This document shows, in pieces, positions 1 to 64,000 of a stretch of 64,000 bases of DNA. A program made the translations under genes and the position numbers. The stretch comes from Meiothermus ruber DSM 1279. GTDB lineage: Bacteria > Deinococcota > Deinococci > Deinococcales > Thermaceae. The number at the start of each line of letters is the position of its first letter. Positions within the stretch are counted from its first letter, which is position 1. The stretch covers positions 2,108,001-2,172,000 of the forward strand of contig NC_013946.1 in assembly GCF_000024425.1 (NCBI RefSeq), written 5' to 3'. The notes under the pieces are model-generated. The model ran no database searches and was not told the origin of the DNA. It saw nothing but the letters and a program-made list of their open reading frames with translations.

Positions 1-1002
1 CACCAGCTCTTTAGCGAAAATCCCGTTGGCATCGCGCCGGTTGAGATCAATCTTGTAAATGCGCTTGAAGCGGGCCTCCGCACCTTGCCGGGCGTCGCGC
101 TCGATAACCAGGTACTCGTTGTCGTTGATGACGGCCATCTCGCCAATGGCATGGGCAGGGTCGTCGAACTGGTAGCGGCCCACCAGACCCACCCAGCGCT
201 TGCTGACCGGATCGAACTCCATCAGACGCACCGTGCCAGCAGGGTCGCCGCTAACAGTGCCCTCGAGCATGGCGTAGATGCGGTTGCGAGAGGGGTTGGT
301 GGTCATGCCCTCATAACCCCTGGTAGTGGGCAGGTTGGCCGCGCTGGGCTGCCCCGGGCCTACCGGGTTCAGCAGGAGAGCCGGGTTCTGCGGAGCCCGC
401 ACCTGGTCTTTGCTAGGGTCTTTGCCCGCGCCGTAGTCGGGCGTGGCGAAGGGCGGATCCAGCAAAACACCGTTGGCATCGAAGTGCAGTAGATAAGGCC
501 CGAACTCATCCCCAACCCAGAGGGTTCCATCGGCGGCAATCACAAACGATTCGGGGTCAAAGTCGTAGCCGGTGAGCAGGCGGTCGGGGGTGTTCTCGTT
601 CAGGATGGGAAAAGGCACCAGGCGGTTGGGGTCGCGCAGTTGGATAAAGCGGTTTACCTCAACCGTTCCGGCGCCCCCCTGCGCGGTGCGGGGCCGCGGG
701 GTCACAAGATACAGGCGCAATAGATAGTCCGGGCTGTTGGCCTTGGAGCCAAAACCGTTGTCGGAAAGCACCCAGTAACTACCGGGCTGCGGCCCGAACT
801 GGACGGCGCTAAAACCCTGCACCGGCTGGCTGCTAAAGGGGGCCGGTGCGTTGCGAAAACCCGGGTTCTGGCGGTAGGCCCCACTGGCCGGCCCCTCGGC
901 AAAAGTATCGGCAGGCAGAACCGCAAACCCCACCAGCTCCACCTGCGGTGCCTGGGCCAGCCCTATCGCAAACGACAAACCCAATGCCACCCATCGCTTC
1001 AT
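1..1002 (-). CDS. Secreted esterase-like/phytase-like domain protein (3' end outside window)
   Basis: The reading frame is open from an ATG at 1002 down to the left edge, 334 codons with no stop, so the C-terminus is missing. The start follows a GGAGGTG ribosome binding site. The N-terminus ([18 protein letters not shown]) is a signal peptide. The mature part contains [47 protein letters not shown] and [18 protein letters not shown], the typical layout of the 'esterase-like activity of phytase' family (PF13449), beta-propeller proteins often secreted and tied to phosphate or phosphoester use. The substrate cannot be deduced. It is divergent from pyrF with a 92 bp shared upstream region. Confidence 0.85.
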
Positions 1003-1059
1003 ATTTCACCTCCGACGATATGATGCACAGGCCAAAGTCAACACCCATTCAGCCGGCGC

Positions 1060-1087
1060 TTGAAAATTGGGTGACAAAAGGTAGGCT
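1060..1087 (+). promoter_or_regulatory. Promoter of pyrF, apparently leaderless
   Basis: A -35 TTGAAA (1060-1065), a 16 bp spacer and a -10 TAGGCT (1082-1087) lie 7 bp before the pyrF ATG. Transcription would start at or next to the start codon, giving a leaderless mRNA. No good Shine-Dalgarno sequence precedes that ATG, which fits. Predicted by eye only. Confidence 0.55.
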
Positions 1088-1094
1088 GCTAGCG

Positions 1095-1871
1095 ATGGAG
1101 TTTGTTGAAGCAGTCGCATCGCGCCCACCCCTGGTGCTGGGGGTAGACCCCCGGCCCGAGCTACACGGCCCCAACCCACTGGCCCACATCCGCCGCTACA
1201 CCCTCGAGCTTCTGGAAGCCCTGGCTGGCAGAATCTGCGCCGTCAAGTTCCAGGCCGCCTTCTTCGAGGCCCTGGGCCCGCAGGGTTTTACGCTGATGCA
1301 CGAGCTGATCGTGGGGGCCCGGGTGCTCTCGCTGCCGGTGATTGTGGATGCCAAGCGGGGCGATATCGGCTCCACCGCCGAGGCTTATGCCAAAGCCTAT
1401 CTGCAGGCCTATCCAGGCTCGGCCCTGACGGTGAATCCATACCTAGGCCGCGATGCCCTGGAGCCTTTTTTCAACGCGGCCCAGGCCTCGGGGGGCGCGG
1501 TGTTCGTGCTGGTCAAAACCTCCAACCCCGGCTCAGGGCTTTTTCAGGACTTGCCCCTGGAGCAGGGGGGTCGGCTGTACCAGGCTGTGGCGGACTACCT
1601 GGCCCAGCAAGCCGAGCAGCAGCGGGTGGGCGAGTGGTCGCGGGTGGCGGCGGTGGTGGGGGTGACCTACCCCGAGCAGGTTACCGAGATACGCCAGCGC
1701 CTCCCCCACTCCTTGCTACTCCTGCCCGGCCTGGGGGCCCAGGGGGGCCAGGCCATCAAAGGGCCGGGGCTGCTTAACTCGGCCAGCCGGGCGCTGTATT
1801 ACCCCGGCGGCGAACCCGACCTGGAAGCAGCCGTGCGCCAGGCCGAGGAATACCTGGCCGCGCTGCGGTAA
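1095..1871 (+). CDS. pyrF: Orotidine 5'-phosphate decarboxylase
   Basis: The product (258 aa) converts orotidine 5'-monophosphate to UMP, the last step of de novo pyrimidine synthesis in the cytoplasm. It has the active-site signature [19 protein letters not shown] around residue 91, the N-terminal substrate strand [25 protein letters not shown], and the phosphate-binding end [10 protein letters not shown]. The DAKRGDI form and length match the long-type (group 2) decarboxylase. The frame stays open upstream to 846, but that extension has no homology-like content and would run into the divergent phytase-like gene. The ATG at 1095, just behind a promoter, is the better start. The gene stands alone and ends 3 bp from the convergent TPR gene. 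Confidence 0.93.
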
Positions 1872-1874
1872 CCC

Positions 1875-4663
1875 CTAGCCCCCTTTGAGCGCCCGCCTGA
1901 AAATCTGCGGGGCGAACTCGGCCACCGCCCGCAAAAAGCCGGTCACGCCGCGGGCCCGGCCCGGGGTAATGTAGACCGGCACCCCCAGGTTTTCGGCCTC
2001 CAGCCGCACCGGCTCGGAAAGGTCGTGGCCCACGTAGCTGCTGATGATCATCAGGCCGTGGGCCCGCTCGAGCCGGCTATGAATGCGCCGGATGACCTCC
2101 CGCCCCGCGGTGTAGCTATCGGAGTCGAACCAGTCGAGCTCGAGGCCCTGGTGTTGCAGGATGGGGGTCAGGCGGCTGCGAAGCTGGGTGTGCCCCCCAC
2201 CACGATCAGGTACTCCCCGTGAAAGCGGGGCAACCCCTCGCGCATCAGAACCTCGGGGGTGACCCCGGCCAGGGTATCGGGGCCGCCCTCGAGGGTTGCC
2301 AGGGCCCTCGAGGTGGCCTTGAGCTCCTCCAGGTAAAGCTGTAGCTCGGGGTCGGTGGGGTTCAGGAAAAACAGGTTGCGCAGAATCTCGCGCGAAAGCT
2401 CGAGGTCTTTTTCCCGGTAATAGGCGATGTCCAGGGCCTTGCGCCAGGTCTCGGTGGCTTTCTGGTAGGCCCCGGTGCGCTCGTAGTGCTCGGCCAGGTC
2501 GTAGAGCACCTCCAGGGCCTCGGGGTTGCGAGCCAGCTCAGAAAGCAAGAGCCCCTCGGCCCCCAGGGCCTGCCCGGCGTTGTACAGCGCGGCCAGGTAG
2601 CGCCCCCGCACCGCCCCGGCCTCCTGGCTCTGGGAGAAGCTGCGCGAGAGGCGGTAGGCCAGCTCGAGGTGCTCCAAAGGCGGCTCGGCGGACTGTTCAA
2701 GGCTCTGGGTGAGCATCCGGAAGGCCTCCCAGGGCCCCTCCAGCTCCTCCACCAGTTTGAGTACGGGCTCAATCTGCGCGAAGGGCTGCAACCCCGCCTC
2801 GCGCACCCGGCCCAAGAACTCCCGGGCCAGCACCGGCTCCCCGGCTTCCCGCGCCTCCAGGGCCAGCTCAAACAACTGGGTTACCGGGTAGGCCCGGTGG
2901 GCGTGGGCCCGCTTGTGGTCGCCCAGCACCTCGAGCACCGGGGCCCCCAGGGCCCGCCTGGACAGGGCCAGCAGGTGGTAGGCCAGCCCAGCCGCCTCCC
3001 CCCTGGACTCCCGCGCGGCCCGCTCGAGGTAGCGCAGCGCCTCGGTGTGCCGCCCCTCGCGGTGCCGCAGCAGACCCAGGGCCAGCAGCGCGGTGGCGTC
3101 CTCGGCCCGGGCCACCGCATCGGTCAGGTAGGGCTCCGCTTCCTTCAGGTCGGCCAGCGGCACTTTGTCCAGGTCCTCGGGGCCCCGCACCTTCAGGCCC
3201 GCCAGGGCCAGCCCCAAAGCCCCGTGCGACTCCCCCAGCACGTACAGGCGCTGGGCGTACCGGGCCGCCCGGCCCCACAGGCCCTGCTGCAAGGCGGCCT
3301 GCAAGCCCGCCCGCAGCAGCCCGCGCGACAGCAGGTCGGGCGAGAGGTCTTCCACAAACTCCACCCGGCGGCTGGCCTCGCTCCAGTCGCCCTCGCGGCA
3401 CAGGCGCACCACGCGCTCCTCGATGCGCTCGAGGGTGGTTTTGAGGTAGACCTCGGCCTCGGGCAGGCCGCACTCGAAAAGCTGCCGCAGGGCCTCCGAA
3501 AGCCGCCCCAGGCCCAGGTAGACCTTACCCAAGGCCAGTTTGAACCGCCCCCCCCGGCTGGACAGCGCCTCCAGGCGGGGCAGGGCCCGCTGGTAATCCT
3601 CCTGCTCGGCCCAGCACAGCACCCGCAGGTTTTCGGCTTCGGGCTGATGGGCCAGGGCCAGGGCCGCCTCGGCTTCGGCGTAACGCGCCAGGGCAAACAG
3701 GGCCCGGCCCCGCAGGTAGGCCAGCTCACCGGTGGTGCCTTCTGGCACACGGCCTAGCACCTCGGCATACGCGCCGCCCTCGAGCAAAGCCCAGACCTCG
3801 TCGCTCGAGGGCAGGGGGCTTGGTGTGCTTGGCCTGGGGTTCGGGGCTTCGCCCGGCCCCGGGGAGGGCTCGGGCCGTACCATCGCTACCGGCATTCGGG
3901 CGGTAATCAGGGTGTAGTCCCCCTCGCCTACCACCTGCACCGCCTCAAACCCCATCTGCACCAGGGCCTGCTCGACGGCCTGGGGGTTCTTGCCCAGAAA
4001 GGGGCCATGCGCGTAGGCCAGCAGACCGCCCGGTTTGAGCAACCCCTCGAGGCCCTGCAGGCGCCGCACAAAGTCGAAGTGCTCAAGGTAGTGGGGGGCC
4101 TCGAGGGTGTTGGGCAGGCCCCCCAGATACCCCTCGGGCAGGCAGGAGAGCAGCAGCACCGCGTCCATCTCCGGCAGGCCCGGTTGGTTTGGAAACCAGC
4201 CCTGGTGCCACTGTACCCCCGGGCCGGTGCGGGCTTGACCCACCTCCACCGCCTGGGCCACCCCCTCCAGGGCGTGCCACTCCAGCTCGGGCCGGGCCTC
4301 GCGCAGCAGCGTCACCAGCGCGCCGGTGAAGGCCCCCACCTCCAACACCCGCCCCTGGGCCGGCAAAAGCGGGGGCAGCACCCGCATATAAAACTCCACA
4401 AACGGCAGGTGCATGGCATACACCAGGGCTTCCAGTCGCTCCCGCGGGTGGCAGAGCACCGCGGTGTAAAAACTTCGCACCGCCTCCAGGTCGCCCCCTT
4501 TGGCCTCCAGATAGCCTTTCCAGGCGTCCAGGATGGGTTTTCGTCGGCCGGGGCTGCCGATGCGTTTGGCCAGCACCGCCTCGAAACGGCCCGGCGAAAG
4601 GGGGGCCTCGAGGTGAAACTGGCTACGAAAGTAGCGCTTGACTTGGGTGTTTACGGTGTCCAC
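1875..4663 (-). CDS. Methyltransferase-TPR protein with DUF2325-like C-terminus, interrupted by a -1 frameshift
   Basis: From a GTG at 4663 behind GAGGTGG, frame 0 runs 831 aa and stops at TGA just after 2170. It has a SAM-methyltransferase-like domain (motif I RVLEVGAFTGALVTLL near residue 105), a linker around residue 270, then helical TPR-like repeats to about residue 790. Frame 0 ends VVGG-TPSFAAA. A -1 shift at GGGGGGC (2192-2198) gives instead VVGG-HTQLRSRL and 105 more residues, including WFDSDSYTAG, LMIISSYVGHDLS and VPVYITPGRARGV, to a stop at 1875. That tail resembles DUF2325-type domains (PF10087), which open with a VVGG strand, so the full product would be about 929 aa. The cause may be a sequencing indel, a real mutation or recoding. 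Function unknown; it has its own promoter and lies downstream of pxpBC. Confidence 0.75.
2192..2198 (-). other. Slippery heptamer GGGGGGC at the frame change
   Basis: On the minus strand the frame-0 codons read GTG GTG GGG GGC ACA, so G-GGG-GGC fits the X-XXY-YYZ form of a -1 slippery site in the correct phase. Slipping back one base restores the open frame that continues to 1875. A one-base loss from a G7 tract would leave the same sequence. Confidence 0.5.
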
Positions 4664-4697
4664 AAACCACCTCGCTCAACAGAAGCCGTTGAGGGGT

Positions 4698-4726
4698 ATT
4701 GTGGCAAGTTCGGCCCAGGCTGTAAA
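4698..4726 (-). promoter_or_regulatory. Promoter of the methyltransferase-TPR gene
   Basis: On the minus strand -35 TTTACA (4721-4726), a 17 bp spacer and -10 CACAAT (4698-4703) lie 35 bp before the GTG start. A small hairpin (CTCAAC/GTTGAG, 4675-4693) sits in the predicted 5' leader. This suggests the gene is transcribed apart from pxpBC. Confidence 0.5.
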
Positions 4727-4797
4727 CCACCCAGCTCACTACCCCCCGTGGGTATGCGCCCCACCGGTTCAGGTCGTGGTCGGCGTAAGTGGGCGGG

Positions 4798-6297
4798 CTA
4801 CTCGAGGGCAGCAGGTACGAAGCGAACCGTCTGCCCCGGGCGGAGCTGGGCCAGCCAGGGCAGGTCGGCCGGGTGCACCAGCGCCGGCTTGGCATAGCCG
4901 CCAATGCGGCCCCGGTCGTTGAGCAGCACAATGGGCTGACCCTCGGTGGTAATCTGCACCGCCCCCAGCGGGGTGGCCTCGCTGATCAGTTCGCCCCCCG
5001 GCACCTCCGGCCCCACAAACCGAAGCCCCATCCGATCCCCCGAGGCCAGCTCGTAGGTTCCAGCGCACAGAGCCCGCATCGCTTCCGGGCTGTACTGCGG
5101 CCCCGGCAGCAGGCGAACCCGCCGCACTCCCAGAGGGGGTAGGGCAAAGCCGAAGCCCGCTCGAGCCTCCCTTATCTCCGCCACCCCCAGCACATCACCG
5201 GCCTGCAAGGGCCGCCCGATCAGGCCCTTAACGTCGGTGCTGGCGCTCCCATAAAAGCGATCGCTCTCGAGGCCCCCCGCCAGGGCCAGGTAGCCCCGCG
5301 CACCGTCGGGGGCCGCGGCAAAGTGCAGCTTATCGCCAGTGCGCAAGGCAAAGGTCTGGGCCACCGCTACCGGCGCGCCGCCCACCAGGGGCCGCATTCC
5401 ATAGCCCACAAAGACGGCCACCAGCGGCCTCAACGCGCTCAGCACGGGGCCCTTGAGGGTCAGTTCCAAAAGCGGCGCATCCGGGGGGTTGCCCACCAAC
5501 CGGTTGGCCAGGCCCGCCAGCCGCCCATCCAGCACCCCCGAGGCCGCCAGCCCCAGGCGACCGGCCATGCGTCGCCCGCTGTCCATCACCAGATCCAGCA
5601 GGCCCGGCTCCTCCACCCGCAGCGCCGGATACCGCGGTGCCGCTGGCAGCAAGGGCTTGAGGGCGGGCACCGCCGGGGTGGGGCCTTCAGACGGCACAAA
5701 CCGCACCCGGTCGCCGGCTTCCAGCAAAAACACCGGCGCGCGGTGGGGGTTGTAGACCTGGGTGAGCGCGGTGCCGATCAGGTGCCACCCACCGGGCGAG
5801 GGCAGCGGATAAATCCCGCTCTGGCTACCGGCAATCGCCACCGCGTGGGCCGGCACCAGGGCCCTGGGTGTTCCCCTTCGGGGTAGCCGCAGGCGCTCGG
5901 GCAGGGGCCCCAGGAAGGGAAAGCCCGGCGTGAAGCCGGTGGCGAACACCCGGTAGGGGGTCTGGCTGTGCAGCCGTACCACTTCCTTGACCGAAAGGCC
6001 GGTCTGTTCGGCCACCCAGGCCAGGTCGGGCCCATCGTAGCGAACGGGTATCTCGACCTCCTTGCCTGTAGGGGTACCGATTAACGTGTCTAGATGCCGG
6101 TGCACCCAGCGCTCCACCCGCGCCCGTGAAACCCGGTCGGCGTCGTACTCGAGGTAAAGCTTCACATAGCCAGGCACCACGTCGGTCACGCCCGGCAGCG
6201 GATCGGCCAGCAAGGCCCGCACCAGGGCCAGCATCCGGGTGTTGGCCTCGAGGTCGAGTTGTTCGGAGAAAGGCAGGTAGAAGCCGGTCAGGGTCAT
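4798..6297 (-). CDS. pxpBC: 5-oxoprolinase subunits B and C, fused (KipI-KipA type)
   Basis: The 499 aa product fuses two usually separate subunits. Residues 1-210 are PxpB/KipI (allophanate hydrolase subunit 1 fold) with PVRYDGPDLAWVAEQTGLS, FATGFTPGFPFLGPLP and SPGGWHLIGT. Residues 225-499 are PxpC/KipA with DSGRRMAGRLGLAASGVLD, GSASTDVKGLIGRPL and GDRMGLRFVGP. With PxpA the complex hydrolyses 5-oxoproline (pyroglutamate) to glutamate at the cost of ATP. The gene lies 43 bp behind pxpA and in line with a TRAP transporter, which supports that role. The older label 'urea/allophanate hydrolase subunit' is less likely because no urea carboxylase is nearby. Next downstream is the TPR gene, which has its own promoter. 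Confidence 0.88.
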   Translation of the reverse strand: MTLTGFYLPFSEQLDLEANTRMLALVRALLADPLPGVTDVVPGYVKLYLEYDADRVSRARVERWVHRHLDTLIGTPTGKEVEIPVRYDGPDLAWVAEQTGLSVKEVVRLHSQTPYRVFATGFTPGFPFLGPLPERLRLPRRGTPRALVPAHAVAIAGSQSGIYPLPSPGGWHLIGTALTQVYNPHRAPVFLLEAGDRVRFVPSEGPTPAVPALKPLLPAAPRYPALRVEEPGLLDLVMDSGRRMAGRLGLAASGVLDGRLAGLANRLVGNPPDAPLLELTLKGPVLSALRPLVAVFVGYGMRPLVGGAPVAVAQTFALRTGDKLHFAAAPDGARGYLALAGGLESDRFYGSASTDVKGLIGRPLQAGDVLGVAEIREARAGFGFALPPLGVRRVRLLPGPQYSPEAMRALCAGTYELASGDRMGLRFVGPEVPGGELISEATPLGAVQITTEGQPIVLLNDRGRIGGYAKPALVHPADLPWLAQLRPGQTVRFVPAALE

Positions 6298-6340
6298 GCA
6301 AGGCCAGGATACCGCCCCTGAATAGACAGCAGGCCGTTAC

Positions 6341-7093
6341 TCAGTAGGTCTCGATGCTTACCCCTTCGGCCCGGAGCGCCTCCCGGATGGCCCGGGCAAT
6401 CTCGACCGCGCTGGGGTTATCGCCGTGGATGCACAGGGTCTGGGCCCGCACCTCCACCCAGCCGCCCTCCACCGCCGCCACCCGGCCCTTCACCACCATC
6501 TGCACCGCCCGACGGGCCGCCTCGGCAGGGTCGTGAATCCAGGCCCCAGGGGTTCCCCGCGGGGCCAGCCGACCATCGCGGCTGTAGCCTCGTTCGGGGA
6601 AGGCCTCCGCGACGGTGCGGAGCCCCAGGCGCTGGGCCTCCTGCTCCAGCGGAGTGTTGGGCAGCACCACCAACGGCACCTGGGGGTCGAAGTCCAGGGC
6701 TGCCTGGGCGATGGCGCGGGCGGTCGGGGGGTCTTTGGTGGCCCGGTTGTACAGGGCCCCGTGGGCCTTGATGTGGTGCAGGGGCAGGCCCCGCACCTTC
6801 AGAAAAGCGCTCAGGGCCCCCACCTGGTAGAGCACGTCGGCGTAGACCTCCTCGGGTGTGGCCGCCATCTCCCGCCGCCCAAAGCCCACCCGGTCGGGGA
6901 AGCCAGGATGGGCCCCCACCGCCAGGCCGGTCTTTTGGGCGAGCTCGAGGGTGCGCCCCATGGTGAGCGGGTCGCCGGCGTGAAACCCGCAAGCCACGTT
7001 CACCGAACTCAGCAGGGGGAACAGTTCCTCGTCCCGCCCCAGCTTCCAGTTGCCAAAGGATTCGCCTGCATCGGCATTCAGGTCAATCTTCAT
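6341..7093 (-). CDS. pxpA: 5-oxoprolinase subunit A (LamB/YcsF family)
   Basis: The 250 aa product starts MKIDLNADAGESFGNWKLG, the family signature, and holds VACGFHAGDP, VGAHPGFPDRVGFGRR, HIKAHGALYN and ALCIHGDNP-like (TLCIHGDNPSA) motifs. This is the catalytic partner of PxpBC in ATP-driven opening of the pyroglutamate ring. The frame extends 5 codons further to 7108, but AGGGG is 6 bp before the ATG at 7093 and that start matches the family N-terminus. It begins 7 bp after the dctM stop, so it sits in the TRAP transporter operon. Confidence 0.9.
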   Translation of the reverse strand: MKIDLNADAGESFGNWKLGRDEELFPLLSSVNVACGFHAGDPLTMGRTLELAQKTGLAVGAHPGFPDRVGFGRREMAATPEEVYADVLYQVGALSAFLKVRGLPLHHIKAHGALYNRATKDPPTARAIAQAALDFDPQVPLVVLPNTPLEQEAQRLGLRTVAEAFPERGYSRDGRLAPRGTPGAWIHDPAEAARRAVQMVVKGRVAAVEGGWVEVRAQTLCIHGDNPSAVEIARAIREALRAEGVSIETY

Positions 7094-7100
7094 AGCGCCC

Positions 7101-8405
7101 CTATCCACCGGTCATCCGGGCCGGCAGCCAGGTCACAATCTGCGGGAAAACGGTGATCAAGGCCGCCGCCAGTAGCAGCATAGCCAGAAAAGGCAGGGCC
7201 GAGCGGGCAATGGTGAAGATATCCCGCCCCGAGAGACCCTGCAGCACGAACAGGTTGAAGCCCACCGGCGGGGTGATCTGGGCCAGCTCCACCGCAATCA
7301 CCAAAAAGATGCCAAACCACAAAAGGTCAATCCCCACCGCCTTGGCTAGTGGAAGGATTACCGAGGTGGTCAGCACAATGATGGAGATGCCGTCCAGGAA
7401 AGCCCCCAGCACCAAAAACAGCAGCATCAGAACAGCCAGTAAGGCGTACTTGGAAAGCCCCAGCCCGGCCACCCAGGCCGCCAGGGCCGCCGGGATACCG
7501 GTAAAGGCCATGGCGATGGAGAGCACCGCCGCCCCGGCCAGAATGAAGCCAATCATGCTGCTGGTACGCACCGCGCCCATCAGGCTCTCCAGCAGGCCCT
7601 GCCAGCTCAGGCTGCGGGTCCAAAAGGCAATGATAAGGGCCCCCAGCACCCCCAGGCTGGCTGCCTCGGTGGGGGTGGCTATCCCCGCATAGATGGAGCC
7701 GATCACGGCCACCATCAGGAGCAGCACCGGCAGGATTTTGAGCAGGCCGCGCAGACGCTGGCCCAGGGGCAGCGGGGGGTCGGGTGGGGGCATTTTATCG
7801 GCGTTCAAGAGCCCCGAAAGCACCACCCAACCCATGAACAGCAGCATCACTAGCAGACCCGGCAGGAGGCCCGCAATAAAGAGTCGGGCCACCGAGACCT
7901 CGGCGGCCACTCCGTACACGATCATCATTACCGAGGGAGGAATCAGGAGGCCCAGGGTGCCCGAGCCGGCCAGCGAGCCCAGTACCATGCGCTCCGGATA
8001 ACCCCGCCGCAGCAGTTCGGGCAGGGCAATTTTGCCCACGGTGGCGGTGGTGGCCGCCGAAGAGCCGATTACCGCCGCGAAGATGCCGGAAGCCAGCACG
8101 TTGATGTGCAGCAGGCGGCCCGGAATCCGGCGCAGCCAGGGGGAAAGCCCCTCAAATAGGTCGGCGGCCAGGCGGGTGCGGTAGAGGATCTCGCCCATCC
8201 AGATAAACATAGGCAGCGCCGCCAGCGACCAGCTCGAAACCGAACCCCACAGGCTGCTGGCCACGCTGGCCCCCGGGGGGGTGTTGGTGAAGAACTGCAA
8301 CCCCACCCAGCCCACCCCCAAGAGCGCCAGGGCAATCCAGACCCCGCTGCCCAGCAACACCAGCAGCAGCAAAACCAGGAAAAGCGCAATCTGCGTGAGT
8401 TCCAC
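7101..8405 (-). CDS. dctM: TRAP transporter large membrane subunit
   Basis: A protein of about 434 aa, almost wholly hydrophobic, with roughly 12 membrane segments. It matches the DctM family (GIFAAVIGSSAATTATVGKI, GSLAGSGTLGLLIPPSV, TPTEAASLGVLGAL, ITPPVGFNLFVLQG). It forms the Na+/H+-driven permease with DctQ and receives ligand from DctP. I chose the GTG at 8405 because GGCAGGAG precedes it and it starts 2 bp after the dctQ stop; the longer frame to 8459 would overlap dctQ. It is immediately followed by pxpA, so the likely substrate is 5-oxoproline (inference from context). Confidence 0.88.
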   Translation of the reverse strand: MELTQIALFLVLLLLVLLGSGVWIALALLGVGWVGLQFFTNTPPGASVASSLWGSVSSWSLAALPMFIWMGEILYRTRLAADLFEGLSPWLRRIPGRLLHINVLASGIFAAVIGSSAATTATVGKIALPELLRRGYPERMVLGSLAGSGTLGLLIPPSVMMIVYGVAAEVSVARLFIAGLLPGLLVMLLFMGWVVLSGLLNADKMPPPDPPLPLGQRLRGLLKILPVLLLMVAVIGSIYAGIATPTEAASLGVLGALIIAFWTRSLSWQGLLESLMGAVRTSSMIGFILAGAAVLSIAMAFTGIPAALAAWVAGLGLSKYALLAVLMLLFLVLGAFLDGISIIVLTTSVILPLAKAVGIDLLWFGIFLVIAVELAQITPPVGFNLFVLQGLSGRDIFTIARSALPFLAMLLLAAALITVFPQIVTWLPARMTGG

Positions 8406-8407
8406 GG

Positions 8408-8914
8408 CTACTCCTGCCCCCCACCCTCGGCAAGATAGGACGGGAGCTCTCCTCGCCACAGCGCCACCAGGGTATCGGCCAGGGCCACGGTAAAGATGGT
8501 TATGCCCACTGCCAGCAGGCTTTGCGGGATCCAGATGGGCAGCGGCAAAAGCCCAGGGGCCAGGTCGCCGTAGCTATAGGAATCCAGCACCAGCCGCCAA
8601 AGCTGCAAGGTGGCGTAGCTCGAGGCCAGCAGCGAGAACCCCCCCACCCCCAGTTCCAGCCCCCGCCGGGCCCGGCCCTGCAAGCGCCGCACCAAGACCC
8701 CCACCCGGATATGGGCCCCCGCCCGCAAAGTGGGGGCCAGGGCCAGAAAGACCGCCCCGGCCATGGCAAAGCCGGAAAGCTCGTTGGCCGAGGGGATCAC
8801 CAGCCCAAACTGCCGCCCCACCACCTGGGCCAGGATAATCAGGAAGATAAAGACCATCAGCAGCCCGGCCAAAAAGCCCGAAAGGTGGTACAAACCATCC
8901 AGGAACTTGCGCAT
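8408..8914 (-). CDS. dctQ: TRAP transporter small membrane subunit
   Basis: This 168 aa protein has four predicted membrane segments (residues about 13-35, 47-62, 88-106, 127-148). FIFLIILAQVVGRQFG and NELSGFAMAGAVFLALAPTLRAGAHIRV are typical of DctQ. It acts as the small membrane partner of DctM. A 77 bp gap with a hairpin separates it from dctP, and its stop is 2 bp from the dctM GTG, so the two are probably co-translated. Confidence 0.88.
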   Translation of the reverse strand: MRKFLDGLYHLSGFLAGLLMVFIFLIILAQVVGRQFGLVIPSANELSGFAMAGAVFLALAPTLRAGAHIRVGVLVRRLQGRARRGLELGVGGFSLLASSYATLQLWRLVLDSYSYGDLAPGLLPLPIWIPQSLLAVGITIFTVALADTLVALWRGELPSYLAEGGGQE

Positions 8915-8933
8915 ACAAACCCTTCTCGAGAAC

Positions 8934-8961
8934 CCTCATCCACAAGCTATTGTGGGTGAGG
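8934..8961. repeat. Intercistronic hairpin between dctP and dctQ
   Basis: CCTCATCCACAA (8934-8945) pairs with TTGTGGGTGAGG (8950-8961) over 12 positions, one of them a wobble or mismatch depending on the strand, around the loop GCTA. No T-tract follows. Placed just after the binding-protein gene, it may protect the upstream mRNA or partly stop transcription, keeping dctP output above dctQM. Confidence 0.55.
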
Positions 8962-8991
8962 AACCCGCTTCGTGGTGCTCGTGGCTTCGCC

Positions 8992-9960
8992 CTAGCGGCC
9001 CAGGTAGGTTCGGTAGATCTTGACCCCGGTGGCCCCAGCCCGCTTGAGCCATTCGTTGGTCATGGTCTCGCCCACTTTCTTGAGATCGGCCACCAGTTGA
9101 GGGCTGGGCTGCAAAACCTGTATTCCCCGTTGGGCCAGGATGGCGGTCTTGCTGGCGGCCTCCTGCTGGCTGGCCTGCCAGCCGCGCTGTTCAGCCCGGC
9201 GGGCAGCCGCTAGCACGGCCTCGCGGTCGGCAGGGCTCAGGCTGTCCAGGGCCCGGCGGCTCACAAACACCATATTTTTGGGAATCCAGGCCCTGAGATC
9301 ATAATAGTAGCGGGTGAAGTCCCAGGCCTGGCTATCCACCCCGGTCGAGGGGGAGGTAATCATGGCGGCCACAATGCCGGTGGCAAAGGCCTGGGGAATA
9401 TCGGCGGCCTCCACCTGGGTGGGAATCATGCCGGTTAGCTCGGCGATGCGGGCCGTAGCCGGATTGTAAGCGCGGAAACGAATCCCTCTCAAATCGGCCC
9501 CACTGTTAACTGGCTGTTTGGTATACAACCCCTGACCCGGCCAGGGCACCGAGAACAGGAGGGTCATACCGCGCCTTTGCAGCCAGTTTTCGATCTCGGC
9601 GCGGGAAGCCCGGTAGAGCTTCTGGGCATCCTCATAGCTGCTCACCAGGAAAGGAATCGCGTCCAAAGCAAAGACTGGGTTCTCATTAGCCAGCAGCGAG
9701 ATGAGCACCTCACCCATCTGAATCTGGCCGTTGCGCACCCCCGGCAGAATCTGCGGGTGCGGCAGCAAGGAGCCCCCGCTGCTAACCCGGATGGTCAGAC
9801 GGCCCTGGGTCGCGGCCTCGACCTCTTTGGCGAACTCACGGATGTTGATGGTGTGAAAGTTACCGTCGGGGTAGGGGGTGGCCATGTTCCAGACCTGGTT
9901 CTGGGCCCACCCCAGCCCAGCCAGCATCAAACCCAGCAAGACACCGATTGGTTTTCTCAT
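8992..9960 (-). CDS. dctP: TRAP transporter periplasmic binding protein
   Basis: This 322 aa protein has a signal peptide ending near AGLGWAQ and DctP-family features: MATPYPDGNFHTINIREFA, GSLLPHPQILPGVRNGQIQMGEV, FRAYNPATARIAELTGMIPTQV and the DIPQAFATGIVAAMITSP loop. The conserved arginine in GIRFRAYN would hold a carboxylate group of the ligand. It begins 9 bp after the iclR stop, behind AGGAGG. With dctQM and pxpABC downstream, it most likely captures 5-oxoproline or a similar acid; the substrate is inferred. Confidence 0.88.
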   Translation of the reverse strand: MRKPIGVLLGLMLAGLGWAQNQVWNMATPYPDGNFHTINIREFAKEVEAATQGRLTIRVSSGGSLLPHPQILPGVRNGQIQMGEVLISLLANENPVFALDAIPFLVSSYEDAQKLYRASRAEIENWLQRRGMTLLFSVPWPGQGLYTKQPVNSGADLRGIRFRAYNPATARIAELTGMIPTQVEAADIPQAFATGIVAAMITSPSTGVDSQAWDFTRYYYDLRAWIPKNMVFVSRRALDSLSPADREAVLAAARRAEQRGWQASQQEAASKTAILAQRGIQVLQPSPQLVADLKKVGETMTNEWLKRAGATGVKIYRTYLGR

Positions 9961-9969
9961 GTCCTCCTC

Positions 9970-10782
9970 CTAGCGCACTGCAAAAAGCGACTCCAAAAAG
10001 CCCCCTATATCGGCTTTCCAGGCCCCCACATAGCCCAGCCGCCGGGAAACCTCGTGGGCGGCCCGGTCGAGCTGTTGTAGGTAGTTGTGCAAGACCGCCT
10101 CCTCGCGGTAGTGGGCCTCGGCCCCGGCCAGGCTGATGGCCGCCAGCACCTCGCCCGCCGCCCCGCGAACCGGTGCGGCCAGCTCGGCGGAGTGAGGCTC
10201 GAGCTCCCCAAAACTCGCCGCAAAGCCGCACTGCTGGGTCTGGCGCAGCAGCTCTTGAAGCCGGGGCTGCGCCACCGGGGTAGCCGGGGTGTAGCGCCTG
10301 CGCGCGCCCTCCAGCACCGCTTGCTGCACCGCGGGCGGAGCAAAAGCCAGCAAAAGCCGCGTCGAGGCCCCGGCATAGAGCGGGGCCCGCCGGCCCGGTG
10401 CGATGTACAGCCGCACCCGGCTGCGGGCCTCGAGCACCTCCAGATACACCCCCTCCTGGCCATCGCGCACCACCCACTGCACCGACTGCCCGGTGGCCTC
10501 ACGCAGCTCCGCCAGGATGGGCCACGCCACCTGCCGGGCTGGGTAGGCCGCTTTGACCAGGGCCCCCAGGTGCAAAAGCCGGGTGCCCAACCGGTAGCGC
10601 TCGCCCTCCCGCACCACCAGCCCGTGGCTTTCCAGGGCCCGCAGGCTGCGCAGGCAGGTGGCCTTGGCCAAACCGCTGGCCCTGGCCAGCTCGGAAAGCC
10701 CCCAGAAAGGCCGCTCCTCGCTGAAAAAACCCAGCAGGTATAGGGGGCGCTCGAGGGTGGGAATGGTCTCCGGTTGTTTCAT
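9970..10782 (-). CDS. IclR-family transcriptional regulator of the TRAP/oxoprolinase operon
   Basis: A 270 aa protein. Residues about 12-75 form the winged helix-turn-helix (GLSELARASGLAKATCLRSL, ALESHGLV) and the rest is the IclR effector domain (VQWVVRDGQEGVYLEV, GRRAPLYAGASTRLLLAFAP, AAPVRGAAGEVLAAISLAG). It is the first gene of the operon and probably senses 5-oxoproline or a related acid. I chose the ATG at 10782 (AGGTGG upstream) over the GTG at 10794. A palindrome overlaps this start codon, which suggests autoregulation. Confidence 0.85.
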   Translation of the reverse strand: MKQPETIPTLERPLYLLGFFSEERPFWGLSELARASGLAKATCLRSLRALESHGLVVREGERYRLGTRLLHLGALVKAAYPARQVAWPILAELREATGQSVQWVVRDGQEGVYLEVLEARSRVRLYIAPGRRAPLYAGASTRLLLAFAPPAVQQAVLEGARRRYTPATPVAQPRLQELLRQTQQCGFAASFGELEPHSAELAAPVRGAAGEVLAAISLAGAEAHYREEAVLHNYLQQLDRAAHEVSRRLGYVGAWKADIGGFLESLFAVR

Positions 10783-10790
10783 TGAATGAA
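10778..10790. promoter_or_regulatory. Candidate IclR operator TTCATTGAATGAA
   Basis: A perfect 13 bp palindrome (TTCATT-G-AATGAA) covers the iclR start codon. A further half-site AATGAAA lies at 10805-10811, between it and the promoter. The location suits autorepression of the whole iclR-dctPQM-pxpABC unit. Binding by this particular IclR protein is inferred. Confidence 0.45.
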
Positions 10791-10822
10791 CCACCTAACC
10801 AATAAATGAAACTTTGGGGGCC

Positions 10823-10851
10823 ATGGTATTCCCCAGCCCCCTTCCTGTCAA
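10823..10851 (-). promoter_or_regulatory. Promoter of the iclR-dctPQM-pxpABC operon
   Basis: On the minus strand a consensus -35 TTGACA (10846-10851) and -10 TACCAT (10823-10828) are 17 bp apart. The predicted start, near 10816, lies about 34 bp before the iclR ATG, with the candidate operators in between. Confidence 0.6.
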
Positions 10852-10867
10852 GCGCGCGGGGCGCGGC

Positions 10868-11845
10868 CTACCAGCCCAGCACCAAGGCAAACATCAGCGG
10901 GGCCACAATCGAAGCGTCCGACTCGATGATGAACTTGGGCGTGTCCACGGCCAGCTTGCCCCAGGTGATTTTCTCGTTGGGCACGGCCCCCGAGTAGGAG
11001 CCATAGCTGGTGGTGGAGTCGGAGATCTGGCAGAAGTAGCCCCAGACCGGAATATCCGGGCGCTGCATATCCTGGTGCAGCATGGGCACCACGCAGATGG
11101 GGAAGTCGCCCGCAATGCCCCCGCCAATCTGGAAGAAGCCGATGGAGTGCTGTTTGGAGGTCTCTACGTACCACTCGGCCAACATCATCATGTACTCGAT
11201 GCCGGTGCGCACGGTGTGGACGTTTTTGATGTGCCCATTGAGGCAGTGGCCGGCGTACATATTGCCGGTGGTGGAGTCCTCCCAGCCCGGTACCACGATG
11301 GGCAGGTTCTTCTCGGCCGCCGCTACCATCCAGCTATCCTTGGGGTCAATCTGGTAGTAGGGCTCGAGCTTCCCCGAGCGGATAATCCGGTACAAAAACT
11401 CGTGCGGGAAGTAGCGCTCCCCGGCCCTATCGGCGGCCTCCCACTCCTCCAGCAGGGCCGCCTCGAGCCGCCGCATGGCCTCCATCTCGGGAATGCAGGT
11501 GTCGGTCACCCGGTTGAGGTGGCGCTCCAGCAGACGCTGCTCATCCTGCGCGGTCAGCTCGCGCCAGTTGGGGATGCGCTCGTAGTGGTTATGGGCCACC
11601 AGGTTGAAGAGGTCTTCCTCCAGGTTGGCCCCGGTGCAGCTTATAGCGTGCACCTTATCCTGCCGGATCATCTCGGCCAGCGAGAGCCCCAGCTCGGCGG
11701 TGCTCATGGCCCCGGCCAGCGTAACCATCATCACCCCCCCCTGCTCGAGGTGGGCGCGGTAGGCTTCGGCGGCCTCCACCAGCGTGGCGGCATTGAAGTG
11801 ACGAAAATGGTGCTTCAGAAACTTTGAAATTTCTCCACTAGGCAT
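10868..11845 (-). CDS. Deoxyhypusine-synthase family protein
   Basis: The 325 aa product has the deoxyhypusine synthase fold: AGAMSTAELGLSLAEMIRQ, ISCTGANLEEDLFNLV, PIVVPGWEDSTTGNMYAG, FFQIGGGIAGDFPICVVPML, WGYFCQISDSTTSYGSYSGA and NEKITWGKLA. The WGK lysine matches the catalytic lysine of the eukaryotic enzyme. Bacteria have no eIF5A, so the partner is not the classical one; an NAD-dependent spermidine aminobutyl transfer (for example homospermidine formation) is plausible, since Thermaceae make unusual polyamines. I chose the ATG at 11845 (GGAG upstream) over the frame-open start at 11983, because the extension covers the promoter and structured leader. Confidence 0.85.
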   Translation of the reverse strand: MPSGEISKFLKHHFRHFNAATLVEAAEAYRAHLEQGGVMMVTLAGAMSTAELGLSLAEMIRQDKVHAISCTGANLEEDLFNLVAHNHYERIPNWRELTAQDEQRLLERHLNRVTDTCIPEMEAMRRLEAALLEEWEAADRAGERYFPHEFLYRIIRSGKLEPYYQIDPKDSWMVAAAEKNLPIVVPGWEDSTTGNMYAGHCLNGHIKNVHTVRTGIEYMMMLAEWYVETSKQHSIGFFQIGGGIAGDFPICVVPMLHQDMQRPDIPVWGYFCQISDSTTSYGSYSGAVPNEKITWGKLAVDTPKFIIESDASIVAPLMFALVLGW

Positions 11846-11888
11846 ACAAGCTCCATTCTCGCGGGGTGGGCGATGGTGGCTCCCCCCT

Positions 11889-11936
11889 TTGGTCTTCAGA
11901 CCAAGCGCCACGGCGCTCCAGGGACAAAGGCGTCCC
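11889..11936 (-). promoter_or_regulatory. Structured 5' leader of the deoxyhypusine-synthase gene: three adjacent hairpins
   Basis: Three inverted repeats stand side by side in the leader: TTGGTCT/AGACCAA (11889-11904), AGCGCC/GGCGCT (11904-11917) and GGGAC/GTCCC (11921-11936). With a transcription start near 11948 they occupy most of a leader of about 100 nt. No T-tract terminator is visible. This could be a cis-acting RNA element, possibly translational, but no known riboswitch family was recognised. Confidence 0.45.
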
Positions 11937-11954
11937 GCTGAGCTCCACCTGAAA

Positions 11955-11983
11955 AGTGTACCCAGGGTTGTGTGGGCAGTCAA
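11955..11983 (-). promoter_or_regulatory. Promoter of the deoxyhypusine-synthase gene
   Basis: On the minus strand -35 TTGACT (11978-11983), a 17 bp spacer and -10 TACACT (11955-11960). It lies inside the open extension of the downstream reading frame, which supports the shorter coding start at 11845. Confidence 0.6.
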
Positions 11984-12011
11984 AAATAGGGGCTTTGCTC
12001 ACTACTCATAG

Positions 12012-12458
12012 ATGCCCGCCCGGCGTATGGTGGGGTTCGTGAAGGACCTCGAGTCTCGAGCCGATATCGCCGTTGTGGTAGACAGGTTTTATGCCAAAGC
12101 CATCCAGGATGAGCAGATCGGTTACCTATTCGAAGGCCTCGATCTGATGAACCACCTGCCGGTCATCTACGACTTCTGGGAGAACATCCTGTGGCGCACC
12201 GGGGCTTACAAAGGCGGCATGATGTACAAGCACCTGCTGCTCAACGCCCGCAAGCCCCTCAAGCTCGAGCACTTTCAACGCTGGCTCGAGCTGTTTACGC
12301 AAACCATCGACGAGCACTTCGCCGGCGAGAACGCCCGCACCATGAAGCAGTTCGCCCACTCGGTGGCCCGCACCATCTACGCTCGAGTCTCCCAGCAAAA
12401 TAGCCTCCCGCTCGGGGTTCGGGATGCCCCTAGCGAAACCAGCGCCAAAGCAGATTGA
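12012..12458 (+). CDS. Truncated globin (group III-like)
   Basis: A small heme protein of up to 148 aa that would bind O2, NO or peroxide in the cytoplasm. The pattern VDRFYAKAIQDEQIGYLFEG, HLPVIYDFWENILWRTGAYKGG, MMYKHLLLN and LKLEHFQRWLELFTQTIDEHFAG matches the truncated haemoglobins, the last block resembling group III. The histidine of LKLEHFQRW is in the usual proximal region. The start is uncertain: ATG 12012, ATG 12027 and GTG 12039 are in frame and none has a strong ribosome binding site. Its end overlaps the convergent DUF2905 gene by 29 bp. Confidence 0.78.
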   Translation: MPARRMVGFVKDLESRADIAVVVDRFYAKAIQDEQIGYLFEGLDLMNHLPVIYDFWENILWRTGAYKGGMMYKHLLLNARKPLKLEHFQRWLELFTQTIDEHFAGENARTMKQFAHSVARTIYARVSQQNSLPLGVRDAPSETSAKAD

Positions 12459-12651
12459 ATAGCAGGCTCAGCGCCAGACTCACCAGCAGCATGGAGGTGA
12501 GGGGAAAGTAAAAGCGAAAACCCTCGCGCTCGATGCGAATATCGCCGGGCAGGCGGCCAAACCAGGCCAGCAGCCCTGGGGCATACAACCACACCAGGCC
12601 CAACAGCAGCAGCACCAGGCCCAGGGCTACCAACGCGCGCCCGATCTCCAT
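12430..12651 (-). CDS. DUF2905-family small membrane protein
   Basis: A 73 aa protein with two hydrophobic helices (about residues 6-27 and 50-70) separated by WFGRLPGDIRIEREGFRFYFPL, the conserved core of DUF2905 proteins. The function is unknown. The ATG starts 3 bp after the era stop codon, so it is probably co-transcribed with era. The last 29 bp overlap the globin gene on the other strand. Confidence 0.85.
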   Translation of the reverse strand: MEIGRALVALGLVLLLLGLVWLYAPGLLAWFGRLPGDIRIEREGFRFYFPLTSMLLVSLALSLLFNLLWRWFR

Positions 12652-12654
12652 GCT

Positions 12655-13569
12655 TCAATGGTAGCCCAGTTCGCGCAGGGCTTCAGGGTCTTTGCGCCAG
12701 TTGGGGTAAACCTTGACCTGCAAGTCCAGGTACACCTTGCGGGCTAGAAAGACCTCGAGCTGCTTGCGGGCGGCTGCCCCAATTTCCTTGAGCTTGCGCC
12801 CCCCCGCCCCAATCAGGATGGGCTTGTGGTTCTCGCGCTCGACGTAGATGTTCACCTGAATGTAGAAGGTTCCTCCGCCCCCGCCAGCGGGGGCAGGGCG
12901 CAGCTCAAACGCTTCGGTTTTGGTGGCAATCGAGTAGGGAATCTCTTCCTTGAGGCGCTTCATGGCCTCCTCGCGCACGATCTCGGCCGCCCATTCCTCG
13001 GGGGTCTGGTCGCCCTTGGCGTAGTCTTCAGGGAAAAAGAAGGGGCCTTCGGGCAACAGGGAAAGAATTTCATCCCGCAGGGCTTTGGCATCGCGCTCAT
13101 TCTGCGCCGAAATCATACGGGTTTCCAGGCCCGGCAAAAGCTCAGCGTAGGCCTGCAGCGCAGCCTCGGGATACCTGGCGGCATCGGCCTTGTTGCCAAC
13201 CAAAATAATGGGCACCTGATCTTTCATGGGCCGCAAAGCCCGCGCAACCAGCTCATCTTCGTGGGTAGGGGGGTGGCGCAAATCCACCAGCCATAGCACC
13301 AGGTTGACCTCGGCCAAGGCCTCAGTAATCTGCCGGATCATGTACTCGCTCAGGGCATCGGAGGCTTCGTGCCAGCCCGGCGTGTCCACAAATACAATCT
13401 GGCGGTTGCCCTCGGTGTGAATACCGCGCACCCGCTTGCGGGTGGTCTGCGGCTTGGGGCTGATGGGGGCGATTTTCACGCCCAGCATGGTGTTGACCAG
13501 GGTAGACTTGCCCACGTTGGGCTTGCCCACCACGGCTACAAATCCGGAATAGGTCGTGCCTTCAGTCAC
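12655..13569 (-). CDS. era: GTPase Era (16S rRNA/30S assembly)
   Basis: This 304 aa protein has the GTPase domain G1 GKPNVGKST, G3 DTPG and G4 NKAD, followed by a C-terminal KH domain (PILIGAGGRKLKEIGAAARK) that binds the 3' end of 16S rRNA in 30S maturation. The start is GTG at 13569 preceded by AGGAGG. The longer frame to 13647 runs into dprA's upstream region and lacks this signal. A -10-like TATACT lies just upstream of the Shine-Dalgarno. It is divergent from dprA (49 bp) and followed by DUF2905. Confidence 0.95.
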   Translation of the reverse strand: MTEGTTYSGFVAVVGKPNVGKSTLVNTMLGVKIAPISPKPQTTRKRVRGIHTEGNRQIVFVDTPGWHEASDALSEYMIRQITEALAEVNLVLWLVDLRHPPTHEDELVARALRPMKDQVPIILVGNKADAARYPEAALQAYAELLPGLETRMISAQNERDAKALRDEILSLLPEGPFFFPEDYAKGDQTPEEWAAEIVREEAMKRLKEEIPYSIATKTEAFELRPAPAGGGGGTFYIQVNIYVERENHKPILIGAGGRKLKEIGAAARKQLEVFLARKVYLDLQVKVYPNWRKDPEALRELGYH

Positions 13570-13618
13570 GCCTCCTAGTATAGGGGCCTTCCCCACATCC
13601 GTTATCCTGTAGCGAGTT

Positions 13619-16661
<3,043 letters not shown>

Positions 16662-16714
16662 ACCGAAAGCCTACCTTAGCACAGGCCATTGCCCGGCTCT
16701 GTAAGCTGAAGCCG

Positions 16715-18223
16715 CTACACGCCGTAAAGCGCCGTATATTTGCGGTTCAGATAGTCTATCAAAAACTGCGGGTTCAGATCCTGGCCGGTCACCTGCCGGA
16801 GCAGGTCGCGGGGCCAGTAGCGGCTGCCCTGATGGTGGATTTTCTCCCGCGTCCAGTTCAGTAAAGGCGCAAAATCGCCGCGCTCGAACCTGGCCTCGAG
16901 GTCGCCCAGCTCCTGCTCGGCCTGGGCGAAAAACTGCGCTGCGTAGAGGTTGCCCAGGGTGTAGGTGGGGAAGTAGCCAATGAGCCCCGCCGACCAGTGC
17001 ACATCCTGCATCAGGCCGTCCTTGATTTCTGGGGCCTTTATTCCCAAGTAGGCCTGGTATTTGGCATCCCAGGCCTCGGGGGCCTCGTCCAGGCTCAGAT
17101 CTCCCCGCAACAGCGCCAGCTCGATCTCGAAGCGGATCATGATGTGGAGGTTGTAAGTCACCTCGTCGGCCTCCACCCGGATCAGGCTCGGCTCCACCGC
17201 ATTGACGGCGAAGTGGAAGTCTTCCAGGCGCACATCCCGCAGCGACTCGAAGTACTGCTGGGCTTTGGGCCAGAAAAAGCGCCAGAAGCCCAGGCTGCGC
17301 CCCACCAGGTTCTCCCAGGTACGGCTCTGCGACTCGTGCATCCCCAGCGAGATCTCGGTGCCCATGGGGGTGCCGAAGTGCTCGGGCAGAAGTCCCTGCC
17401 CGTACAGGCCGTGCCCCATCTCGTGCACGATGCTGAAAAAACCGGTGTTGAAGTAGCCCTCATCGTAGCGGGTGGTCAGGCGCACATCGCCGGGGCCGAT
17501 GCCCTGCATGAAGGGGTGGGCCACCACATCGAGCCGGCCCGCCTCGAGGTCAAAGCCCAGGGTTGCCAAAGCCTCAAGTCCAAAGGCCTCTTGCGCGGCC
17601 TGGGGGAAAAAGCGGCGGAGAATTGCAGTGTTGGGTTTGCGCGCACTGCCCTCGAGCCGCTCCAGCAGCTTTACAGTGGCCTGGCGCAGTTGAGCAAAGA
17701 CCGGCTCGAGCTGCCTGGCCGTGGCCCCCAGTTCGTACTGATCCAGCAAAGCGTCGTAGGGCTCCTCCCGATAGCCCAGCGCCTCGGCCAGCTCACGGGT
17801 GAGGCCGAAGATTTTTTTCAGCGCCGGCTTGAAACCGGCCCAGTCGTTCTTGGGCCGGGCCTCCTGCCAGATGGCCTCGCCCTCGCTGGTGGCCTGGGCC
17901 AGCTCCACCGCCAGGCGCTCGGGTACCTTGGTCTGCAGGTCGTAGGCCCAGCGCCACTCCCGCACATTCACCGCCTCCACCGATTCGGGCGCCCCCAGCC
18001 AGTCCGAACCCTCCACCACCGCCAGCATCTCGCCGATGCGGGGGTCGGTGGCCCGCTGGTGCAGCACCTTGGCCAGCGCGGCCTGCATCTGGGCCCGGTG
18101 GGCGTGCCCTTTTTTAGGGGTATAGGTGGCCTGATCCCAGCCGGCCAGTCGGGCAAAGGAGGCCAGGCAGGCGGTTTCGCGGCTGTGTTCCAAAAGCCAA
18201 CGGTATGCTTCTTGCGGCGTCAT
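16715..18223 (-). CDS. M32-family metallocarboxypeptidase (carboxypeptidase Taq)
   Basis: The 502 aa zinc peptidase removes C-terminal residues from peptides. The metal motif HEMGH lies in [20 protein letters not shown] near residue 265, followed by the third-ligand helix [29 protein letters not shown] and [20 protein letters not shown] are also family hallmarks. Length and motifs match the prototype from Thermus aquaticus. It sits 20 bp downstream of the GH31 gene and 53 bp upstream of ispH on the same strand, so it may share transcription with the sugar operon, although the functions are unrelated. Confidence 0.94.
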
Positions 18224-18242
18224 ACCCGCCCATCATAGCGGT

Positions 18243-20531
18243 TCAGTCCCAGGCCACCCAGGCCCCACCCCCCTGCACATCGAGCCGCAGGAGGCCGTTG
18301 TGGTACGCATACCCCTGGCCGCGCGTGGGAGGCGCAACCCCCCAGACCTCGGCCACCACCCCCTGACGGGCATGGCCGGAGCGGTCGGTAAAGCGGAGCT
18401 CGAGCCGCCTTCCATCAAAGCCGCCCTCGAGCTCGCTCCAGGCCCCTACGTCCTCACCCTCGCCCGCATCCTCGAAAACCCAGCCCCGCACCTCCGACCC
18501 CAGCGCCACCCGGAAACAGAGGAAGGGCCAGCGGGCGGTGCGGGTCGGGTAGCGGGCCTCGGTTAGGGGAATGGCCGTGCCGGCCCGCTGGAAAAGCGGC
18601 AGGTGCTCCAGCGGGGCGGCGACCCGGTGAAGGCAGGCTCCCTCCAGCCGCTCAGCGCTCCAGAAGTCCTGCCAGCCCCCAGGCGGTAGGTAAACCTCGC
18701 GGGCCCGCTCCCCCCGGCGGAGCACCGGGGCGGCCAGCAGGGCTTCGCCCAGCAAAAACTGGTCGTCGCGCCAGGCCGCCGCCTCCCCAGGCCAGTGCAG
18801 CCCAAGCGGGCGCAGGAGCGGCAGCCCCTCCTCGTGGGCGGTGCGGGCCAGGCTGTAGAGGTAGGGCAGCAGCCGGTAGCGGAAGCGCAGGGCCTCGCGC
18901 ATCTGGCTCGTCCAGGGCTCGCCAAAAGCGTAGGGCTCCTGGCGGCGGGTGCCCAGGGCGCTGTGGTTGCGGAAGAAGGGGTACAGGGCACCCAGCCACA
19001 TCCAGCGCAGCAGCAGTTCGGGCTCAGCATCCAGGCCAAACCCGCCCACATCACTGCCGGCCAGGGGTATCCCCGAAAGCCCCAGGGAGAGTAGCATCGG
19101 CACCGAGAGGGCCAGGTCCTCGTAGCGGCTTTCGTTGTCGCCCGTCCACACAAAAGCGTAGCGCTGGATGCCAGGGAAACCGCTGCGGGTCAGGATGAAG
19201 GGCCGCCGCCCCAGGGCTTCCAGGCCCCGGTAGGTGGCCTCGGCCATGCCCAGGGCATACAGGTTGCGGGCCTCGAGGTGGCTCAGGGCCCCCTGCCGGG
19301 CGGTGAGGGGCAGGGCCTTATCGGGCGGCTCAGCGCCCCCCAGCTCCAGCACCGCAGGCTCGTTCATATCGTTCCAGATGCCCGCAAATCCGTATGTTCC
19401 CGCAAACTTCTGCACCTCTTCGGCCCAGAAGGCGCGAACCTCCTCGCGGCTAAAGTCGGGCCAGACCGCCCGGCGGGGCCAGACCCCCCCCACCAGCAGC
19501 TCGTCCCGGTCGTCCTGAATGAACACCTGGCGGCGCCTGCCCTCCTCAAATACCGCGTACCCCTCCTCGGCCTTCACCCCAGGATCCACGATGGGCACCA
19601 GCCGCACCCCCCGCTCCGACAACTCCTGGGCCAGGGCGGCCAGCCGGGGGAAACGCTGGGGGCTGGCCGTAAAGACCTTGTACCCGTCCATGTAGTGGAT
19701 ATCGAGCCAGACCGCCTCCAGGGGCAGCCCCTGGGCAGCAAACTGCTCCACCACCTCCCGCACCGAGGCTTCGTCGGCGTAGCTGTAGCGGCACTGGTGG
19801 TAGCCCAGGGCCCACAAAGGGGGCATGGGCGGCCTCCCGGTCAGACGGGTCAGGCCGGCCACCACCTCCAGCAGGCTACCCTCTAGCAAGTACAGGTCGA
19901 GCGTGGGCCCGGCCACCGCCAGGCGGGCCTCGGCGGGATGGGAAAAGCCCAGGTCGAACAGGCTGGGATAGCTCTCGTCCAGGAGCAGCCCCCAGGCCCG
20001 GTCGCCCTCAACCCGCAGTAGAAGGGGGCTGGCCTGGTAGAGGGGGTCGCGGCCCGGCCGGGGGGGCTGGTCGGCGGTAAAGTTCCAGTACCGCCCCCCC
20101 CGGCGCTCGAGCCCCCCCACCCGCTCCCCCAGCCCCAGGTAGCGGGCCGCACCCAGCGGAAAGCTAAGGGCCAGCAGAGGGTAAGGTACGCCGTCGGTGA
20201 GCAGCCGCAGCAGCGGTGGAACCTCGCGGTGTGGGCAGCCCCAAAAGGCCAGCTCGAGGCCCCCCCACCCAAGCCCCTGCTCCCCCAGCGCCAGCGGCGA
20301 AAGCCCTTCAGCGAGGTAACTTTCTGCCACCTTCTGGGGTTGCCTGCGCGCCACCCCCCGCACCGCCGGGCCCTCCTTGGCGGTGTCGCGGGGCCGCTGG
20401 GTCAGCAGGAGCCGCCAGGCCCGCACCCCCTCGTGTTCGACCTGTTCCACCCTAGCCTGCACCAGCCCCCCCTCGAGGGCCAACCGATCCATCCGATCAA
20501 AGGGAATGTCCCAGTTCAGCAGTTCGTTCAA
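18243..20531 (-). CDS. GH31 alpha-glucosidase
   Basis: The 762 aa enzyme hydrolyses terminal alpha-glucosides. The nucleophile aspartate is in GIWNDMNEPAV (residue about 390), the acid/base in VWTGDNESRYEDL, and YHQCRYSYADEASVREVV, AVWLDIHYMDGYKVFT and RSGFPGIQRYAF complete the GH31 barrel. The N-terminal beta-sandwich covers about residues 1-220 and a C-terminal beta domain follows (YLPPGGWQDFW). There is no signal peptide, so it is cytoplasmic and likely acts on sugars imported by the malEFG-like system just upstream in the same orientation (106 bp gap). Confidence 0.92.
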   Translation of the reverse strand: MNELLNWDIPFDRMDRLALEGGLVQARVEQVEHEGVRAWRLLLTQRPRDTAKEGPAVRGVARRQPQKVAESYLAEGLSPLALGEQGLGWGGLELAFWGCPHREVPPLLRLLTDGVPYPLLALSFPLGAARYLGLGERVGGLERRGGRYWNFTADQPPRPGRDPLYQASPLLLRVEGDRAWGLLLDESYPSLFDLGFSHPAEARLAVAGPTLDLYLLEGSLLEVVAGLTRLTGRPPMPPLWALGYHQCRYSYADEASVREVVEQFAAQGLPLEAVWLDIHYMDGYKVFTASPQRFPRLAALAQELSERGVRLVPIVDPGVKAEEGYAVFEEGRRRQVFIQDDRDELLVGGVWPRRAVWPDFSREEVRAFWAEEVQKFAGTYGFAGIWNDMNEPAVLELGGAEPPDKALPLTARQGALSHLEARNLYALGMAEATYRGLEALGRRPFILTRSGFPGIQRYAFVWTGDNESRYEDLALSVPMLLSLGLSGIPLAGSDVGGFGLDAEPELLLRWMWLGALYPFFRNHSALGTRRQEPYAFGEPWTSQMREALRFRYRLLPYLYSLARTAHEEGLPLLRPLGLHWPGEAAAWRDDQFLLGEALLAAPVLRRGERAREVYLPPGGWQDFWSAERLEGACLHRVAAPLEHLPLFQRAGTAIPLTEARYPTRTARWPFLCFRVALGSEVRGWVFEDAGEGEDVGAWSELEGGFDGRRLELRFTDRSGHARQGVVAEVWGVAPPTRGQGYAYHNGLLRLDVQGGGAWVAWD

Positions 20532-20637
20532 AAAGCCTCCCAGCGTAGCTCACTCAAGAATCCCAGACACCCACAACCGGGCCGCGGGTTTCTCAAAACC
20601 TCGAGGCTCCCGGCACACACCCGTGCAAAACGATGGC

Positions 20638-21486
20638 TCAGCCTTTCACAGCCCCCGCAGTCAGCCCGGCCACGATGCGCTGCTGGAAGATCAGCACCAG
20701 GATCACCAGCGGCACCGTCACCACCACCGAGGCCGCCATAATCGAACCCCAGGGAATCTCAAAGGGGGTGGCCCCACCAAACGAGGCAATGGCCACCGGC
20801 ACGGTGCGCACGTTGTTACCAATGGTAAAGGTCAGGGCGAAGAGGTACTCGTTCCAGGCGGCGATAAAGGCCAGCAGGCCGGTGGTCACCAGACCAGGGC
20901 CGGTGAGGGGCAGCATGACCTTGATCAGGGTTTGCATGGGCGTGGCCCCGTCCACGTAGGCGGCCTCCTCGAGCTCCCGCGGCAGCCCCCGAAAGTAGCC
21001 GGTCAGCACCCACACGGTAAAGGGCAGGGTGAAGAGCATATACGACAGAATCAGACCCGCATGGGTATTAAACAAACCCGTCTCCCGCAGCAGCACAAAC
21101 ATCCCCGAGAGCACCGACACCTGGGGGAACATGGTCATGGCCAGCACCAGGTACAGCACCGCATTCTTGGGAGGAAAGCGCAGCCGACCCAGCGCGTAAG
21201 CCGCCATCACCCCCAGCACCAGGCAGATCAGGGTGGCCCCCCCTGCCACAATCAGCGAGTTGAGCAGGTTGCGGCCAAACTCCGCCCCGCTAAAGACGTT
21301 CTGGTAATGCGTAAGGGTAAAGGGCACTGGCAAAAAGCTTGGGTTCGAACTAAACAGCGCATCGCTGGTTTTGAAGCTGCTAATTACCGCCCAGTAAAAA
21401 GGAAACACGCTGTAGACCACGATAAAGACCACCAGCGCATAAAACAGCACCCTTCCAGCGTAATAACCCAGACCTTTAGTCCTCAC
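20638..21486 (-). CDS. malG: Sugar ABC transporter permease, MalG type
   Basis: A 282 aa inner-membrane protein with six predicted helices. The EAA loop reads ELEEAAYVDGATPMQTLIKVMLPLTGPGL, the site that docks to the ATPase. The start is GTG 21486, inside GTGAGGACTAA, which overlaps the malF stop by 11 bp; the open extension to 21528 lies within malF. It forms the permease with MalF. No ATP-binding gene lies nearby, so a shared MsiK/MalK-like ATPase elsewhere is expected. Confidence 0.9.
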   Translation of the reverse strand: MRTKGLGYYAGRVLFYALVVFIVVYSVFPFYWAVISSFKTSDALFSSNPSFLPVPFTLTHYQNVFSGAEFGRNLLNSLIVAGGATLICLVLGVMAAYALGRLRFPPKNAVLYLVLAMTMFPQVSVLSGMFVLLRETGLFNTHAGLILSYMLFTLPFTVWVLTGYFRGLPRELEEAAYVDGATPMQTLIKVMLPLTGPGLVTTGLLAFIAAWNEYLFALTFTIGNNVRTVPVAIASFGGATPFEIPWGSIMAASVVVTVPLVILVLIFQQRIVAGLTAGAVKG

Positions 21487-22357
21487 CGCGCACCCCCTTT
21501 CCAGCCACGCGCATGTACAGCACCACAAAGATAAAGATGATCACCAAAATCGCCACCGATACCGCAGAACCATACCCCAAGTCCTGAAAATCAATCAGGG
21601 TCTGGCGGTTGTAAATGGCCAGGCTGCGGGTAGCGGTGTTGACCCCCACCATCACGAAAATCACGTCGAAAACCCGCAGCGCGTCCAGGGTACGGAAAAT
21701 AAGGGCCACCACCAGGGCTGGGGTTAGTAGCGGGAGCGTCAGCGTCCAGAACTGCTGCCACTTGCTGGCCCCGTCAATGTCGGCGGCCTCGTAGATGTCG
21801 GATGGAATCAACTGCAACCCGGCCAAAAGCAGCAAGGCCATGAAGGGGGTGGTCTTCCACACATCCACCGCCACCATGGCCCACAGCACGGTATTGGGGT
21901 TGGCCAGGAAGGCGATTTTGTTGGCTACCAAACCGGTATTGACCAGGATGACGTTAATCACCCCGTAGATGTCGTTGAGCATCCACTGCCACATCTTGGC
22001 CGAGACCACCGTGGGGATGGCCCAGGGAATCAGGATGGCCGCCCGCACGATACCGCGGCCTCTAAAGTTGGAGTGGATCACCAGGGCAATAGCCAGGCCG
22101 AGCACGGTCTCGAGAAAAACCGAAACCACTGTAAAGCGCAGGGTGTTCCAGAGCGCACCCCTAAAGTCGGGGTCTTGCAACAGGAAAATGTAGTTCTTAA
22201 AACCCACAAACTCGGTGGGCTCTACAAATGAGATATCGGCCCGGTGAAACGAGTAGTAGAACACCTGCGCCAGGGGATAGCCCGCCACAAACGCCACCAC
22301 CAAGAGCGTGGGCAGTACCAGCAGCCAGGCCAAGCGGGTTTGTCGAATAGTGAGCAT
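21476..22357 (-). CDS. malF: Sugar ABC transporter permease, MalF type
   Basis: A 293 aa inner-membrane permease with six predicted helices. The EAA motif is IYEAADIDGASKWQQFWTLT, and LIPWAIPTVVSAKMWQWML is typical of trehalose/maltose-type permeases. A 179 bp gap with a terminator-like hairpin separates it from the binding-protein gene. It overlaps malG by 11 bp. Substrate specificity (trehalose, maltose or related alpha-glucosides) is inferred from the GH31 gene and from resemblance of the binding protein to Thermus trehalose/maltose-binding proteins. Confidence 0.9.
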   Translation of the reverse strand: MLTIRQTRLAWLLVLPTLLVVAFVAGYPLAQVFYYSFHRADISFVEPTEFVGFKNYIFLLQDPDFRGALWNTLRFTVVSVFLETVLGLAIALVIHSNFRGRGIVRAAILIPWAIPTVVSAKMWQWMLNDIYGVINVILVNTGLVANKIAFLANPNTVLWAMVAVDVWKTTPFMALLLLAGLQLIPSDIYEAADIDGASKWQQFWTLTLPLLTPALVVALIFRTLDALRVFDVIFVMVGVNTATRSLAIYNRQTLIDFQDLGYGSAVSVAILVIIFIFVVLYMRVAGKGVRGED

Positions 22358-22488
22358 CTATATACACCTCCACTCAAGTTAGCCGTTGGGAGCCAGCTAT
22401 TTTTCTAGGTGCTGCTACTATATCGCTTTATATGCCCATCGTCCAATGATCTGTGCTCAATGCATCCTTCTACCAAATACCAAAGAAA

Positions 22489-22510
22489 TGGGGCCGGATA
22501 CCCGACCCCA
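22489..22510 (-). terminator. Attenuating hairpin between malE and malF
   Basis: The minus-strand RNA reads TGGGGTCGG-GTAT-CCGGCCCCA, a 9 bp stem with one G-U pair, followed by TTTCTTTGG. The T-tract is imperfect, so partial termination is likely. That would explain higher expression of the binding protein than of the permeases, as in many binding-protein-dependent operons. Confidence 0.55.
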
Positions 22511-22536
22511 CTCCCTATCAAAGCACCACCACAAAC

Positions 22537-23808
<1,272 letters not shown>

Positions 23809-23821
23809 GTCTCCTCCTATT

Positions 23822-23842
23822 TCGTTGGAAGTGCTTCCACGA
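23822..23842. promoter_or_regulatory. LacI-type operator O1 of the malE operon
   Basis: A 21 bp palindrome with arms TCGT-T-GGAAG and CTTCC-A-CGA around the central TG lies between the promoter and the malE Shine-Dalgarno. The core TGGAAGTGCTTCCA is very close to operators of LacI/MalR-family sugar repressors. No lacI-type gene was seen in the window. Confidence 0.65.
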
Positions 23843-23879
23843 CAAGCCAGCCGCCGGAGTCGCCAGCATTCTGTCTTTT

Positions 23880-23891
23880 AGAAGAACTTCC
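23880..23891. promoter_or_regulatory. LacI-type operator O2 of the malE operon
   Basis: AGAAG-AA-CTTCC repeats the core of O1 (GGAAG-NN-CTTCC) with one changed base. It falls about 8-19 bp after the -10 element, near the transcription start. O1 and O2 centres are about 54 bp apart, near five helical turns, which would allow a tetramer or two dimers to lie on one DNA face. Confidence 0.5.
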
Positions 23892-23898
23892 TCCGCGA

Positions 23899-23927
23899 AG
23901 TCTATACCAGCCGCCGCATACTGTCAA
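23899..23927 (-). promoter_or_regulatory. Promoter of the malEFG-GH31 operon
   Basis: On the minus strand a consensus -35 TTGACA (23922-23927), 17 bp spacer and -10 TAGACT (23899-23904). It gives a leader of about 85 nt containing O2 and O1. Confidence 0.7.
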
Positions 23928-24072
23928 CTCAGTACCAATCACTTAGCAAATCGCACAGGAACAGTAAAATTCAGCGCGACCACTCCACATATTTGGATGC
24001 CGTCTAAGGGAGAAACCCTGGCAAAGATTGGACTGGATAGCGGTTTTATAGTGCTTCAGGGCTCTTTCATAC

Positions 24073-24126
24073 GCATTTCGGTGGTATCGTTCACTATGGC
24101 AAGCCTAAACGATTCTACCGAAATGC
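24073..24126. repeat. Long imperfect inverted repeat IR-A
   Basis: GCATTTCGGTGGTATCGTT (24073-24091) and AACGATTCTACCGAAATGC (24108-24126) are complementary at 17 of 19 positions around a 16 nt loop. It lies in the 593 bp gap between malE and nrdJ (23809-24401), which holds no convincing gene. Outside this repeat, IR-B, the malE promoter and the nrdJ terminator I saw nothing else in the gap. Confidence 0.7.
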
Positions 24127-24147
24127 TTTTCTACTCCCTTCGGTCGG

Positions 24148-24193
24148 CTTGAATCCTTCACCTCTGACTGCGCAGGGCGGTGAAGGATTCAAG
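24148..24193. repeat. Perfect 15 bp inverted repeat IR-B
   Basis: CTTGAATCCTTCACC (24148-24162) and GGTGAAGGATTCAAG (24179-24193) pair perfectly around a 16 nt loop, 21 bp after IR-A. The sequence differs from IR-A. There is no T-tract of note on either side, so a plain terminator is unlikely. It could be a remnant of a small non-autonomous mobile element, a nuclease-protecting RNA end or a cruciform site. Confidence 0.75.
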
Positions 24194-24301
24194 CAAAAAC
24201 GGTATCACAACCTTTTGAACGAACCCGGTTTTGGCTTGCCGCAGCCAGCAAACCAGGGGCGCTGTTCCAATGGTCGGCGTGGTTCTTTGCTCGATGCGGT
24301 C

Positions 24302-24345
24302 AAACAAAAGGGGTGGAGCGCCCCGTCGCCGGAGACTGTCCACCC
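24302..24345 (-). terminator. Rho-independent terminator of nrdJ
   Basis: In the minus-strand RNA GGGTGGA (24339-24345) pairs with TCCACCC (24311-24317) around a 21 nt loop, followed by CTTTTGTTTG. It lies 57 bp after the nrdJ stop codon. Confidence 0.65.
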
Positions 24346-24401
24346 TACCCGGTATGGGATTTTAGGTCAGCAATCCGCAGCCGTTTCCGCCAGGCTTCGG
24401 C

Positions 24402-27353
24402 TCATCCGCACTTGCTATACCCGCAGCTATAGCACTTGATACAGCCCTCTTCGCGCACCAGGTTGGCATCGCCGCACTCGGGGCACTTGCCCAGGCCGGT
24501 TTTCGGCTGGATGTTCTGGATGGGTGCGGTCATGGCCCGTTGCATGGCCTGGGGCACCATGCGGTCGTCAGGGGGCATCTGAGCGGCTTTGCGCTCGGCC
24601 TCGGCGATCTGGATTTTGCTGCTGGTCTCGAGGGCCACCGCAATCAGGTCGGCTTTGCTGGTCACGAAGCGGCCCTGGTAGCTGCCGTACAGGCCGCCAT
24701 TAATGCCGCGCAGGGTTTTGACCAGTTCGGCCACCGGCACGCCGTACTGCAGGGCCTTGGAGATGATGCGGCCCAGCGCCTCGCTATCGGCGTTGGCCTC
24801 GTCGCCGGCCTTGCCCGAGGTCAGAATTACCTCCACCGGGTGCTCGCCCTGCATATTCACCGTAACCAGGAAGCTCCGGCGGGTGCCATCGGCGGCGGTG
24901 AGTTTGACCATATCGGTGTAGCCCACCAACCGGCCCGTGCGCTCGAAGATGGGGCGGGCGGTGCGTTCCGGGCTGGGCGGAACCTCCAGAAGGGCGGGCT
25001 GTACGGCCACCGTTTCCTGGCTTTTGCTCTGGGCTTTTTCCTCTTTCTTTTCTTCCTTGCTCACCGAGAGCACCTGGAACTCACGGCTGCCATCGCGGTA
25101 AACCGTAATGCCCTTGCAGCCGGTCATGTAGGCCTCGGTATAGGCCGCCTCCACGTCTTCTACCGTGGCCTGGTTGGGCAGGTTGATGGTCTTGGAGAGC
25201 GAGTTGGCCGCGTAGCCCTCGGCATCGAAGGCGGTTTGCACCACACCTTGCATCCGCACGTGGTCTAGCGGGGGTACGTCGTGGGCCCCTTCAAACACCA
25301 AGGCGATGGCGGCGGGGATGCCCTCGAGGCCCTTCACCGTACCGTGGTTGGCCTGGATGGCCTCGATGATGGCCTCCCAGTTCCAGGCCCCGTCTTTCTC
25401 GAACGGCCCCGTGGCCGGGAACTGCTCCATCATCTCCACAAACAAGGGGTGCAGCAAAGCCTTGTACTGCCCGCCGATGCGCCGCCACATGAAGGGCGAG
25501 AACATCGGCTCGATGCCGCTCGAGACCCCCATCAGCATGCTGGTGGTTCCGGTGGGGGCCACCGTCAGCACCGCCACGTTGCGCCGCGGGCGGATGCCCA
25601 GCGCTTCGAAGGCGGCCCGGTTTTGTTCGTACACCGGGAAGACCCCGCGCTCCTGGCCCAGCCGCTCCGACTCGGCGATGGCCTCTTCACGCATGGCGTT
25701 CATCACCTGGGCCACCACCCGGCGGCCCGCCTCGGAGGAGTAGGGCAGCCCCATCTTGATGAGCATGTCGGCCAGGCCCATCACCCCCAGGCCCAGGCGG
25801 CGCAGGGTCTGGCTGGCGACGCGGTTGTCCTCGAGGGCAAACACGTTCACGTCCAGCACGTTATCCAGGAAGCGTACCGCGGTGCGCACATCCTTGCGGA
25901 ACTCGGCAAAGTTGAACGCGCCGTTTTCCACGTAGGCGGCCAGGTTGATGGCCCCCAGGTCGCAAGGTTCGCCCACCGTTAGGGGGATTTCCCCGCACGG
26001 ATTGGTCGAGCGAATCTGATAGCGCGGCCCCAGGTTCTTGAGCGCCGAAAGCTCGTTAATACGATCCACAAAGATCAAGCCGGGCTCACCAGTGGCCCAG
26101 GCGTGCCAGGCAATCTCGTGCCAGAGCCACTTGGCCGGCACCTTGCCATCGTAGACCGGGATGGGCCGGGCACCATCCTGGGCGCGCTCGGGCAGGTCGG
26201 GCAGCGCCCCTGTGTAGGGCCCCTGCACCGGGTAGGGGTAGTATTTACCTGGCACCTCCGAAGGTTCCACTGCCCATAGCCCATCGGCTTGCAGGGTCTG
26301 CCAGAAGGCTTCGGTGACCAGAATCGAGATGTTGAAGGTAGAAATATCGCCCTCGCTGGCCTCCCGGTCGAGGTCTTTGGCGGTCAGGAAGTCCAGCAGG
26401 TCGGGGTGGTCAATGGCGATGGTGGCCATCCCAGCACCACGACGGGTTCCACCCTGGCGCACCACCCGCAGCACCGGGGCGTACACATAGCGCAGGGTGG
26501 CAACGGGGCCGGCTTTTTCGGCCCCCAGGTTGGCCCACTCCAAAAAGTTATCGAAAATCTCCACCAAAAAGCTCACCGGGCCGCTGCTGGTACCACCGCT
26601 GCCCCGGATGGGCGCCCCCTCGGGCCGCAGGCTGCTGAAGTCCACATGGGGTTCCTGGCCCTTTACGGCCAGGCTCGAGGCCGATTTGGCCGCCTCGATA
26701 ATGCCGCGCATATCGTCGGGCACTACCAGCACGTCGCCGGGCCGCTCGCGCACGGTCATCACCCCGTTGCGCCGGGCCAGCGCCGCGAGTTCGGGCTTCA
26801 AAAGGCCGTAAACCACCCGCGTCCAGTTACGCACGGTGATCTGTTCCTTATCGCCATCGGGGTTAATGGGGGGGCGCATCATGCCCTTGATGAAATCCTC
26901 GACGTCGGCGTGGTCGGCGGCAATGTAAGCGAAGCCGCGCACCGTACCGCGGGGGCCGGCATGCTTGCGCGAAACGTAGGGGTCAAGGTTGACGCCGTTT
27001 CCCCCCCCCACCTTGGTCACCAGGGCCAGCTTGGTTGCAACCTCCATCACCCCATCAAAGCTGCTGGGGTCGTGTTCGGTTGCGCCCTGTACAAAGCAGT
27101 TGAGCACATTACCGTGCTGGGTGCCCGCCCCTGCCAGCACCCGCCCACCCGGGCAAAAGCGTTTGGAAGCCATCAACCGGTAAAACTGCTCGCTCCAGTA
27201 TTGCTTATCCTGCTCGGATTTTTCCGGCGAAGCCACCCAGGTAGCCACCCGGCGAAACATGCCAAACACATCCCCATCGCCCGGCTGCATATACTGGCGC
27301 TTGGCTATGGCTTGGGCATGGTCATCGAACGGTGCAGGCTCAAAGCTATGCAT
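24402..27353 (-). CDS. nrdJ: Adenosylcobalamin-dependent (class II) ribonucleotide reductase
   Basis: A 983 aa enzyme reducing ribonucleotides to deoxyribonucleotides with vitamin B12 as radical source. Visible are the N-terminal redox cysteine in GNVLNCFVQGATE, VGGGNGVNLDP, RQGGTRRGAGMATI, the radical site STNPCGEIPL near residue 450, LTVAPTGTTSMLMGVSSGIEP, and a C-terminal zinc-like CPECGDANL...CIKCYSCGYSKC tail. A lysine/glutamate-rich spacer (KEEKKEEKAQSK) precedes the tail domain. A candidate NrdR box lies 48-58 bp upstream of the ATG. B12 dependence explains DNA synthesis with or without oxygen. Confidence 0.96.
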   Translation of the reverse strand: MHSFEPAPFDDHAQAIAKRQYMQPGDGDVFGMFRRVATWVASPEKSEQDKQYWSEQFYRLMASKRFCPGGRVLAGAGTQHGNVLNCFVQGATEHDPSSFDGVMEVATKLALVTKVGGGNGVNLDPYVSRKHAGPRGTVRGFAYIAADHADVEDFIKGMMRPPINPDGDKEQITVRNWTRVVYGLLKPELAALARRNGVMTVRERPGDVLVVPDDMRGIIEAAKSASSLAVKGQEPHVDFSSLRPEGAPIRGSGGTSSGPVSFLVEIFDNFLEWANLGAEKAGPVATLRYVYAPVLRVVRQGGTRRGAGMATIAIDHPDLLDFLTAKDLDREASEGDISTFNISILVTEAFWQTLQADGLWAVEPSEVPGKYYPYPVQGPYTGALPDLPERAQDGARPIPVYDGKVPAKWLWHEIAWHAWATGEPGLIFVDRINELSALKNLGPRYQIRSTNPCGEIPLTVGEPCDLGAINLAAYVENGAFNFAEFRKDVRTAVRFLDNVLDVNVFALEDNRVASQTLRRLGLGVMGLADMLIKMGLPYSSEAGRRVVAQVMNAMREEAIAESERLGQERGVFPVYEQNRAAFEALGIRPRRNVAVLTVAPTGTTSMLMGVSSGIEPMFSPFMWRRIGGQYKALLHPLFVEMMEQFPATGPFEKDGAWNWEAIIEAIQANHGTVKGLEGIPAAIALVFEGAHDVPPLDHVRMQGVVQTAFDAEGYAANSLSKTINLPNQATVEDVEAAYTEAYMTGCKGITVYRDGSREFQVLSVSKEEKKEEKAQSKSQETVAVQPALLEVPPSPERTARPIFERTGRLVGYTDMVKLTAADGTRRSFLVTVNMQGEHPVEVILTSGKAGDEANADSEALGRIISKALQYGVPVAELVKTLRGINGGLYGSYQGRFVTSKADLIAVALETSSKIQIAEAERKAAQMPPDDRMVPQAMQRAMTAPIQNIQPKTGLGKCPECGDANLVREEGCIKCYSCGYSKCG

Positions 27354-27400
27354 GAACTCCTCCCAATTTTCAGCAAGAACACCCCGGCCACCCTGGTGGC

Positions 27401-27411
27401 ACTATATATAG
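27401..27411. promoter_or_regulatory. Candidate NrdR box upstream of nrdJ
   Basis: ACTATATATAG contains CTATATATAG (27402-27411), which fits the core CWATATATWG of the box bound by the repressor NrdR at ribonucleotide reductase promoters. The flanks (GCA left, GGG right) are weaker. It would overlap the -10 region of nrdJ. A second, partial AT box CATATATTGTGA is at 27535-27546, further away than the usual tandem spacing. Confidence 0.45.
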
Positions 27412-27548
27412 GGGCTTCCGCGCTAAATGCTACTACCGGTTGTGTGTTCCTGGCAAGTAGACCAGAGTAACGATTAAGAATGCTAGCAATACGATAGTTA
27501 CATAATATGCCAAGACCCGCCCAGAAGCAAGGCTCATATATTGTGATT

Positions 27549-27578
27549 CTTATAGCATCTAGACACTATAAGCAGTAA
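27549..27578 (-). promoter_or_regulatory. Possible distal nrdJ promoter in the 27354-27630 gap
   Basis: On the minus strand TTACTG (27573-27578), an 18 bp spacer and TATAAG (27549-27554). A 7 bp inverted repeat CTTATAG/CTATAAG (27549-27572) overlaps it. The 277 bp gap between the GH13 gene and nrdJ is clearly AT-richer than its surroundings and holds no gene that I can support. No cobalamin riboswitch motif was recognised. Confidence 0.3.
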
Positions 27579-27630
27579 TTCTATGCTGGATTGCATCTGT
27601 TACAGGCAGAAAATCCCAGCCACCCGGTTC

Positions 27631-29085
27631 CTATTCAAGGGGCTGCCAAACCGCCAGGCTAAACGGCTCGAGGACACCATCTTCCAGATAACCGCCCACG
27701 CAGCGGCCTGTTTTGCCTGATAACCGGTCGACCGTCCGCTCGCCCCGCGGCCACAGCCCGTGCAGAGGAAAATCGATGCGCCAGGGTTCCGGGGAGGTAT
27801 TGATCGTTACCACCACGCTGGAATGCTCGAGGGTACGGGCAAAGGCCAGGTGGCCGTCCTGGGCATACAGGTACTGGTAGCGCCCCCGGCGCAGCGCTGG
27901 CAACGAGCGACGCAAAGCCGACATCTGCTGGATGGTCTGCTGAATGGATTTGTGCCAGCGAGACTCATCCCAGATCATGCCGCGGCGGTTGTCGGGATCG
28001 TGGCCTCCGGCCATGCCGATCTCGTCACCGTAGTAGACCGTGGGTGCGCCTGGAAGGGTGAAAAGCATGGCAAAAGCCAACTGCACCCGCTCAACCTGGC
28101 CGCGCAAAATACTGAAGATGCGGGGGGTGTCGTGCGAGGTCATGATGTTCATCTGGGCGGTCACGATCTCCCAGTCGTAGCGGCGGAAGAGCTCCTCGAG
28201 GCGGTGGTGGCAGGCCATGGCCCCCAGGCTTTCTATGCGCCCCAGGCCGCTTTTGGCAGCCAGGTCTTTGTCCAGCACATCAGCCCCCACAAAGCCCAGG
28301 ATGGCCCGCCCCAGCGGATAGTTCATCACCGCGTCAAATTGATCGCCTTGCAACCAGCGGCTGGCGTCATCCCAGATCTCACCCACAATGTAGGCCTCGG
28401 GGTTCCGGGCCTTAACCCTCCGGCGGAACTCACGCCAAAAATCGTCGTCGTCAATCTCGTTGGGCACATCCAGGCGCCAGCCATCAATACCGTACTGTAG
28501 CCAGTATTCCGCCACCGACAGCAGATACTCCCGACACTCGGGGTTGGCGGTGTTGAACTTGGGAAGCTCGGGGTTGTTCCACCAGGCCGCGTAGTTGGCG
28601 TGTTTGGTATAGGCGTTCAGGGGAAACTTGTAGATGTGAAACCAGTTGAGGTAGGGCGAGGCCGCCTCGTTTTCCATGATGTGCTGAAAAGCAAAGTGGG
28701 CCCGCCCGCAGTGGTTGAACACCCCGTCCAACACCACCCGTATATCGCGCCGGTGGGCCTCCTCCACCAACCGCTGCAGCGCCAGATTACCCCCCAGGAT
28801 GGGGTCTACCTGGAAGTAGTCGCTGGTGTGATAGCGGTGGTTGGCCGTCGAGGCGAAGATGGGACAGAAGTACAGGGCGTTGAAGCCCTGCTCTTTAATG
28901 TAGTCCAGCTTCTCGATGACCCCCCAGAGGTTGCCCCCTTTGAAACCGCGCAGGGTAGGGGGGGCATCCCAAGCCTCAAAAGCACCTTGCACCGGCGCAG
29001 GTTGGCCCGCTGGCCCCTGCCCTATGCGAAAACGATCTGGAAATATTTGGTAGAAAACCGCGTCTTTGACCCAATCTGGTGTCAT
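27631..29085 (-). CDS. GH13 alpha-amylase-family enzyme (cyclomaltodextrinase/neopullulanase-like)
   Basis: This 484 aa cytoplasmic enzyme has the GH13 barrel: VFYQIFPDRF, region I VVLDGVFNHCG, region II GWRLDVPNEI (nucleophile Asp), region III VGEIWDDA (acid/base Glu) and region IV MTSHDTPR. TLRGFKGGNLWGVIEKLDYI recalls cyclomaltodextrinases and maltogenic enzymes. The long N-terminal domain of typical neopullulanases is absent; the barrel starts at residue 8. It has no signal peptide, so it likely acts on imported maltodextrins. It lies divergent from gmk and upstream of nrdJ on the same strand. Confidence 0.87.
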   Translation of the reverse strand: MTPDWVKDAVFYQIFPDRFRIGQGPAGQPAPVQGAFEAWDAPPTLRGFKGGNLWGVIEKLDYIKEQGFNALYFCPIFASTANHRYHTSDYFQVDPILGGNLALQRLVEEAHRRDIRVVLDGVFNHCGRAHFAFQHIMENEAASPYLNWFHIYKFPLNAYTKHANYAAWWNNPELPKFNTANPECREYLLSVAEYWLQYGIDGWRLDVPNEIDDDDFWREFRRRVKARNPEAYIVGEIWDDASRWLQGDQFDAVMNYPLGRAILGFVGADVLDKDLAAKSGLGRIESLGAMACHHRLEELFRRYDWEIVTAQMNIMTSHDTPRIFSILRGQVERVQLAFAMLFTLPGAPTVYYGDEIGMAGGHDPDNRRGMIWDESRWHKSIQQTIQQMSALRRSLPALRRGRYQYLYAQDGHLAFARTLEHSSVVVTINTSPEPWRIDFPLHGLWPRGERTVDRLSGKTGRCVGGYLEDGVLEPFSLAVWQPLE

Positions 29086-29196
29086 TCAAGCTCCCACACG
29101 TTACCAGGGGTTAGTCTAAACCCTACGGGCCAAATCTCAAGTGCAGCCACACCATATGTGGCGCTAAACCTCCAGCTCTGATAGGATGCCAAAGTT

Positions 29197-29868
29197 ATGT
29201 CGCGTGGGAATCTGTTTGTCATGACTGGGGCTTCGGGGGTGGGCAAAGGCACCATACGGGGAAGGCTGCTGGAGTACCACCGTATGTACTATTCCATCTC
29301 CATGACCACCCGCCCACCCAGGCCAGGCGAGCGCAATGGGGTGGACTATTACTTTGTGAGCAAGGCCGATTTTGAAAGCAAAATTGCTCAGAATGGCTTT
29401 CTGGAATGGGCCCAGTACGTAGACGACTACTACGGAACCCCGCGCGAGCCGGTAGAAGAAGCGCTCAGCAAAGGGCAGGACGTGCTCCTAGAAATCGAGG
29501 TGCAGGGGGCTTTGCAGGTCAAGCAAACCCTGCCCGAAGCCATCCTGGTTTTCATCATCCCGCCCTCGCTCTCGGAGCTGCGGCGGCGTCTGTTGGTACG
29601 CGGCACCGACAGCCTGCCCAAGATTCGCAAGCGGCTGGAGCGGGCCGTGGAAGAAATCCGTATGGCCGACCGTTTTAAATATGTGCTGGTCAATGACCAG
29701 CTCGACAAGGCTGTCTCCGACTTTGCGGCCATCATCCAGGCCGAGCGGCTGTTGCAGCCCCGCATGCACGAGGCCATCGAGCGGGCGCTTTCCCAAGATC
29801 CCGCCCTGGAAAAAGAGCTAGACGAGCTCGAGCGCAAACGGCTCGAGGCGGGCGAGGCCGGTTCATAA
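29197..29868 (+). CDS. gmk: Guanylate kinase
   Basis: The 223 aa enzyme phosphorylates GMP to GDP with ATP. It has the P-loop GASGVGKGTI, the GMP-binding RPPRPGERNGVDYYFVS, YYGTPREPVEEAL, DVLLEIEVQGALQVK and the lid RLLVRGTDSLPKIRKRLERA. The C-terminus carries a charged extension (ALEKELDELERKRLEAG) of about 20 residues. It starts a plus-strand run gmk-rpoZ-argR-recN, the gmk-rpoZ pairing being common in bacteria. A weak TAGGAT hexamer lies close to the ATG, so the leader may be very short. Confidence 0.95.
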   Translation: MSRGNLFVMTGASGVGKGTIRGRLLEYHRMYYSISMTTRPPRPGERNGVDYYFVSKADFESKIAQNGFLEWAQYVDDYYGTPREPVEEALSKGQDVLLEIEVQGALQVKQTLPEAILVFIIPPSLSELRRRLLVRGTDSLPKIRKRLERAVEEIRMADRFKYVLVNDQLDKAVSDFAAIIQAERLLQPRMHEAIERALSQDPALEKELDELERKRLEAGEAGS

Positions 29869-29956
29869 CCATGGCCTCAGCAAGGATCAACCTCGGTTGC
29901 ACGCTGGGCCCATTGCTTGTTTTTGGAAACTCAAGTATCAGCCCTGATCTTTGGTG

Positions 29957-29962
29957 TACAAT
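29957..29962 (+). promoter_or_regulatory. -10 element of rpoZ
   Basis: TACAAT lies 32 bp before the rpoZ ATG in the 126 bp gap after gmk. No good -35 is visible at the right distance, so the call rests on the -10 alone. Confidence 0.35.
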
Positions 29963-29994
29963 CGGAACTTGGTTGTAGTTGTAGAGGTATACCT

Positions 29995-30303
29995 ATGGCA
30001 GAACCCGGTATCGACACCCTTCTGAGCCTGACCGATTCAAAGTACCGCCTAACCGTGGTGACGGCCAAGCGGGCTCAACAGCTTTTGCGTTACGACTTTA
30101 AGAACACCGTTCTGAGCCCCGACGAGTACCCCCGGATGCACACCCTGGAAGGCGACAAACCCGACCCCAACGCGGTCACCTGGGCCATGCAGGAGCTCAA
30201 AACCGGGCGGCTTCTCATCGGTGAAAACCTCATCGCTGAAGATCGGCTCACCAAATTCCTCGACCAGATGTACCCACGCGAGGTTATCGAGCCTGCCGAC
30301 TGA
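29995..30303 (+). CDS. rpoZ: RNA polymerase omega subunit
   Basis: A 102 aa protein that helps assemble RNA polymerase by binding the beta-prime subunit. It starts [20 protein letters not shown] and includes [12 protein letters not shown], the omega core, then the Thermus-type [17 protein letters not shown] and [16 protein letters not shown]. The ATG at 29995 follows AGAGG; the open frame to 29917 has no such signal and crosses the -10 element. Confidence 0.93.
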
Positions 30304-30396
30304 AACGCGTACTTGTAGGGTGTGGGCCGCCCTGCACAGCCCGCATCTTCATTCATTGAGCCAAAACCAAGAAAGCCTTTTTTGTCGCTATATTTT

Positions 30397-30426
30397 TTGG
30401 AACATTGCCGCGGAGCCCTGTATAAT
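30397..30426 (+). promoter_or_regulatory. Promoter of argR
   Basis: -35 TTGGAA (30397-30402), 18 bp spacer, -10 TATAAT (30421-30426, perfect consensus). The start would be about 20 bp before the argR ATG. The sequence just after the -10 contains TATTCA, similar to half an ARG box, so autoregulation is possible but not shown. Confidence 0.65.
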
Positions 30427-30452
30427 CTCAATTCGGTATTCAGGGAGTTGAT

Positions 30453-30911
30453 ATGGCAAGCAAGGAACAGAGGCACCGCGCTATCCAGGAAATTATCAGC
30501 CGCGAGAGCATTTCCACCCAGGCCCAGTTGGTGGAGCGGCTGCGCAAAATGAACTTCGACGTAACCCAGGCCACCGTAAGCCGGGATATCAGTGAATTGC
30601 GCCTGGTACGGGTTCCGCTAGGGCGGGGGAAGCACAAATACGCCCTGGCCCACCTCGAGCTCTCCGAAGATGTTATGGATGAATTACGGCGTATCTTCCC
30701 CACCTTCGTGCGGGACGTGGACCGTGGAGAGAACATCGTGGTATTGAAGGTCTCGGAGGGGCACGCTTCGGGTATTGCGCTCCTGATCGACCGGCTCCGG
30801 CGCGACGACATTGTGGGCACCATCGCCGGCGAGGATTCGATTCTGGTAGTTGGCCGCACCGTTCAGGCTGCCGAGGCCCTGCAAGAGGAGTTTGAGGCGC
30901 TCCTGACCTGA
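30453..30911 (+). CDS. argR: Arginine repressor ArgR
   Basis: A 152 aa regulator with an N-terminal winged helix ([35 protein letters not shown]) and a C-terminal arginine-binding and hexamerisation domain ([29 protein letters not shown]). It controls arginine synthesis and breakdown genes by binding ARG boxes when arginine is high. No arginine gene is in the window. It is followed by recN, the conserved argR-recN order seen in many bacteria. Confidence 0.94.
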
Positions 30912-30979
30912 GGTGCTGACCCCGCATCCGGCCTTCGTTCTGCTGGCAGCAAAACGAATGTGATACCCTGTGGCTAGGT

Positions 30980-32551
30980 ATGCTAGAGCGCCTCGAGGTG
31001 CAAAATTTGGCTGTTCTGGAGCAGGTGGCGCTCGATTTCAGCCCTGGGCTAACCGTGCTTACCGGTGAAACCGGCGCGGGCAAGAGTGTGCTGGTAGATG
31101 CCTTGTCGCTTCTGCTGGGCGAAAAGGCCGAAGGGCTGGTGCGCTCTGGGGCCGAAACCCTCCTGGTAACAGCCTTCTTTAACGGGAAAAGCCTCTCGCG
31201 CAAGGTGGCGCAGGGGCGCAGCACCGCCCGCATTGATGGGGAGGTGGTCAGCCTGCGAGAGTTGAGCGAGGAGACCGCCCAGCACCTAACCATCCATGCG
31301 CAGCACGCCTCGCTAACCCTCTTCAGTCGAAAAGCCCAGCGCAAACTGCTCGATTCCCAGGTCAAGCCAGACTTGCTGGTGCGCTACCAGAACGCCTACG
31401 GGCAGTATCAATCCATTCTGCGTGAGACGGAGCGGCTGGAAGCCGCGGCGCGCGAACGCGAGCGGAGGCTGGATATCCTGCGTTTTCAAATCGCAGAAAT
31501 CGACCAGGCCCGGCTGGTGGTGGGAGAAGAGGAGCAGCTCAAGCAAGAGGCGGAGCGCTTGCGGCACCTCGAGGCCCTGCGCGAACGGGTTTCAGCCGCT
31601 ATAAGCGCCCTGGGCGGGGAAGGCGACGCCCTGGGGCTGGTTACCCTGGCCTCGAGGGAGGTTAAAGCCGCAGGCCGGTTTGATGCCCATCTGGAAAGCC
31701 TGAGCCGCGACCTCGAGGCTGCCTTAGACGCGTTGCGGGCGGTGAGCCGCGAGCTAGAGGATTATCTGGAAAACCTCGAGGCCGACCCCCAGCGCCTCGA
31801 CGAGGTGGAGGCCCGGCTGGCCCTGATCGAGAAGCTGGGGCGCAAGTACGGTGAAGGCATCCCGGCCATCCTCGAGTTTGCCGAGACCGCCCGGCAGGAG
31901 CTGGTGGAGCTCGAGGGGGCCGAGGATCGGCTAAGCCAGCTCTATAGCCAAAAAGAAAATGCCTGGAAGGCGCTCCTGGAAGCAGGGCAGCAGCTTACCG
32001 AGGCCCGCACCCAGGCCGCAGAGGCTCTGTCGCGCAGGGTCGGCGAAGAAATACGGGCCCTGGGCATGCCGGCTGCACAGTTTCAAGTAGGTCTGGTGCC
32101 TTTGGAGCATCCAGGCCCCGAGGGGCTGGAGGAGGTGCAGTTGCTTTTTTCGGCCAACCCCGGCCTGGGCCTGGCCCCGCTGGAAAAGGCTGCCTCGGGC
32201 GGCGAGCTTTCGCGGGTCATGCTGGCCCTGGCCCTGTTGACCGGCACCGAGGCCGAAACGGTGGTGTTCGATGAGGTGGATGCCGGGGTAGGGGGTGAGG
32301 CCGCCTGGCAGGTGGCCGAGCGGCTGGCCCGGCTGGCCCAGGAGCGCCAGGTGCTGGTGGTGACCCACCTTCCACAAATTGCCGCTCGAGCCCAGAAGCA
32401 CTACCGGGTGGTCAAGCACGGTGCCAGTGTGGAAATTCAGCAGGTGCAGGATGAAGAACGGGTGCGCGAGCTAGCCCGGATGCTCTCGGGCAGCTACTCC
32501 GAGGCCGCCCTCGAGCACGCGCGCGAACTGCTGCTGGGCGTAAACTCGTAA
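30980..32551 (+). CDS. recN: DNA repair protein RecN
   Basis: This 523 aa SMC-like ATPase acts in double-strand break repair. It has Walker A GETGAGKS near residue 32, a long coiled coil (about residues 140-340, rich in Glu/Arg/Leu), the signature ASGGELSRVMLALAL and Walker B VVFDEVDAGVGGEAAW, then VVTHLPQIAARA. The ATG is 68 bp after argR. It ends 4 bp before the convergent marC stop. Confidence 0.95.
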   Translation: MLERLEVQNLAVLEQVALDFSPGLTVLTGETGAGKSVLVDALSLLLGEKAEGLVRSGAETLLVTAFFNGKSLSRKVAQGRSTARIDGEVVSLRELSEETAQHLTIHAQHASLTLFSRKAQRKLLDSQVKPDLLVRYQNAYGQYQSILRETERLEAAARERERRLDILRFQIAEIDQARLVVGEEEQLKQEAERLRHLEALRERVSAAISALGGEGDALGLVTLASREVKAAGRFDAHLESLSRDLEAALDALRAVSRELEDYLENLEADPQRLDEVEARLALIEKLGRKYGEGIPAILEFAETARQELVELEGAEDRLSQLYSQKENAWKALLEAGQQLTEARTQAAEALSRRVGEEIRALGMPAAQFQVGLVPLEHPGPEGLEEVQLLFSANPGLGLAPLEKAASGGELSRVMLALALLTGTEAETVVFDEVDAGVGGEAAWQVAERLARLAQERQVLVVTHLPQIAARAQKHYRVVKHGASVEIQQVQDEERVRELARMLSGSYSEAALEHARELLLGVNS

Positions 32552-32555
32552 CCGT

Positions 32556-33176
32556 TTAGCCGAGCTTGAGCAAAACCCGCATCCCATCGGCCACGTACTG
32601 CACGGCCAGCGCGGCCAGCAGGATGCCCAGCACCCGGGTGATCACGTTGATACCGGTGCGGCCCAGCGAACTCGAGAACTTGAGCGCGGCCCTGAGCGAC
32701 CAGTAGGTCAGAAACAGCACCAGCGCGGCCATGGCCAGCACCACCACGAACCCCCATATTCCCCCTGGGGCCGACCCGGTGAGGATCAGCACCCCCGCCA
32801 GGGTGCCGGGCCCAGCGATGAGGGGGATGGCCAGGGGAAAGACCGAGATATCGGTTCGGGCCTGGGACTCGGCGTGCTCCTCGTCGGTCTCGCGCTCGAG
32901 CTGGGCGTTGATCATGTCCAGGGCGATTTTGAACAGCAGCAACCCCCCGGCCACCTTGAGGGCCTCGAGGCTGATGCCCAGGTGGCGGAGGATCACCCCA
33001 CCCAGTATGGCAAAGCCCAGTATCAGGAGCCCGGCAACCAGGGTAGAGCGCAGGGCAATTTTCTTCTGCTCCTGGTAGCTACGAACACCGACCAACCCCA
33101 AAAAAAGCGGGATCAGGCCGATAGGGTCTATCAGCACAAACAGGGTCAGAAAAGCCTTGATAGCAAACTCAACCAT
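32556..33176 (-). CDS. MarC-family integral membrane protein
   Basis: A 206 aa protein with six predicted membrane helices in the MarC/NAAT family: FLTLFVLIDPIGLIPLFLG, GISLEALKVAGGLLLFKIALDM, FPLAIPLIAGPGTLAGVLIL and TRVLGILLAALAVQYVADG. The real function is unsettled; some relatives transport amino acids, and the old link to multiple antibiotic resistance was not upheld. It is convergent with recN and divergent from the EF-G-like gene (118 bp). Confidence 0.87.
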   Translation of the reverse strand: MVEFAIKAFLTLFVLIDPIGLIPLFLGLVGVRSYQEQKKIALRSTLVAGLLILGFAILGGVILRHLGISLEALKVAGGLLLFKIALDMINAQLERETDEEHAESQARTDISVFPLAIPLIAGPGTLAGVLILTGSAPGGIWGFVVVLAMAALVLFLTYWSLRAALKFSSSLGRTGINVITRVLGILLAALAVQYVADGMRVLLKLG

Positions 33177-33294
33177 GGGCAGGGGGATCCTTCGACAATC
33201 CCTACAACAAAAAGCAAGTCTAGCATACGTTCCCAGGTATTGGGTATTTTTGTCTCCTCCAAAGCCTTATACTGAGGCCACAAGGAGGTCAACC

Positions 33295-35265
33295 ATGATT
33301 CGCACTGTCGCCCTCGTGGGGCACAGCGGCAGCGGTAAAACCACCCTTGGTGAGGCGCTTCTGTACTTCACCGGGGGCAAGGATCGCATGGGCAAGGTAG
33401 AAGAGGGCAGCACCACCTCCGACTACACCCCGGAGGAAAAAGCCCACCGGGTCTCGGTTCGCACGGCGGTGCTGCCCCTGACCTACCAGGGACACCGCGT
33501 TTACCTGCTCGACGCCCCAGGCTACAGCGATTTTGTGGGTGAAATTCGGGGTGCCATGGAGGCCGCCGACTCGGCGGTGGTGGCGGTTTCGGCAGAAGCA
33601 GGGGTGCAGATTGGCACCGAGCGGGCCTGGACGGTGGCCGAGCGGCTGGAGCTGCCCCGGATGGTGGTGGTCACCAAGCTGGAAAAAGGGGGCGATTTCT
33701 TTGCGCTGATCGAGGATCTGCGCTCCACGCTAGGGCACATCCTCCCGGCCCACCTGCCGCTTTATGAAAACGGGCAGTGGGTTGGGCTGATTGACGTGCT
33801 GCACGACCGGGCCTTCCGCTACGACAAGGGCCGCCCGGTGATTACCAGCATTCCCGAAGACCAGAAAGCCCAGGTCGAAAAATACCGTAACGAAGCCCGC
33901 GAGGCCATCATCGAGACCGATGAAAGCCTGCTGGAGAAGTACCTCGAGGGCGGCGAAGTGGAGGAGGTGGCCCTCTCGAGGGCCTTCCACGAGGCCGTGC
34001 GCAAAGGCCAGGTTTTCCCGGTCGCCATCGGCTCTGCGGGGGCGCTGATTGGGCTGGATATGCTGCTCGACCTGTTCCTCGAGGCCCTCCCCTCCCCCGA
34101 AGAGTGCTGGGGACAGGGCAGCCCAGCCGCCAAGGTGTTCAAAGTGCAGGTGGATCCCTTCATGGGGCAGGTGGCCTTTGCCCGGCTGTACCGCGGCCAG
34201 CTCAGGGCCGGCGACACCTTGCAGTCAGATAATGGCACGGTTCGGCTGGCCCACCTCTACACCGCCAAAGGCAAGGATTTAATCGAGCTCGAGGAGGCCG
34301 AGGCCGGAACCATCCTGGCCCTGCCCAAAGCCGATAGCCTGCACAAAGGCATGGAACTCTGGCAGGGGGAACGCCTGGAGTTGCCCTCGGCCCGCCTGCC
34401 CGACCCGGTGGCAATGGTGGCTATTACGCCCGAGTCGCGTGCCGACGAGGCCAAACTCGGCGACGCCCTGCGCAAACTGCTGGAAGAGGATCCCAGCTTG
34501 AAGTTCGAGCGCAACCCGGAAACTGGTGAACAAATTCTGTGGGGCATGGGCGACCTGCACCTCGAGACCGCCAAGGAACGCCTGGCCGACTATGGGGTCA
34601 AAATCATCAGCCGCCCCCCAAAAATCCCCTACCGGGAGACCATCCGCAAGAAGGCCGAAGGGCAGGGCAAACACAAAAAGCAAACCGGCGGGCACGGGCA
34701 GTACGGCGATGTCTGGCTGCGGCTGGAGCCCCACCCCGACTACGAGTTTGTCTGGGAGATTACCGGCGGGGTGATCCCTACCAAGTACATGGAATCAGTA
34801 GAGGCAGGCATCAAGGAAGCTGCCAAAACCGGGCCGCTGGCGGGTTATCCGGTCATCGGCTTCCGGGCTGTGGTGTACCACGGCTCCTACCACGAGGTGG
34901 ACAGCTCGGATATGGCCTTCCAACTGGCCGCCCAGTTGGCCTTCCGAAACGTGGTCACCCAGGCCAGCCCCACCCTGCTGGAGCCCATCTACACCCTGAA
35001 GATTTTTGTTCCCCAGGATCGGGTGGGCGATGTTATATCGGATATGCAGTCCCGGCGTGGGCGCATCCTGGGCATGGATCAGGAAGGCGCCCTGACCGTG
35101 GTGAGCGCCGAGGCTCCTCTGGCTGAGTTGCTCGAGTACAGCCGCACCCTGTCGGGGCTCACCCAGGGCACCGGCGCGTACAGCCTCGAGTTCTCCCACT
35201 ACGCCGAGGTGCCCCCCCACCTGGCCCAGAAGGTGATCGCCGAACGGCAGAAAGCTGAAGCCTAG
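33295..35265 (+). CDS. Elongation factor G-like GTPase (EF-G-2 type)
   Basis: A 656 aa translation-factor GTPase with all EF-G domains: G1 GHSGSGKTT (residues 9-17), switch-like GSTTSDYTPEEKAHRVSV, G3 DAPGYSDF, domain II from about residue 270, domains III-V including KKQTGGHGQYGDVWLRLEP and RRGRILGMDQEGALTVVSAEAP. It resembles the second EF-G-like protein of Thermus. The G4 motif is VTKLEKGGD instead of NKxD, an unusual change at the guanine-specificity loop. Start ATG 33295 follows AAGGAGG; the open frame to 33157 overlaps marC. A -10 TATACT is at 33268-33273. Confidence 0.88.
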   Translation: MIRTVALVGHSGSGKTTLGEALLYFTGGKDRMGKVEEGSTTSDYTPEEKAHRVSVRTAVLPLTYQGHRVYLLDAPGYSDFVGEIRGAMEAADSAVVAVSAEAGVQIGTERAWTVAERLELPRMVVVTKLEKGGDFFALIEDLRSTLGHILPAHLPLYENGQWVGLIDVLHDRAFRYDKGRPVITSIPEDQKAQVEKYRNEAREAIIETDESLLEKYLEGGEVEEVALSRAFHEAVRKGQVFPVAIGSAGALIGLDMLLDLFLEALPSPEECWGQGSPAAKVFKVQVDPFMGQVAFARLYRGQLRAGDTLQSDNGTVRLAHLYTAKGKDLIELEEAEAGTILALPKADSLHKGMELWQGERLELPSARLPDPVAMVAITPESRADEAKLGDALRKLLEEDPSLKFERNPETGEQILWGMGDLHLETAKERLADYGVKIISRPPKIPYRETIRKKAEGQGKHKKQTGGHGQYGDVWLRLEPHPDYEFVWEITGGVIPTKYMESVEAGIKEAAKTGPLAGYPVIGFRAVVYHGSYHEVDSSDMAFQLAAQLAFRNVVTQASPTLLEPIYTLKIFVPQDRVGDVISDMQSRRGRILGMDQEGALTVVSAEAPLAELLEYSRTLSGLTQGTGAYSLEFSHYAEVPPHLAQKVIAERQKAEA

Positions 35266-35278
35266 ACCCAGCCCTAAA

Positions 35279-35304
35279 AGACCACAGCCTCTGGGGCCTG
35301 GTCT
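35279..35304 (+). terminator. Hairpin after the EF-G-like gene
   Basis: AGACCA (35279-35284) pairs with TGGTCT (35299-35304), with GCC/GGC pairing inside. It lies 13 bp after the stop and just before the next gene. No T-tract follows, so termination may be weak. Confidence 0.35.
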
Positions 35305-35310
35305 AGTAAC

Positions 35311-36741
35311 ATGGGAATCATGGCCCGCTTGATGATTTTTCTGCTGTTACTGCTCGGCCCGGCCCTGGCTCAGAACCTCATCGCACTGGCCCCCCCAGGG
35401 GCGGTGGCCGGCTTTTACCTGAACGATCTGCGCGGTAGCCGTTACCTGAGCGGGCTGGCCGCCGACTGGAAGCAGAGCGGGATGGAAGCCCTGCTCAACC
35501 GCGAACTGCGGCAACAAGCTGGTTCCGACGCAGCGCTTCTGGGAATTGCCGCCGGAGGCCTGGCAGCAGCGCTTTATACCGATGGCTTTTTTGTGATTGC
35601 CCGCCCCAGCGCCGAGGCCATGCAGGCCCTGCGCCGCGAGGCCAAAGGCCTGCGGGCCCAGGGCGGCTGGCTGGTGGGGGGGGACGGCGAGGTCGAGATG
35701 GGCTTCAGCCGCGAGCTGGTGTTTATGGCCTCCCCCAAGTACGCCCGCCTGTTCTTACAGAACCGGCGGGGCCTGCAAGCCCCGGTGCGGGGGGATCTTG
35801 TGCTGTGGGGCAGCCTTCCACAAAGCCTCGTTCGAGGCCTGGGTCTGCCCCCTCGAGCCCTGGGGGCCATCCAAACCTTCCGTCGCTTTAGCTATGCCAT
35901 CCAGCTTACAGCCGGCGGCTACACCGATGAGGCCCGCCTGGAGCTAAACCCCAGCGCCGATCCCGCCCTGGCCAACCTGTTGTTGCCCAAAACACAACCC
36001 TACAACGCAGCCGATCTGCCCAGGGGCCTCTCGGTCTCGACGGGGGTGTTTGACCTCAGCCGGCTGGGGGCCTACCTGCCCGGCTTGCTGCGGGAGTTTG
36101 ACCTGCGCCTCAGCCTAGACCTGAGGGCGTTTGGGGCCCGCTTCGCAACCGTAACGGTGCAAGGGCCGCCCCCTGCGCGGGACGGACTGGGCGAGGGCCT
36201 GCTGGGTCACAGCCTGATCTACTGGGAGCTGCGCGATCCCCCGACGGCCGAGGCCAACTTACTGGCGCTGCTGCAAAGCCTGGCGGCCTTCTCGAGCCCC
36301 GAGGGCCAGGGCGGTTTCAAGGTGCTGGGCAACGAGGGTGAGTTCAAGGCCGTGGAGGTGGGGCTGGGTGGGGTGCTGTACTACAAGCTCGAGGCCAACC
36401 GGCTGATCCTAGCCACCAGCAAAAGCGCCCTGGCCGCCGTCAAAAACCCCACCTGGCGCACAGATCCGGGCTTCCAGCGCTTCCGCGTGCGCATACCCGC
36501 CAACGCGGTGAGCTATACCTTCACCAACCAGGGGGCCATCCTGCAGCAACAGTTTGGGTCGCTGAGCGAGCTGCTGCCGCTTACCATTGGCGATCAGGCC
36601 GACGCGCTCGAGCGCGAAATAGTGGATTCCTTTACCAATTTCCTCGAGCGGGTGGGTCAGCGCTTTGGGCTGGGGCTTTCCTATACGGTGGTCGAAGGCA
36701 ACACCCTGGTGGGCCGCGGCTTCTACGAGGTGCGCTGGTAA
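35311..36741 (+). CDS. Secreted protein of unknown function (DUF3352-like)
   Basis: A 476 aa protein with a signal peptide (MARLMIFLLLLLGPALAQ). The mature part reads like envelope DUF3352-type proteins: two repeated alpha/beta segments with APPGAVAGFYLNDLRGSRY near the N-terminus, GFFVIARPSAEAMQALRREA, LVFMASPKYARLFLQNRRGL, and a second block AVEVGLGGVLYYKLEANRLILATSKSALAAVKN. I do not recognise a catalytic motif. Start choice lies between ATG 35311 and ATG 35320; the latter gives a cleaner signal peptide. Confidence 0.75.
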   Translation: MGIMARLMIFLLLLLGPALAQNLIALAPPGAVAGFYLNDLRGSRYLSGLAADWKQSGMEALLNRELRQQAGSDAALLGIAAGGLAAALYTDGFFVIARPSAEAMQALRREAKGLRAQGGWLVGGDGEVEMGFSRELVFMASPKYARLFLQNRRGLQAPVRGDLVLWGSLPQSLVRGLGLPPRALGAIQTFRRFSYAIQLTAGGYTDEARLELNPSADPALANLLLPKTQPYNAADLPRGLSVSTGVFDLSRLGAYLPGLLREFDLRLSLDLRAFGARFATVTVQGPPPARDGLGEGLLGHSLIYWELRDPPTAEANLLALLQSLAAFSSPEGQGGFKVLGNEGEFKAVEVGLGGVLYYKLEANRLILATSKSALAAVKNPTWRTDPGFQRFRVRIPANAVSYTFTNQGAILQQQFGSLSELLPLTIGDQADALEREIVDSFTNFLERVGQRFGLGLSYTVVEGNTLVGRGFYEVRW

Positions 36742-36774
36742 ACCAGCTTAAACCCGAGTACGGGCATTCTTTAG

Positions 36775-36803
36775 TCGACCAATTCGCTCCATCGCCCTAT
36801 GCT
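36775..36803 (+). promoter_or_regulatory. Promoter of the vWA protein gene, near-leaderless
   Basis: -35-like TCGACC (36775-36780), 17 bp spacer, -10 TATGCT (36798-36803), then 6 bp to the GTG start at 36810. AGAGG between them could serve as a ribosome binding site only if transcription began earlier. Confidence 0.45.
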
Positions 36804-36809
36804 AAGAGG

Positions 36810-38228
36810 GTGCAGGTTGCGTTTGGTCTGCCCTGGCCCCTGCTGTTGCTACCCCTGGTACTGGGGCTGGTGTGGTTGTGGTACCGGCGCCGGCAGCCTC
36901 CGCTGCGCAACGCCGCCGGGCTATGGCTCTGGCAAAAAGCCATCCGCAAAGGCCGGGCCCGCCGCCGCTTCGACCTGCGGCTCGCCATGCTGCTGCTGGC
37001 GGCCCTGCTGGCTGGGCTCGCCCTGACCGCGCCCCGGGTCTCGCTGGATCGTCCGGGTGAGCTGGTTCTGGTGCTGGACGTCTCGGCCTCGATGGCGGCC
37101 ACCGACGTAGCCCCCAGCCGCCTCGAGCGCGCGAAAACCCTGGCCCGTGAACGCCTGGCGGCCTCCCCTCGAGCGGTTCTGGTCGTTGCCAGCAGCCAGG
37201 TGCAGACCTTTGGCCCCGCCCCAGGGCGCAGCCTGCTAAACCAACTGGCAAACCTCCAGCCGGCAGCAACCGGCGCCGACCTGCCAGCGGCCATTGCCAG
37301 GGGCCGGGCCCAGCTGCCCAGTGCCCCGGTGCTGACCATTACGGATCAACCCCCCCCACCCCAGACCGACGGCTACCTCAACGTGGCCGGCAACGGTAGC
37401 AATGTGGGCATCACCGCTATTGGGCCCGGCTTTGTGGCGCTGGCCAATGCAGGGCCCGGGCTGTGGCGGGGCGAGGTGCTGGTGGATGGTCGGCGCTATA
37501 CGCTCGAGGTGCCAGCCAGCGGCTACGCCAGCCTCGAGGTACCCTCGAGCACGCCCTCTGCGCGCATCGTTGGGAGCGACGCCCTGGCCCTGGACAACGA
37601 GGCCGGCTTTTCCAGGCGGCTGGTACGGGTCGAGGTATCGGGCCGCTCACCGGCCCTCGAGCGCCTCCTGGCGCTGCTGGGCACCAGCCGGGGCAGCCCC
37701 GCTGAGATCGCCTTCGAGATCGGCACACCCCGCCGTTCACCCAGCCGTTTCACGGTGTTTTTTGCTGAACAAGCCCGCGGACAGGCCCCGGTTTTCGATG
37801 TGGAGCGCACCCTCCCCTACCTGCGGGGGGTCGAGCTGGTGGGCTACAGCCTGCGCATCCCACCCCGCCCAGAGGCCCCTGGCTGGCGGCCCCTGGCCTC
37901 CAGCGAGACCGGTCAGGCCCTGGCCTGGTACCACCCCAACGGGCTGTACCTGCCCCCCGCCGAAAGCCTGCAAGACCTCCCGGCCTTTCCGGTGCTGCTC
38001 TACAACCTGATCGCCCCCCGGGGCGAGCTCCGGCGGGGGCTTCTCAACGCTAACGAAACCCTGCTGCCCCGCCCCAGCCCCGACCGGCCCTTACCCCCCG
38101 CGCTTACCGTAGAGATGGCCCCCTGGTTGGCCCTGCTGGCCGCGCTGGTGCTGGCAGCAGAGTTTTATCTTTTCCAGTACCGGCCGTTGCGTGGCCGCCT
38201 GCAAGCCCCTGTGGCGCAACACCCTTAA
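36810..38228 (+). CDS. Membrane protein with BatA-like N-terminus and vWA domain
   Basis: This 472 aa protein starts at GTG 36810. It has an N-terminal membrane segment (LLLLPLVLGLVWLWYRRR), a second at residues about 58-73, then a von Willebrand A domain with the MIDAS start VLVLDVSASMAATDVAPSRLERAK. The domain is short and the later threonine and aspartate of a full MIDAS are not clear (TITDQPPPP may fill in). A third membrane helix sits near the C-terminus (WLALLAALVLAAEFYLF). The layout matches the BatA/DUF58-associated 'N-terminal double-transmembrane' family that works with MoxR ATPases. A moxR gene is 9 kb away in this window. Confidence 0.78.
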   Translation: MQVAFGLPWPLLLLPLVLGLVWLWYRRRQPPLRNAAGLWLWQKAIRKGRARRRFDLRLAMLLLAALLAGLALTAPRVSLDRPGELVLVLDVSASMAATDVAPSRLERAKTLARERLAASPRAVLVVASSQVQTFGPAPGRSLLNQLANLQPAATGADLPAAIARGRAQLPSAPVLTITDQPPPPQTDGYLNVAGNGSNVGITAIGPGFVALANAGPGLWRGEVLVDGRRYTLEVPASGYASLEVPSSTPSARIVGSDALALDNEAGFSRRLVRVEVSGRSPALERLLALLGTSRGSPAEIAFEIGTPRRSPSRFTVFFAEQARGQAPVFDVERTLPYLRGVELVGYSLRIPPRPEAPGWRPLASSETGQALAWYHPNGLYLPPAESLQDLPAFPVLLYNLIAPRGELRRGLLNANETLLPRPSPDRPLPPALTVEMAPWLALLAALVLAAEFYLFQYRPLRGRLQAPVAQHP

Positions 38229-38231
38229 AGG

Positions 38232-38255
38232 AAAAAACCCGTGCGGTTGCACGGG
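38232..38255 (-). terminator. Rho-independent terminator of ssrA
   Basis: Minus-strand RNA CCCGTGC-AACC-GCACGGG, a perfect 7 bp stem, is followed directly by TTTTTT. It lies 7 bp after the tmRNA CCA end. Confidence 0.9.
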
Positions 38256-38262
38256 CGACATT

Positions 38263-38618
38263 TGGTGGAGGCGGCGAGAGTCGAACTCGCGTCCAGAAGC
38301 CTATCCAGCAGACATCTACGTGTGTAGTTGGTGTTTAGTTGTCGTTCAGGCTTGCGCCACCAACAGCGGGCCTGAACCAAGCTCCGCGAAGGGTTCGCTC
38401 TTGGCTACGGAGCCTTGCCTCGAGCTAGCCGACTTTGGATCGTTCATTCAGTACGCCATCGGCTGGGCTTCTGAAGAACGTCGCTGGCTTAAGCAGCGAG
38501 GGCGTAGCTGTTGCTACGGACGTTGCCAGTTATGGCTTTGCCCATTTTTACGAGGCCATGGGCTACCTCGACACGCCGTACTGCCTTCAAGAGCCCCTGT
38601 CGAAACCGGAACGCCCCC
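38263..38618 (-). ncRNA. ssrA: Transfer-messenger RNA
   Basis: The RNA of about 356 nt rescues stalled ribosomes with SmpB. Its 5' end GGGGGCG pairs with CGCCTCC next to the encoded ACCA 3' end (acceptor stem, one G-U). GGTTTCGACAGGGG follows the 5' strand and GAGTTCGACTCTCGC forms the T-arm, both tmRNA hallmarks. The tag reading frame ends ...YALAA-TAA; with a Gly resume codon the tag is GNVRSNSYALAA (12 residues). The YALAA end is the usual protease-recognition tail. The choice of resume codon is my reading. Pseudoknot regions follow downstream. A promoter and terminator flank it. Confidence 0.95.
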
Positions 38619-38630
38619 AGGCAAACATAT

Positions 38631-38659
38631 ACTGTAACAGACTTCTTGCTTTTTGTAAA
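38631..38659 (-). promoter_or_regulatory. Promoter of ssrA
   Basis: Minus strand -35 TTTACA (38654-38659), 17 bp spacer, -10 TACAGT (38631-38636), 12 bp before the mature 5' end. It overlaps the upstream region of the divergent thioesterase gene, where TTGCTT (38646-38651) and TAGGCT (38667-38672) may act in the plus direction with a leaderless start. Confidence 0.65.
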
Positions 38660-38679
38660 GGTGCGGTAGGCTATAAGCC

Positions 38680-39087
38680 ATGAGCAAGATCGACCCCACC
38701 CAGCTCGAGCGCGACTCACTGGTCAAAACCCTGGGCATCCGCATCCTGGAAGCCACCCCCCAAAAAGTGGTGGCCGAGATGGAGGTAACCCCCAGGCTGC
38801 ACCAGCCCTTTGGCTACCTACACGGCGGGGCCTCGGTGGCGCTGGCCGAGACGGTGGCCAGCATCGGTGCGTACCTGGCCGCCCCCGAGGGCCATACCAG
38901 CTTTGGCATGGAAATAAACGCCAACCACCTGCGCTCCATGCAGTCCGGCAAGGTCACAGCCACCGGCACTCCCCTGCACAGCGGCCGCACCACAGCCGTC
39001 TGGAGCGTGGAGATTCGTGACGAGCAGGGGCGTTTGGTCTGCATCTCCCGCTGCACCTTAGCCATCACTCCTATGCGTGCGGGTTGA
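38680..39087 (+). CDS. Hotdog-fold thioesterase (PaaI/YdiI-like)
   Basis: A 135 aa single hotdog domain that hydrolyses an acyl- or aryl-CoA thioester. The helix and strand pattern PRLHQPFGYLHGGASVALAETVAS is the PaaI/YdiI signature, with the catalytic acidic residue in ALAETVAS. EINANHLRSMQSGKVTATGTPLHSGRTTAVW also matches the family. The substrate is unknown; menaquinone precursor (DHNA-CoA) and phenylacetyl-type CoA esters are the usual options. It is divergent from ssrA. Its stop codon overlaps the -35 of the aromatic operon promoter. Confidence 0.88.
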   Translation: MSKIDPTQLERDSLVKTLGIRILEATPQKVVAEMEVTPRLHQPFGYLHGGASVALAETVASIGAYLAAPEGHTSFGMEINANHLRSMQSGKVTATGTPLHSGRTTAVWSVEIRDEQGRLVCISRCTLAITPMRAG

Positions 39088-39113
39088 CAAACCCCCGGCC
39101 GGGCCAATATGCT
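39084..39113 (+). promoter_or_regulatory. Promoter of the aromatic leader-aroF-tyrA operon
   Basis: -35 TTGACA (39084-39089, consensus), 18 bp spacer, -10 TATGCT (39108-39113). The expected start, about 39119-39123, coincides with the ATG of the leader peptide, so the leader peptide is probably read from a leaderless or near-leaderless mRNA. Confidence 0.7.
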
Positions 39114-39122
39114 CACTGGCAT

Positions 39123-39209
39123 ATGCAGACCTCGAGGGGTTTCGCAAGCCAAAATACCCACTTTTATGGGTACTTTTATTGGCCTGTCGTCCCCGTGAGG
39201 CCTGTGTAG
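39123..39209 (+). CDS. Aromatic leader peptide (28 aa) of the aroF-tyrA attenuator
   Basis: A short frame ATG 39123 to TAG 39207-39209, lying between a promoter and a terminator. The product has the run HFYGYFYWP: codons 14-20 (39162-39182) are Phe-Tyr-Gly-Tyr-Phe-Tyr-Trp, six aromatic residues of seven. Such clustering in a 28-codon frame directly before genes of aromatic amino acid synthesis is the classic sign of a regulatory leader peptide: ribosomes stall there when charged Phe-, Tyr- or Trp-tRNA is short. The codons also form a hairpin (TACCCA 39155-39160 with TGGGTA 39167-39172, extended by A/T and CC/GG pairs). Confidence 0.8.
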   Translation: MQTSRGFASQNTHFYGYFYWPVVPVRPV

Positions 39210-39237
39210 GCGTTTATCGCACCAATGCTTCCGGGGA
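39190..39237 (+). promoter_or_regulatory. Antiterminator of the aromatic attenuator
   Basis: TCCCCGTGAGG (39190-39200) can pair with CTTCCGGGGA (39228-39237) over 10 bp with one bulged T. The second segment is the left arm of the terminator, so the two structures exclude each other. The first segment starts 8 nt after the Trp codon of the leader peptide and lies before its stop codon, so a ribosome that does not stall would cover it and let the terminator form. GGCCT (39181-39185) with AGGCC (39198-39202) is a further competing stem. Confidence 0.6.
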
Positions 39238-39261
39238 GTTCCAAATCCCCGGAAGTTTTTT
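39228..39261 (+). terminator. Attenuator terminator before aroF
   Basis: CTTCCGGGGA (39228-39237) and TCCCCGGAAG (39246-39255) form a perfect 10 bp stem with an 8 nt loop, followed by TTTTTT (39256-39261). It lies 21 bp before the DAHP synthase ATG, so it must be bypassed for expression. Confidence 0.9.
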
Positions 39262-39282
39262 GTGTGCAAAGGAGGTCAGGCA

Positions 39283-40320
39283 ATGCTGATCATTTTGAAA
39301 CACGGTTCGGGGCCTCAAGAAGTGGAGTCGGTGGTGGCCGAGGTGCGCCGGGTGGGCTACCGGCCCCACGTCTCCGAGGGGGAACACACCACCCTGATCG
39401 GGGCCATTGGCAAGGGGCCGACCCCGGAGCTCATCGAGCATTTCCGCGCGCTATCGCCTGTGCAGGATGTTATTCCCATCTCCAAGCCCTACAAGCTGGC
39501 CTCCCTCGAGGTCTCCCCCAAACCCACCGTGCTGCGCTGGGATACCGGGGCCACCGGCGGCGGTGAGGTGATGATTGCCGCGGGGCCTTGCGGGGTGGAA
39601 AGCCTCGAGCAAACCCTCACCCCGGCCCGGTATGTGAAAAAGCACGGCGCCCAGATGCTTCGGGGCGGCGCCTTCAAACCCCGCACCTCACCCTACAGCT
39701 TCCAGGGGATGGGCCAGGAAGGGCTGGAAATTCTGGCCGAGGCCCGCCGGCAGACCGGCCTCCCCGTGGTGACCGAGGTGGTCTCCCCCGAGCAGGTCGA
39801 CCTGGTGGCCACCTATGCCGACGTGCTGCAAATTGGCGCGCGCAACGCCCAAAACTTCGCCCTTTTGCAGGCCGCCGGGCAGTCGGGGCGGGCGGTTTTG
39901 CTCAAGCGGGGCATGAGCATGACCCTGGAGGAGTTTCTGATGTCGGCCGAGTACGTGCTGGCCCAGGGCAATATGCGGGTCATTCTGGTGGAGCGCGGCA
40001 TACGCACCTTCGAGAAGTCCACCCGCTTCACCCTGGATGTCTCGGCGGTGCCGGTACTGAAAAGCCTGACCCACCTGCCGGTCTGGATCGACCCCTCGCA
40101 CGCCGCCGGTAAGCGCGACTGGGTGACCGCCCTGGCGCTGGCAGGCCTGGCCGCCGGCGCCGATGGGCTCATCGTGGAGACCCACCCCGAACCCGAAAAA
40201 GCCCAGTCCGATGCAGCCCAGCAGCTCAACGAAGCCCAGTTTGCGGATATGATGAGCCGGGTAAAGGCCCTGCTGCCGGCCCTGGGACGCCGGCTAACCC
40301 GCGCCCTCGAGCCCGCCTGA
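39283..40320 (+). CDS. aroF: 3-deoxy-7-phosphoheptulonate (DAHP) synthase
   Basis: The 345 aa enzyme condenses phosphoenolpyruvate and erythrose 4-phosphate, the entry step to aromatic amino acids. Residues 1-70 form a ferredoxin-like regulatory domain (MLIILKHGSGPQEVESVV) as in Thermotoga-type DAHP synthases. The type I beta catalytic barrel follows: AAGPCGVES, MLRGGAFKPRTSPYSFQGMG, VVTEVVSPEQVDLV, DVLQIGARNAQNFALL, LLKRGMSMTLEEFL and WIDPSHAAGKR. ATG 39283 follows GGAGG. Expression is probably set by the upstream attenuator, with tyrA 20 bp downstream. The gene symbol is generic for this family. Confidence 0.94.
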   Translation: MLIILKHGSGPQEVESVVAEVRRVGYRPHVSEGEHTTLIGAIGKGPTPELIEHFRALSPVQDVIPISKPYKLASLEVSPKPTVLRWDTGATGGGEVMIAAGPCGVESLEQTLTPARYVKKHGAQMLRGGAFKPRTSPYSFQGMGQEGLEILAEARRQTGLPVVTEVVSPEQVDLVATYADVLQIGARNAQNFALLQAAGQSGRAVLLKRGMSMTLEEFLMSAEYVLAQGNMRVILVERGIRTFEKSTRFTLDVSAVPVLKSLTHLPVWIDPSHAAGKRDWVTALALAGLAAGADGLIVETHPEPEKAQSDAAQQLNEAQFADMMSRVKALLPALGRRLTRALEPA

Positions 40321-40340
40321 ACCACCAAGCCCTTCGCTTT

Positions 40341-41423
40341 ATGATGAAGCCCTTGTTTGGTAAAGTCGGCATTTTTGGCATTGGACTCCTGGGTGGCAGC
40401 GTGGCCTTAGGGCTGCGCGAACGCTTTTTAGCCGAGGAAATTCACGCCTACGACCCCGACCCTGGAGCCCTCGAGGATGCCCTGGCCCTTCAGGTGGTGG
40501 ACAGGGTACACGCCTCGCTGGGCAGTTGGGTGGGCGACCTCGAGCTCGGGGTGCTGGCCGCTCCGGTGGGGGTGCTGGTCAGCGAGGGCCGGAAGCTGGC
40601 GCAGTTTGCCAGCCCGCGCACCATCTGGTTCGATGTGGGCAGCGTCAAGCAGCCGGTGGTGGAGGCGCTCACCGGGGTTCTGCCCAACTTTGTGGGCTCC
40701 CACCCCATGGCCGGTAGCGAAAAAGCCGGGGTGGAGGCGGCCCACGCCGGTTTGCTGCAGAATGCCGTCTGGGTCATTACCCCAACCACCGGCACAGCCC
40801 CGAGTGCCCTCGAGGCCGTGCGCAGCCTGGTGCAGAACCTGGGGGCCTATCCCCTGGAGATGCCCCCGGGTCTGCACGACCGGCTGGTGGCCCGCATCTC
40901 GCACCTGCCCTACCTGCTGGCGGTGGGGTTGAACCGGCTGGTGGCCCAGGATCCTCACCAGGATCTGCTGATGTTCCTGGCCGCGGGGGGCTTCCGCGAC
41001 CTAACCCGGGTGGCCTCGGGCTCGCCCCGCATGAGCCGGGACATGGTGGTAGCCAACAAAGAGGCCCTGCGCGCGGCCATCGAAGACCTGTGGGCGGTGA
41101 TGCTGGAGCTGGAAAACCTGCTCGAGCAGCCCGAAGATTTACTCGAGGTGGCCCTGGAGGCCAAGCGCACCCGCGACTCGCTGCCCATCGTCAAGCGCAG
41201 CCTGCTGCCGGTGATGAACGAACTGGTGGTGCAGGTGCCCGACAAACCGGGGCAAATCGCCACCGTCTCCACCGCACTGGGCAACGCCGGGGTGAATATC
41301 AAAAACTTCGAGGTGCTGGCCATCCGCGACGAAGGGGGGGCCATCCGCATGGGCTTTGCCACCCCCGAAGAACGCGAGCAGGCCCGCCAGATTCTGGAGG
41401 GCATCGGCTACAAGGTGCGCTAG
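40341..41423 (+). CDS. tyrA: Prephenate dehydrogenase with C-terminal ACT domain
   Basis: This 360 aa enzyme oxidises prephenate to 4-hydroxyphenylpyruvate, the tyrosine branch. The NAD-binding start is GKVGIFGIGLLGGSVALGL, followed by WFDVGSVKQPVV, VGSHPMAGSEKAGVEAA, and the helical domain ARISHLPYLLAVGL and GFRDLTRVASGSP. Residues about 288-360 are an ACT domain (ELVVQVPDKPGQIATVSTAL, GNAGVNIKNFEVLAI) that likely binds tyrosine for feedback control. It is the second gene of the attenuated operon. It ends 7 bp before the convergent phosphoesterase stop. Confidence 0.93.
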   Translation: MMKPLFGKVGIFGIGLLGGSVALGLRERFLAEEIHAYDPDPGALEDALALQVVDRVHASLGSWVGDLELGVLAAPVGVLVSEGRKLAQFASPRTIWFDVGSVKQPVVEALTGVLPNFVGSHPMAGSEKAGVEAAHAGLLQNAVWVITPTTGTAPSALEAVRSLVQNLGAYPLEMPPGLHDRLVARISHLPYLLAVGLNRLVAQDPHQDLLMFLAAGGFRDLTRVASGSPRMSRDMVVANKEALRAAIEDLWAVMLELENLLEQPEDLLEVALEAKRTRDSLPIVKRSLLPVMNELVVQVPDKPGQIATVSTALGNAGVNIKNFEVLAIRDEGGAIRMGFATPEEREQARQILEGIGYKVR

Positions 41424-41430
41424 AGAGAAG

Positions 41431-42246
41431 CTATTGCACTGGTACAAACTCGTGAATCACCAGCTCGGCAGGGCAGGCCACCCGCAAGGGCGCGGTGGAG
41501 ACCCCCAGGCCCCTGGAGATAAAAGCCGGCACCGGGTCGTCTACCCAGCCCCCGGCAAACTTCTGCCCGTACAGCGAGGAGGTAAAGACCGGGCCATACC
41601 AGGGCAGCACCACCTGGCCCCCGTGGGTGTGACCGCACAGCGTGAGGTCAACCGACCTGGGCACCTGGTACAGGTAGTCCGGGTTGTGGCAGATCAGCAA
41701 GCAAGCGGCATCATCCCGATACCCTTCCAGGGCTTTGTCCACGTCGGGCTCGCCGTGCCACAGGTCTTCCACGCCGGCCAGGTAAAGATCCGTTCTGAGT
41801 TGAGTTCCCGCATTGTGAAGGAAATGGATGCCCAGCTCTCTGAGGGAGGCCTCGAGGTCACGTGGCGGCAGCATCGGCACTTTGGGCGGGCTAGCGCTGG
41901 ACTTTCCGAAAGCAGCCACCCGGTCTGGGTACCTGGGCTGGTAGCCATTAAAGCGGTAGTCGTGGTTGCCCCAGACCGCCCAGGTGCCCAGCGGGGCCTG
42001 GAGCTTTTGCAGCTCGGCCAGGGTGGGCAGCACCTGGTGCTTTCGCCCGGAGTCGGTCAGGTCACCGGTAATCACGATGAGGTCGGGCTCCTGGGCCAGG
42101 GTGGCCTCCACCCAGCGCCGGACGGAGCCCTGGCGGATAAAAAAACCAATGTGCAGGTCGGAGAGGTGGGCCACCCGCAGGGGCACCCGCAAACCCCGCA
42201 AGGGCCGGCGGTGGTGTTGAATCACAAAGCTATACCCGAAGATCAC
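41431..42246 (-). CDS. Calcineurin-like metallophosphoesterase
   Basis: A 271 aa two-metal phosphoesterase. The five metal motifs are visible: HLSDLHIG, ITGDLTDSG, WGNHDYR, LLICHNPD and TLCGHTHGGQVVLP. Most like the YkuE/UDP-diacylglucosamine-hydrolase-related membrane group, but without a clear N-terminal membrane segment. The substrate is unknown. It lies downstream of secA on the same strand beyond a terminator. Confidence 0.87.
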   Translation of the reverse strand: MIFGYSFVIQHHRRPLRGLRVPLRVAHLSDLHIGFFIRQGSVRRWVEATLAQEPDLIVITGDLTDSGRKHQVLPTLAELQKLQAPLGTWAVWGNHDYRFNGYQPRYPDRVAAFGKSSASPPKVPMLPPRDLEASLRELGIHFLHNAGTQLRTDLYLAGVEDLWHGEPDVDKALEGYRDDAACLLICHNPDYLYQVPRSVDLTLCGHTHGGQVVLPWYGPVFTSSLYGQKFAGGWVDDPVPAFISRGLGVSTAPLRVACPAELVIHEFVPVQ

Positions 42247-42297
42247 CCCGCTATCCTAACCCAAAGCGGTTTTGGTGTACGGGCCAGAGCCCACCCG

Positions 42298-42330
42298 AAA
42301 GGCCGGCTCGCAACCCGCTAGCCGACCTTT
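42298..42330 (-). terminator. Terminator after secA
   Basis: Minus-strand RNA AAAGGTCGGCT pairs with AGCCGGCCTTT over 11 bp with one G-U pair that is a mismatch on the other strand, so the structure favours the secA direction. The loop is 11 nt. Only the TTT inside the stem serves as U-tract. Confidence 0.55.
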
Positions 42331-42345
42331 GCATGGGTTCACAAA

Positions 42346-45369
<3,024 letters not shown>

Positions 45370-45430
45370 AACCAAATGCGATTGTACCCTGTCCGGATGA
45401 GAATAGCGCGGTCGCGTATACACTGGGCGT

Positions 45431-46120
45431 ATGCGCGCCCTGTTGTGGGTCTTGTTGCTCGGCAGTCCGGCCCTGGCCCAGCTCTGCGACCAGCCCTTTG
45501 CCCCCGCCCGCCCCGGCTGGGAATGGCAGTACCGTGTGACGGGGGAACGCCCCCTCACTTACTCGATTCGCAAAACCAGTATTACCGAAAACAGCTTTGT
45601 GCAGGTGCGCCAGAGCGCCAGTGGAGCAGAAGAAACCACCTACCGCTGCACCCCGGAGGGCATCGCCCCGGTGGACTTTGGTACCCAGGGGGGTGGCCGG
45701 GTGGAGGCCGGGGCCCAGCCGGTGAGCTACGACCTGAAGGTGGTCAAGGTAACGGGTGTGGCCGTCCCGGATTACGACCGCTGGGCCGTGGGCAGTAGCT
45801 GGAAGCTGGTGCTGGAGGTACAGGGCACCGGGCAGCAGGGGCCGCTGCGCTTCAACATCAGTGGGACGCTCGAGACCACCTACCGGGTGGTGGCACAGGA
45901 GACCGTTACCACCCCGGCGGGCCGCTTTGTGGCCTACAAGCTGCAGACCACCTTTGCCACCCGCCTGCGCGCCCAAGCCGGCCCCCTGAGCATTCCCTTC
46001 AACTTCGAAAGCCAGGGCACGAGCTGGTACGCCGAGAACGTGGGCCTGGTCAAAAGCATCCAGAAAACCCGCGACGGCGAAAACGTAACCGAGCTGGTGG
46101 CCTTGCGCAAAGGAGGTTAG
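45431..46120 (+). CDS. Secreted protein of unknown function
   Basis: A 229 aa protein with a signal peptide (MRALLWVLLLGSPALAQ). The mature part is beta-rich, with PFAPARPGWEWQYRVTG near its start, WAVGSSWKLVLEVQGTG, and VVAQETVTTPAGRFVAYKL, then a C-terminal TSWYAENVGLVKSIQ strand pair. This layout recalls DUF3108-like and TapB-like periplasmic proteins. I recognise no catalytic site. It is divergent from secA (61 bp) and may come from a leaderless mRNA (TATACA at 45417-45422). The last 4 bp overlap tsaD. Confidence 0.75.
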   Translation: MRALLWVLLLGSPALAQLCDQPFAPARPGWEWQYRVTGERPLTYSIRKTSITENSFVQVRQSASGAEETTYRCTPEGIAPVDFGTQGGGRVEAGAQPVSYDLKVVKVTGVAVPDYDRWAVGSSWKLVLEVQGTGQQGPLRFNISGTLETTYRVVAQETVTTPAGRFVAYKLQTTFATRLRAQAGPLSIPFNFESQGTSWYAENVGLVKSIQKTRDGENVTELVALRKGG

Positions 46121-47094
46121 GCCGAGCCCAGAGGCAGATAGGCCGCCGCCGGAAGGGCCATGGGGTTGTGTGGGCTGCGCGCGTGGGTGCGCCAGGCCGC
46201 CAGGGCAATCATGGCCCCGTTGTCGGTGGCGAGGCCCCTGGGGGGGAACATCAGCCGAAGGCCCGCCGCCTGTAACTGGGTTTTTAGCGCGGTGTTCTGC
46301 GCCACCCCGCCGGTCACCAGCACGGTCGAGAGGCCGGTGTGCCGGGCGGCCCGGGTCACCACCTGCACGATGTGCTCCACCGCCACCTGCTGAAACCGGG
46401 CGGCAATATCGGCGGGTGCGTGGCCCTTTTCCAGGGCCCGGGCCACCGCCGTCTTGAGGCCCGAGAAACTGAAAGCAAACCCTTCCTGACCCTGGAGCGG
46501 CACGGCCAGCGGCACCCTGCCGGGCTCGCCCTGCTCGGCCAGTCGCTCGATTTCCGGCCCACCCGGATAGCCCAGGCCCAAAAGCCGCGCGGCCTTGTCG
46601 AAAGCCTCACCAGCGGCATCGTCCAGGGTGGCCCCCAGGAGCCTGTAGGTGCCCCACGCGGGCACCTCGAACAGGTGGGTGTGGCCGCCGGAGGCGATCA
46701 GGGCCAGGAACGGCGGTTCGACCTCGGGGTGCTCGGCCAGTGCGGCGTAGATGTGGCCTTCCAGGTGGTGCACCGGCACAAAGGGTTTGCCCAAGGCAAA
46801 GGCCAGTCCCTTGCCGTAGGTGTAGCCCACCAGCAAGGCCCCGATCAGGCCGGGCCCGCGGGTGGCCGCAATCAGGTCGAGATCGGCGGCCTTCAGACCG
46901 GCCTCGCCCAGGGCTTGCTGCACCAGTCCGTCAATCACCTGGGTGTGCTCCCTCGAGGCCAGCTCGGGCACCACCCCCCCGTAGCGCTGGTGCAAAAGGG
47001 TTTGCGAGGCCACCCGGTTGACCACCACCACCCCATCCCGCACCAATCCCACCCCGGTATCGTCGCAGGAGGTGTCTATACCCAGAATCCACAC
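46117..47094 (-). CDS. tsaD: tRNA threonylcarbamoyladenosine transferase TsaD
   Basis: A 325 aa ASKHA-fold enzyme that installs the t6A37 modification on ANN-decoding tRNAs with TsaB, TsaC and TsaE. Motifs are ILGIDTSCDDTGVGLV, YGGVVPELASREH, TRGPGLIGALLVGYTYGKGLA, metal-binding HHLEGHIYA, IASGGHTHLF, DDAAGEAFDKAARLLGL, FSFSGLKTAV, and TGGVAQNTAL. GTG 47094 places the start directly before WILGIDTS. The open frame to 47214 overlaps the divergent moxR and has no signal. TTGACC/CAGAAT upstream implies a leaderless mRNA. Confidence 0.94.
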   Translation of the reverse strand: MWILGIDTSCDDTGVGLVRDGVVVVNRVASQTLLHQRYGGVVPELASREHTQVIDGLVQQALGEAGLKAADLDLIAATRGPGLIGALLVGYTYGKGLAFALGKPFVPVHHLEGHIYAALAEHPEVEPPFLALIASGGHTHLFEVPAWGTYRLLGATLDDAAGEAFDKAARLLGLGYPGGPEIERLAEQGEPGRVPLAVPLQGQEGFAFSFSGLKTAVARALEKGHAPADIAARFQQVAVEHIVQVVTRAARHTGLSTVLVTGGVAQNTALKTQLQAAGLRLMFPPRGLATDNGAMIALAAWRTHARSPHNPMALPAAAYLPLGSA

Positions 47095-47100
47095 AGCCCG

Positions 47101-47129
47101 ATTCTGCCCGCCCAGGCCCCCCGGGTCAA
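47101..47129 (-). promoter_or_regulatory. Promoter of tsaD, leaderless
   Basis: Minus strand -35 TTGACC (47124-47129), 17 bp spacer, -10 CAGAAT (47101-47106), 6 bp before the GTG start. No Shine-Dalgarno lies in between. Confidence 0.5.
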
Positions 47130-47193
47130 GCCACAGGCCCAATTGCGGTTTAGGGCCTGTATAGGGGCAGCAGGCTGTGGGTAGTATGGGCCC

Positions 47194-48102
47194 GTGAGCG
47201 ACGCTCGAGTTCACTTAACCGCCTTACAAACCGCACTCACTCAGGTGCTGTTTGGGCAGGAGCAGGTCATCCGCGAGCTGCTGGCCACCGCCGTAGCGGG
47301 TGGGCACGCCCTGCTGGAAGGGCTGCCGGGGCTGGGCAAAACCCTGCTGGCCCGGGCCTTTGCCGAGGCCAGCGGGCTTTCGTACCGGAGAATCCAGTTC
47401 ACCCCCGACCTGCTCCCCGCCGACGTGACCGGAACCGAGATTCTGGAGGATGGGCGGTTTGTTTTCCGACAGGGGCCCCTCTTCGCCCAGGTGGTGCTGG
47501 CCGACGAGATCAACCGGGCCACCCCCAAAACCCAGTCGGCGCTGCTGGAGGCCATGCAGGAACGGGGGGTCACGGTGGGTGGAACCCGCTACGCCCTGCC
47601 CGAGCCCTTTCTGGTGCTGGCTACACAGAACCCTTTGGAGCTCGAGGGCACCTACCCCCTGCCCGAGGCCCAGCTCGACCGCTTTATGTCCAAGATTGCC
47701 GTCCAGGCCCCGCCCCGGGCCACCTGGGTGCGGATTCTTTCGGAAGAACCCGCGCTGCCTGAGCCAGTAGAAGGCCTGGACTTGCTAAAAGCCCGTGCCG
47801 AGTCGCAACAGGTGGTGGTGAGCCAGCCCGCCCTCGAGGCCATCGCCAACACCGCCCAGCTCGCCAGCGAGGAAAAACACCTGCGCATGGGCCTATCGCC
47901 GCGCGGGGCCAAGGCCTGGCTCAATCTGGCTAAAGCCCTGGCTTACCTGGCAGGCCGGGCCCACCTGGAGTGGGACGATCTGCACAACGCGGCCAGACCG
48001 GCCCTCTCGCACCGGCTGCTCCTGACCGAGGAGGCCCAGTTCGAGGGCCTGCGGGTAGACCAGATTATCCAGGACTTGCTGCGCCGCACCATGCCTAAGT
48101 AG
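47194..48102 (+). CDS. MoxR-family AAA+ ATPase
   Basis: The 302 aa ATPase has Walker A GLPGLGKTLLARAFA (residue about 41), FTPDLLPADVTGTEIL, Walker B VVLADEINRATPKTQSALLEAMQE, sensor 1 LATQNPLELEGTYPLPEAQLDRFM and a C-terminal lid domain (MGLSPRGAKAWLNLAKALA). MoxR proteins act as chaperone-like activators that work with vWA-domain proteins. The usual DUF58 and vWA partners do not adjoin it; the candidate partner is the BatA-like vWA protein at 36.8-38.2 kb. Start is GTG 47194, and the end overlaps the convergent formamidase-family gene by 8 bp. Confidence 0.9.
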   Translation: MSDARVHLTALQTALTQVLFGQEQVIRELLATAVAGGHALLEGLPGLGKTLLARAFAEASGLSYRRIQFTPDLLPADVTGTEILEDGRFVFRQGPLFAQVVLADEINRATPKTQSALLEAMQERGVTVGGTRYALPEPFLVLATQNPLELEGTYPLPEAQLDRFMSKIAVQAPPRATWVRILSEEPALPEPVEGLDLLKARAESQQVVVSQPALEAIANTAQLASEEKHLRMGLSPRGAKAWLNLAKALAYLAGRAHLEWDDLHNAARPALSHRLLLTEEAQFEGLRVDQIIQDLLRRTMPK

Positions 48103-49027
48103 GGCCCAGGCGTTCCAGGAGTTTCTTGGGCATCTTGCAGACCATGGTGTAGGCCGGGTCAAAGATGTTGCCCAGATCGTACCGGACGCACTGCCCCATC
48201 AGCTGTGAGGCGCTCTGGATGTCCAGGCCGTAGGGGCCGGTAAGCCAGCGGAGCATCTCGCTGGTGGCGTGCTGCACGCACTGGTCGAGGGGACGGGCAT
48301 TGCCCACAGTGAAGATGTGCTCCGCGTCCTCACCCCGGGGCCAGCGGATGGCCTGTCCCTTGATGAGATCCACCGAAAATTGCACATCCATCGAAATTTC
48401 AATGCCAGTCCCGGCGATTTCACCATCCCCTTGCAGGGCGTGCCCGTCGCCCAGGAAGAACAGAGCCCCCTCCACCCCTACCGGAAAATAGACCGTGACC
48501 CCCTCTTTGAAGCCCCGGTAGTCCATATTGCCCCCGTGCGGCCCCGAAGTGGCGGTGGAGATGGCCTCGCCCCGGCTGGGGGCCACCCCAAAGCAGCCCA
48601 GCATGGGCTCGAGGGGCAGCTCGAGCCCCTCCAGGCCCCTCACCGGCGAGGCCAGCCGGGCGGTCTGCTTTTCCAGGTCCACGTCCCAGTCCAGCCAGCG
48701 CTGCGCCCCCTGGGCCTGGGCCAGCCGGGGCACGTCCTCGGGGTCGACCACGTTGGCGGCCAGCACCACCCCCGACCACCCGCGGCGGCGGTTGGGCCTG
48801 AGCTTCTCCAGCCGAACCACCAGGGTGTCGCCCACCTCGGCGCCCTCAATGTAAAAAGGCCCGGTCATGGGGTTCCCCCGGGGGGTAACCGGCCGCATAT
48901 CCCGATCCTGGCCGGCCGCATCCACGCAGGTGGTTTGCACCGTATCGCCCGGCGCAATGCGCAAGACCGGCGGGTGGGTACCCAGGGTGTGGTGGTAGTG
49001 GGTGGGCTCGAAGGTGTGGGTTGGCAT
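48095..49027 (-). CDS. Acetamidase/formamidase family protein
   Basis: A 310 aa amidase of the FmdA/AmdA family: MPTHTFEPTHYHHTLG at the start, LRIAPGDTVQTTCVDAAGQD, NPMTGPFYIEGAEVGDTLVVRLEKL, PMLGCFGVAPSRGEAISTATSGPHGGNMDYR and FLGDGHALQGDGEIAGTGIEISMD. Members cleave formamide, acetamide or other short amides to acid and ammonia. No kynBs-like formamidase is present in the tryptophan operon 2.5 kb away, so a role on N-formylkynurenine can be asked, but the fold differs from all known kynurenine formamidases. Start ATG 49027 matches the family N-terminus; the open frame to 49126 enters the next gene. Confidence 0.87.
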   Translation of the reverse strand: MPTHTFEPTHYHHTLGTHPPVLRIAPGDTVQTTCVDAAGQDRDMRPVTPRGNPMTGPFYIEGAEVGDTLVVRLEKLRPNRRRGWSGVVLAANVVDPEDVPRLAQAQGAQRWLDWDVDLEKQTARLASPVRGLEGLELPLEPMLGCFGVAPSRGEAISTATSGPHGGNMDYRGFKEGVTVYFPVGVEGALFFLGDGHALQGDGEIAGTGIEISMDVQFSVDLIKGQAIRWPRGEDAEHIFTVGNARPLDQCVQHATSEMLRWLTGPYGLDIQSASQLMGQCVRYDLGNIFDPAYTMVCKMPKKLLERLGPT

Positions 49028-49087
49028 AGCGCCCCCAGCATACGCCCAACCCCACATTTCCTCGAGGTTTGTGGGTAACATATCGCC

Positions 49088-51346
49088 ATGTCGAACCGCT
49101 ACATCGGTCAACCCATGAAGCGCCAAGAGGACGGCAAGCTGGTGCGGGGCCAGGGGCGGTACCTGGCCGACCTACCCTCCGAAAACCTGCTGCACCTGGC
49201 CCTGGTGCGCAGCCCCTACGCGCACGCCCGGCTGCTCTCAGTGGACACCAGCGAGGCCCTGAAGTGCCCCGGCGTGGTGGGGGTATACACCTCGAGCGAC
49301 CTCCCCGAGCTGTACGCCCCGGCCTCGGCACCGCGCGATGCCCACGGCATCCCCCATCCGCTGCTGGCCCGTGAACGGGTGCGCTACGCCGGGGAGCCGG
49401 TGGTGGCGGTGCTGGCGACCTCCGAGGCCCTGGCCCACGACGCGGCCCAGCAGGTGTTTGTGGACTACGAGCCGCTGCCGGCCTACCCCGAGCCCCTGCA
49501 GGCCGAAACAGCCCCCGCCATCCACCCCCAACTCCCGAGCAACGTGGCCCTGACCCGCAAGACCGTTGCGGGCGAGGTGGCCGAGGCCTTCGCCCGCGCC
49601 CATACGGTGGTGGGCGGGCGGCTGGTGCAGCAGCGGGTGGCCCCCAGCGCCATGGAACCACGGGGGGTACTGGCAAGCTGGGACGGTATCCGCGAGGCCC
49701 TCACGGTCTGGTCGAGCACCCAGATGCCCCACGACCTGCGCAGCGCCGTGGCGGAGAAGCTGGGCCTGGCCGAGAACCAGGTGCGGGTGATCACCCCCGA
49801 TGTGGGCGGGGCCTTTGGGGCCAAAATTAACGTTTACCCCGAGGAAATTCTGGTGGCTTATCTGGCCCGTCGCCTGGGGCGGAGCGTGCGCTGGGTGGAG
49901 GGGCGCGGCGAAAGCTTTGGGGCCACCATCCACGGGCGGGCCCAGGTGGCCGAGCTGGAGATGGCCTTCGATGCCGAGGGAAAAATTTTGGGGCTGCGCG
50001 GGCGGGTGGTGGCCGACCTGGGCGCCTATGCCCTCGAGACCACCCTGGGCAACGCCCCCGGCACCATGCTGATGCTGCAGGGGCCCTACGAGATTCCTGC
50101 ACTGGAGCTGGAGATGCTGGGGGTGTACACCAACGCCACCCCCACCGGGGCCTACCGGGGGGCCGGGCGGCCCGAGGCCACCTACTACCTCGAACGCCTG
50201 ATGGACATGGGTGCGCGGGCGCTGGGCCTCGACCCCGCCGAGATCCGCCGCAAAAACTTCATTACCGGGCCCTTCCCCTACAAAACCCGCACCGGCGCCA
50301 GGTACGACTCCGGGGCCTATGGCGAGGTGTTGCAAAAGCTGCTCGAGGTCAGCAACTACCCCCAGCTTCGCGCCGAGCAGGCCCAGGCCAAAAGCCAGGG
50401 CCGGCTGCTGGGCATCGGGCTTTGTAGCTATGTGGAGATCACCGGGTACGGCTGGGAGACCGGCGGCGTGCGCATCAACCCCGACGGCAGCGCGGTGATC
50501 TTCACCGGCACCTCGCCCCACGGCCAGGGCACCCAGAACGCCTTTGTGCAGATTGTGGCCGAACGGCTGGGCCTGCCACCGGAGCGCATCCGGGTGGTGC
50601 AGGGCGATACCCTGGCAGTTCCCTACGGCATGGGCACCGCCGGCAGCCGCACCCTTTCGGTGGGGGGCTCGGCCGTGCTGAAAGCCGCCGACCTGGTGCG
50701 CGATAAAGTGGCGCGAATTGCCGCCCATCTGCTCGAGGCCGCCCCCGAGGATATCGAGCTGCTCGAGCAGGGCTGGGGGGTGCGCGGCACCGACAAAGCC
50801 GTGCCCATGGAGCAGATCATCGCCACTGCCTTCAACCCCCGCAAGCTGCCGCCCGGCCTGGAGCCGGGGCTCGAGGGCCAGGCCAGCTTTGCCCTCAAAG
50901 ACGCCAACTACCCCTTTGGGGCGCATCTGGCCGTGGTGGAGGTAGACCCCGAGACCGGCCAGGTGCGCATCCTGCGCTATGTGGCGGTGGACGACTGCGG
51001 GGTGGTGGTCAACCCGCTGCTCTTCGAGGGCCAGCAGCACGGCGGCATCGCCCAGGGCATCGGGCAGGCCCTCTACGAGGGCATCATCTACGACGAGGAA
51101 GGGCAGAACCGCACCGCCAACTACCTGGAGTACGCCCTGCCCAAAGCCGACCAGATGCCCCCCATGGAGCCCCACCGCCACCAGACCCCCTCCCCCACCA
51201 ACCCCCTGGGGGTAAAGGGCGTGGGCGAGGCCGGGGCCATCGCCGCCACCCCGGCGGTGGTGAACGCGGTGCTGGACGCGCTGGGCATCGCTCATCTGGA
51301 CATGCCGCTCACCCCCGAAAAGGTCTGGCGGGCCCTCCGGCGCTAA
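49088..51346 (+). CDS. Xanthine-dehydrogenase family molybdopterin-binding (large) subunit, orphan
   Basis: This 752 aa protein is the large, molybdopterin-cytosine-dinucleotide-binding subunit of a molybdenum hydroxylase. It has the N-terminal IGQPMKRQEDGKLVRGQGRYLADL, TPDVGGAFGAKINVYPEEIL, TGAYRGAGRPEATYYLERLMD, GTSPHGQGTQNAFVQIVAE and GVKGVGEAGAIAATPAVVNAV, which carries the catalytic glutamate. AYRGAGRPEA lacks the selenylcysteine-type loop of CO dehydrogenase (AYRCSFR), so CO oxidation is unlikely. FAD and 2Fe-2S subunit genes are not beside it, which is unusual. The substrate (aldehyde, purine or N-heterocycle) is unknown. The kyn/anthraniloyl-CoA operon begins about 200 bp downstream. 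Confidence 0.88.
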   Translation: MSNRYIGQPMKRQEDGKLVRGQGRYLADLPSENLLHLALVRSPYAHARLLSVDTSEALKCPGVVGVYTSSDLPELYAPASAPRDAHGIPHPLLARERVRYAGEPVVAVLATSEALAHDAAQQVFVDYEPLPAYPEPLQAETAPAIHPQLPSNVALTRKTVAGEVAEAFARAHTVVGGRLVQQRVAPSAMEPRGVLASWDGIREALTVWSSTQMPHDLRSAVAEKLGLAENQVRVITPDVGGAFGAKINVYPEEILVAYLARRLGRSVRWVEGRGESFGATIHGRAQVAELEMAFDAEGKILGLRGRVVADLGAYALETTLGNAPGTMLMLQGPYEIPALELEMLGVYTNATPTGAYRGAGRPEATYYLERLMDMGARALGLDPAEIRRKNFITGPFPYKTRTGARYDSGAYGEVLQKLLEVSNYPQLRAEQAQAKSQGRLLGIGLCSYVEITGYGWETGGVRINPDGSAVIFTGTSPHGQGTQNAFVQIVAERLGLPPERIRVVQGDTLAVPYGMGTAGSRTLSVGGSAVLKAADLVRDKVARIAAHLLEAAPEDIELLEQGWGVRGTDKAVPMEQIIATAFNPRKLPPGLEPGLEGQASFALKDANYPFGAHLAVVEVDPETGQVRILRYVAVDDCGVVVNPLLFEGQQHGGIAQGIGQALYEGIIYDEEGQNRTANYLEYALPKADQMPPMEPHRHQTPSPTNPLGVKGVGEAGAIAATPAVVNAVLDALGIAHLDMPLTPEKVWRALRR

Positions 51347-51423
51347 CCCGCTCAGCCCGTTTGGGCGGTCGGTTTCGACAGGCTCGGCCGATCGTCCTCT
51401 GGGTGGTGTTTATTTCCCGTTAT

Positions 51424-51452
51424 TTGTAACCTGTCTTGCAATCTTTTATCTT
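51424..51452 (+). promoter_or_regulatory. Promoter of the tryptophan-degradation operon
   Basis: -35 TTGTAA (51424-51429), 17 bp spacer, -10 TATCTT (51447-51452), within an AT-rich island in the 197 bp gap after the molybdoenzyme gene. TTGCAA (51436-51441) offers an alternative -35. The rest of the gap holds a small GCCC/GGGC hairpin near 51368 and no gene beyond the possible mini-ORF noted separately. Confidence 0.5.
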
Positions 51453-51456
51453 ATAG

Positions 51457-51469
51457 CTAAATATTTTAG
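51457..51469. promoter_or_regulatory. Candidate MarR operator CTAAATATTTTAG
   Basis: A palindrome CTAAA-TAT-TTTAG lies at the expected transcription start, 5 bp after the -10. Short AT-rich palindromes in this position are typical for MarR-family repressors, and the operon encodes one as its third gene. Binding is inferred. Confidence 0.45.
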
Positions 51470-51493
51470 GCTTAAAGCAAAAGCGGGGTAACC

Positions 51494-51547
51494 ATGAAGC
51501 AGACCCGGGGAGCCAACCAGCAAGCGGCGTTAAGGAGGCGGCGGTGA
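51494..51547 (+). CDS. Possible 17-codon upstream ORF coupled to the monooxygenase gene
   Basis: ATG 51494 opens a frame of 17 codons ([17 protein letters not shown]) whose TGA overlaps the GTG start of the next gene as GTGA. A strong AAGGAGG for the next gene lies inside it. It ends in four arginine codons (AGG AGG CGG CGG), two of them supplied by the Shine-Dalgarno itself. It may be chance. Confidence 0.25.
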
Positions 51548-53871
51548 GGATTGTCTGCATCGGCGGCGGGCCGGCGGGGCTCTACTTCGCCCTGCTGATG
51601 AAAAAGCAAAACCCCGCCCACCAGATCACGGTGCTCGAGCGCAACCGCCCGGACGACACCTTCGGCTGGGGGGTGGTGTTTTCCGACCAGACCTTGGGCA
51701 ACCTGGAAAAGGCCGACCACCCCACCTACCTCCAGATCAGCCGGGCTTTCCACCGCTGGGACGCGCTCGAGGTGCACTTCAAGGGCCGGGTGATCCGCTC
51801 GGAGGGGCACGGCTTTATCGGCATCGGGCGCAAGAAACTGCTGAACATCCTGCAAGCGCGCTGCCGGGAGCTGGGCGTGAACCTGGTCTTCCAGACCGAG
51901 GTCACCGACGACGAGGTCATAGCCCAGGTCTACCAGGCCGATCTGGTGATCGCCTCCGACGGCATCAACAGCCGCATCCGCAAAAAGTATGAAGCTTCGT
52001 ACCAGCCCGATATTGAGCTGCGCAAGTGCCGCTTCGTCTGGCTGGGCACCCACCAGCCCTTTCCGGCCTTCACCTTTGCCTTCGAGAAAACCGAGTGGGG
52101 CTGGTTTCAGGGCCACGCCTACCAGTTCGACGAGCACACCTCGACCTTCATTGTGGAGACGCCCGAAACGGTCTGGCAGAAGGCCGGCCTGGACAGGATG
52201 AGCCAGGAGGAGGGCATCGCCTTTTGCGAGCGGCTTTTTGCCAAGTACCTGGGGGGGCACCGGCTGATCTCCAATGCCGCCCATCTGCGGGGCTCGGCCA
52301 TCTGGATCCGGTTTCCCCGGGTGGTCTGCCAGAACTGGGTGCACTGGAACGGCCCGGTGCCGGTGGTGCTGATGGGCGACGCCGCACACAGCGCGCACTT
52401 TTCCATTGGCAGCGGCACCAAGCTGGCCCTCGAGGACGCCATCGAGCTAGCCCGCACCTTCGAGCGGCTAGGCGATACACCGGCGCACCTGCCCGAGGTG
52501 CTCGAGGCCTACCAGAAAGTGCGGCAGGTGGAGGTGCTCAAACTTCAAAACGCCGCGCGCAACTCCACCGAGTGGTTCGAGAACGTGGAGCGCTACAGCC
52601 ACTTCGAGGCCGAGCAGTTTGCCTATAGCCTCCTGACCCGCTCCCAGCGCATCTCGCACGAGAACCTGCGCCTGCGCGACCGGCGGTACCTCGAGGGCTA
52701 CGAGCGCTGGCTGGCGCAGAAATCCGGCCTGCCCCCCAGGCCCATCCCGCCCATGTTCACCCCCTTCCGGCTGCGGGGCCTGACCCTCAAGAACCGGGTG
52801 GTGGTCTCGCCCATGGCTATGTACTCGGCCCAGGACGGGCTGGTCAACGACTTCCACCTGGTGCACCTGGGGGCCAGGGCCCTGGGCGGGGCGGCGATGG
52901 TCTTTACCGAGATGACCGCCCCTTCCCCCGACGGGCGCATCACGCCGGGCTGCGCGGGGCTCTACAGCGAGGCCCACATGCGGGCTTACAAGCGCATCGT
53001 GGATTTTGTGCACCAGCACACCGATGCCAAGATTGCCCTGCAGCTCGGGCACGCCGGGCCCAAAGGCTCGACCCAGGTGGGTTGGGAGGCCCAGGACGAA
53101 CCCCTGCCCGAGGGCAACTGGCCGCTCATCGCTCCCTCCCCCATCCCCTACGGCCCCCACAACCAGATCCCCCGCACGATGACCCGTGAGGATATGGAGC
53201 GGGTCAAGGCCGAGTTTGTGCGGGCCGCCCAGTGGGGGGTGGAGGCCGGCTTCGACTGGCTCGAGCTGCACTGCGCCCATGGCTACCTGCTCTCGGCCTT
53301 CATCTGCCCCCTCACCAACCAGCGCACCGACGAGTACGGCGGCAGCCTGGAGAACCGCTGCCGGTACCCCCTCGAGGTCTTCCGGGCCTTGCGCGCAGTC
53401 TGGCCGGAGCACCTGCCGATCTCGGTGCGCATCTCCGCCCACGACTGGGCCCCCGGCGGCAACACCCCCGACGACGCGGTGGAGATCGCCCGATTGTTCA
53501 AGGAGGCCGGGTGCGACCTGATTGACGTCTCCTCGGGGCAGACCACCCGCCAGGCCCGGCCGGTGTACGGGCGCATGTACCAGACCCCCTTCGCCGACCG
53601 CATCCGCAACGAGGTGGGCATCGCCACCATGGCGGTCGGGGCCATCTACGAGGCCGACCACGTGAACTCGATTATCGCCGCCGGGCGGGCCGACCTGTGC
53701 GCCATCGCCCGGCCTCACCTGGCCGACCCCCACTGGACGCTGAACCAGGCCGCGCGGCTTGGCTACACCGAGATAAGCTGGCCCAAGCAGTACCTATCCG
53801 GCAAAGCCCAGCTCGAGCGCAACCTGGCCCGGGCCTCGCTCGAGCGGGCCGAGGAGCTGGCCATCCGATGA
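51544..53871 (+). CDS. Fused flavin monooxygenase/Old Yellow Enzyme, 2-aminobenzoyl-CoA monooxygenase/reductase type
   Basis: The 775 aa protein fuses two flavoenzymes. Residues 1-390 form an FAD monooxygenase (GxGxxG in [17 protein letters not shown] motif [20 protein letters not shown]). Residues about 400-775 form an NADH:flavin oxidoreductase barrel ([71 protein letters not shown]). This arrangement is known from 2-aminobenzoyl-CoA monooxygenase/reductase and salicylyl-CoA 5-hydroxylase, which hydroxylate and partly reduce the CoA-activated ring. With kynU, kynA and an aryl-CoA ligase in the same operon, 2-aminobenzoyl-CoA is the likely substrate. GTG 51544 follows AAGGAGG. Confidence 0.9.
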
Positions 53872-54635
53872 AACCACTGGCAGGCAAGCACGCAGTTGTA
53901 ACCGGCGGGGGGCGCGGCATCGGGGCTGCCATTGCAACGGCGCTGGCCGGTGCGGGGGTCCGCCTCACCCTGCTGGGGCGTAGCCGGGCACAGCTGGAGG
54001 CCCAGGCCCGCAAACTGGCAACGGAAGTTCACGTGGAAACCTGCGACGTGACCGACCCCGCCCAGGTGCAGCAGGCCTTCGAGGGCGCGTCCCACGCCCT
54101 GGGGAAAGTAGACATCCTGGTCAACAACGCCGGCCAGGCCGAGAGCCGGCCCTTCGGCAAAACCGACCTGAGGCTGTGGAGAACCATGCTCGAAGTGAAC
54201 CTCACCGGAACCTTTCTGTGCACCCAGGCGGCCCTGCCGGGCATGCTGGCCGCGGGCTGGGGGCGCATCGTCAACATCGCCAGCACCGCCGGGCTCAGGG
54301 GCTACCCCTACGTGAGCGCCTACTGCGCGGCCAAGCACGGGGTGATCGGCCTGACCCGCGCGCTGGCGTTGGAGCTGGCCCGGAAGAACATCACCGTGAA
54401 TGCGGTCTGCCCCGGCTTCACCCAGACCGAGCTGCTCGAGGCCAGCCTTGCCGCCATCGTGCAGAAGACCGGGCGCAGCCCCACCGAGGCCCGGGCCGAA
54501 CTGGTGCGGCACAACCCCCAGGGCCGCCTGGTCGAGCCCGAAGAGGTGGCCCAGGCCGTGCTGTGGCTGTGCATGCCCGGGTCGGCAGCCCTGACCGGCC
54601 AGGCCATCGCGGTGGCGGGCGGGGAGGTGATGTAG
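53868..54635 (+). CDS. Short-chain dehydrogenase/reductase of the anthraniloyl-CoA operon
   Basis: A 255 aa SDR with TGGGRGIG cofactor loop (residue about 13), [12 protein letters not shown], the catalytic serine in [17 protein letters not shown] (Tyr-x-x-x-Lys) and [14 protein letters not shown]. It is likely a 3-hydroxyacyl-CoA dehydrogenase acting on a ring-derived or ring-opened CoA ester, judged by its neighbours. ATG 53868 overlaps the preceding stop as ATGA; the upstream open frame lies inside the monooxygenase gene. It is followed with no gap by marR. Confidence 0.88.
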
Positions 54636-55120
54636 ATGCCGGCGGTCAAGCCCGACCTCGAGACCCGCCTGGCCGAAGACCACCACCAGGCCATCAAGCT
54701 GTGGCTGCGTCTGCTCACCTGCACCAACCTGATCACCGGGCAGATTCGCACCCGGCTGCGGGAACACTTCCAGACCACCCTGCCCCGCTTCGACCTGCTG
54801 GCCCAGCTCGAGCGCCACCCCGAGGGCCTCAAGATGAGCGAGCTGTCCAAGCGCATGATGGTGACCACCGGCAACGTCACCGGGATTACCGACCAGCTCG
54901 AGGCCGAGGGCCTGGTGCGGCGTGAGCCCGACCCCCAGGATCGGCGGGCTTTCACGGTCAAGCTCACCCCTCTGGGCCGCCAGGTGTTCGCCCGGATGGC
55001 CCAGGAGCACGAAGGCTGGGTGATCGAGCTTTTTGAAGGGCTCTCCAGCAGCGAAAAAGAACAGATGTACACGCTTTTGGGCAAACTCAAAACCCACCTC
55101 AACGGAAAGGAGGCCCGCCG

Positions 55121-55124
<4 letters not shown>
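54636..55124 (+). CDS. MarR-family transcriptional regulator
   Basis: A 162 aa regulator with a winged helix-turn-helix: [20 protein letters not shown] (as PRFDLLAQL), [22 protein letters not shown] and the wing [17 protein letters not shown]. MarR proteins of aromatic-degradation operons usually respond to the aryl-CoA intermediate. The ATG follows the SDR stop directly, so it is coupled to it. A palindrome at the operon promoter (51457-51469) is a candidate binding site. Confidence 0.9.
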
Positions 55125-57121
<1,997 letters not shown>

Positions 57122-57144
<23 letters not shown>

Positions 57145-58741
57145 CACCTTTGCCCGCGACCATCTACCCCCCAGATCGGAGTGGCCGGAGCTGGTCTTCA
57201 GCCTGCCCGAACTCCAGTATCCCGAGCGGCTCAACTGCGCCAGCGAGCTGCTCGACCGGATGGCGGCCCGGCACCCCGAACGCCTTTGCCTGCAAGGTGC
57301 AGGCCTCCGCTGGAGCTACGCCGAGCTGCTCGAGCAGGCCAACCGCATCGCCCATGTGCTGACCCAGGATATGGGCCTGGTGCCCGGCAACCGGGTGCTG
57401 CTGCGCGCCCCCAACCACCCCATGCTGGTGGCGGCCTGGTTTGCGGTGATGAAAACCGGGGGCATTGCGGTCACCACCATGCCCTTGCTGCGGGCCAAGG
57501 AGCTTACCGAAGTAGTGAACAAGGCCCAGATATCGCATGCCCTGTGCGACGGGCGGCTGCGGGAGGAGCTCGAGCACGCGCGATCCAACTGCCCCACCCT
57601 GCAACAGGTGGTCTACTGGGGCGAAGGGGGCAGCCTGGAGGCCCGGATGGCCCATAAACCCACGCACTTCGCCAACGTAGAGACGGCCAGTGACGACACC
57701 TGCCTGATCGCCTTCACCTCCGGCACCACCGGCCAGCCCAAGGGCTGTATGCACTTCCACCGCGACGTGCTGGCCATCTGCGACACCTTTGGCAAGTACA
57801 TCCTGCGGGCCACCCCCGACGACGTGTTCATCGGCAGCCCACCGCTGGCCTTCACCTTTGGGCTGGGGGGGCTGGTGCTTTTCCCCATGCGCATTGGGGC
57901 TTCCTCGGTCTTGCTGGAAAAAGCCAGCCCCGATCTTCTGCTCCCGGCTATCGCCGAGTACCGGGCCAGCGTGGTCTTCACCTCCCCCACCGCCTACCGG
58001 GCCATGGCCGCCCAGGCCCAAAAGTTCGACCTCACCTCGCTGCGCAAGTGCGTTTCGGCCGGGGAGCCCCTGCCGGCCTCCACCCGTAAGCTCTGGAAAG
58101 AGGCCACCGGCATTGAGCTCATCGACGGCATCGGGGCCACCGAGATGCTGCACATCTTCATCTCCCACACCGAGGAAGAGGCCAGGCCGGGGGCCACCGG
58201 CAAACCCGTGCCGGGCTACCAGGCCTGCGTGCTGGACGAGGCAGGCCAGCCGCTTCCCCCAGGGCGGGTGGGCCGCCTGGCGGTGAAGGGCCCCACCGGC
58301 TGCCGCTACCTGGCCGACGAGCGCCAGCGCAACTACGTACAGCACGGCTGGAACATCACCGGGGATGCCTACCTGGTGGACGAGGAGGGCTACTTCGTCT
58401 ACCAGGCCCGCACCGACGATATGATTGTCTCGGCGGGCTACAACATCGCCGGCCCCGAGGTGGAGGATGCCCTGCTGCTCCACCCGGCGGTGGCCGAGTG
58501 CGCGGTGGTGGGGGCCCCCGATCCCGAGCGGGGCCAGATCGTCAAGGCCTATGTGGTGCTGCGAGCCGGCGTGGAGCCTTCGGCCGCGCTGGTGAAAGAG
58601 CTGCAGGACTTCGTCAAGCAGAAAATTGCTCCTTACAAGTACCCGCGGGCCATCGAGTTCCGCGAGAGCCTGCCCCGCACCCAGACTGGTAAATTACAGC
58701 GGTATTTGCTGCGCAAGGAAGCAGAACAGAAAAGGGTATAG
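57122..58741 (+). CDS. Aryl-CoA ligase, 2-aminobenzoate-CoA-ligase type
   Basis: The 539 aa AMP-forming ligase has the P-loop [18 protein letters not shown], the [15 protein letters not shown] motif, [40 protein letters not shown] and the final lysine [10 protein letters not shown]. The GATEMLH segment and general pattern resemble benzoate- and 2-aminobenzoate-CoA ligases. Together with kynureninase, which releases anthranilate, its substrate is most likely 2-aminobenzoate. ATG 57122 follows AAGGAGG (in GCGAAAGGAGGCACCGG). Confidence 0.9.
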
Positions 58742-58743
58742 CC

Positions 58744-59157
58744 ATGGAGAAGCTCGAGGATAGCTGGCAAATCCTGCAACCCCCCGGTTGGAAGCCGCCC
58801 CGGGGATACGTAAACGGCATCGCGGCCAGAGGGCGCATGGTGTTTTTGGCTGGAATGGTAGGCTGGAACCATCAGGGTGTCTTTGAGTCTGACAACTTTG
58901 TCGAACAGGCCCGCCAGGCCCTGCAAAACATTGTAGAAACCCTGGCCCAGGCAGGCGGCCGGCCCGAACACGTGGTGCGGCTCACCTGGTTTATCCTCAG
59001 CAAACAGGAGTACCTGGCCCAGCTCGACGCCCTGGGCCTGGCCTACCGCGAGGTAATGGGCCGCCACTACCCCGCCATGTCGGTGGTGGAGGTGAGGGCG
59101 CTGATCGAAGACCAGGCCAAGGTGGAGATCGAGGCCACTGCCGTGATCCCCGAGTAA
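58744..59157 (+). CDS. RidA-family protein of the anthraniloyl-CoA operon
   Basis: A 137 aa RidA/YjgF-like protein. It starts LQPPGWKPPRGYVNGIAARGRMVFLAGMVGW and has QARQALQNIVETLAQAGGRPEHVVRLTW and a C-terminal VEVRALIEDQAKVEIEATAVIPE, close to the RidA signature where the conserved arginine sits in EVRALI. RidA proteins hydrolyse enamine/imine intermediates, and 2-aminomuconate deaminase is one of them. Here it may deaminate the enamine made by the monooxygenase/reductase. The ATG is 3 bp after the ligase stop. Confidence 0.88.
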   Translation: MEKLEDSWQILQPPGWKPPRGYVNGIAARGRMVFLAGMVGWNHQGVFESDNFVEQARQALQNIVETLAQAGGRPEHVVRLTWFILSKQEYLAQLDALGLAYREVMGRHYPAMSVVEVRALIEDQAKVEIEATAVIPE

Positions 59158-59165
59158 GGAGAGCC

Positions 59166-60395
59166 ATGACCTTAGCCGAGCTGCAAGCCCTCGACCGCAC
59201 CGACCCCCTGGCCCCCAAGCGGGCTGAGTTCCTGCTGCCCGAAGGGGTCATCTACCTCGACGGCAACTCGCTGGGGGCCCTGCCCAAGCGGGTGGTGGCC
59301 CGCATGGAACAGGTGGTACAGGCCGAGTGGGGCCAGAGCCTGATCAAGAGCTGGAACCTGCACGGCTGGATTGACCTGCCCCAGCGGGTGGGGGCCAGGA
59401 TCGCCCGGCTGATTGGGGCCGAGCCCGACGAGGTCATCGCCGCCGACTCGACCTCGGTCAACCTGTTCAAGGTGCTGCTGGCCGCCCTCGAGCTGCGCCC
59501 GGGGCGCAGGGTTATCGTTTCGGACATCGACAACTTCCCCACCGACCTCTACATCGCCCAGGGCATCGCCGAGCTTCGGGGCGGGTACGAGCTGCGCTTC
59601 GTAAAAAAAGACCAGCTCGAGGAGGCCCTCGACGAGCAGACCGCGGTGCTGATGCTGACCGAGGTGGACTACCGCACCGGCTACCTCTACGACATGGCCC
59701 GGCTCACCCGGCTGGCCCAGCAGAAAGGGGCCCTGACCATCTGGGATCTGGCCCATAGCGCGGGGGCCCTTCCGGTGCAGCTCAACCGGCACGGGGTGGA
59801 TTTTGCCGTGGGTTGCGGCTACAAGTACCTCAACGGCGGCCCGGGCGCGCCGGCTTTTCTGTTCGTGGCCCGGCGACACCAGGAGGCCACCCGGCCTTTC
59901 CTGACCGGCTGGATGGGGCACCAGGCTCCCTTCGCTTTTGTACCCGAGTACCTGCCCGCCCTGGATATCCGGCGCCTGACGGTGGGGACGCCCGGCGTGC
60001 TCTCGATGAGCGCGTTGGAAGCGGCGCTCGAGGTCTTCGAGGGCGTGGAGATGGAGCAGGTGCGGCAAAAGTCGCTACAGCTCACCGACCTCTTCATCGA
60101 GCTGATGGAGCCGCTGGCCGCCCGTTATGGCTTCCAGCTCGCCACACCGCGTGAACACCACCGCCGGGGCAGCCAGGTGGCCTACCGGCACCCCGAGGGC
60201 TACGCGATTATGCAGGCCCTGATCAGCCAGGGGGTGGTCGGCGACTTCCGCGCCCCCGACATCCTACGCTTTGGCTTCACCCCGCTGTACCTGCGCTATG
60301 AGGACGTCTACCACGCAGTACAGCGGCTGGAACAGGTTATGCAAAGCGGGCTCTGGCAAGAAGCGCGCTTCCAGGAAAGGGCCAAGGTGACCTGA
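59166..60395 (+). CDS. kynU: Kynureninase
   Basis: The 409 aa PLP enzyme cleaves kynurenine to anthranilate and alanine. The phosphopyridoxyl lysine is in GCGYKYLNGGPGAPAF (about residue 220), with IWDLAHSAGALPVQLN before it, VIYLDGNSLGALPK, SWNLHGWIDLP, DSTSVNLFKV and GWMGHQAPFAF elsewhere. Alignment blocks and length are typical for bacterial KynU. It overlaps kynA by one base (TGATG). Confidence 0.95.
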   Translation: MTLAELQALDRTDPLAPKRAEFLLPEGVIYLDGNSLGALPKRVVARMEQVVQAEWGQSLIKSWNLHGWIDLPQRVGARIARLIGAEPDEVIAADSTSVNLFKVLLAALELRPGRRVIVSDIDNFPTDLYIAQGIAELRGGYELRFVKKDQLEEALDEQTAVLMLTEVDYRTGYLYDMARLTRLAQQKGALTIWDLAHSAGALPVQLNRHGVDFAVGCGYKYLNGGPGAPAFLFVARRHQEATRPFLTGWMGHQAPFAFVPEYLPALDIRRLTVGTPGVLSMSALEAALEVFEGVEMEQVRQKSLQLTDLFIELMEPLAARYGFQLATPREHHRRGSQVAYRHPEGYAIMQALISQGVVGDFRAPDILRFGFTPLYLRYEDVYHAVQRLEQVMQSGLWQEARFQERAKVT

Positions 60396-61222
60396 TGAAA
60401 GACCCCACCTATCAAACCGCCCACACCGACTTCCGCCACGACCTCTCCTATGGCGACTACCTGCGCCTGGATGAAATTCTGGCGGCGCAGCAGCCCCTTA
60501 CCGAGGCCCACGACGAGATGCTCTTCATCGTGATCCACCAGGTACAGGAACTGTGGATGAAGCTGATCATCCACGAGCTGCAAAGCGCCATGGGCCTCTT
60601 GGCACAGGGAATTATTGACCCCGCCCTCAAGATGCTGACCCGGGTCTGCCGCGCCCAGGAGCAGATGAGCTCGAGCTGGGAGGTGCTCAAGACCATGACC
60701 CCCGCCGACTACCTCGAGTTCCGCTCGGCCTTTGGCCGGGCCTCGGGGTTTCAGTCGTACCAGTACCGCCTGATCGAGTTCCTGCTGGGCAACAAAGAAC
60801 CCTTCATGATGAAGCCCCACCAGCACAAACCTGCGCAGTACCGGCAACTGGAAGAGGCCCTGAGGGCCCCCAGCCTCTACGACCTGGCCTTGCGCCTGGT
60901 GGCGGCTCGAGGCCTGGCAATTCCCGCCGAGGTGCTGGAACGCGACTACAGCCAGCCTTACCAGCCCAGCGAGGCCGTCCGCGATGCCTGGCTGCAAATC
61001 TACCGCCAGACCGCCCTCTACTGGGACTTGTACTACCTGGCCGAAAAACTGCTGGATGTGGAGGACAACTTCCGCCGCTGGCGCTTTAATCACCTGACCA
61101 CCGTCGAGCGGGTGATTGGTTACAAACAGGGCACGGGGGGCACAGCGGGCGTGCCCTACCTCAAGCGGGCACTGGAAATCGTACTCTTCCCTGAGCTATG
61201 GCAGGTGCGCACCGCGCTCTAG
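60395..61222 (+). CDS. kynA: Tryptophan 2,3-dioxygenase
   Basis: A 275 aa heme enzyme that opens the indole ring of tryptophan to N-formylkynurenine. Typical blocks are LSYGDYLRLDEILAAQ, EMLFIVIHQVQELWMKL, SSWEVLKTMTPADYLEFR, GFQSYQYRLIEFLLGNK and NHLTTVERVIGYKQGTGGT, which carries the proximal histidine. It shares a TGATG junction with kynU. The kynurenine formamidase gene that usually completes this set (kynB) is missing nearby. Confidence 0.95.
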   Translation: MKDPTYQTAHTDFRHDLSYGDYLRLDEILAAQQPLTEAHDEMLFIVIHQVQELWMKLIIHELQSAMGLLAQGIIDPALKMLTRVCRAQEQMSSSWEVLKTMTPADYLEFRSAFGRASGFQSYQYRLIEFLLGNKEPFMMKPHQHKPAQYRQLEEALRAPSLYDLALRLVAARGLAIPAEVLERDYSQPYQPSEAVRDAWLQIYRQTALYWDLYYLAEKLLDVEDNFRRWRFNHLTTVERVIGYKQGTGGTAGVPYLKRALEIVLFPELWQVRTAL

Positions 61223-61246
61223 CTCGAGCGCAGGAAAGGAGGAAGG

Positions 61247-62416
61247 ATGAAAAAAGCAGTTTGGCTGATGGTTTTCCTGGGGTTGATAGGTTTTTCTCTC
61301 GCGCTGGCCCAGCCGCGCACGGTCAAGGTCGGCTTCGTGAGCACCCTCTCGGGCGGTGGGGCGGCCCTGGGGATTGACGTTCGCGACGGCTTCAACCTGG
61401 CCCTGCGCCACCTCAACAACCAGCTCGGGGGCCTGCCGGTCGAGGTTATCGTGGCCGACGACCAGCAGAACCCCGACGTGGCCCGCCAGGCCGTGGATCG
61501 CATGCTCAAGCGCGACCGGGTCGACTTCCTCACCGGCATCATCTTTTCCAACATCCTGCTCGCAGTAGGCGACGCCATCTTCGAGGAAAAGGTCTTCTAC
61601 ATAAGCCCCAACGCCGGCCCCTCGGAGTACGCCGGGGAGCAGTGCAACCCCTACTTTGTGAACGTGGCCTGGCAAAACGACAACCTGCACGAGGCCATGG
61701 GCCAGTACGTGCAGACCCGCCGCTTCGAGAACGTCTTCCTGCTGGCCCCCAACTACCCCGCCGGGCGCGACGCCCTGACCGGCTTCAAGCGCTACTTCAA
61801 GGGCCGGGTGGTGGCCGAGGTTTACCACCGGCTCAACCAGCTCGACTTCTCGGCGGAGATCGCGCAGATTCGCGCTGCACGCCCCAAAGCCGTGTATGCT
61901 TTCGAGCCGGGGGCCATGGGCGTCAACTTCATCAAGCAGTACGCCGAGGCCGGACTGCTGCGGGAAATTCCCCTCTTCCTGCCGGGCTTCTCGGCCGATG
62001 CCGATGTCATCCGGGCGGTGGGCCGGGGCATGGTGGGCATCTACAACAGCTCGCAGTGGACCCTGGAACTCAACAACCCCATCAACCAGCGGTTCGTGGA
62101 GGACTTCCGCAAAACCTATAACCGCACCCCCACCCTCTACGCCTCGCAGGGCTACGACGCGGCCCTCCTGCTGGATGCCGCCATCAAGGCTGTGGGGGGC
62201 GACCTGAGCAAGAAAGACGAGCTGCGCAAGGCCATGCTGGCCGGCTTCAACAGCACCCGCGGCCCGCTGCGTTTCAGCCCCAACGGCTACCCCATCCAGA
62301 ACTACTACCTGCGCCAGGTAATCCAGCAGCCGGGCGGGGAGATCGTGAACCGTCAGGTGGGCACCATCTTCACCAACCACCGCGATGCCTACGTGGACAG
62401 GTGCAAGCTAAGGTAG
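61247..62416 (+). CDS. Branched-chain-amino-acid-type ABC transporter binding protein
   Basis: A 389 aa periplasmic protein with a signal peptide (KAVWLMVFLGLIGFSLALAQ). It has the LivK fold: VKVGFVSTLSGGGAALGIDV, NLALRHLNNQLGGLPVEVI, ADDQQNPDVARQAVDRML and VFLLAPNYPAGRDALTGFK. Family members in aromatic-degradation operons bind benzoate-type acids or aromatic amino acids, so tryptophan, kynurenine or anthranilate is likely here; the assignment is by context. It is 24 bp after kynA behind AAAGGAGGAAGG. Confidence 0.88.
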   Translation: MKKAVWLMVFLGLIGFSLALAQPRTVKVGFVSTLSGGGAALGIDVRDGFNLALRHLNNQLGGLPVEVIVADDQQNPDVARQAVDRMLKRDRVDFLTGIIFSNILLAVGDAIFEEKVFYISPNAGPSEYAGEQCNPYFVNVAWQNDNLHEAMGQYVQTRRFENVFLLAPNYPAGRDALTGFKRYFKGRVVAEVYHRLNQLDFSAEIAQIRAARPKAVYAFEPGAMGVNFIKQYAEAGLLREIPLFLPGFSADADVIRAVGRGMVGIYNSSQWTLELNNPINQRFVEDFRKTYNRTPTLYASQGYDAALLLDAAIKAVGGDLSKKDELRKAMLAGFNSTRGPLRFSPNGYPIQNYYLRQVIQQPGGEIVNRQVGTIFTNHRDAYVDRCKLR

Positions 62417-62432
62417 ATCAAAGGCCCGACCT

Positions 62433-63353
62433 ATGCCGCCCTCGCTGTTCATCGAGCAAGTGCTCAACGGCTTCCAGTTCGGCCTGATGCTCTTTTTGCT
62501 GGCCGCTGGCCTGACCCTGGTTCTGGGCATCATGGACACCATCAACCTGGCCCACGGCTCGCTGTACATGATCGGGGCCTACCTGACCGCCACCCTGGTG
62601 GGGGTCACCGGCAGCTTCTGGCTGGCCGTGCTGGGCGCTGTGCTAGGCACGGCCCTGATCGGGATGCTGCTCGAGCTTAGCGTGCTGCGCCAGCTCTACC
62701 GGCGCGACCACCTTTCCCAGGTGCTGGCCACCTTCGCGCTGATTCTGATCATCAACGAGGTGGTGCGGATGATCTGGGGCTCCCAGCCCCTGCTGCTCTC
62801 GGCCCCGGAGGCGCTTTCGGGGCCGGTGGAGATTCTTCCCGGCCTGTACTACCCGGCCTTCCGGCTGGTAATTATCGGGGTGGGGCTGCTGGTGGCGCTG
62901 CTTTTGTTCTGGCTGGTAAACCGCACCCGGGTGGGTATGTGGCTGCGGGCCGGGGCCTCCAACCGCGAGATGGCCCAGGCCATGGGCGTCCCCATCAAGC
63001 CCCTCTTTACCCTGCTGTTTGGGGTGGGGGCCGGGCTCTGTGCCATTGCGGGGGCCTTTTTAGGGCCCATTCTGGCGGTGCAGATCGGGATGGGCGAGAG
63101 CATCCTGATTCTGGCCTTTGTGGTGATTGTGATTGGCGGCATCGGCTCTATTAAGGGGGCCCTGGTGGGGGCGTTGCTGGTGGGCCTGGTGGACACCGCT
63201 GGCCGGGCCTTCCTGCCGCTTTTGCTCTCGCGGGTGGCCCCGCCGGAGGTGGCTTCCAACCTGGGGCCGGCCCTGGCCTCAATTCTGATTTATCTGCTGA
63301 TGGCGGTGGTTCTGTTCTTCAGGCCGCAGGGGCTCTTCCCGGCCCGCACCTAG
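62433..63353 (+). CDS. livH: ABC transporter permease, LivH type
   Basis: A 306 aa inner-membrane permease with about eight hydrophobic segments. GLTLVLGIMDTINLAHGSLYMIGAY is the LivH signature; the cytoplasmic loop RAGASNREMAQAMGVPIKPLF contacts the ATPase, followed by VIVIGGIGSIKGALVGALLVGL. It pairs with livM to import the ligand of the upstream binding protein. The gap to that gene is 16 bp. Confidence 0.92.
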   Translation: MPPSLFIEQVLNGFQFGLMLFLLAAGLTLVLGIMDTINLAHGSLYMIGAYLTATLVGVTGSFWLAVLGAVLGTALIGMLLELSVLRQLYRRDHLSQVLATFALILIINEVVRMIWGSQPLLLSAPEALSGPVEILPGLYYPAFRLVIIGVGLLVALLLFWLVNRTRVGMWLRAGASNREMAQAMGVPIKPLFTLLFGVGAGLCAIAGAFLGPILAVQIGMGESILILAFVVIVIGGIGSIKGALVGALLVGLVDTAGRAFLPLLLSRVAPPEVASNLGPALASILIYLLMAVVLFFRPQGLFPART

Positions 63354-63364
63354 GGGTAGTGGTG

Positions 63365-64000
63365 ATGCGCTGGATTTTCCCGACTGTCCTGCTGGGCCTG
63401 CTGCTGGCCTTCCCCCCCATTGCGGCGGCGATGGGCCTCGAGTTCTACCAGGGCCTCCTGACCAAAATTATGATTTTCGCCCTGGCCGCCAGCAGCCTCA
63501 ACCTGATTCTGGGCTACGGCGGCATGGTGAGCTTCGGGCATGCCGCCTACTTTGGGCTGGGGGCCTACACGGTGGCTATCCTGATGCGCGAAGGGGTAAC
63601 CTCGGGCTGGGTCATCTGGGCGGTGGCGGTGGGGCTCAGCGCGCTCCTGGCCCTGCTGATTGGGGCCATCAGCCTCCGGACGCGGGGCATCTACTTCATC
63701 ATGATTACCCTGGCCTTCGCCCAGATGATCTACTACCTGGTGGTCTCCTTCAAGCAGTACGGCGGCGAGGACGGCCTCCGGGCCCGGCGGCCCGAGTTTG
63801 GCCTGTTCGAGCTGAACGACACCACCCTGTACTACCTGACCCTGGGGGTGCTGCTGGCCGCGCTGTACCTGCTCTACCGGCTGGTGCACTCGAGGTTCGG
63901 GCGGGTCTTGCAGGCCATCCGGGAGAACGAGGCCCGCGCGCTGGCCCTGGGCTACCCGGTCTTCCACTTTCAACTGGTGGCCTTTGTGCTGGCCGGGGCC
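63365..64000 (+). CDS. livM: ABC transporter permease, LivM type (3' end outside window)
   Basis: The frame is open from ATG 63365 to the right edge, 212 codons without a stop. It reads MRWIFPTVLLGLLLAFPPI, then ALAASSLNLILGYGGMVSFGHAAYFGLGAY, the LivM signature, and RGIYFIMITLAFAQMIYYL. The EAA-like loop VLQAIRENEARALALGYPV follows before the window ends. ATPase genes (livG, livF) are expected just outside. It starts 11 bp after the livH stop. Confidence 0.92.
   Translation, partial: MRWIFPTVLLGLLLAFPPIAAAMGLEFYQGLLTKIMIFALAASSLNLILGYGGMVSFGHAAYFGLGAYTVAILMREGVTSGWVIWAVAVGLSALLALLIGAISLRTRGIYFIMITLAFAQMIYYLVVSFKQYGGEDGLRARRPEFGLFELNDTTLYYLTLGVLLAALYLLYRLVHSRFGRVLQAIRENEARALALGYPVFHFQLVAFVLAGA

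Follow-up and report, generated by a model that had tools for sequence, protein, structure and literature searches.

A MITE-like two-hairpin element dispersed in Meiothermus ruber and its relatives

REP/REPIN sequences and the palindromic elements derived from IS200/IS605 are rich in hairpins, lie mostly between genes and reach high copy numbers. Y1 transposition does not duplicate its target. Elements of the IS1031 and ISL2 groups of the IS5 family are flanked by a duplicated TNA target. The bacterial MITEs (Correia/NEMIS, RUP, ERIC and the Coxiella QMITEs; for a review see PMC10969869) are shorter than 250 bp, contain no gene, occur as many dispersed and mostly intergenic copies, and have a short target duplication and end repeats. 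The size, lack of a gene, dispersal and short target duplication of the MITEs are also seen in an element that we describe here from a 64,000-nucleotide stretch of the Meiothermus ruber DSM 1279 genome (the window); its end repeats are clear in the second of two families. Unlike the bacterial MITEs it has two unrelated internal hairpins and a linker that is identical across the two families, the end repeats of family 1 are very weak, and no parent IS appeared among the end-pattern matches listed or the loci of two transposase families. It shares the TNA duplication with the IS5 family, and IS5-type elements are present in the same genus, but among the printed local elements these have GAGACTGTC-like ends whereas the Meiothermus element ends in TAC. 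Like the REP/REPIN and IS200/IS605-derived elements it is hairpin-rich, mostly intergenic and of high copy number; in contrast to them it has a target duplication.

We class the element with the MITEs. It is short, non-coding and dispersed, with a target duplication of constant length, and its size, spread and duplication all fit, although the end repeats of family 1 are weak. Among the open-access papers searched, none was listed that deals with an element of this sort from Meiothermus. Its ends are precise, and together with its insertion rule and empty sites they make this abundant mobile repeat of Meiothermus and nearby genera usable in annotation and as a strain marker.

The element in the window

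The window copy of family 1 occupies positions 24070-24204 of the plus strand (135 bp, beginning TACGCATTTCGG and ending CGGTA), with boundaries that are sharp in aligned copies. It spans the full length of the element, with 95.6% identity to the consensus. TCA, a form of TNA, flanks it at 24067-24069 and at 24205-24207, and comparison of the copies identifies this as the target-site duplication. Hairpin A (24073-24126) has 19-nt arms at 24073-24091 and 24108-24126, of which 17/19 positions pair, and a 16-nt loop; it is followed by TTTTCT. A linker of 20 bp (24127-24146) then leads to hairpin B (24147-24194), in which arms of 16 nt (24147-24162 and 24179-24194) pair at 16/16 positions around a loop that is also 16 nt. 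A 15-nt sequence, ACTCCCTTCGGTCGG (24133-24147, plus strand), is identical in family 2; it lies within the linker except for its final base, with which hairpin B begins. Both hairpins are indicated by arm pairing, folding and paired changes. The right terminal stretch AAAAACGGTA (24195-24204) has a reverse complement weakly similar to the left end; by eye the end repeats match at 7/12 positions, TAC included. The folding z scores are −6.8 and −7.0 on the two strands, with 0/200 shuffles equally stable. Perfect arms of 15 nt or longer around loops of up to 30 were found at a single place in the window (24147) and in 0/20 Markov-1 simulations.

The initial annotation had described the two inverted repeats. 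Recomputation returned its values for hairpin A (17/19 pairing and a 16-nt loop). Its loop length and perfect pairing for hairpin B also hold, but the arms are 16/16 rather than 15/15, and the two hairpins, in tandem as it said, lie 20 bp rather than 21 bp apart. They have no sequence kinship, again as claimed, yet they are the two halves of one element. A T-tract was said to be missing after both; there is none 3′ of hairpin B, but the TTTTCT after hairpin A provides a short T-rich tail on the plus strand. The lower GC content was correctly seen (0.506 at 23750-24249 vs 0.614 at 23250-23749 and 0.628 at 24250-24749); other stretches close by are as low (0.524 at 27250-27749). The region was also rightly said to hold no supported gene: the only ORFs listed between the flanking genes are mechanical ones, with one exception no longer than 122 aa, and a codon-usage script called none. 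The exception, of 160 aa, has its start inside the solute-binding-protein gene.

That gene (minus strand, starting at 23808) is one neighbour of the hairpin pair, and a ribonucleotide reductase gene (minus strand, ending at 24402) is the other. A promoter-like TTGACA-17-TAGACT at 23927-23899, upstream of the solute-binding-protein gene, is intact and not broken by the element. At 11/30 loci (L054-L063 and L066) the nrdJ-like match is about 1.1-1.3 kb longer than the gene in the window, which may point to inteins. A terminator scan of 23750-24500 found no site; it considers loops of 3-8 only and is blind to hairpins with 16-nt loops. At the gathering score Rfam had no match on the two-hairpin element, where sub-threshold matches reached 19.9 of 45 bits and 8.9 of 50 bits. 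The only Rfam match in the window is the tmRNA gene at 38263-38618 (minus strand, tag GNVRSNSYALAA), which is ordinary.

Copies and insertion sites

The genome of M. ruber has a length of 3,097,457 bp, the figure published for the type strain (PMC3035268). It contains at least 34 covariance-model matches of at least 75 bits, the window copy included, with 150 of 852 candidates scored; some of the lower-scoring matches are to the opposite strand of these hairpins. BLAST identified 27 of the 34 as full-length copies and the other seven as partial. A DNA search of 41 genomes, with at most 19 candidates scored per genome, gave matches in five, that is M. ruber itself and 4/17 others of its genus, and in 0/23 outside the genus (0/7 in the rest of the family and 0/16 in other families). 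Window positions 23811-24401 had no match in a search against plasmids and phages, and the family-1 pattern had none in viral contigs. The element is present at dozens of places in M. ruber and its relatives, and is one of a larger set of like-built elements. The further copies for which the initial annotation had proposed a search are dispersed both in the same genome and in those four others. Of its suggestion of a degenerate small mobile element, the small mobile element stands, given the dispersal, target duplication and empty sites; "degenerate" does not apply to a full-length copy this close to the consensus.

We examined 76 loci, comprising 61 full-length copies, 11 partial ones and four without a match. 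L001 and L006, which repeat the window copy and L009, were left out of the set of 61; a single copy is counted twice there, as L007 and as L136, which is corrected in a reduction to 55 distinct flanks. The element reads TAC...GTA between two copies of TNA. T..A is present on the left in 57/61 and on the right in 59/61, and the middle base is the same on both sides in 57/61 full-length copies, or in 51/55 when repeated flanks are removed. With ends that continue in A/T, a one-base duplication within TNA is indistinguishable from one of three bases, and we have adopted the usual three-base form.

The joined flanks of 10 sites were compared with 18 genomes of the genus, and seven had matches across the junction. 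At four of the seven a relative has a clean empty site with one TNA (L021/L216, L025/L217, L024/L218 and L018/L219). The other three were L012 (gaps or one side), L019 (one side, with short flanks) and L022 (a decayed copy in the relative). The comparison of empty sites proposed earlier is therefore borne out at these four loci, but is weaker at the window's own site. There the Meiothermus locus L046 reads on by eye with a single TCA, and a decayed, opposite-facing copy lies some 17 bases past it. M. taiwanensis (L038) has no copy at this site, in a stretch that is poorly alignable and holds another TAC-ended element. The L018 site is filled in G008 and G013 by an element of opposite orientation, in G008 beside an IS630-like element; some insertion sites have therefore been used more than once.

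For the genomic context, 22 of the 27 full-length M. ruber copies had both neighbours called by a crude codon-usage script; three copies inside a called ORF and two with a missing neighbour were left out. Twelve of the 22 lie between convergent genes, 10 between codirectional genes and none between divergent genes. Among the 53 gene pairs of the window, by comparison, 8 are convergent and 9 divergent, the other 36 being codirectional (Fisher p = 0.001 for convergent and 0.05 for divergent). The 10 codirectional copies split 6 vs 4 by orientation, showing no clear bias. That most copies are intergenic, and often between convergent genes, is probably because copies last mainly where no gene or promoter is broken. 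Targeting of stop codons was considered and rejected: 9/22 insertions are exactly on a stop codon, against 8.4 (sd 1.6) expected from the TNA sites that the same intervals offer. Survival between genes therefore explains them, and an insertion exactly on a stop codon would be tolerated, as the TNA duplication leaves the stop intact.

A second family and changes in the stems

Family 2 has quite different hairpins but the same plan as family 1, with TNA duplications and the identical 15-nt linker. Its elements start TACCGGATTC, end GAATCTGGTA and are about 125 bp long, and the end repeat is 10 bp with 9/10 matching (TACCGGATTC / TACCAGATTC). Hairpin A of this family is mostly followed by TAGAGC, with no T-rich tail. 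Among 30 linker-bearing loci six are family 1 and 24 family 2; TNA is equal on both sides in 16/24 of the latter, while one of the remaining 8/24 runs off its contig and the others have unequal or decayed ends. The linker occurs in 15/111 genomes of the order, in 3/31 genera, and in 12/18 genomes of the genus of M. ruber, with up to 65 per genome for both families together and 0 for the backward control.

Longer family-2 variants (156-211 bp) make up 12/14 loci fetched from one genome (G022), the 14 having been chosen as equal-TNA pairs among the matches listed in the end-pattern search. In L227-L238 of this genome the linker region has extra sequence, and some of these variants also hold additional G+C-rich hairpins, which gives the element a modular look. 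Named records that match are plasmids, one of M. taiwanensis WR-220 over 86% of the query and one of Allomeiothermus silvanus DSM 9946 over 47%. The linker together with 3 nt more is also found exactly in two low-GC viral contigs (L211 2045-2062 and L212 5070-5087). The rest of the element is absent there by eye, so these were rejected as element copies and taken as unrelated; ARAGORN found no tRNA at either site.

In an alignment of 56 family-1 sequences, 13 cells are changed on both sides of a pair, compared with 3.7 in shuffles (0/500 reach this value), and double changes occur at 5/35 pairs (reached in 9/500). Nine of the 13 replace U-A by C-G at a single pair, for further pair types the alignment does not exceed the shuffles (260/500 reach), and a +3 slide gives nearly the same covariation score (0.041 vs 0.043). 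For family 2 the alignment (A3) contained 17 intact-ended sequences, chosen by script from 36 loci that include family-1 loci. There are 25 paired-change cells compared with 6.2 in shuffles (0/500 reach), and double changes at 8/39 pairs (0/500), seven of the eight within the 18-pair helix of hairpin B; pair types are again not above the shuffles (176/500). The shuffles ignore the relatedness of the sequences. The alignments suggest that stem changes are partly compensatory, weakly in family 1 alone and clearly in family 2, but hairpin-templated correction could yield the same paired changes without selection. Two of the 61 full-length copies, L035 609-745 (G000 26208-26344) and L158 (G013), from two species and with the same flanks, have the loop of hairpin A inverted. 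Since the loop is inverted, the arms of hairpin A seem to have recombined in these two.

The linker is common to families whose covarying hairpins differ, which prompts a question that can be tested: is the folded form read by transposition, or by the host? It is conceivable, though we are doubtful, that the two families belong to a superfamily of modular elements, in which two interchangeable covarying hairpins surround the invariant 15-nt linker and the folded form, as cruciform or transcript, is recognised by the transposition machinery or the host. If so, the superfamily would be a TNA-duplicating, DDE-type element that relies on structure rather than on end-repeat sequence.

Movement of the element and neighbouring insertion sequences

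The sequence at 24070-24204 is very probably a copy of a MITE-like, non-autonomous DNA element that is moved in trans by a DDE transposase. It has sharp TAC...GTA ends, a TNA duplication, dispersed copies, empty sites, no supported gene inside and some paired changes in its stems. The constant short duplication together with the precise ends points to cut-and-paste transposition by such an enzyme. A DDE-type transposase supplied in trans would cut at the TAC/GTA ends, insertion would take place at TNA through cuts staggered by 3 bases, and the TNA would be duplicated on repair. Transposase binding, or persistence of the element, probably depends on the hairpins and on the linker that the families share.

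A hairpin near each end, paired changes in the stems and the weak end repeats of family 1 would also be expected if the hairpins were the recognised ends of a single-strand transposition of the IS200/IS605 or RAYT/REP type, with a Y1 HUH transposase as the mover. However, the variable TNA base is the same on both sides in 57/61 copies and the empty sites hold one TNA, and we consider this explanation very improbable. The element might otherwise serve the host as a structured RNA or as a regulatory element, acting at the 3′ end, in termination or in stability, spread by transposition and kept for its transcript; this is compatible with a MITE-like element. The initial annotation had suggested a two-hairpin RNA, which the stem covariation makes possible. 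The paired changes, the preference for convergent gene ends, the linker common to both families and the TTTTCT after hairpin A agree with such a role. However, there is no Rfam match, no clear orientation bias between codirectional genes (6 vs 4), and no T-rich tail at hairpin B or at hairpin A of family 2; the sites are empty in close relatives, and the paired changes are also obtainable by hairpin-templated correction. A host-function RNA is therefore unlikely, if less so than single-strand transposition. None of the results favours a site with a chromosomal role, which the initial annotation had also named. Chance or decayed inverted repeats, which the initial annotation held likelier should neither repeat be found elsewhere and no transcript exist, have a negligible probability: they are refuted by the dispersed copies, at least 34 in this genome, and the target duplication, the folding z scores and the simulations also speak against them.

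Against the MITE-like reading, an end-pattern search found no autonomous TAC-ended element in M. ruber, nor was there one among the matches listed for three relatives and for a genome from a different genus of the family. No TAC-ended transposase element was present among the transposase loci of two Pfam families and all collected loci. The weak end repeats of family 1, the structure measures that shuffles often reach and the three M. ruber copies inside a called ORF speak against it as well. Two long end pairs with matching TNA were considered as partners and rejected. L166 (G013:C3:69298-70507) is a family-1 copy with an IS630-like element inserted in hairpin B, and L078 is a TAC-ended element interrupted by an IS5-type element. 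An IS630-like element of the same kind as in L166, with a DDE_3 domain, lies beside another copy in L215 (G008:C2).

Local IS5-type elements of the genus have ends GAGACTGTC or GAAACTGTTG; the printed ends are GAGACTGTC-like or TAGAGCC/TAGAATC, and none is TAC. In 8/11 printed copies, of two types, TNA is equal on both sides by eye. For four of the 11 the direct neighbour is a family-1 element, met at its right end, and elements of families 1 and 2 also adjoin each other. IS5-type elements with GAGACTGTC or similar ends directly abut two-hairpin ends in L110, L112, L113, L124, L148 and L011. This abutting of element ends by IS5-type, family-1 and family-2 elements suggests that the ends may be favoured as insertion targets.

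Follow-up and report, generated by a model that had tools for sequence, protein, structure and literature searches.

A predicted leaderless leader-peptide attenuator ahead of aroF-tyrA in Meiothermus ruber and other Thermaceae

The aroF-tyrA locus and its leader

The window analysed here is a 64,000-nucleotide stretch of the genome of Meiothermus ruber DSM 1279, a single contig of 3,097,457 bases. The closest named relatives belong to Meiothermus, and the DAHP synthase encoded in the window stands at 97% against that of M. taiwanensis. This enzyme, which carries an N-terminal ferredoxin-like domain, is encoded directly ahead of tyrA, and the region between a thioesterase gene and aroF holds the following features.

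38680-39087, plus strand: thioesterase gene (open reading frame), upstream of the leader and co-directional with it
39084-39113, plus strand: promoter, TTGACA (39084-39089), 18-nt spacer and TATGCT (39108-39113), read directly and with conserved TTGAC spacing
39123-39209, plus strand: leader ORF, predicted to be leaderless, 28 codons, MQTSRGFASQNTHFYGYFYWPVVPVRPV, with ATG at 39123 and stop codon TAG
39123-39139, plus strand: region 1, the 5' side of the 1:2 (protecting) hairpin, including the start codon, from folds
39162-39182, plus strand: regulatory codons F-Y-G-Y-F-Y-W (codons 14-20), a conserved aromatic run
39190-39207, plus strand: region 2, with two alternative partners, region 1 or the left arm of the terminator
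39218-39222 with 39262-39266, plus strand: outer helix around the terminator, CGCAC with GTGTG, from covariation
39227-39261, plus strand: regions 3 and 4, predicted intrinsic terminator, 11-bp stem, 8-nt loop and T6 at 39256-39261
39269-39275, plus strand: Shine-Dalgarno sequence AAGGAGG of the DAHP synthase gene, read directly
39283-40320, plus strand: aroF-type DAHP synthase (3-deoxy-7-phosphoheptulonate synthase; NF006421, 470 bits; TIGR01361, 376 bits; PF18152 and PF00793)
40341-41423, plus strand: tyrA, prephenate dehydrogenase with a C-terminal ACT domain (PF02153, PF20463, PF01842)

Upstream of the thioesterase gene, Rfam places a tmRNA gene on the minus strand (38263-38618); the mechanical ORFs called over it are not genes.

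The promoter matches the consensus at 10 of 12 positions; 3 kb of sequence holds two sites of this quality, where shuffled sequences average 0.2. The predicted transcription start, at about 39119-39122, would leave a 5' UTR of roughly 0-4 nt. A sequence-only reading made before this analysis had put the start at the leader ATG itself; by the present prediction it would lie near the ATG, not necessarily exactly at its A. The promoter, the 28-codon ORF, its FYGYFYW run and a hairpin formed by the aromatic codons themselves (TACCCACTTTTATGGGTA, 39155-39172) were all found where that reading had located them. The run stands out: the window holds 493 ORFs that begin with ATG and span 8-45 codons, and of these the leader alone has six aromatic residues in seven, the runner-up having four. 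A codon-based test gave a pN/pS of 0.57-0.61 for the leader, a value that is not decisive because of the constraint from the overlapping RNA structure.

The leader RNA (39123-39282) folds with -72.1 kcal/mol (z = -6.2), and none of 200 shuffles was as stable. Region 2 pairs with region 1 through 39191-39207. The same strand can act as an antiterminator, TCCCCG-T-GAGGC (39190-39201), which forms 11 pairs and one bulge with the left arm of the terminator, GCTTCCGGGGA-GTTCCAAA-TCCCCGGAAGT followed by T6. Both the terminator and the upstream segment able to pair with it had been proposed earlier and are confirmed here, the stem with 11 rather than 10 bp.

The outer helix around the terminator seems to be conserved with some paired changes, which is suggestive only: 82.5% of its cells in the alignment are paired, two pairs changed on both sides, and its covariation score was matched by 3 of 500 shuffles. 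It sits past the T-run and adjoins the Shine-Dalgarno sequence; its version in L013 is GCGCAAAG/CTTTGCGC.

Conservation of the leader in Thermaceae

We searched 111 genomes of the class with the DAHP synthase protein and then compared the upstream regions. The Thermaceae orthologue set comprised 45 genomes, 17 from Meiothermus or Calidithermus and 28 of Thermus type, among them M. taiwanensis, M. hypogaeus, M. luteus, M. rufus, M. granaticius, Calidithermus chliarophilus, C. roseus and many Thermus species. All 45 have the same layout, in which a TTGAC promoter is followed by a leader ORF that contains a Phe/Tyr run and has the antiterminator strand at its end, then by a GC-rich hairpin and aroF. 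The TTGAC lies 38-41 nt ahead of the leader ATG in every case; the 5' UTR can thus be a few nucleotides at most, with no space for a Shine-Dalgarno sequence. The leaders are 21-33 codons long, and frame, start context and stop are kept throughout. They follow two patterns, (F/Y)(F/Y)GYFYWP..PVRxA in Meiothermus/Calidithermus, where GYFYW is present in 16 of 17, and MRxxGRYFGFYYPAGGALRSA in Thermus, where [YHPQF][FY]GFY is present in 28 of 28.

The RNA pairings are equally general. A hairpin with a stem of 9-14 bp lies between leader stop and gene in all 45 genomes, and the duplex of the leader end with the left arm of this hairpin has an energy between -16.8 and -30.4 kcal/mol in each. The start codon and first nucleotides of the ORF pair with the last codons of the same ORF, again in 45 of 45. 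The strands involved are TCCCCG-T-GAGGC / GCTTCCGGGGA / TCCCCGGAAG in Meiothermus and GGGGGCGCCC / GGGCGCCCCC / GGGGGCGCCC in Thermus, where GGGGGCGCCC pairs with GGGCGCCCCC as the antiterminator. Meiothermus and Thermus thus have no stem sequence in common and the same mutually exclusive topology. In L015, L017 and L018 the left arm is altered to CCTCCGGGG, and the antiterminator pairing is kept. The sequence-only reading had staked itself on finding the aromatic run and the pairing conserved in Meiothermus and Thermus, as they are in all 45 genomes. It had also called for a test of compensatory base changes. Pairing is maintained across unrelated stems; covariation within clades is modest and does not decide the matter by itself (two pairs changed on both sides, a score reached by 32 of 500 shuffles), and no antiterminator pair changed on both sides in the Thermus clade. 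This modest signal reflects how little the pairs vary inside each clade.

A Phe/Tyr run precedes the DAHP synthase gene in 45 of 45 genomes, whereas Trp is confined to Meiothermus/Calidithermus, where it comes last in the run. The Trp codon is missing from the core of all 28 Thermus-type leaders (YFGFYYP), and in M. granaticius (L015) Arg takes its place (GYFYRP). In one relative (G036; locus L135, G036:C76), only the first codons of aroF and part of its later sequence survive, and the attenuator is kept, now directly ahead of tyrA. Its leader, MQAHRGKPGQTRSFGYSYWPAVPVGLA, has the core SFGYSYWP, in which both Tyr are retained and Ser replaces one Phe. The universal Phe and Tyr codons, the patchy Trp, the leader of G036 and a separate WWW leader ahead of trpE (see below) together suggest that Tyr and Phe are the main signals, as far as codon content can tell. 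The earlier suggestion that one leader senses a shortage of all three aromatic amino acids is not supported as it was put, and we dropped Trp as an equal third signal given that its codon is not conserved in Thermus.

Ribosome position and the proposed switch

The leader is very probably a ribosome-mediated transcription attenuator of the aroF-tyrA operon, carried on an mRNA predicted to be leaderless, with a 5' UTR of about 0-4 nt. A 70S ribosome would load on the 5'-terminal AUG with the polymerase still close. When Phe and Tyr are plentiful, it would reach the UAG and cover region 2, the terminator at 39227-39261 would form and transcription would stop. Under a shortage of charged tRNA-Phe or tRNA-Tyr, it would stall in the FYGYFYW run and leave region 2 free to pair with the emerging left arm of the terminator, so that the polymerase would continue into aroF and tyrA. 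An ORF on which no ribosome has loaded would fold on itself, region 1 pairing with region 2 and enclosing the start codon, and the terminator would again form.

Masking folds, in which the RNA under the ribosome is omitted, agree with this scheme in silico. When the ribosome was placed at the first aromatic codon, 44 of the 45 leaders formed the antiterminator in the nascent RNA, L005 being the sole exception. With the ribosome at the stop codon, no antiterminator pairs remained and the terminator was formed in 45 of 45, and the full, ribosome-free RNA likewise folded into the terminator in all 45. A ribosome stalled at the final aromatic codon, which is Trp in Meiothermus, left 6-9 antiterminator pairs (8 of 11 in the window), a statement that is soft because the assumed footprint of 13 nt is a rough value. 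Among the 45 leaders we found no conserved Trp codon at a position that would free region 2. In the full-length stalled RNA, the terminator often still outcompetes the antiterminator at equilibrium. The switch must therefore be kinetic, with the antiterminator forming first, as in trp. Both the comparison and the masking folds thus support the proposal, made from the single sequence, that DAHP synthase and prephenate dehydrogenase are under ribosome-mediated attenuation by a leaderless leader.

The step at which the hairpin acts deserves attention for Thermus. The T-run after the stem is strong in Meiothermus, where T6-T7 directly follows a GC stem of 10-11 bp. It is weak in Thermus, where it begins about 4 nt past the stem (e.g. 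AAGGTTTTT); the hairpins there are followed by AAGG(C/T)TTTT and, within a few nucleotides, by the Shine-Dalgarno sequence. Termination in Thermus could consequently be weaker or partly translational. Such an arrangement would fit translational attenuation, in which the target of the hairpin, in Thermus at least, is the ribosome-binding site of aroF. The compact Meiothermus stem with its immediate T-run argues against it, and the Shine-Dalgarno sequence lies outside the hairpin in both clades alike, so that we consider this unlikely.

The leader might also be read as a peptide. FYGYFYWP and FGFYYP are conserved as peptides, as are the terminal PVRSA and LRSA, which would suit a nascent chain that arrests the ribosome on free Phe or Tyr in the manner of TnaC, rather than codons that sense tRNA charging. 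Yet the order of the codons shifts while the aromatic content stays (FYGYFYW, FFGYFYW, FGYFYFYW, FLGYFYR, YFGFYY), and the conserved C-terminal residues are accounted for by the base pairing of the ORF end with its start. Arrest by the peptide is therefore quite improbable.

Terminators are common, and the hairpin lies 140 nt downstream of the co-directional thioesterase gene (38680-39087); it could be merely the terminator of that gene, or a constitutive damper, with the short ORF incidental. The promoter that intervenes between gene and hairpin, the retention of the aromatic ORF, stop position and competing second strand in 45 of 45 genomes despite different stem sequences, and the survival of the attenuator ahead of tyrA after the loss of aroF make this scarcely credible. 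It was because the leader and its competing strand are conserved that a constitutive terminator of the upstream gene was rejected. A metabolite riboswitch or T-box binding an aromatic amino acid or tRNA directly, which the strong conserved structure ahead of a biosynthesis operon might bring to mind, can be dismissed, as tmRNA was the sole Rfam family above the gathering score in the window, with no T-box or other match, and the structure is built from the ORF's own codons and, in contrast to what a conserved aptamer would show, is wholly different in the two clades.

Related leaders and known attenuators

Three other operons of the same genome have predicted leaderless leaders followed by terminators, with an architecture like that of aroF and codons matching the amino acids of each pathway. 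They stand before trpE (MVPIALVKGWWWPG, with WWW; L128), ilvB (MLLPSSLILTVVGLVITGPRGDLV, in which 12 of 24 residues are Leu, Ile or Val; L141) and leuC (MPTWVKQPLLSPARGV; L143). Predicted leaderless leaders with a terminator were also seen before leuC in Calidithermus and ilvB in Thermus. Leaderless attenuation thus looks like the ordinary mode of control for the amino acid operons of Thermaceae, the aroF leader being one of a set. The aroF element itself is single. The pattern GGNTAYTTYTAYTGG has one further occurrence in the genome, within unrelated coding sequence, so that no second copy was found, and covariance model R1 gave strong matches at aroF/tyrA only, with weak ones at the leuC leader of Calidithermus and the ilvB leader of Thermus. 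No such leader precedes pheA in the same genome, and no aromatic leader was found in Thermaceae upstream of the second DAHP synthase gene, a fusion with chorismate mutase (L002). The aroF leader therefore does not gate the whole entry step of the pathway, contrary to what had been supposed from the sequence of this locus.

A tentative extension, to which we give somewhat less than even credence, concerns timing. The AUG pairs with the end of its own ORF once that end is transcribed (about 60-85 nt), and the leader might accordingly be a one-chance timed switch, translated only by a 70S ribosome that loads within the first seconds. Such a switch would read the rate of leaderless initiation as well as tRNA charging, and it might be a general scheme in Thermaceae, covering aroF-tyrA, trpE, ilvB and leuC.

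Several other elements came to light near these genes. The palindrome TGGTATACCA occurs in the promoters of the second DAHP synthase gene (L002) and leuC (L143), with a shorter form, GGTATACCAAA, in the ilvB promoter (L141), and is absent from the aroF-tyrA promoter. It has eight sites in the genome, against one for a reversed control pattern, and is a candidate binding site for a repressor or other regulator of amino acid genes.

A different, strongly conserved aroF leader was seen in L024, L028, L030, L034, L048 and L052-L057 (family f4) and in L058-L060, L065, L066 and L068-L070 (family f5). It has a predicted leaderless ATG, often exactly 10 codons ahead of an in-frame internal ATG or GTG led by a Shine-Dalgarno sequence, and a peptide of the form M...(R/K)GGxx(M/V)(D/E)DGY(G/P/D)Y; no clear terminator follows, and in L055 the leader extends over the start of aroF. 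It may act on translation or as an arrest peptide. The aroF leader also differs from the Thermaceae one in Marinithermaceae- and Trueperaceae-like genomes. In L079, L081 and L082 (family f3), an aromatic leader that is predicted to be leaderless precedes the DAHP synthase fused to chorismate mutase; it reads MQNAYWYTT, MQATSYFFN or AYWYT, and hairpins resembling terminators come after it.

The aroF leader would extend leader-peptide control of shikimate pathway entry to the whole of the Thermaceae, in a leaderless form with initiation that dispenses with a Shine-Dalgarno sequence. Meiothermus and Thermus offer a clean natural comparison, two unrelated RNA sequences with one logic, and the relative in which the switch outlived aroF and stands before tyrA is a test of the amino acid that counts. 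The RNA polymerase and ribosomes of Thermus are standard structural models, which would allow a study, on its natural template, of how a leaderless 70S ribosome couples to a polymerase close by.

With the trp, pheA and his attenuators, the aroF leader shares codons for the product amino acid, a 1:2 hairpin and mutually exclusive 2:3 and 3:4 pairings. It differs from them in its predicted leaderless start, with the start codon within the 1:2 stem, in the placement of region 2 within the leader ORF, ahead of its stop codon, and in a mixed Phe/Tyr(/Trp) run that would gate DAHP synthase and tyrA. The trpE leader of the same genome (L128) resembles it in the predicted leaderless start, compact ORF and terminator and differs in its WWW codons and its pathway. 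An attenuator has reportedly been described for trpE of Thermus thermophilus. A search of the open-access literature, which leaves out subscription journals, returned no earlier aromatic attenuator from Deinococcus-Thermus. Leaderless initiation from a -10 element adjoining the ORF is a common and tested mode in this phylum, and an estimated one-third of Deinococcus genes are leaderless (PMC12340547). Leader ORFs at the 5' end of the transcript are known from trpL of Sinorhizobium meliloti (PMC7298713) and from leuL, trpL and ilvL of Streptomyces lividans (PMC8079986), for other amino acids and genes.

The expectation that the element belongs to no named RNA family stands in that Rfam has no match; attenuators of DAHP synthase genes are nonetheless known elsewhere (PMC4046766, PMC11802643, PMC8632094). 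The leader closest in target is aroR before aroF of Corynebacterium glutamicum, with a Phe-Tyr-Phe run (Neshat et al. 2014, via PMC11802643; PMC4046766). This F-Y-F leader is reported to respond to Phe and not to Tyr (PMC11802643); it resembles the Thermaceae leader in target gene family and kind of control and belongs to another phylum and operon. Phe-dependent attenuation has also been proposed for uORFC-13-1 of Acholeplasma aroF, which resembles the present leader, by its published description, in a uORF with an adjoining terminator before a DAHP synthase gene and differs in sensing Phe only, in structure and in phylum, and is itself a prediction (PMC8632094). Attenuators of DAHP synthase have thus already been described in other phyla, and the Thermaceae case adds, as a modest twist, a predicted leaderless start that closes on itself.
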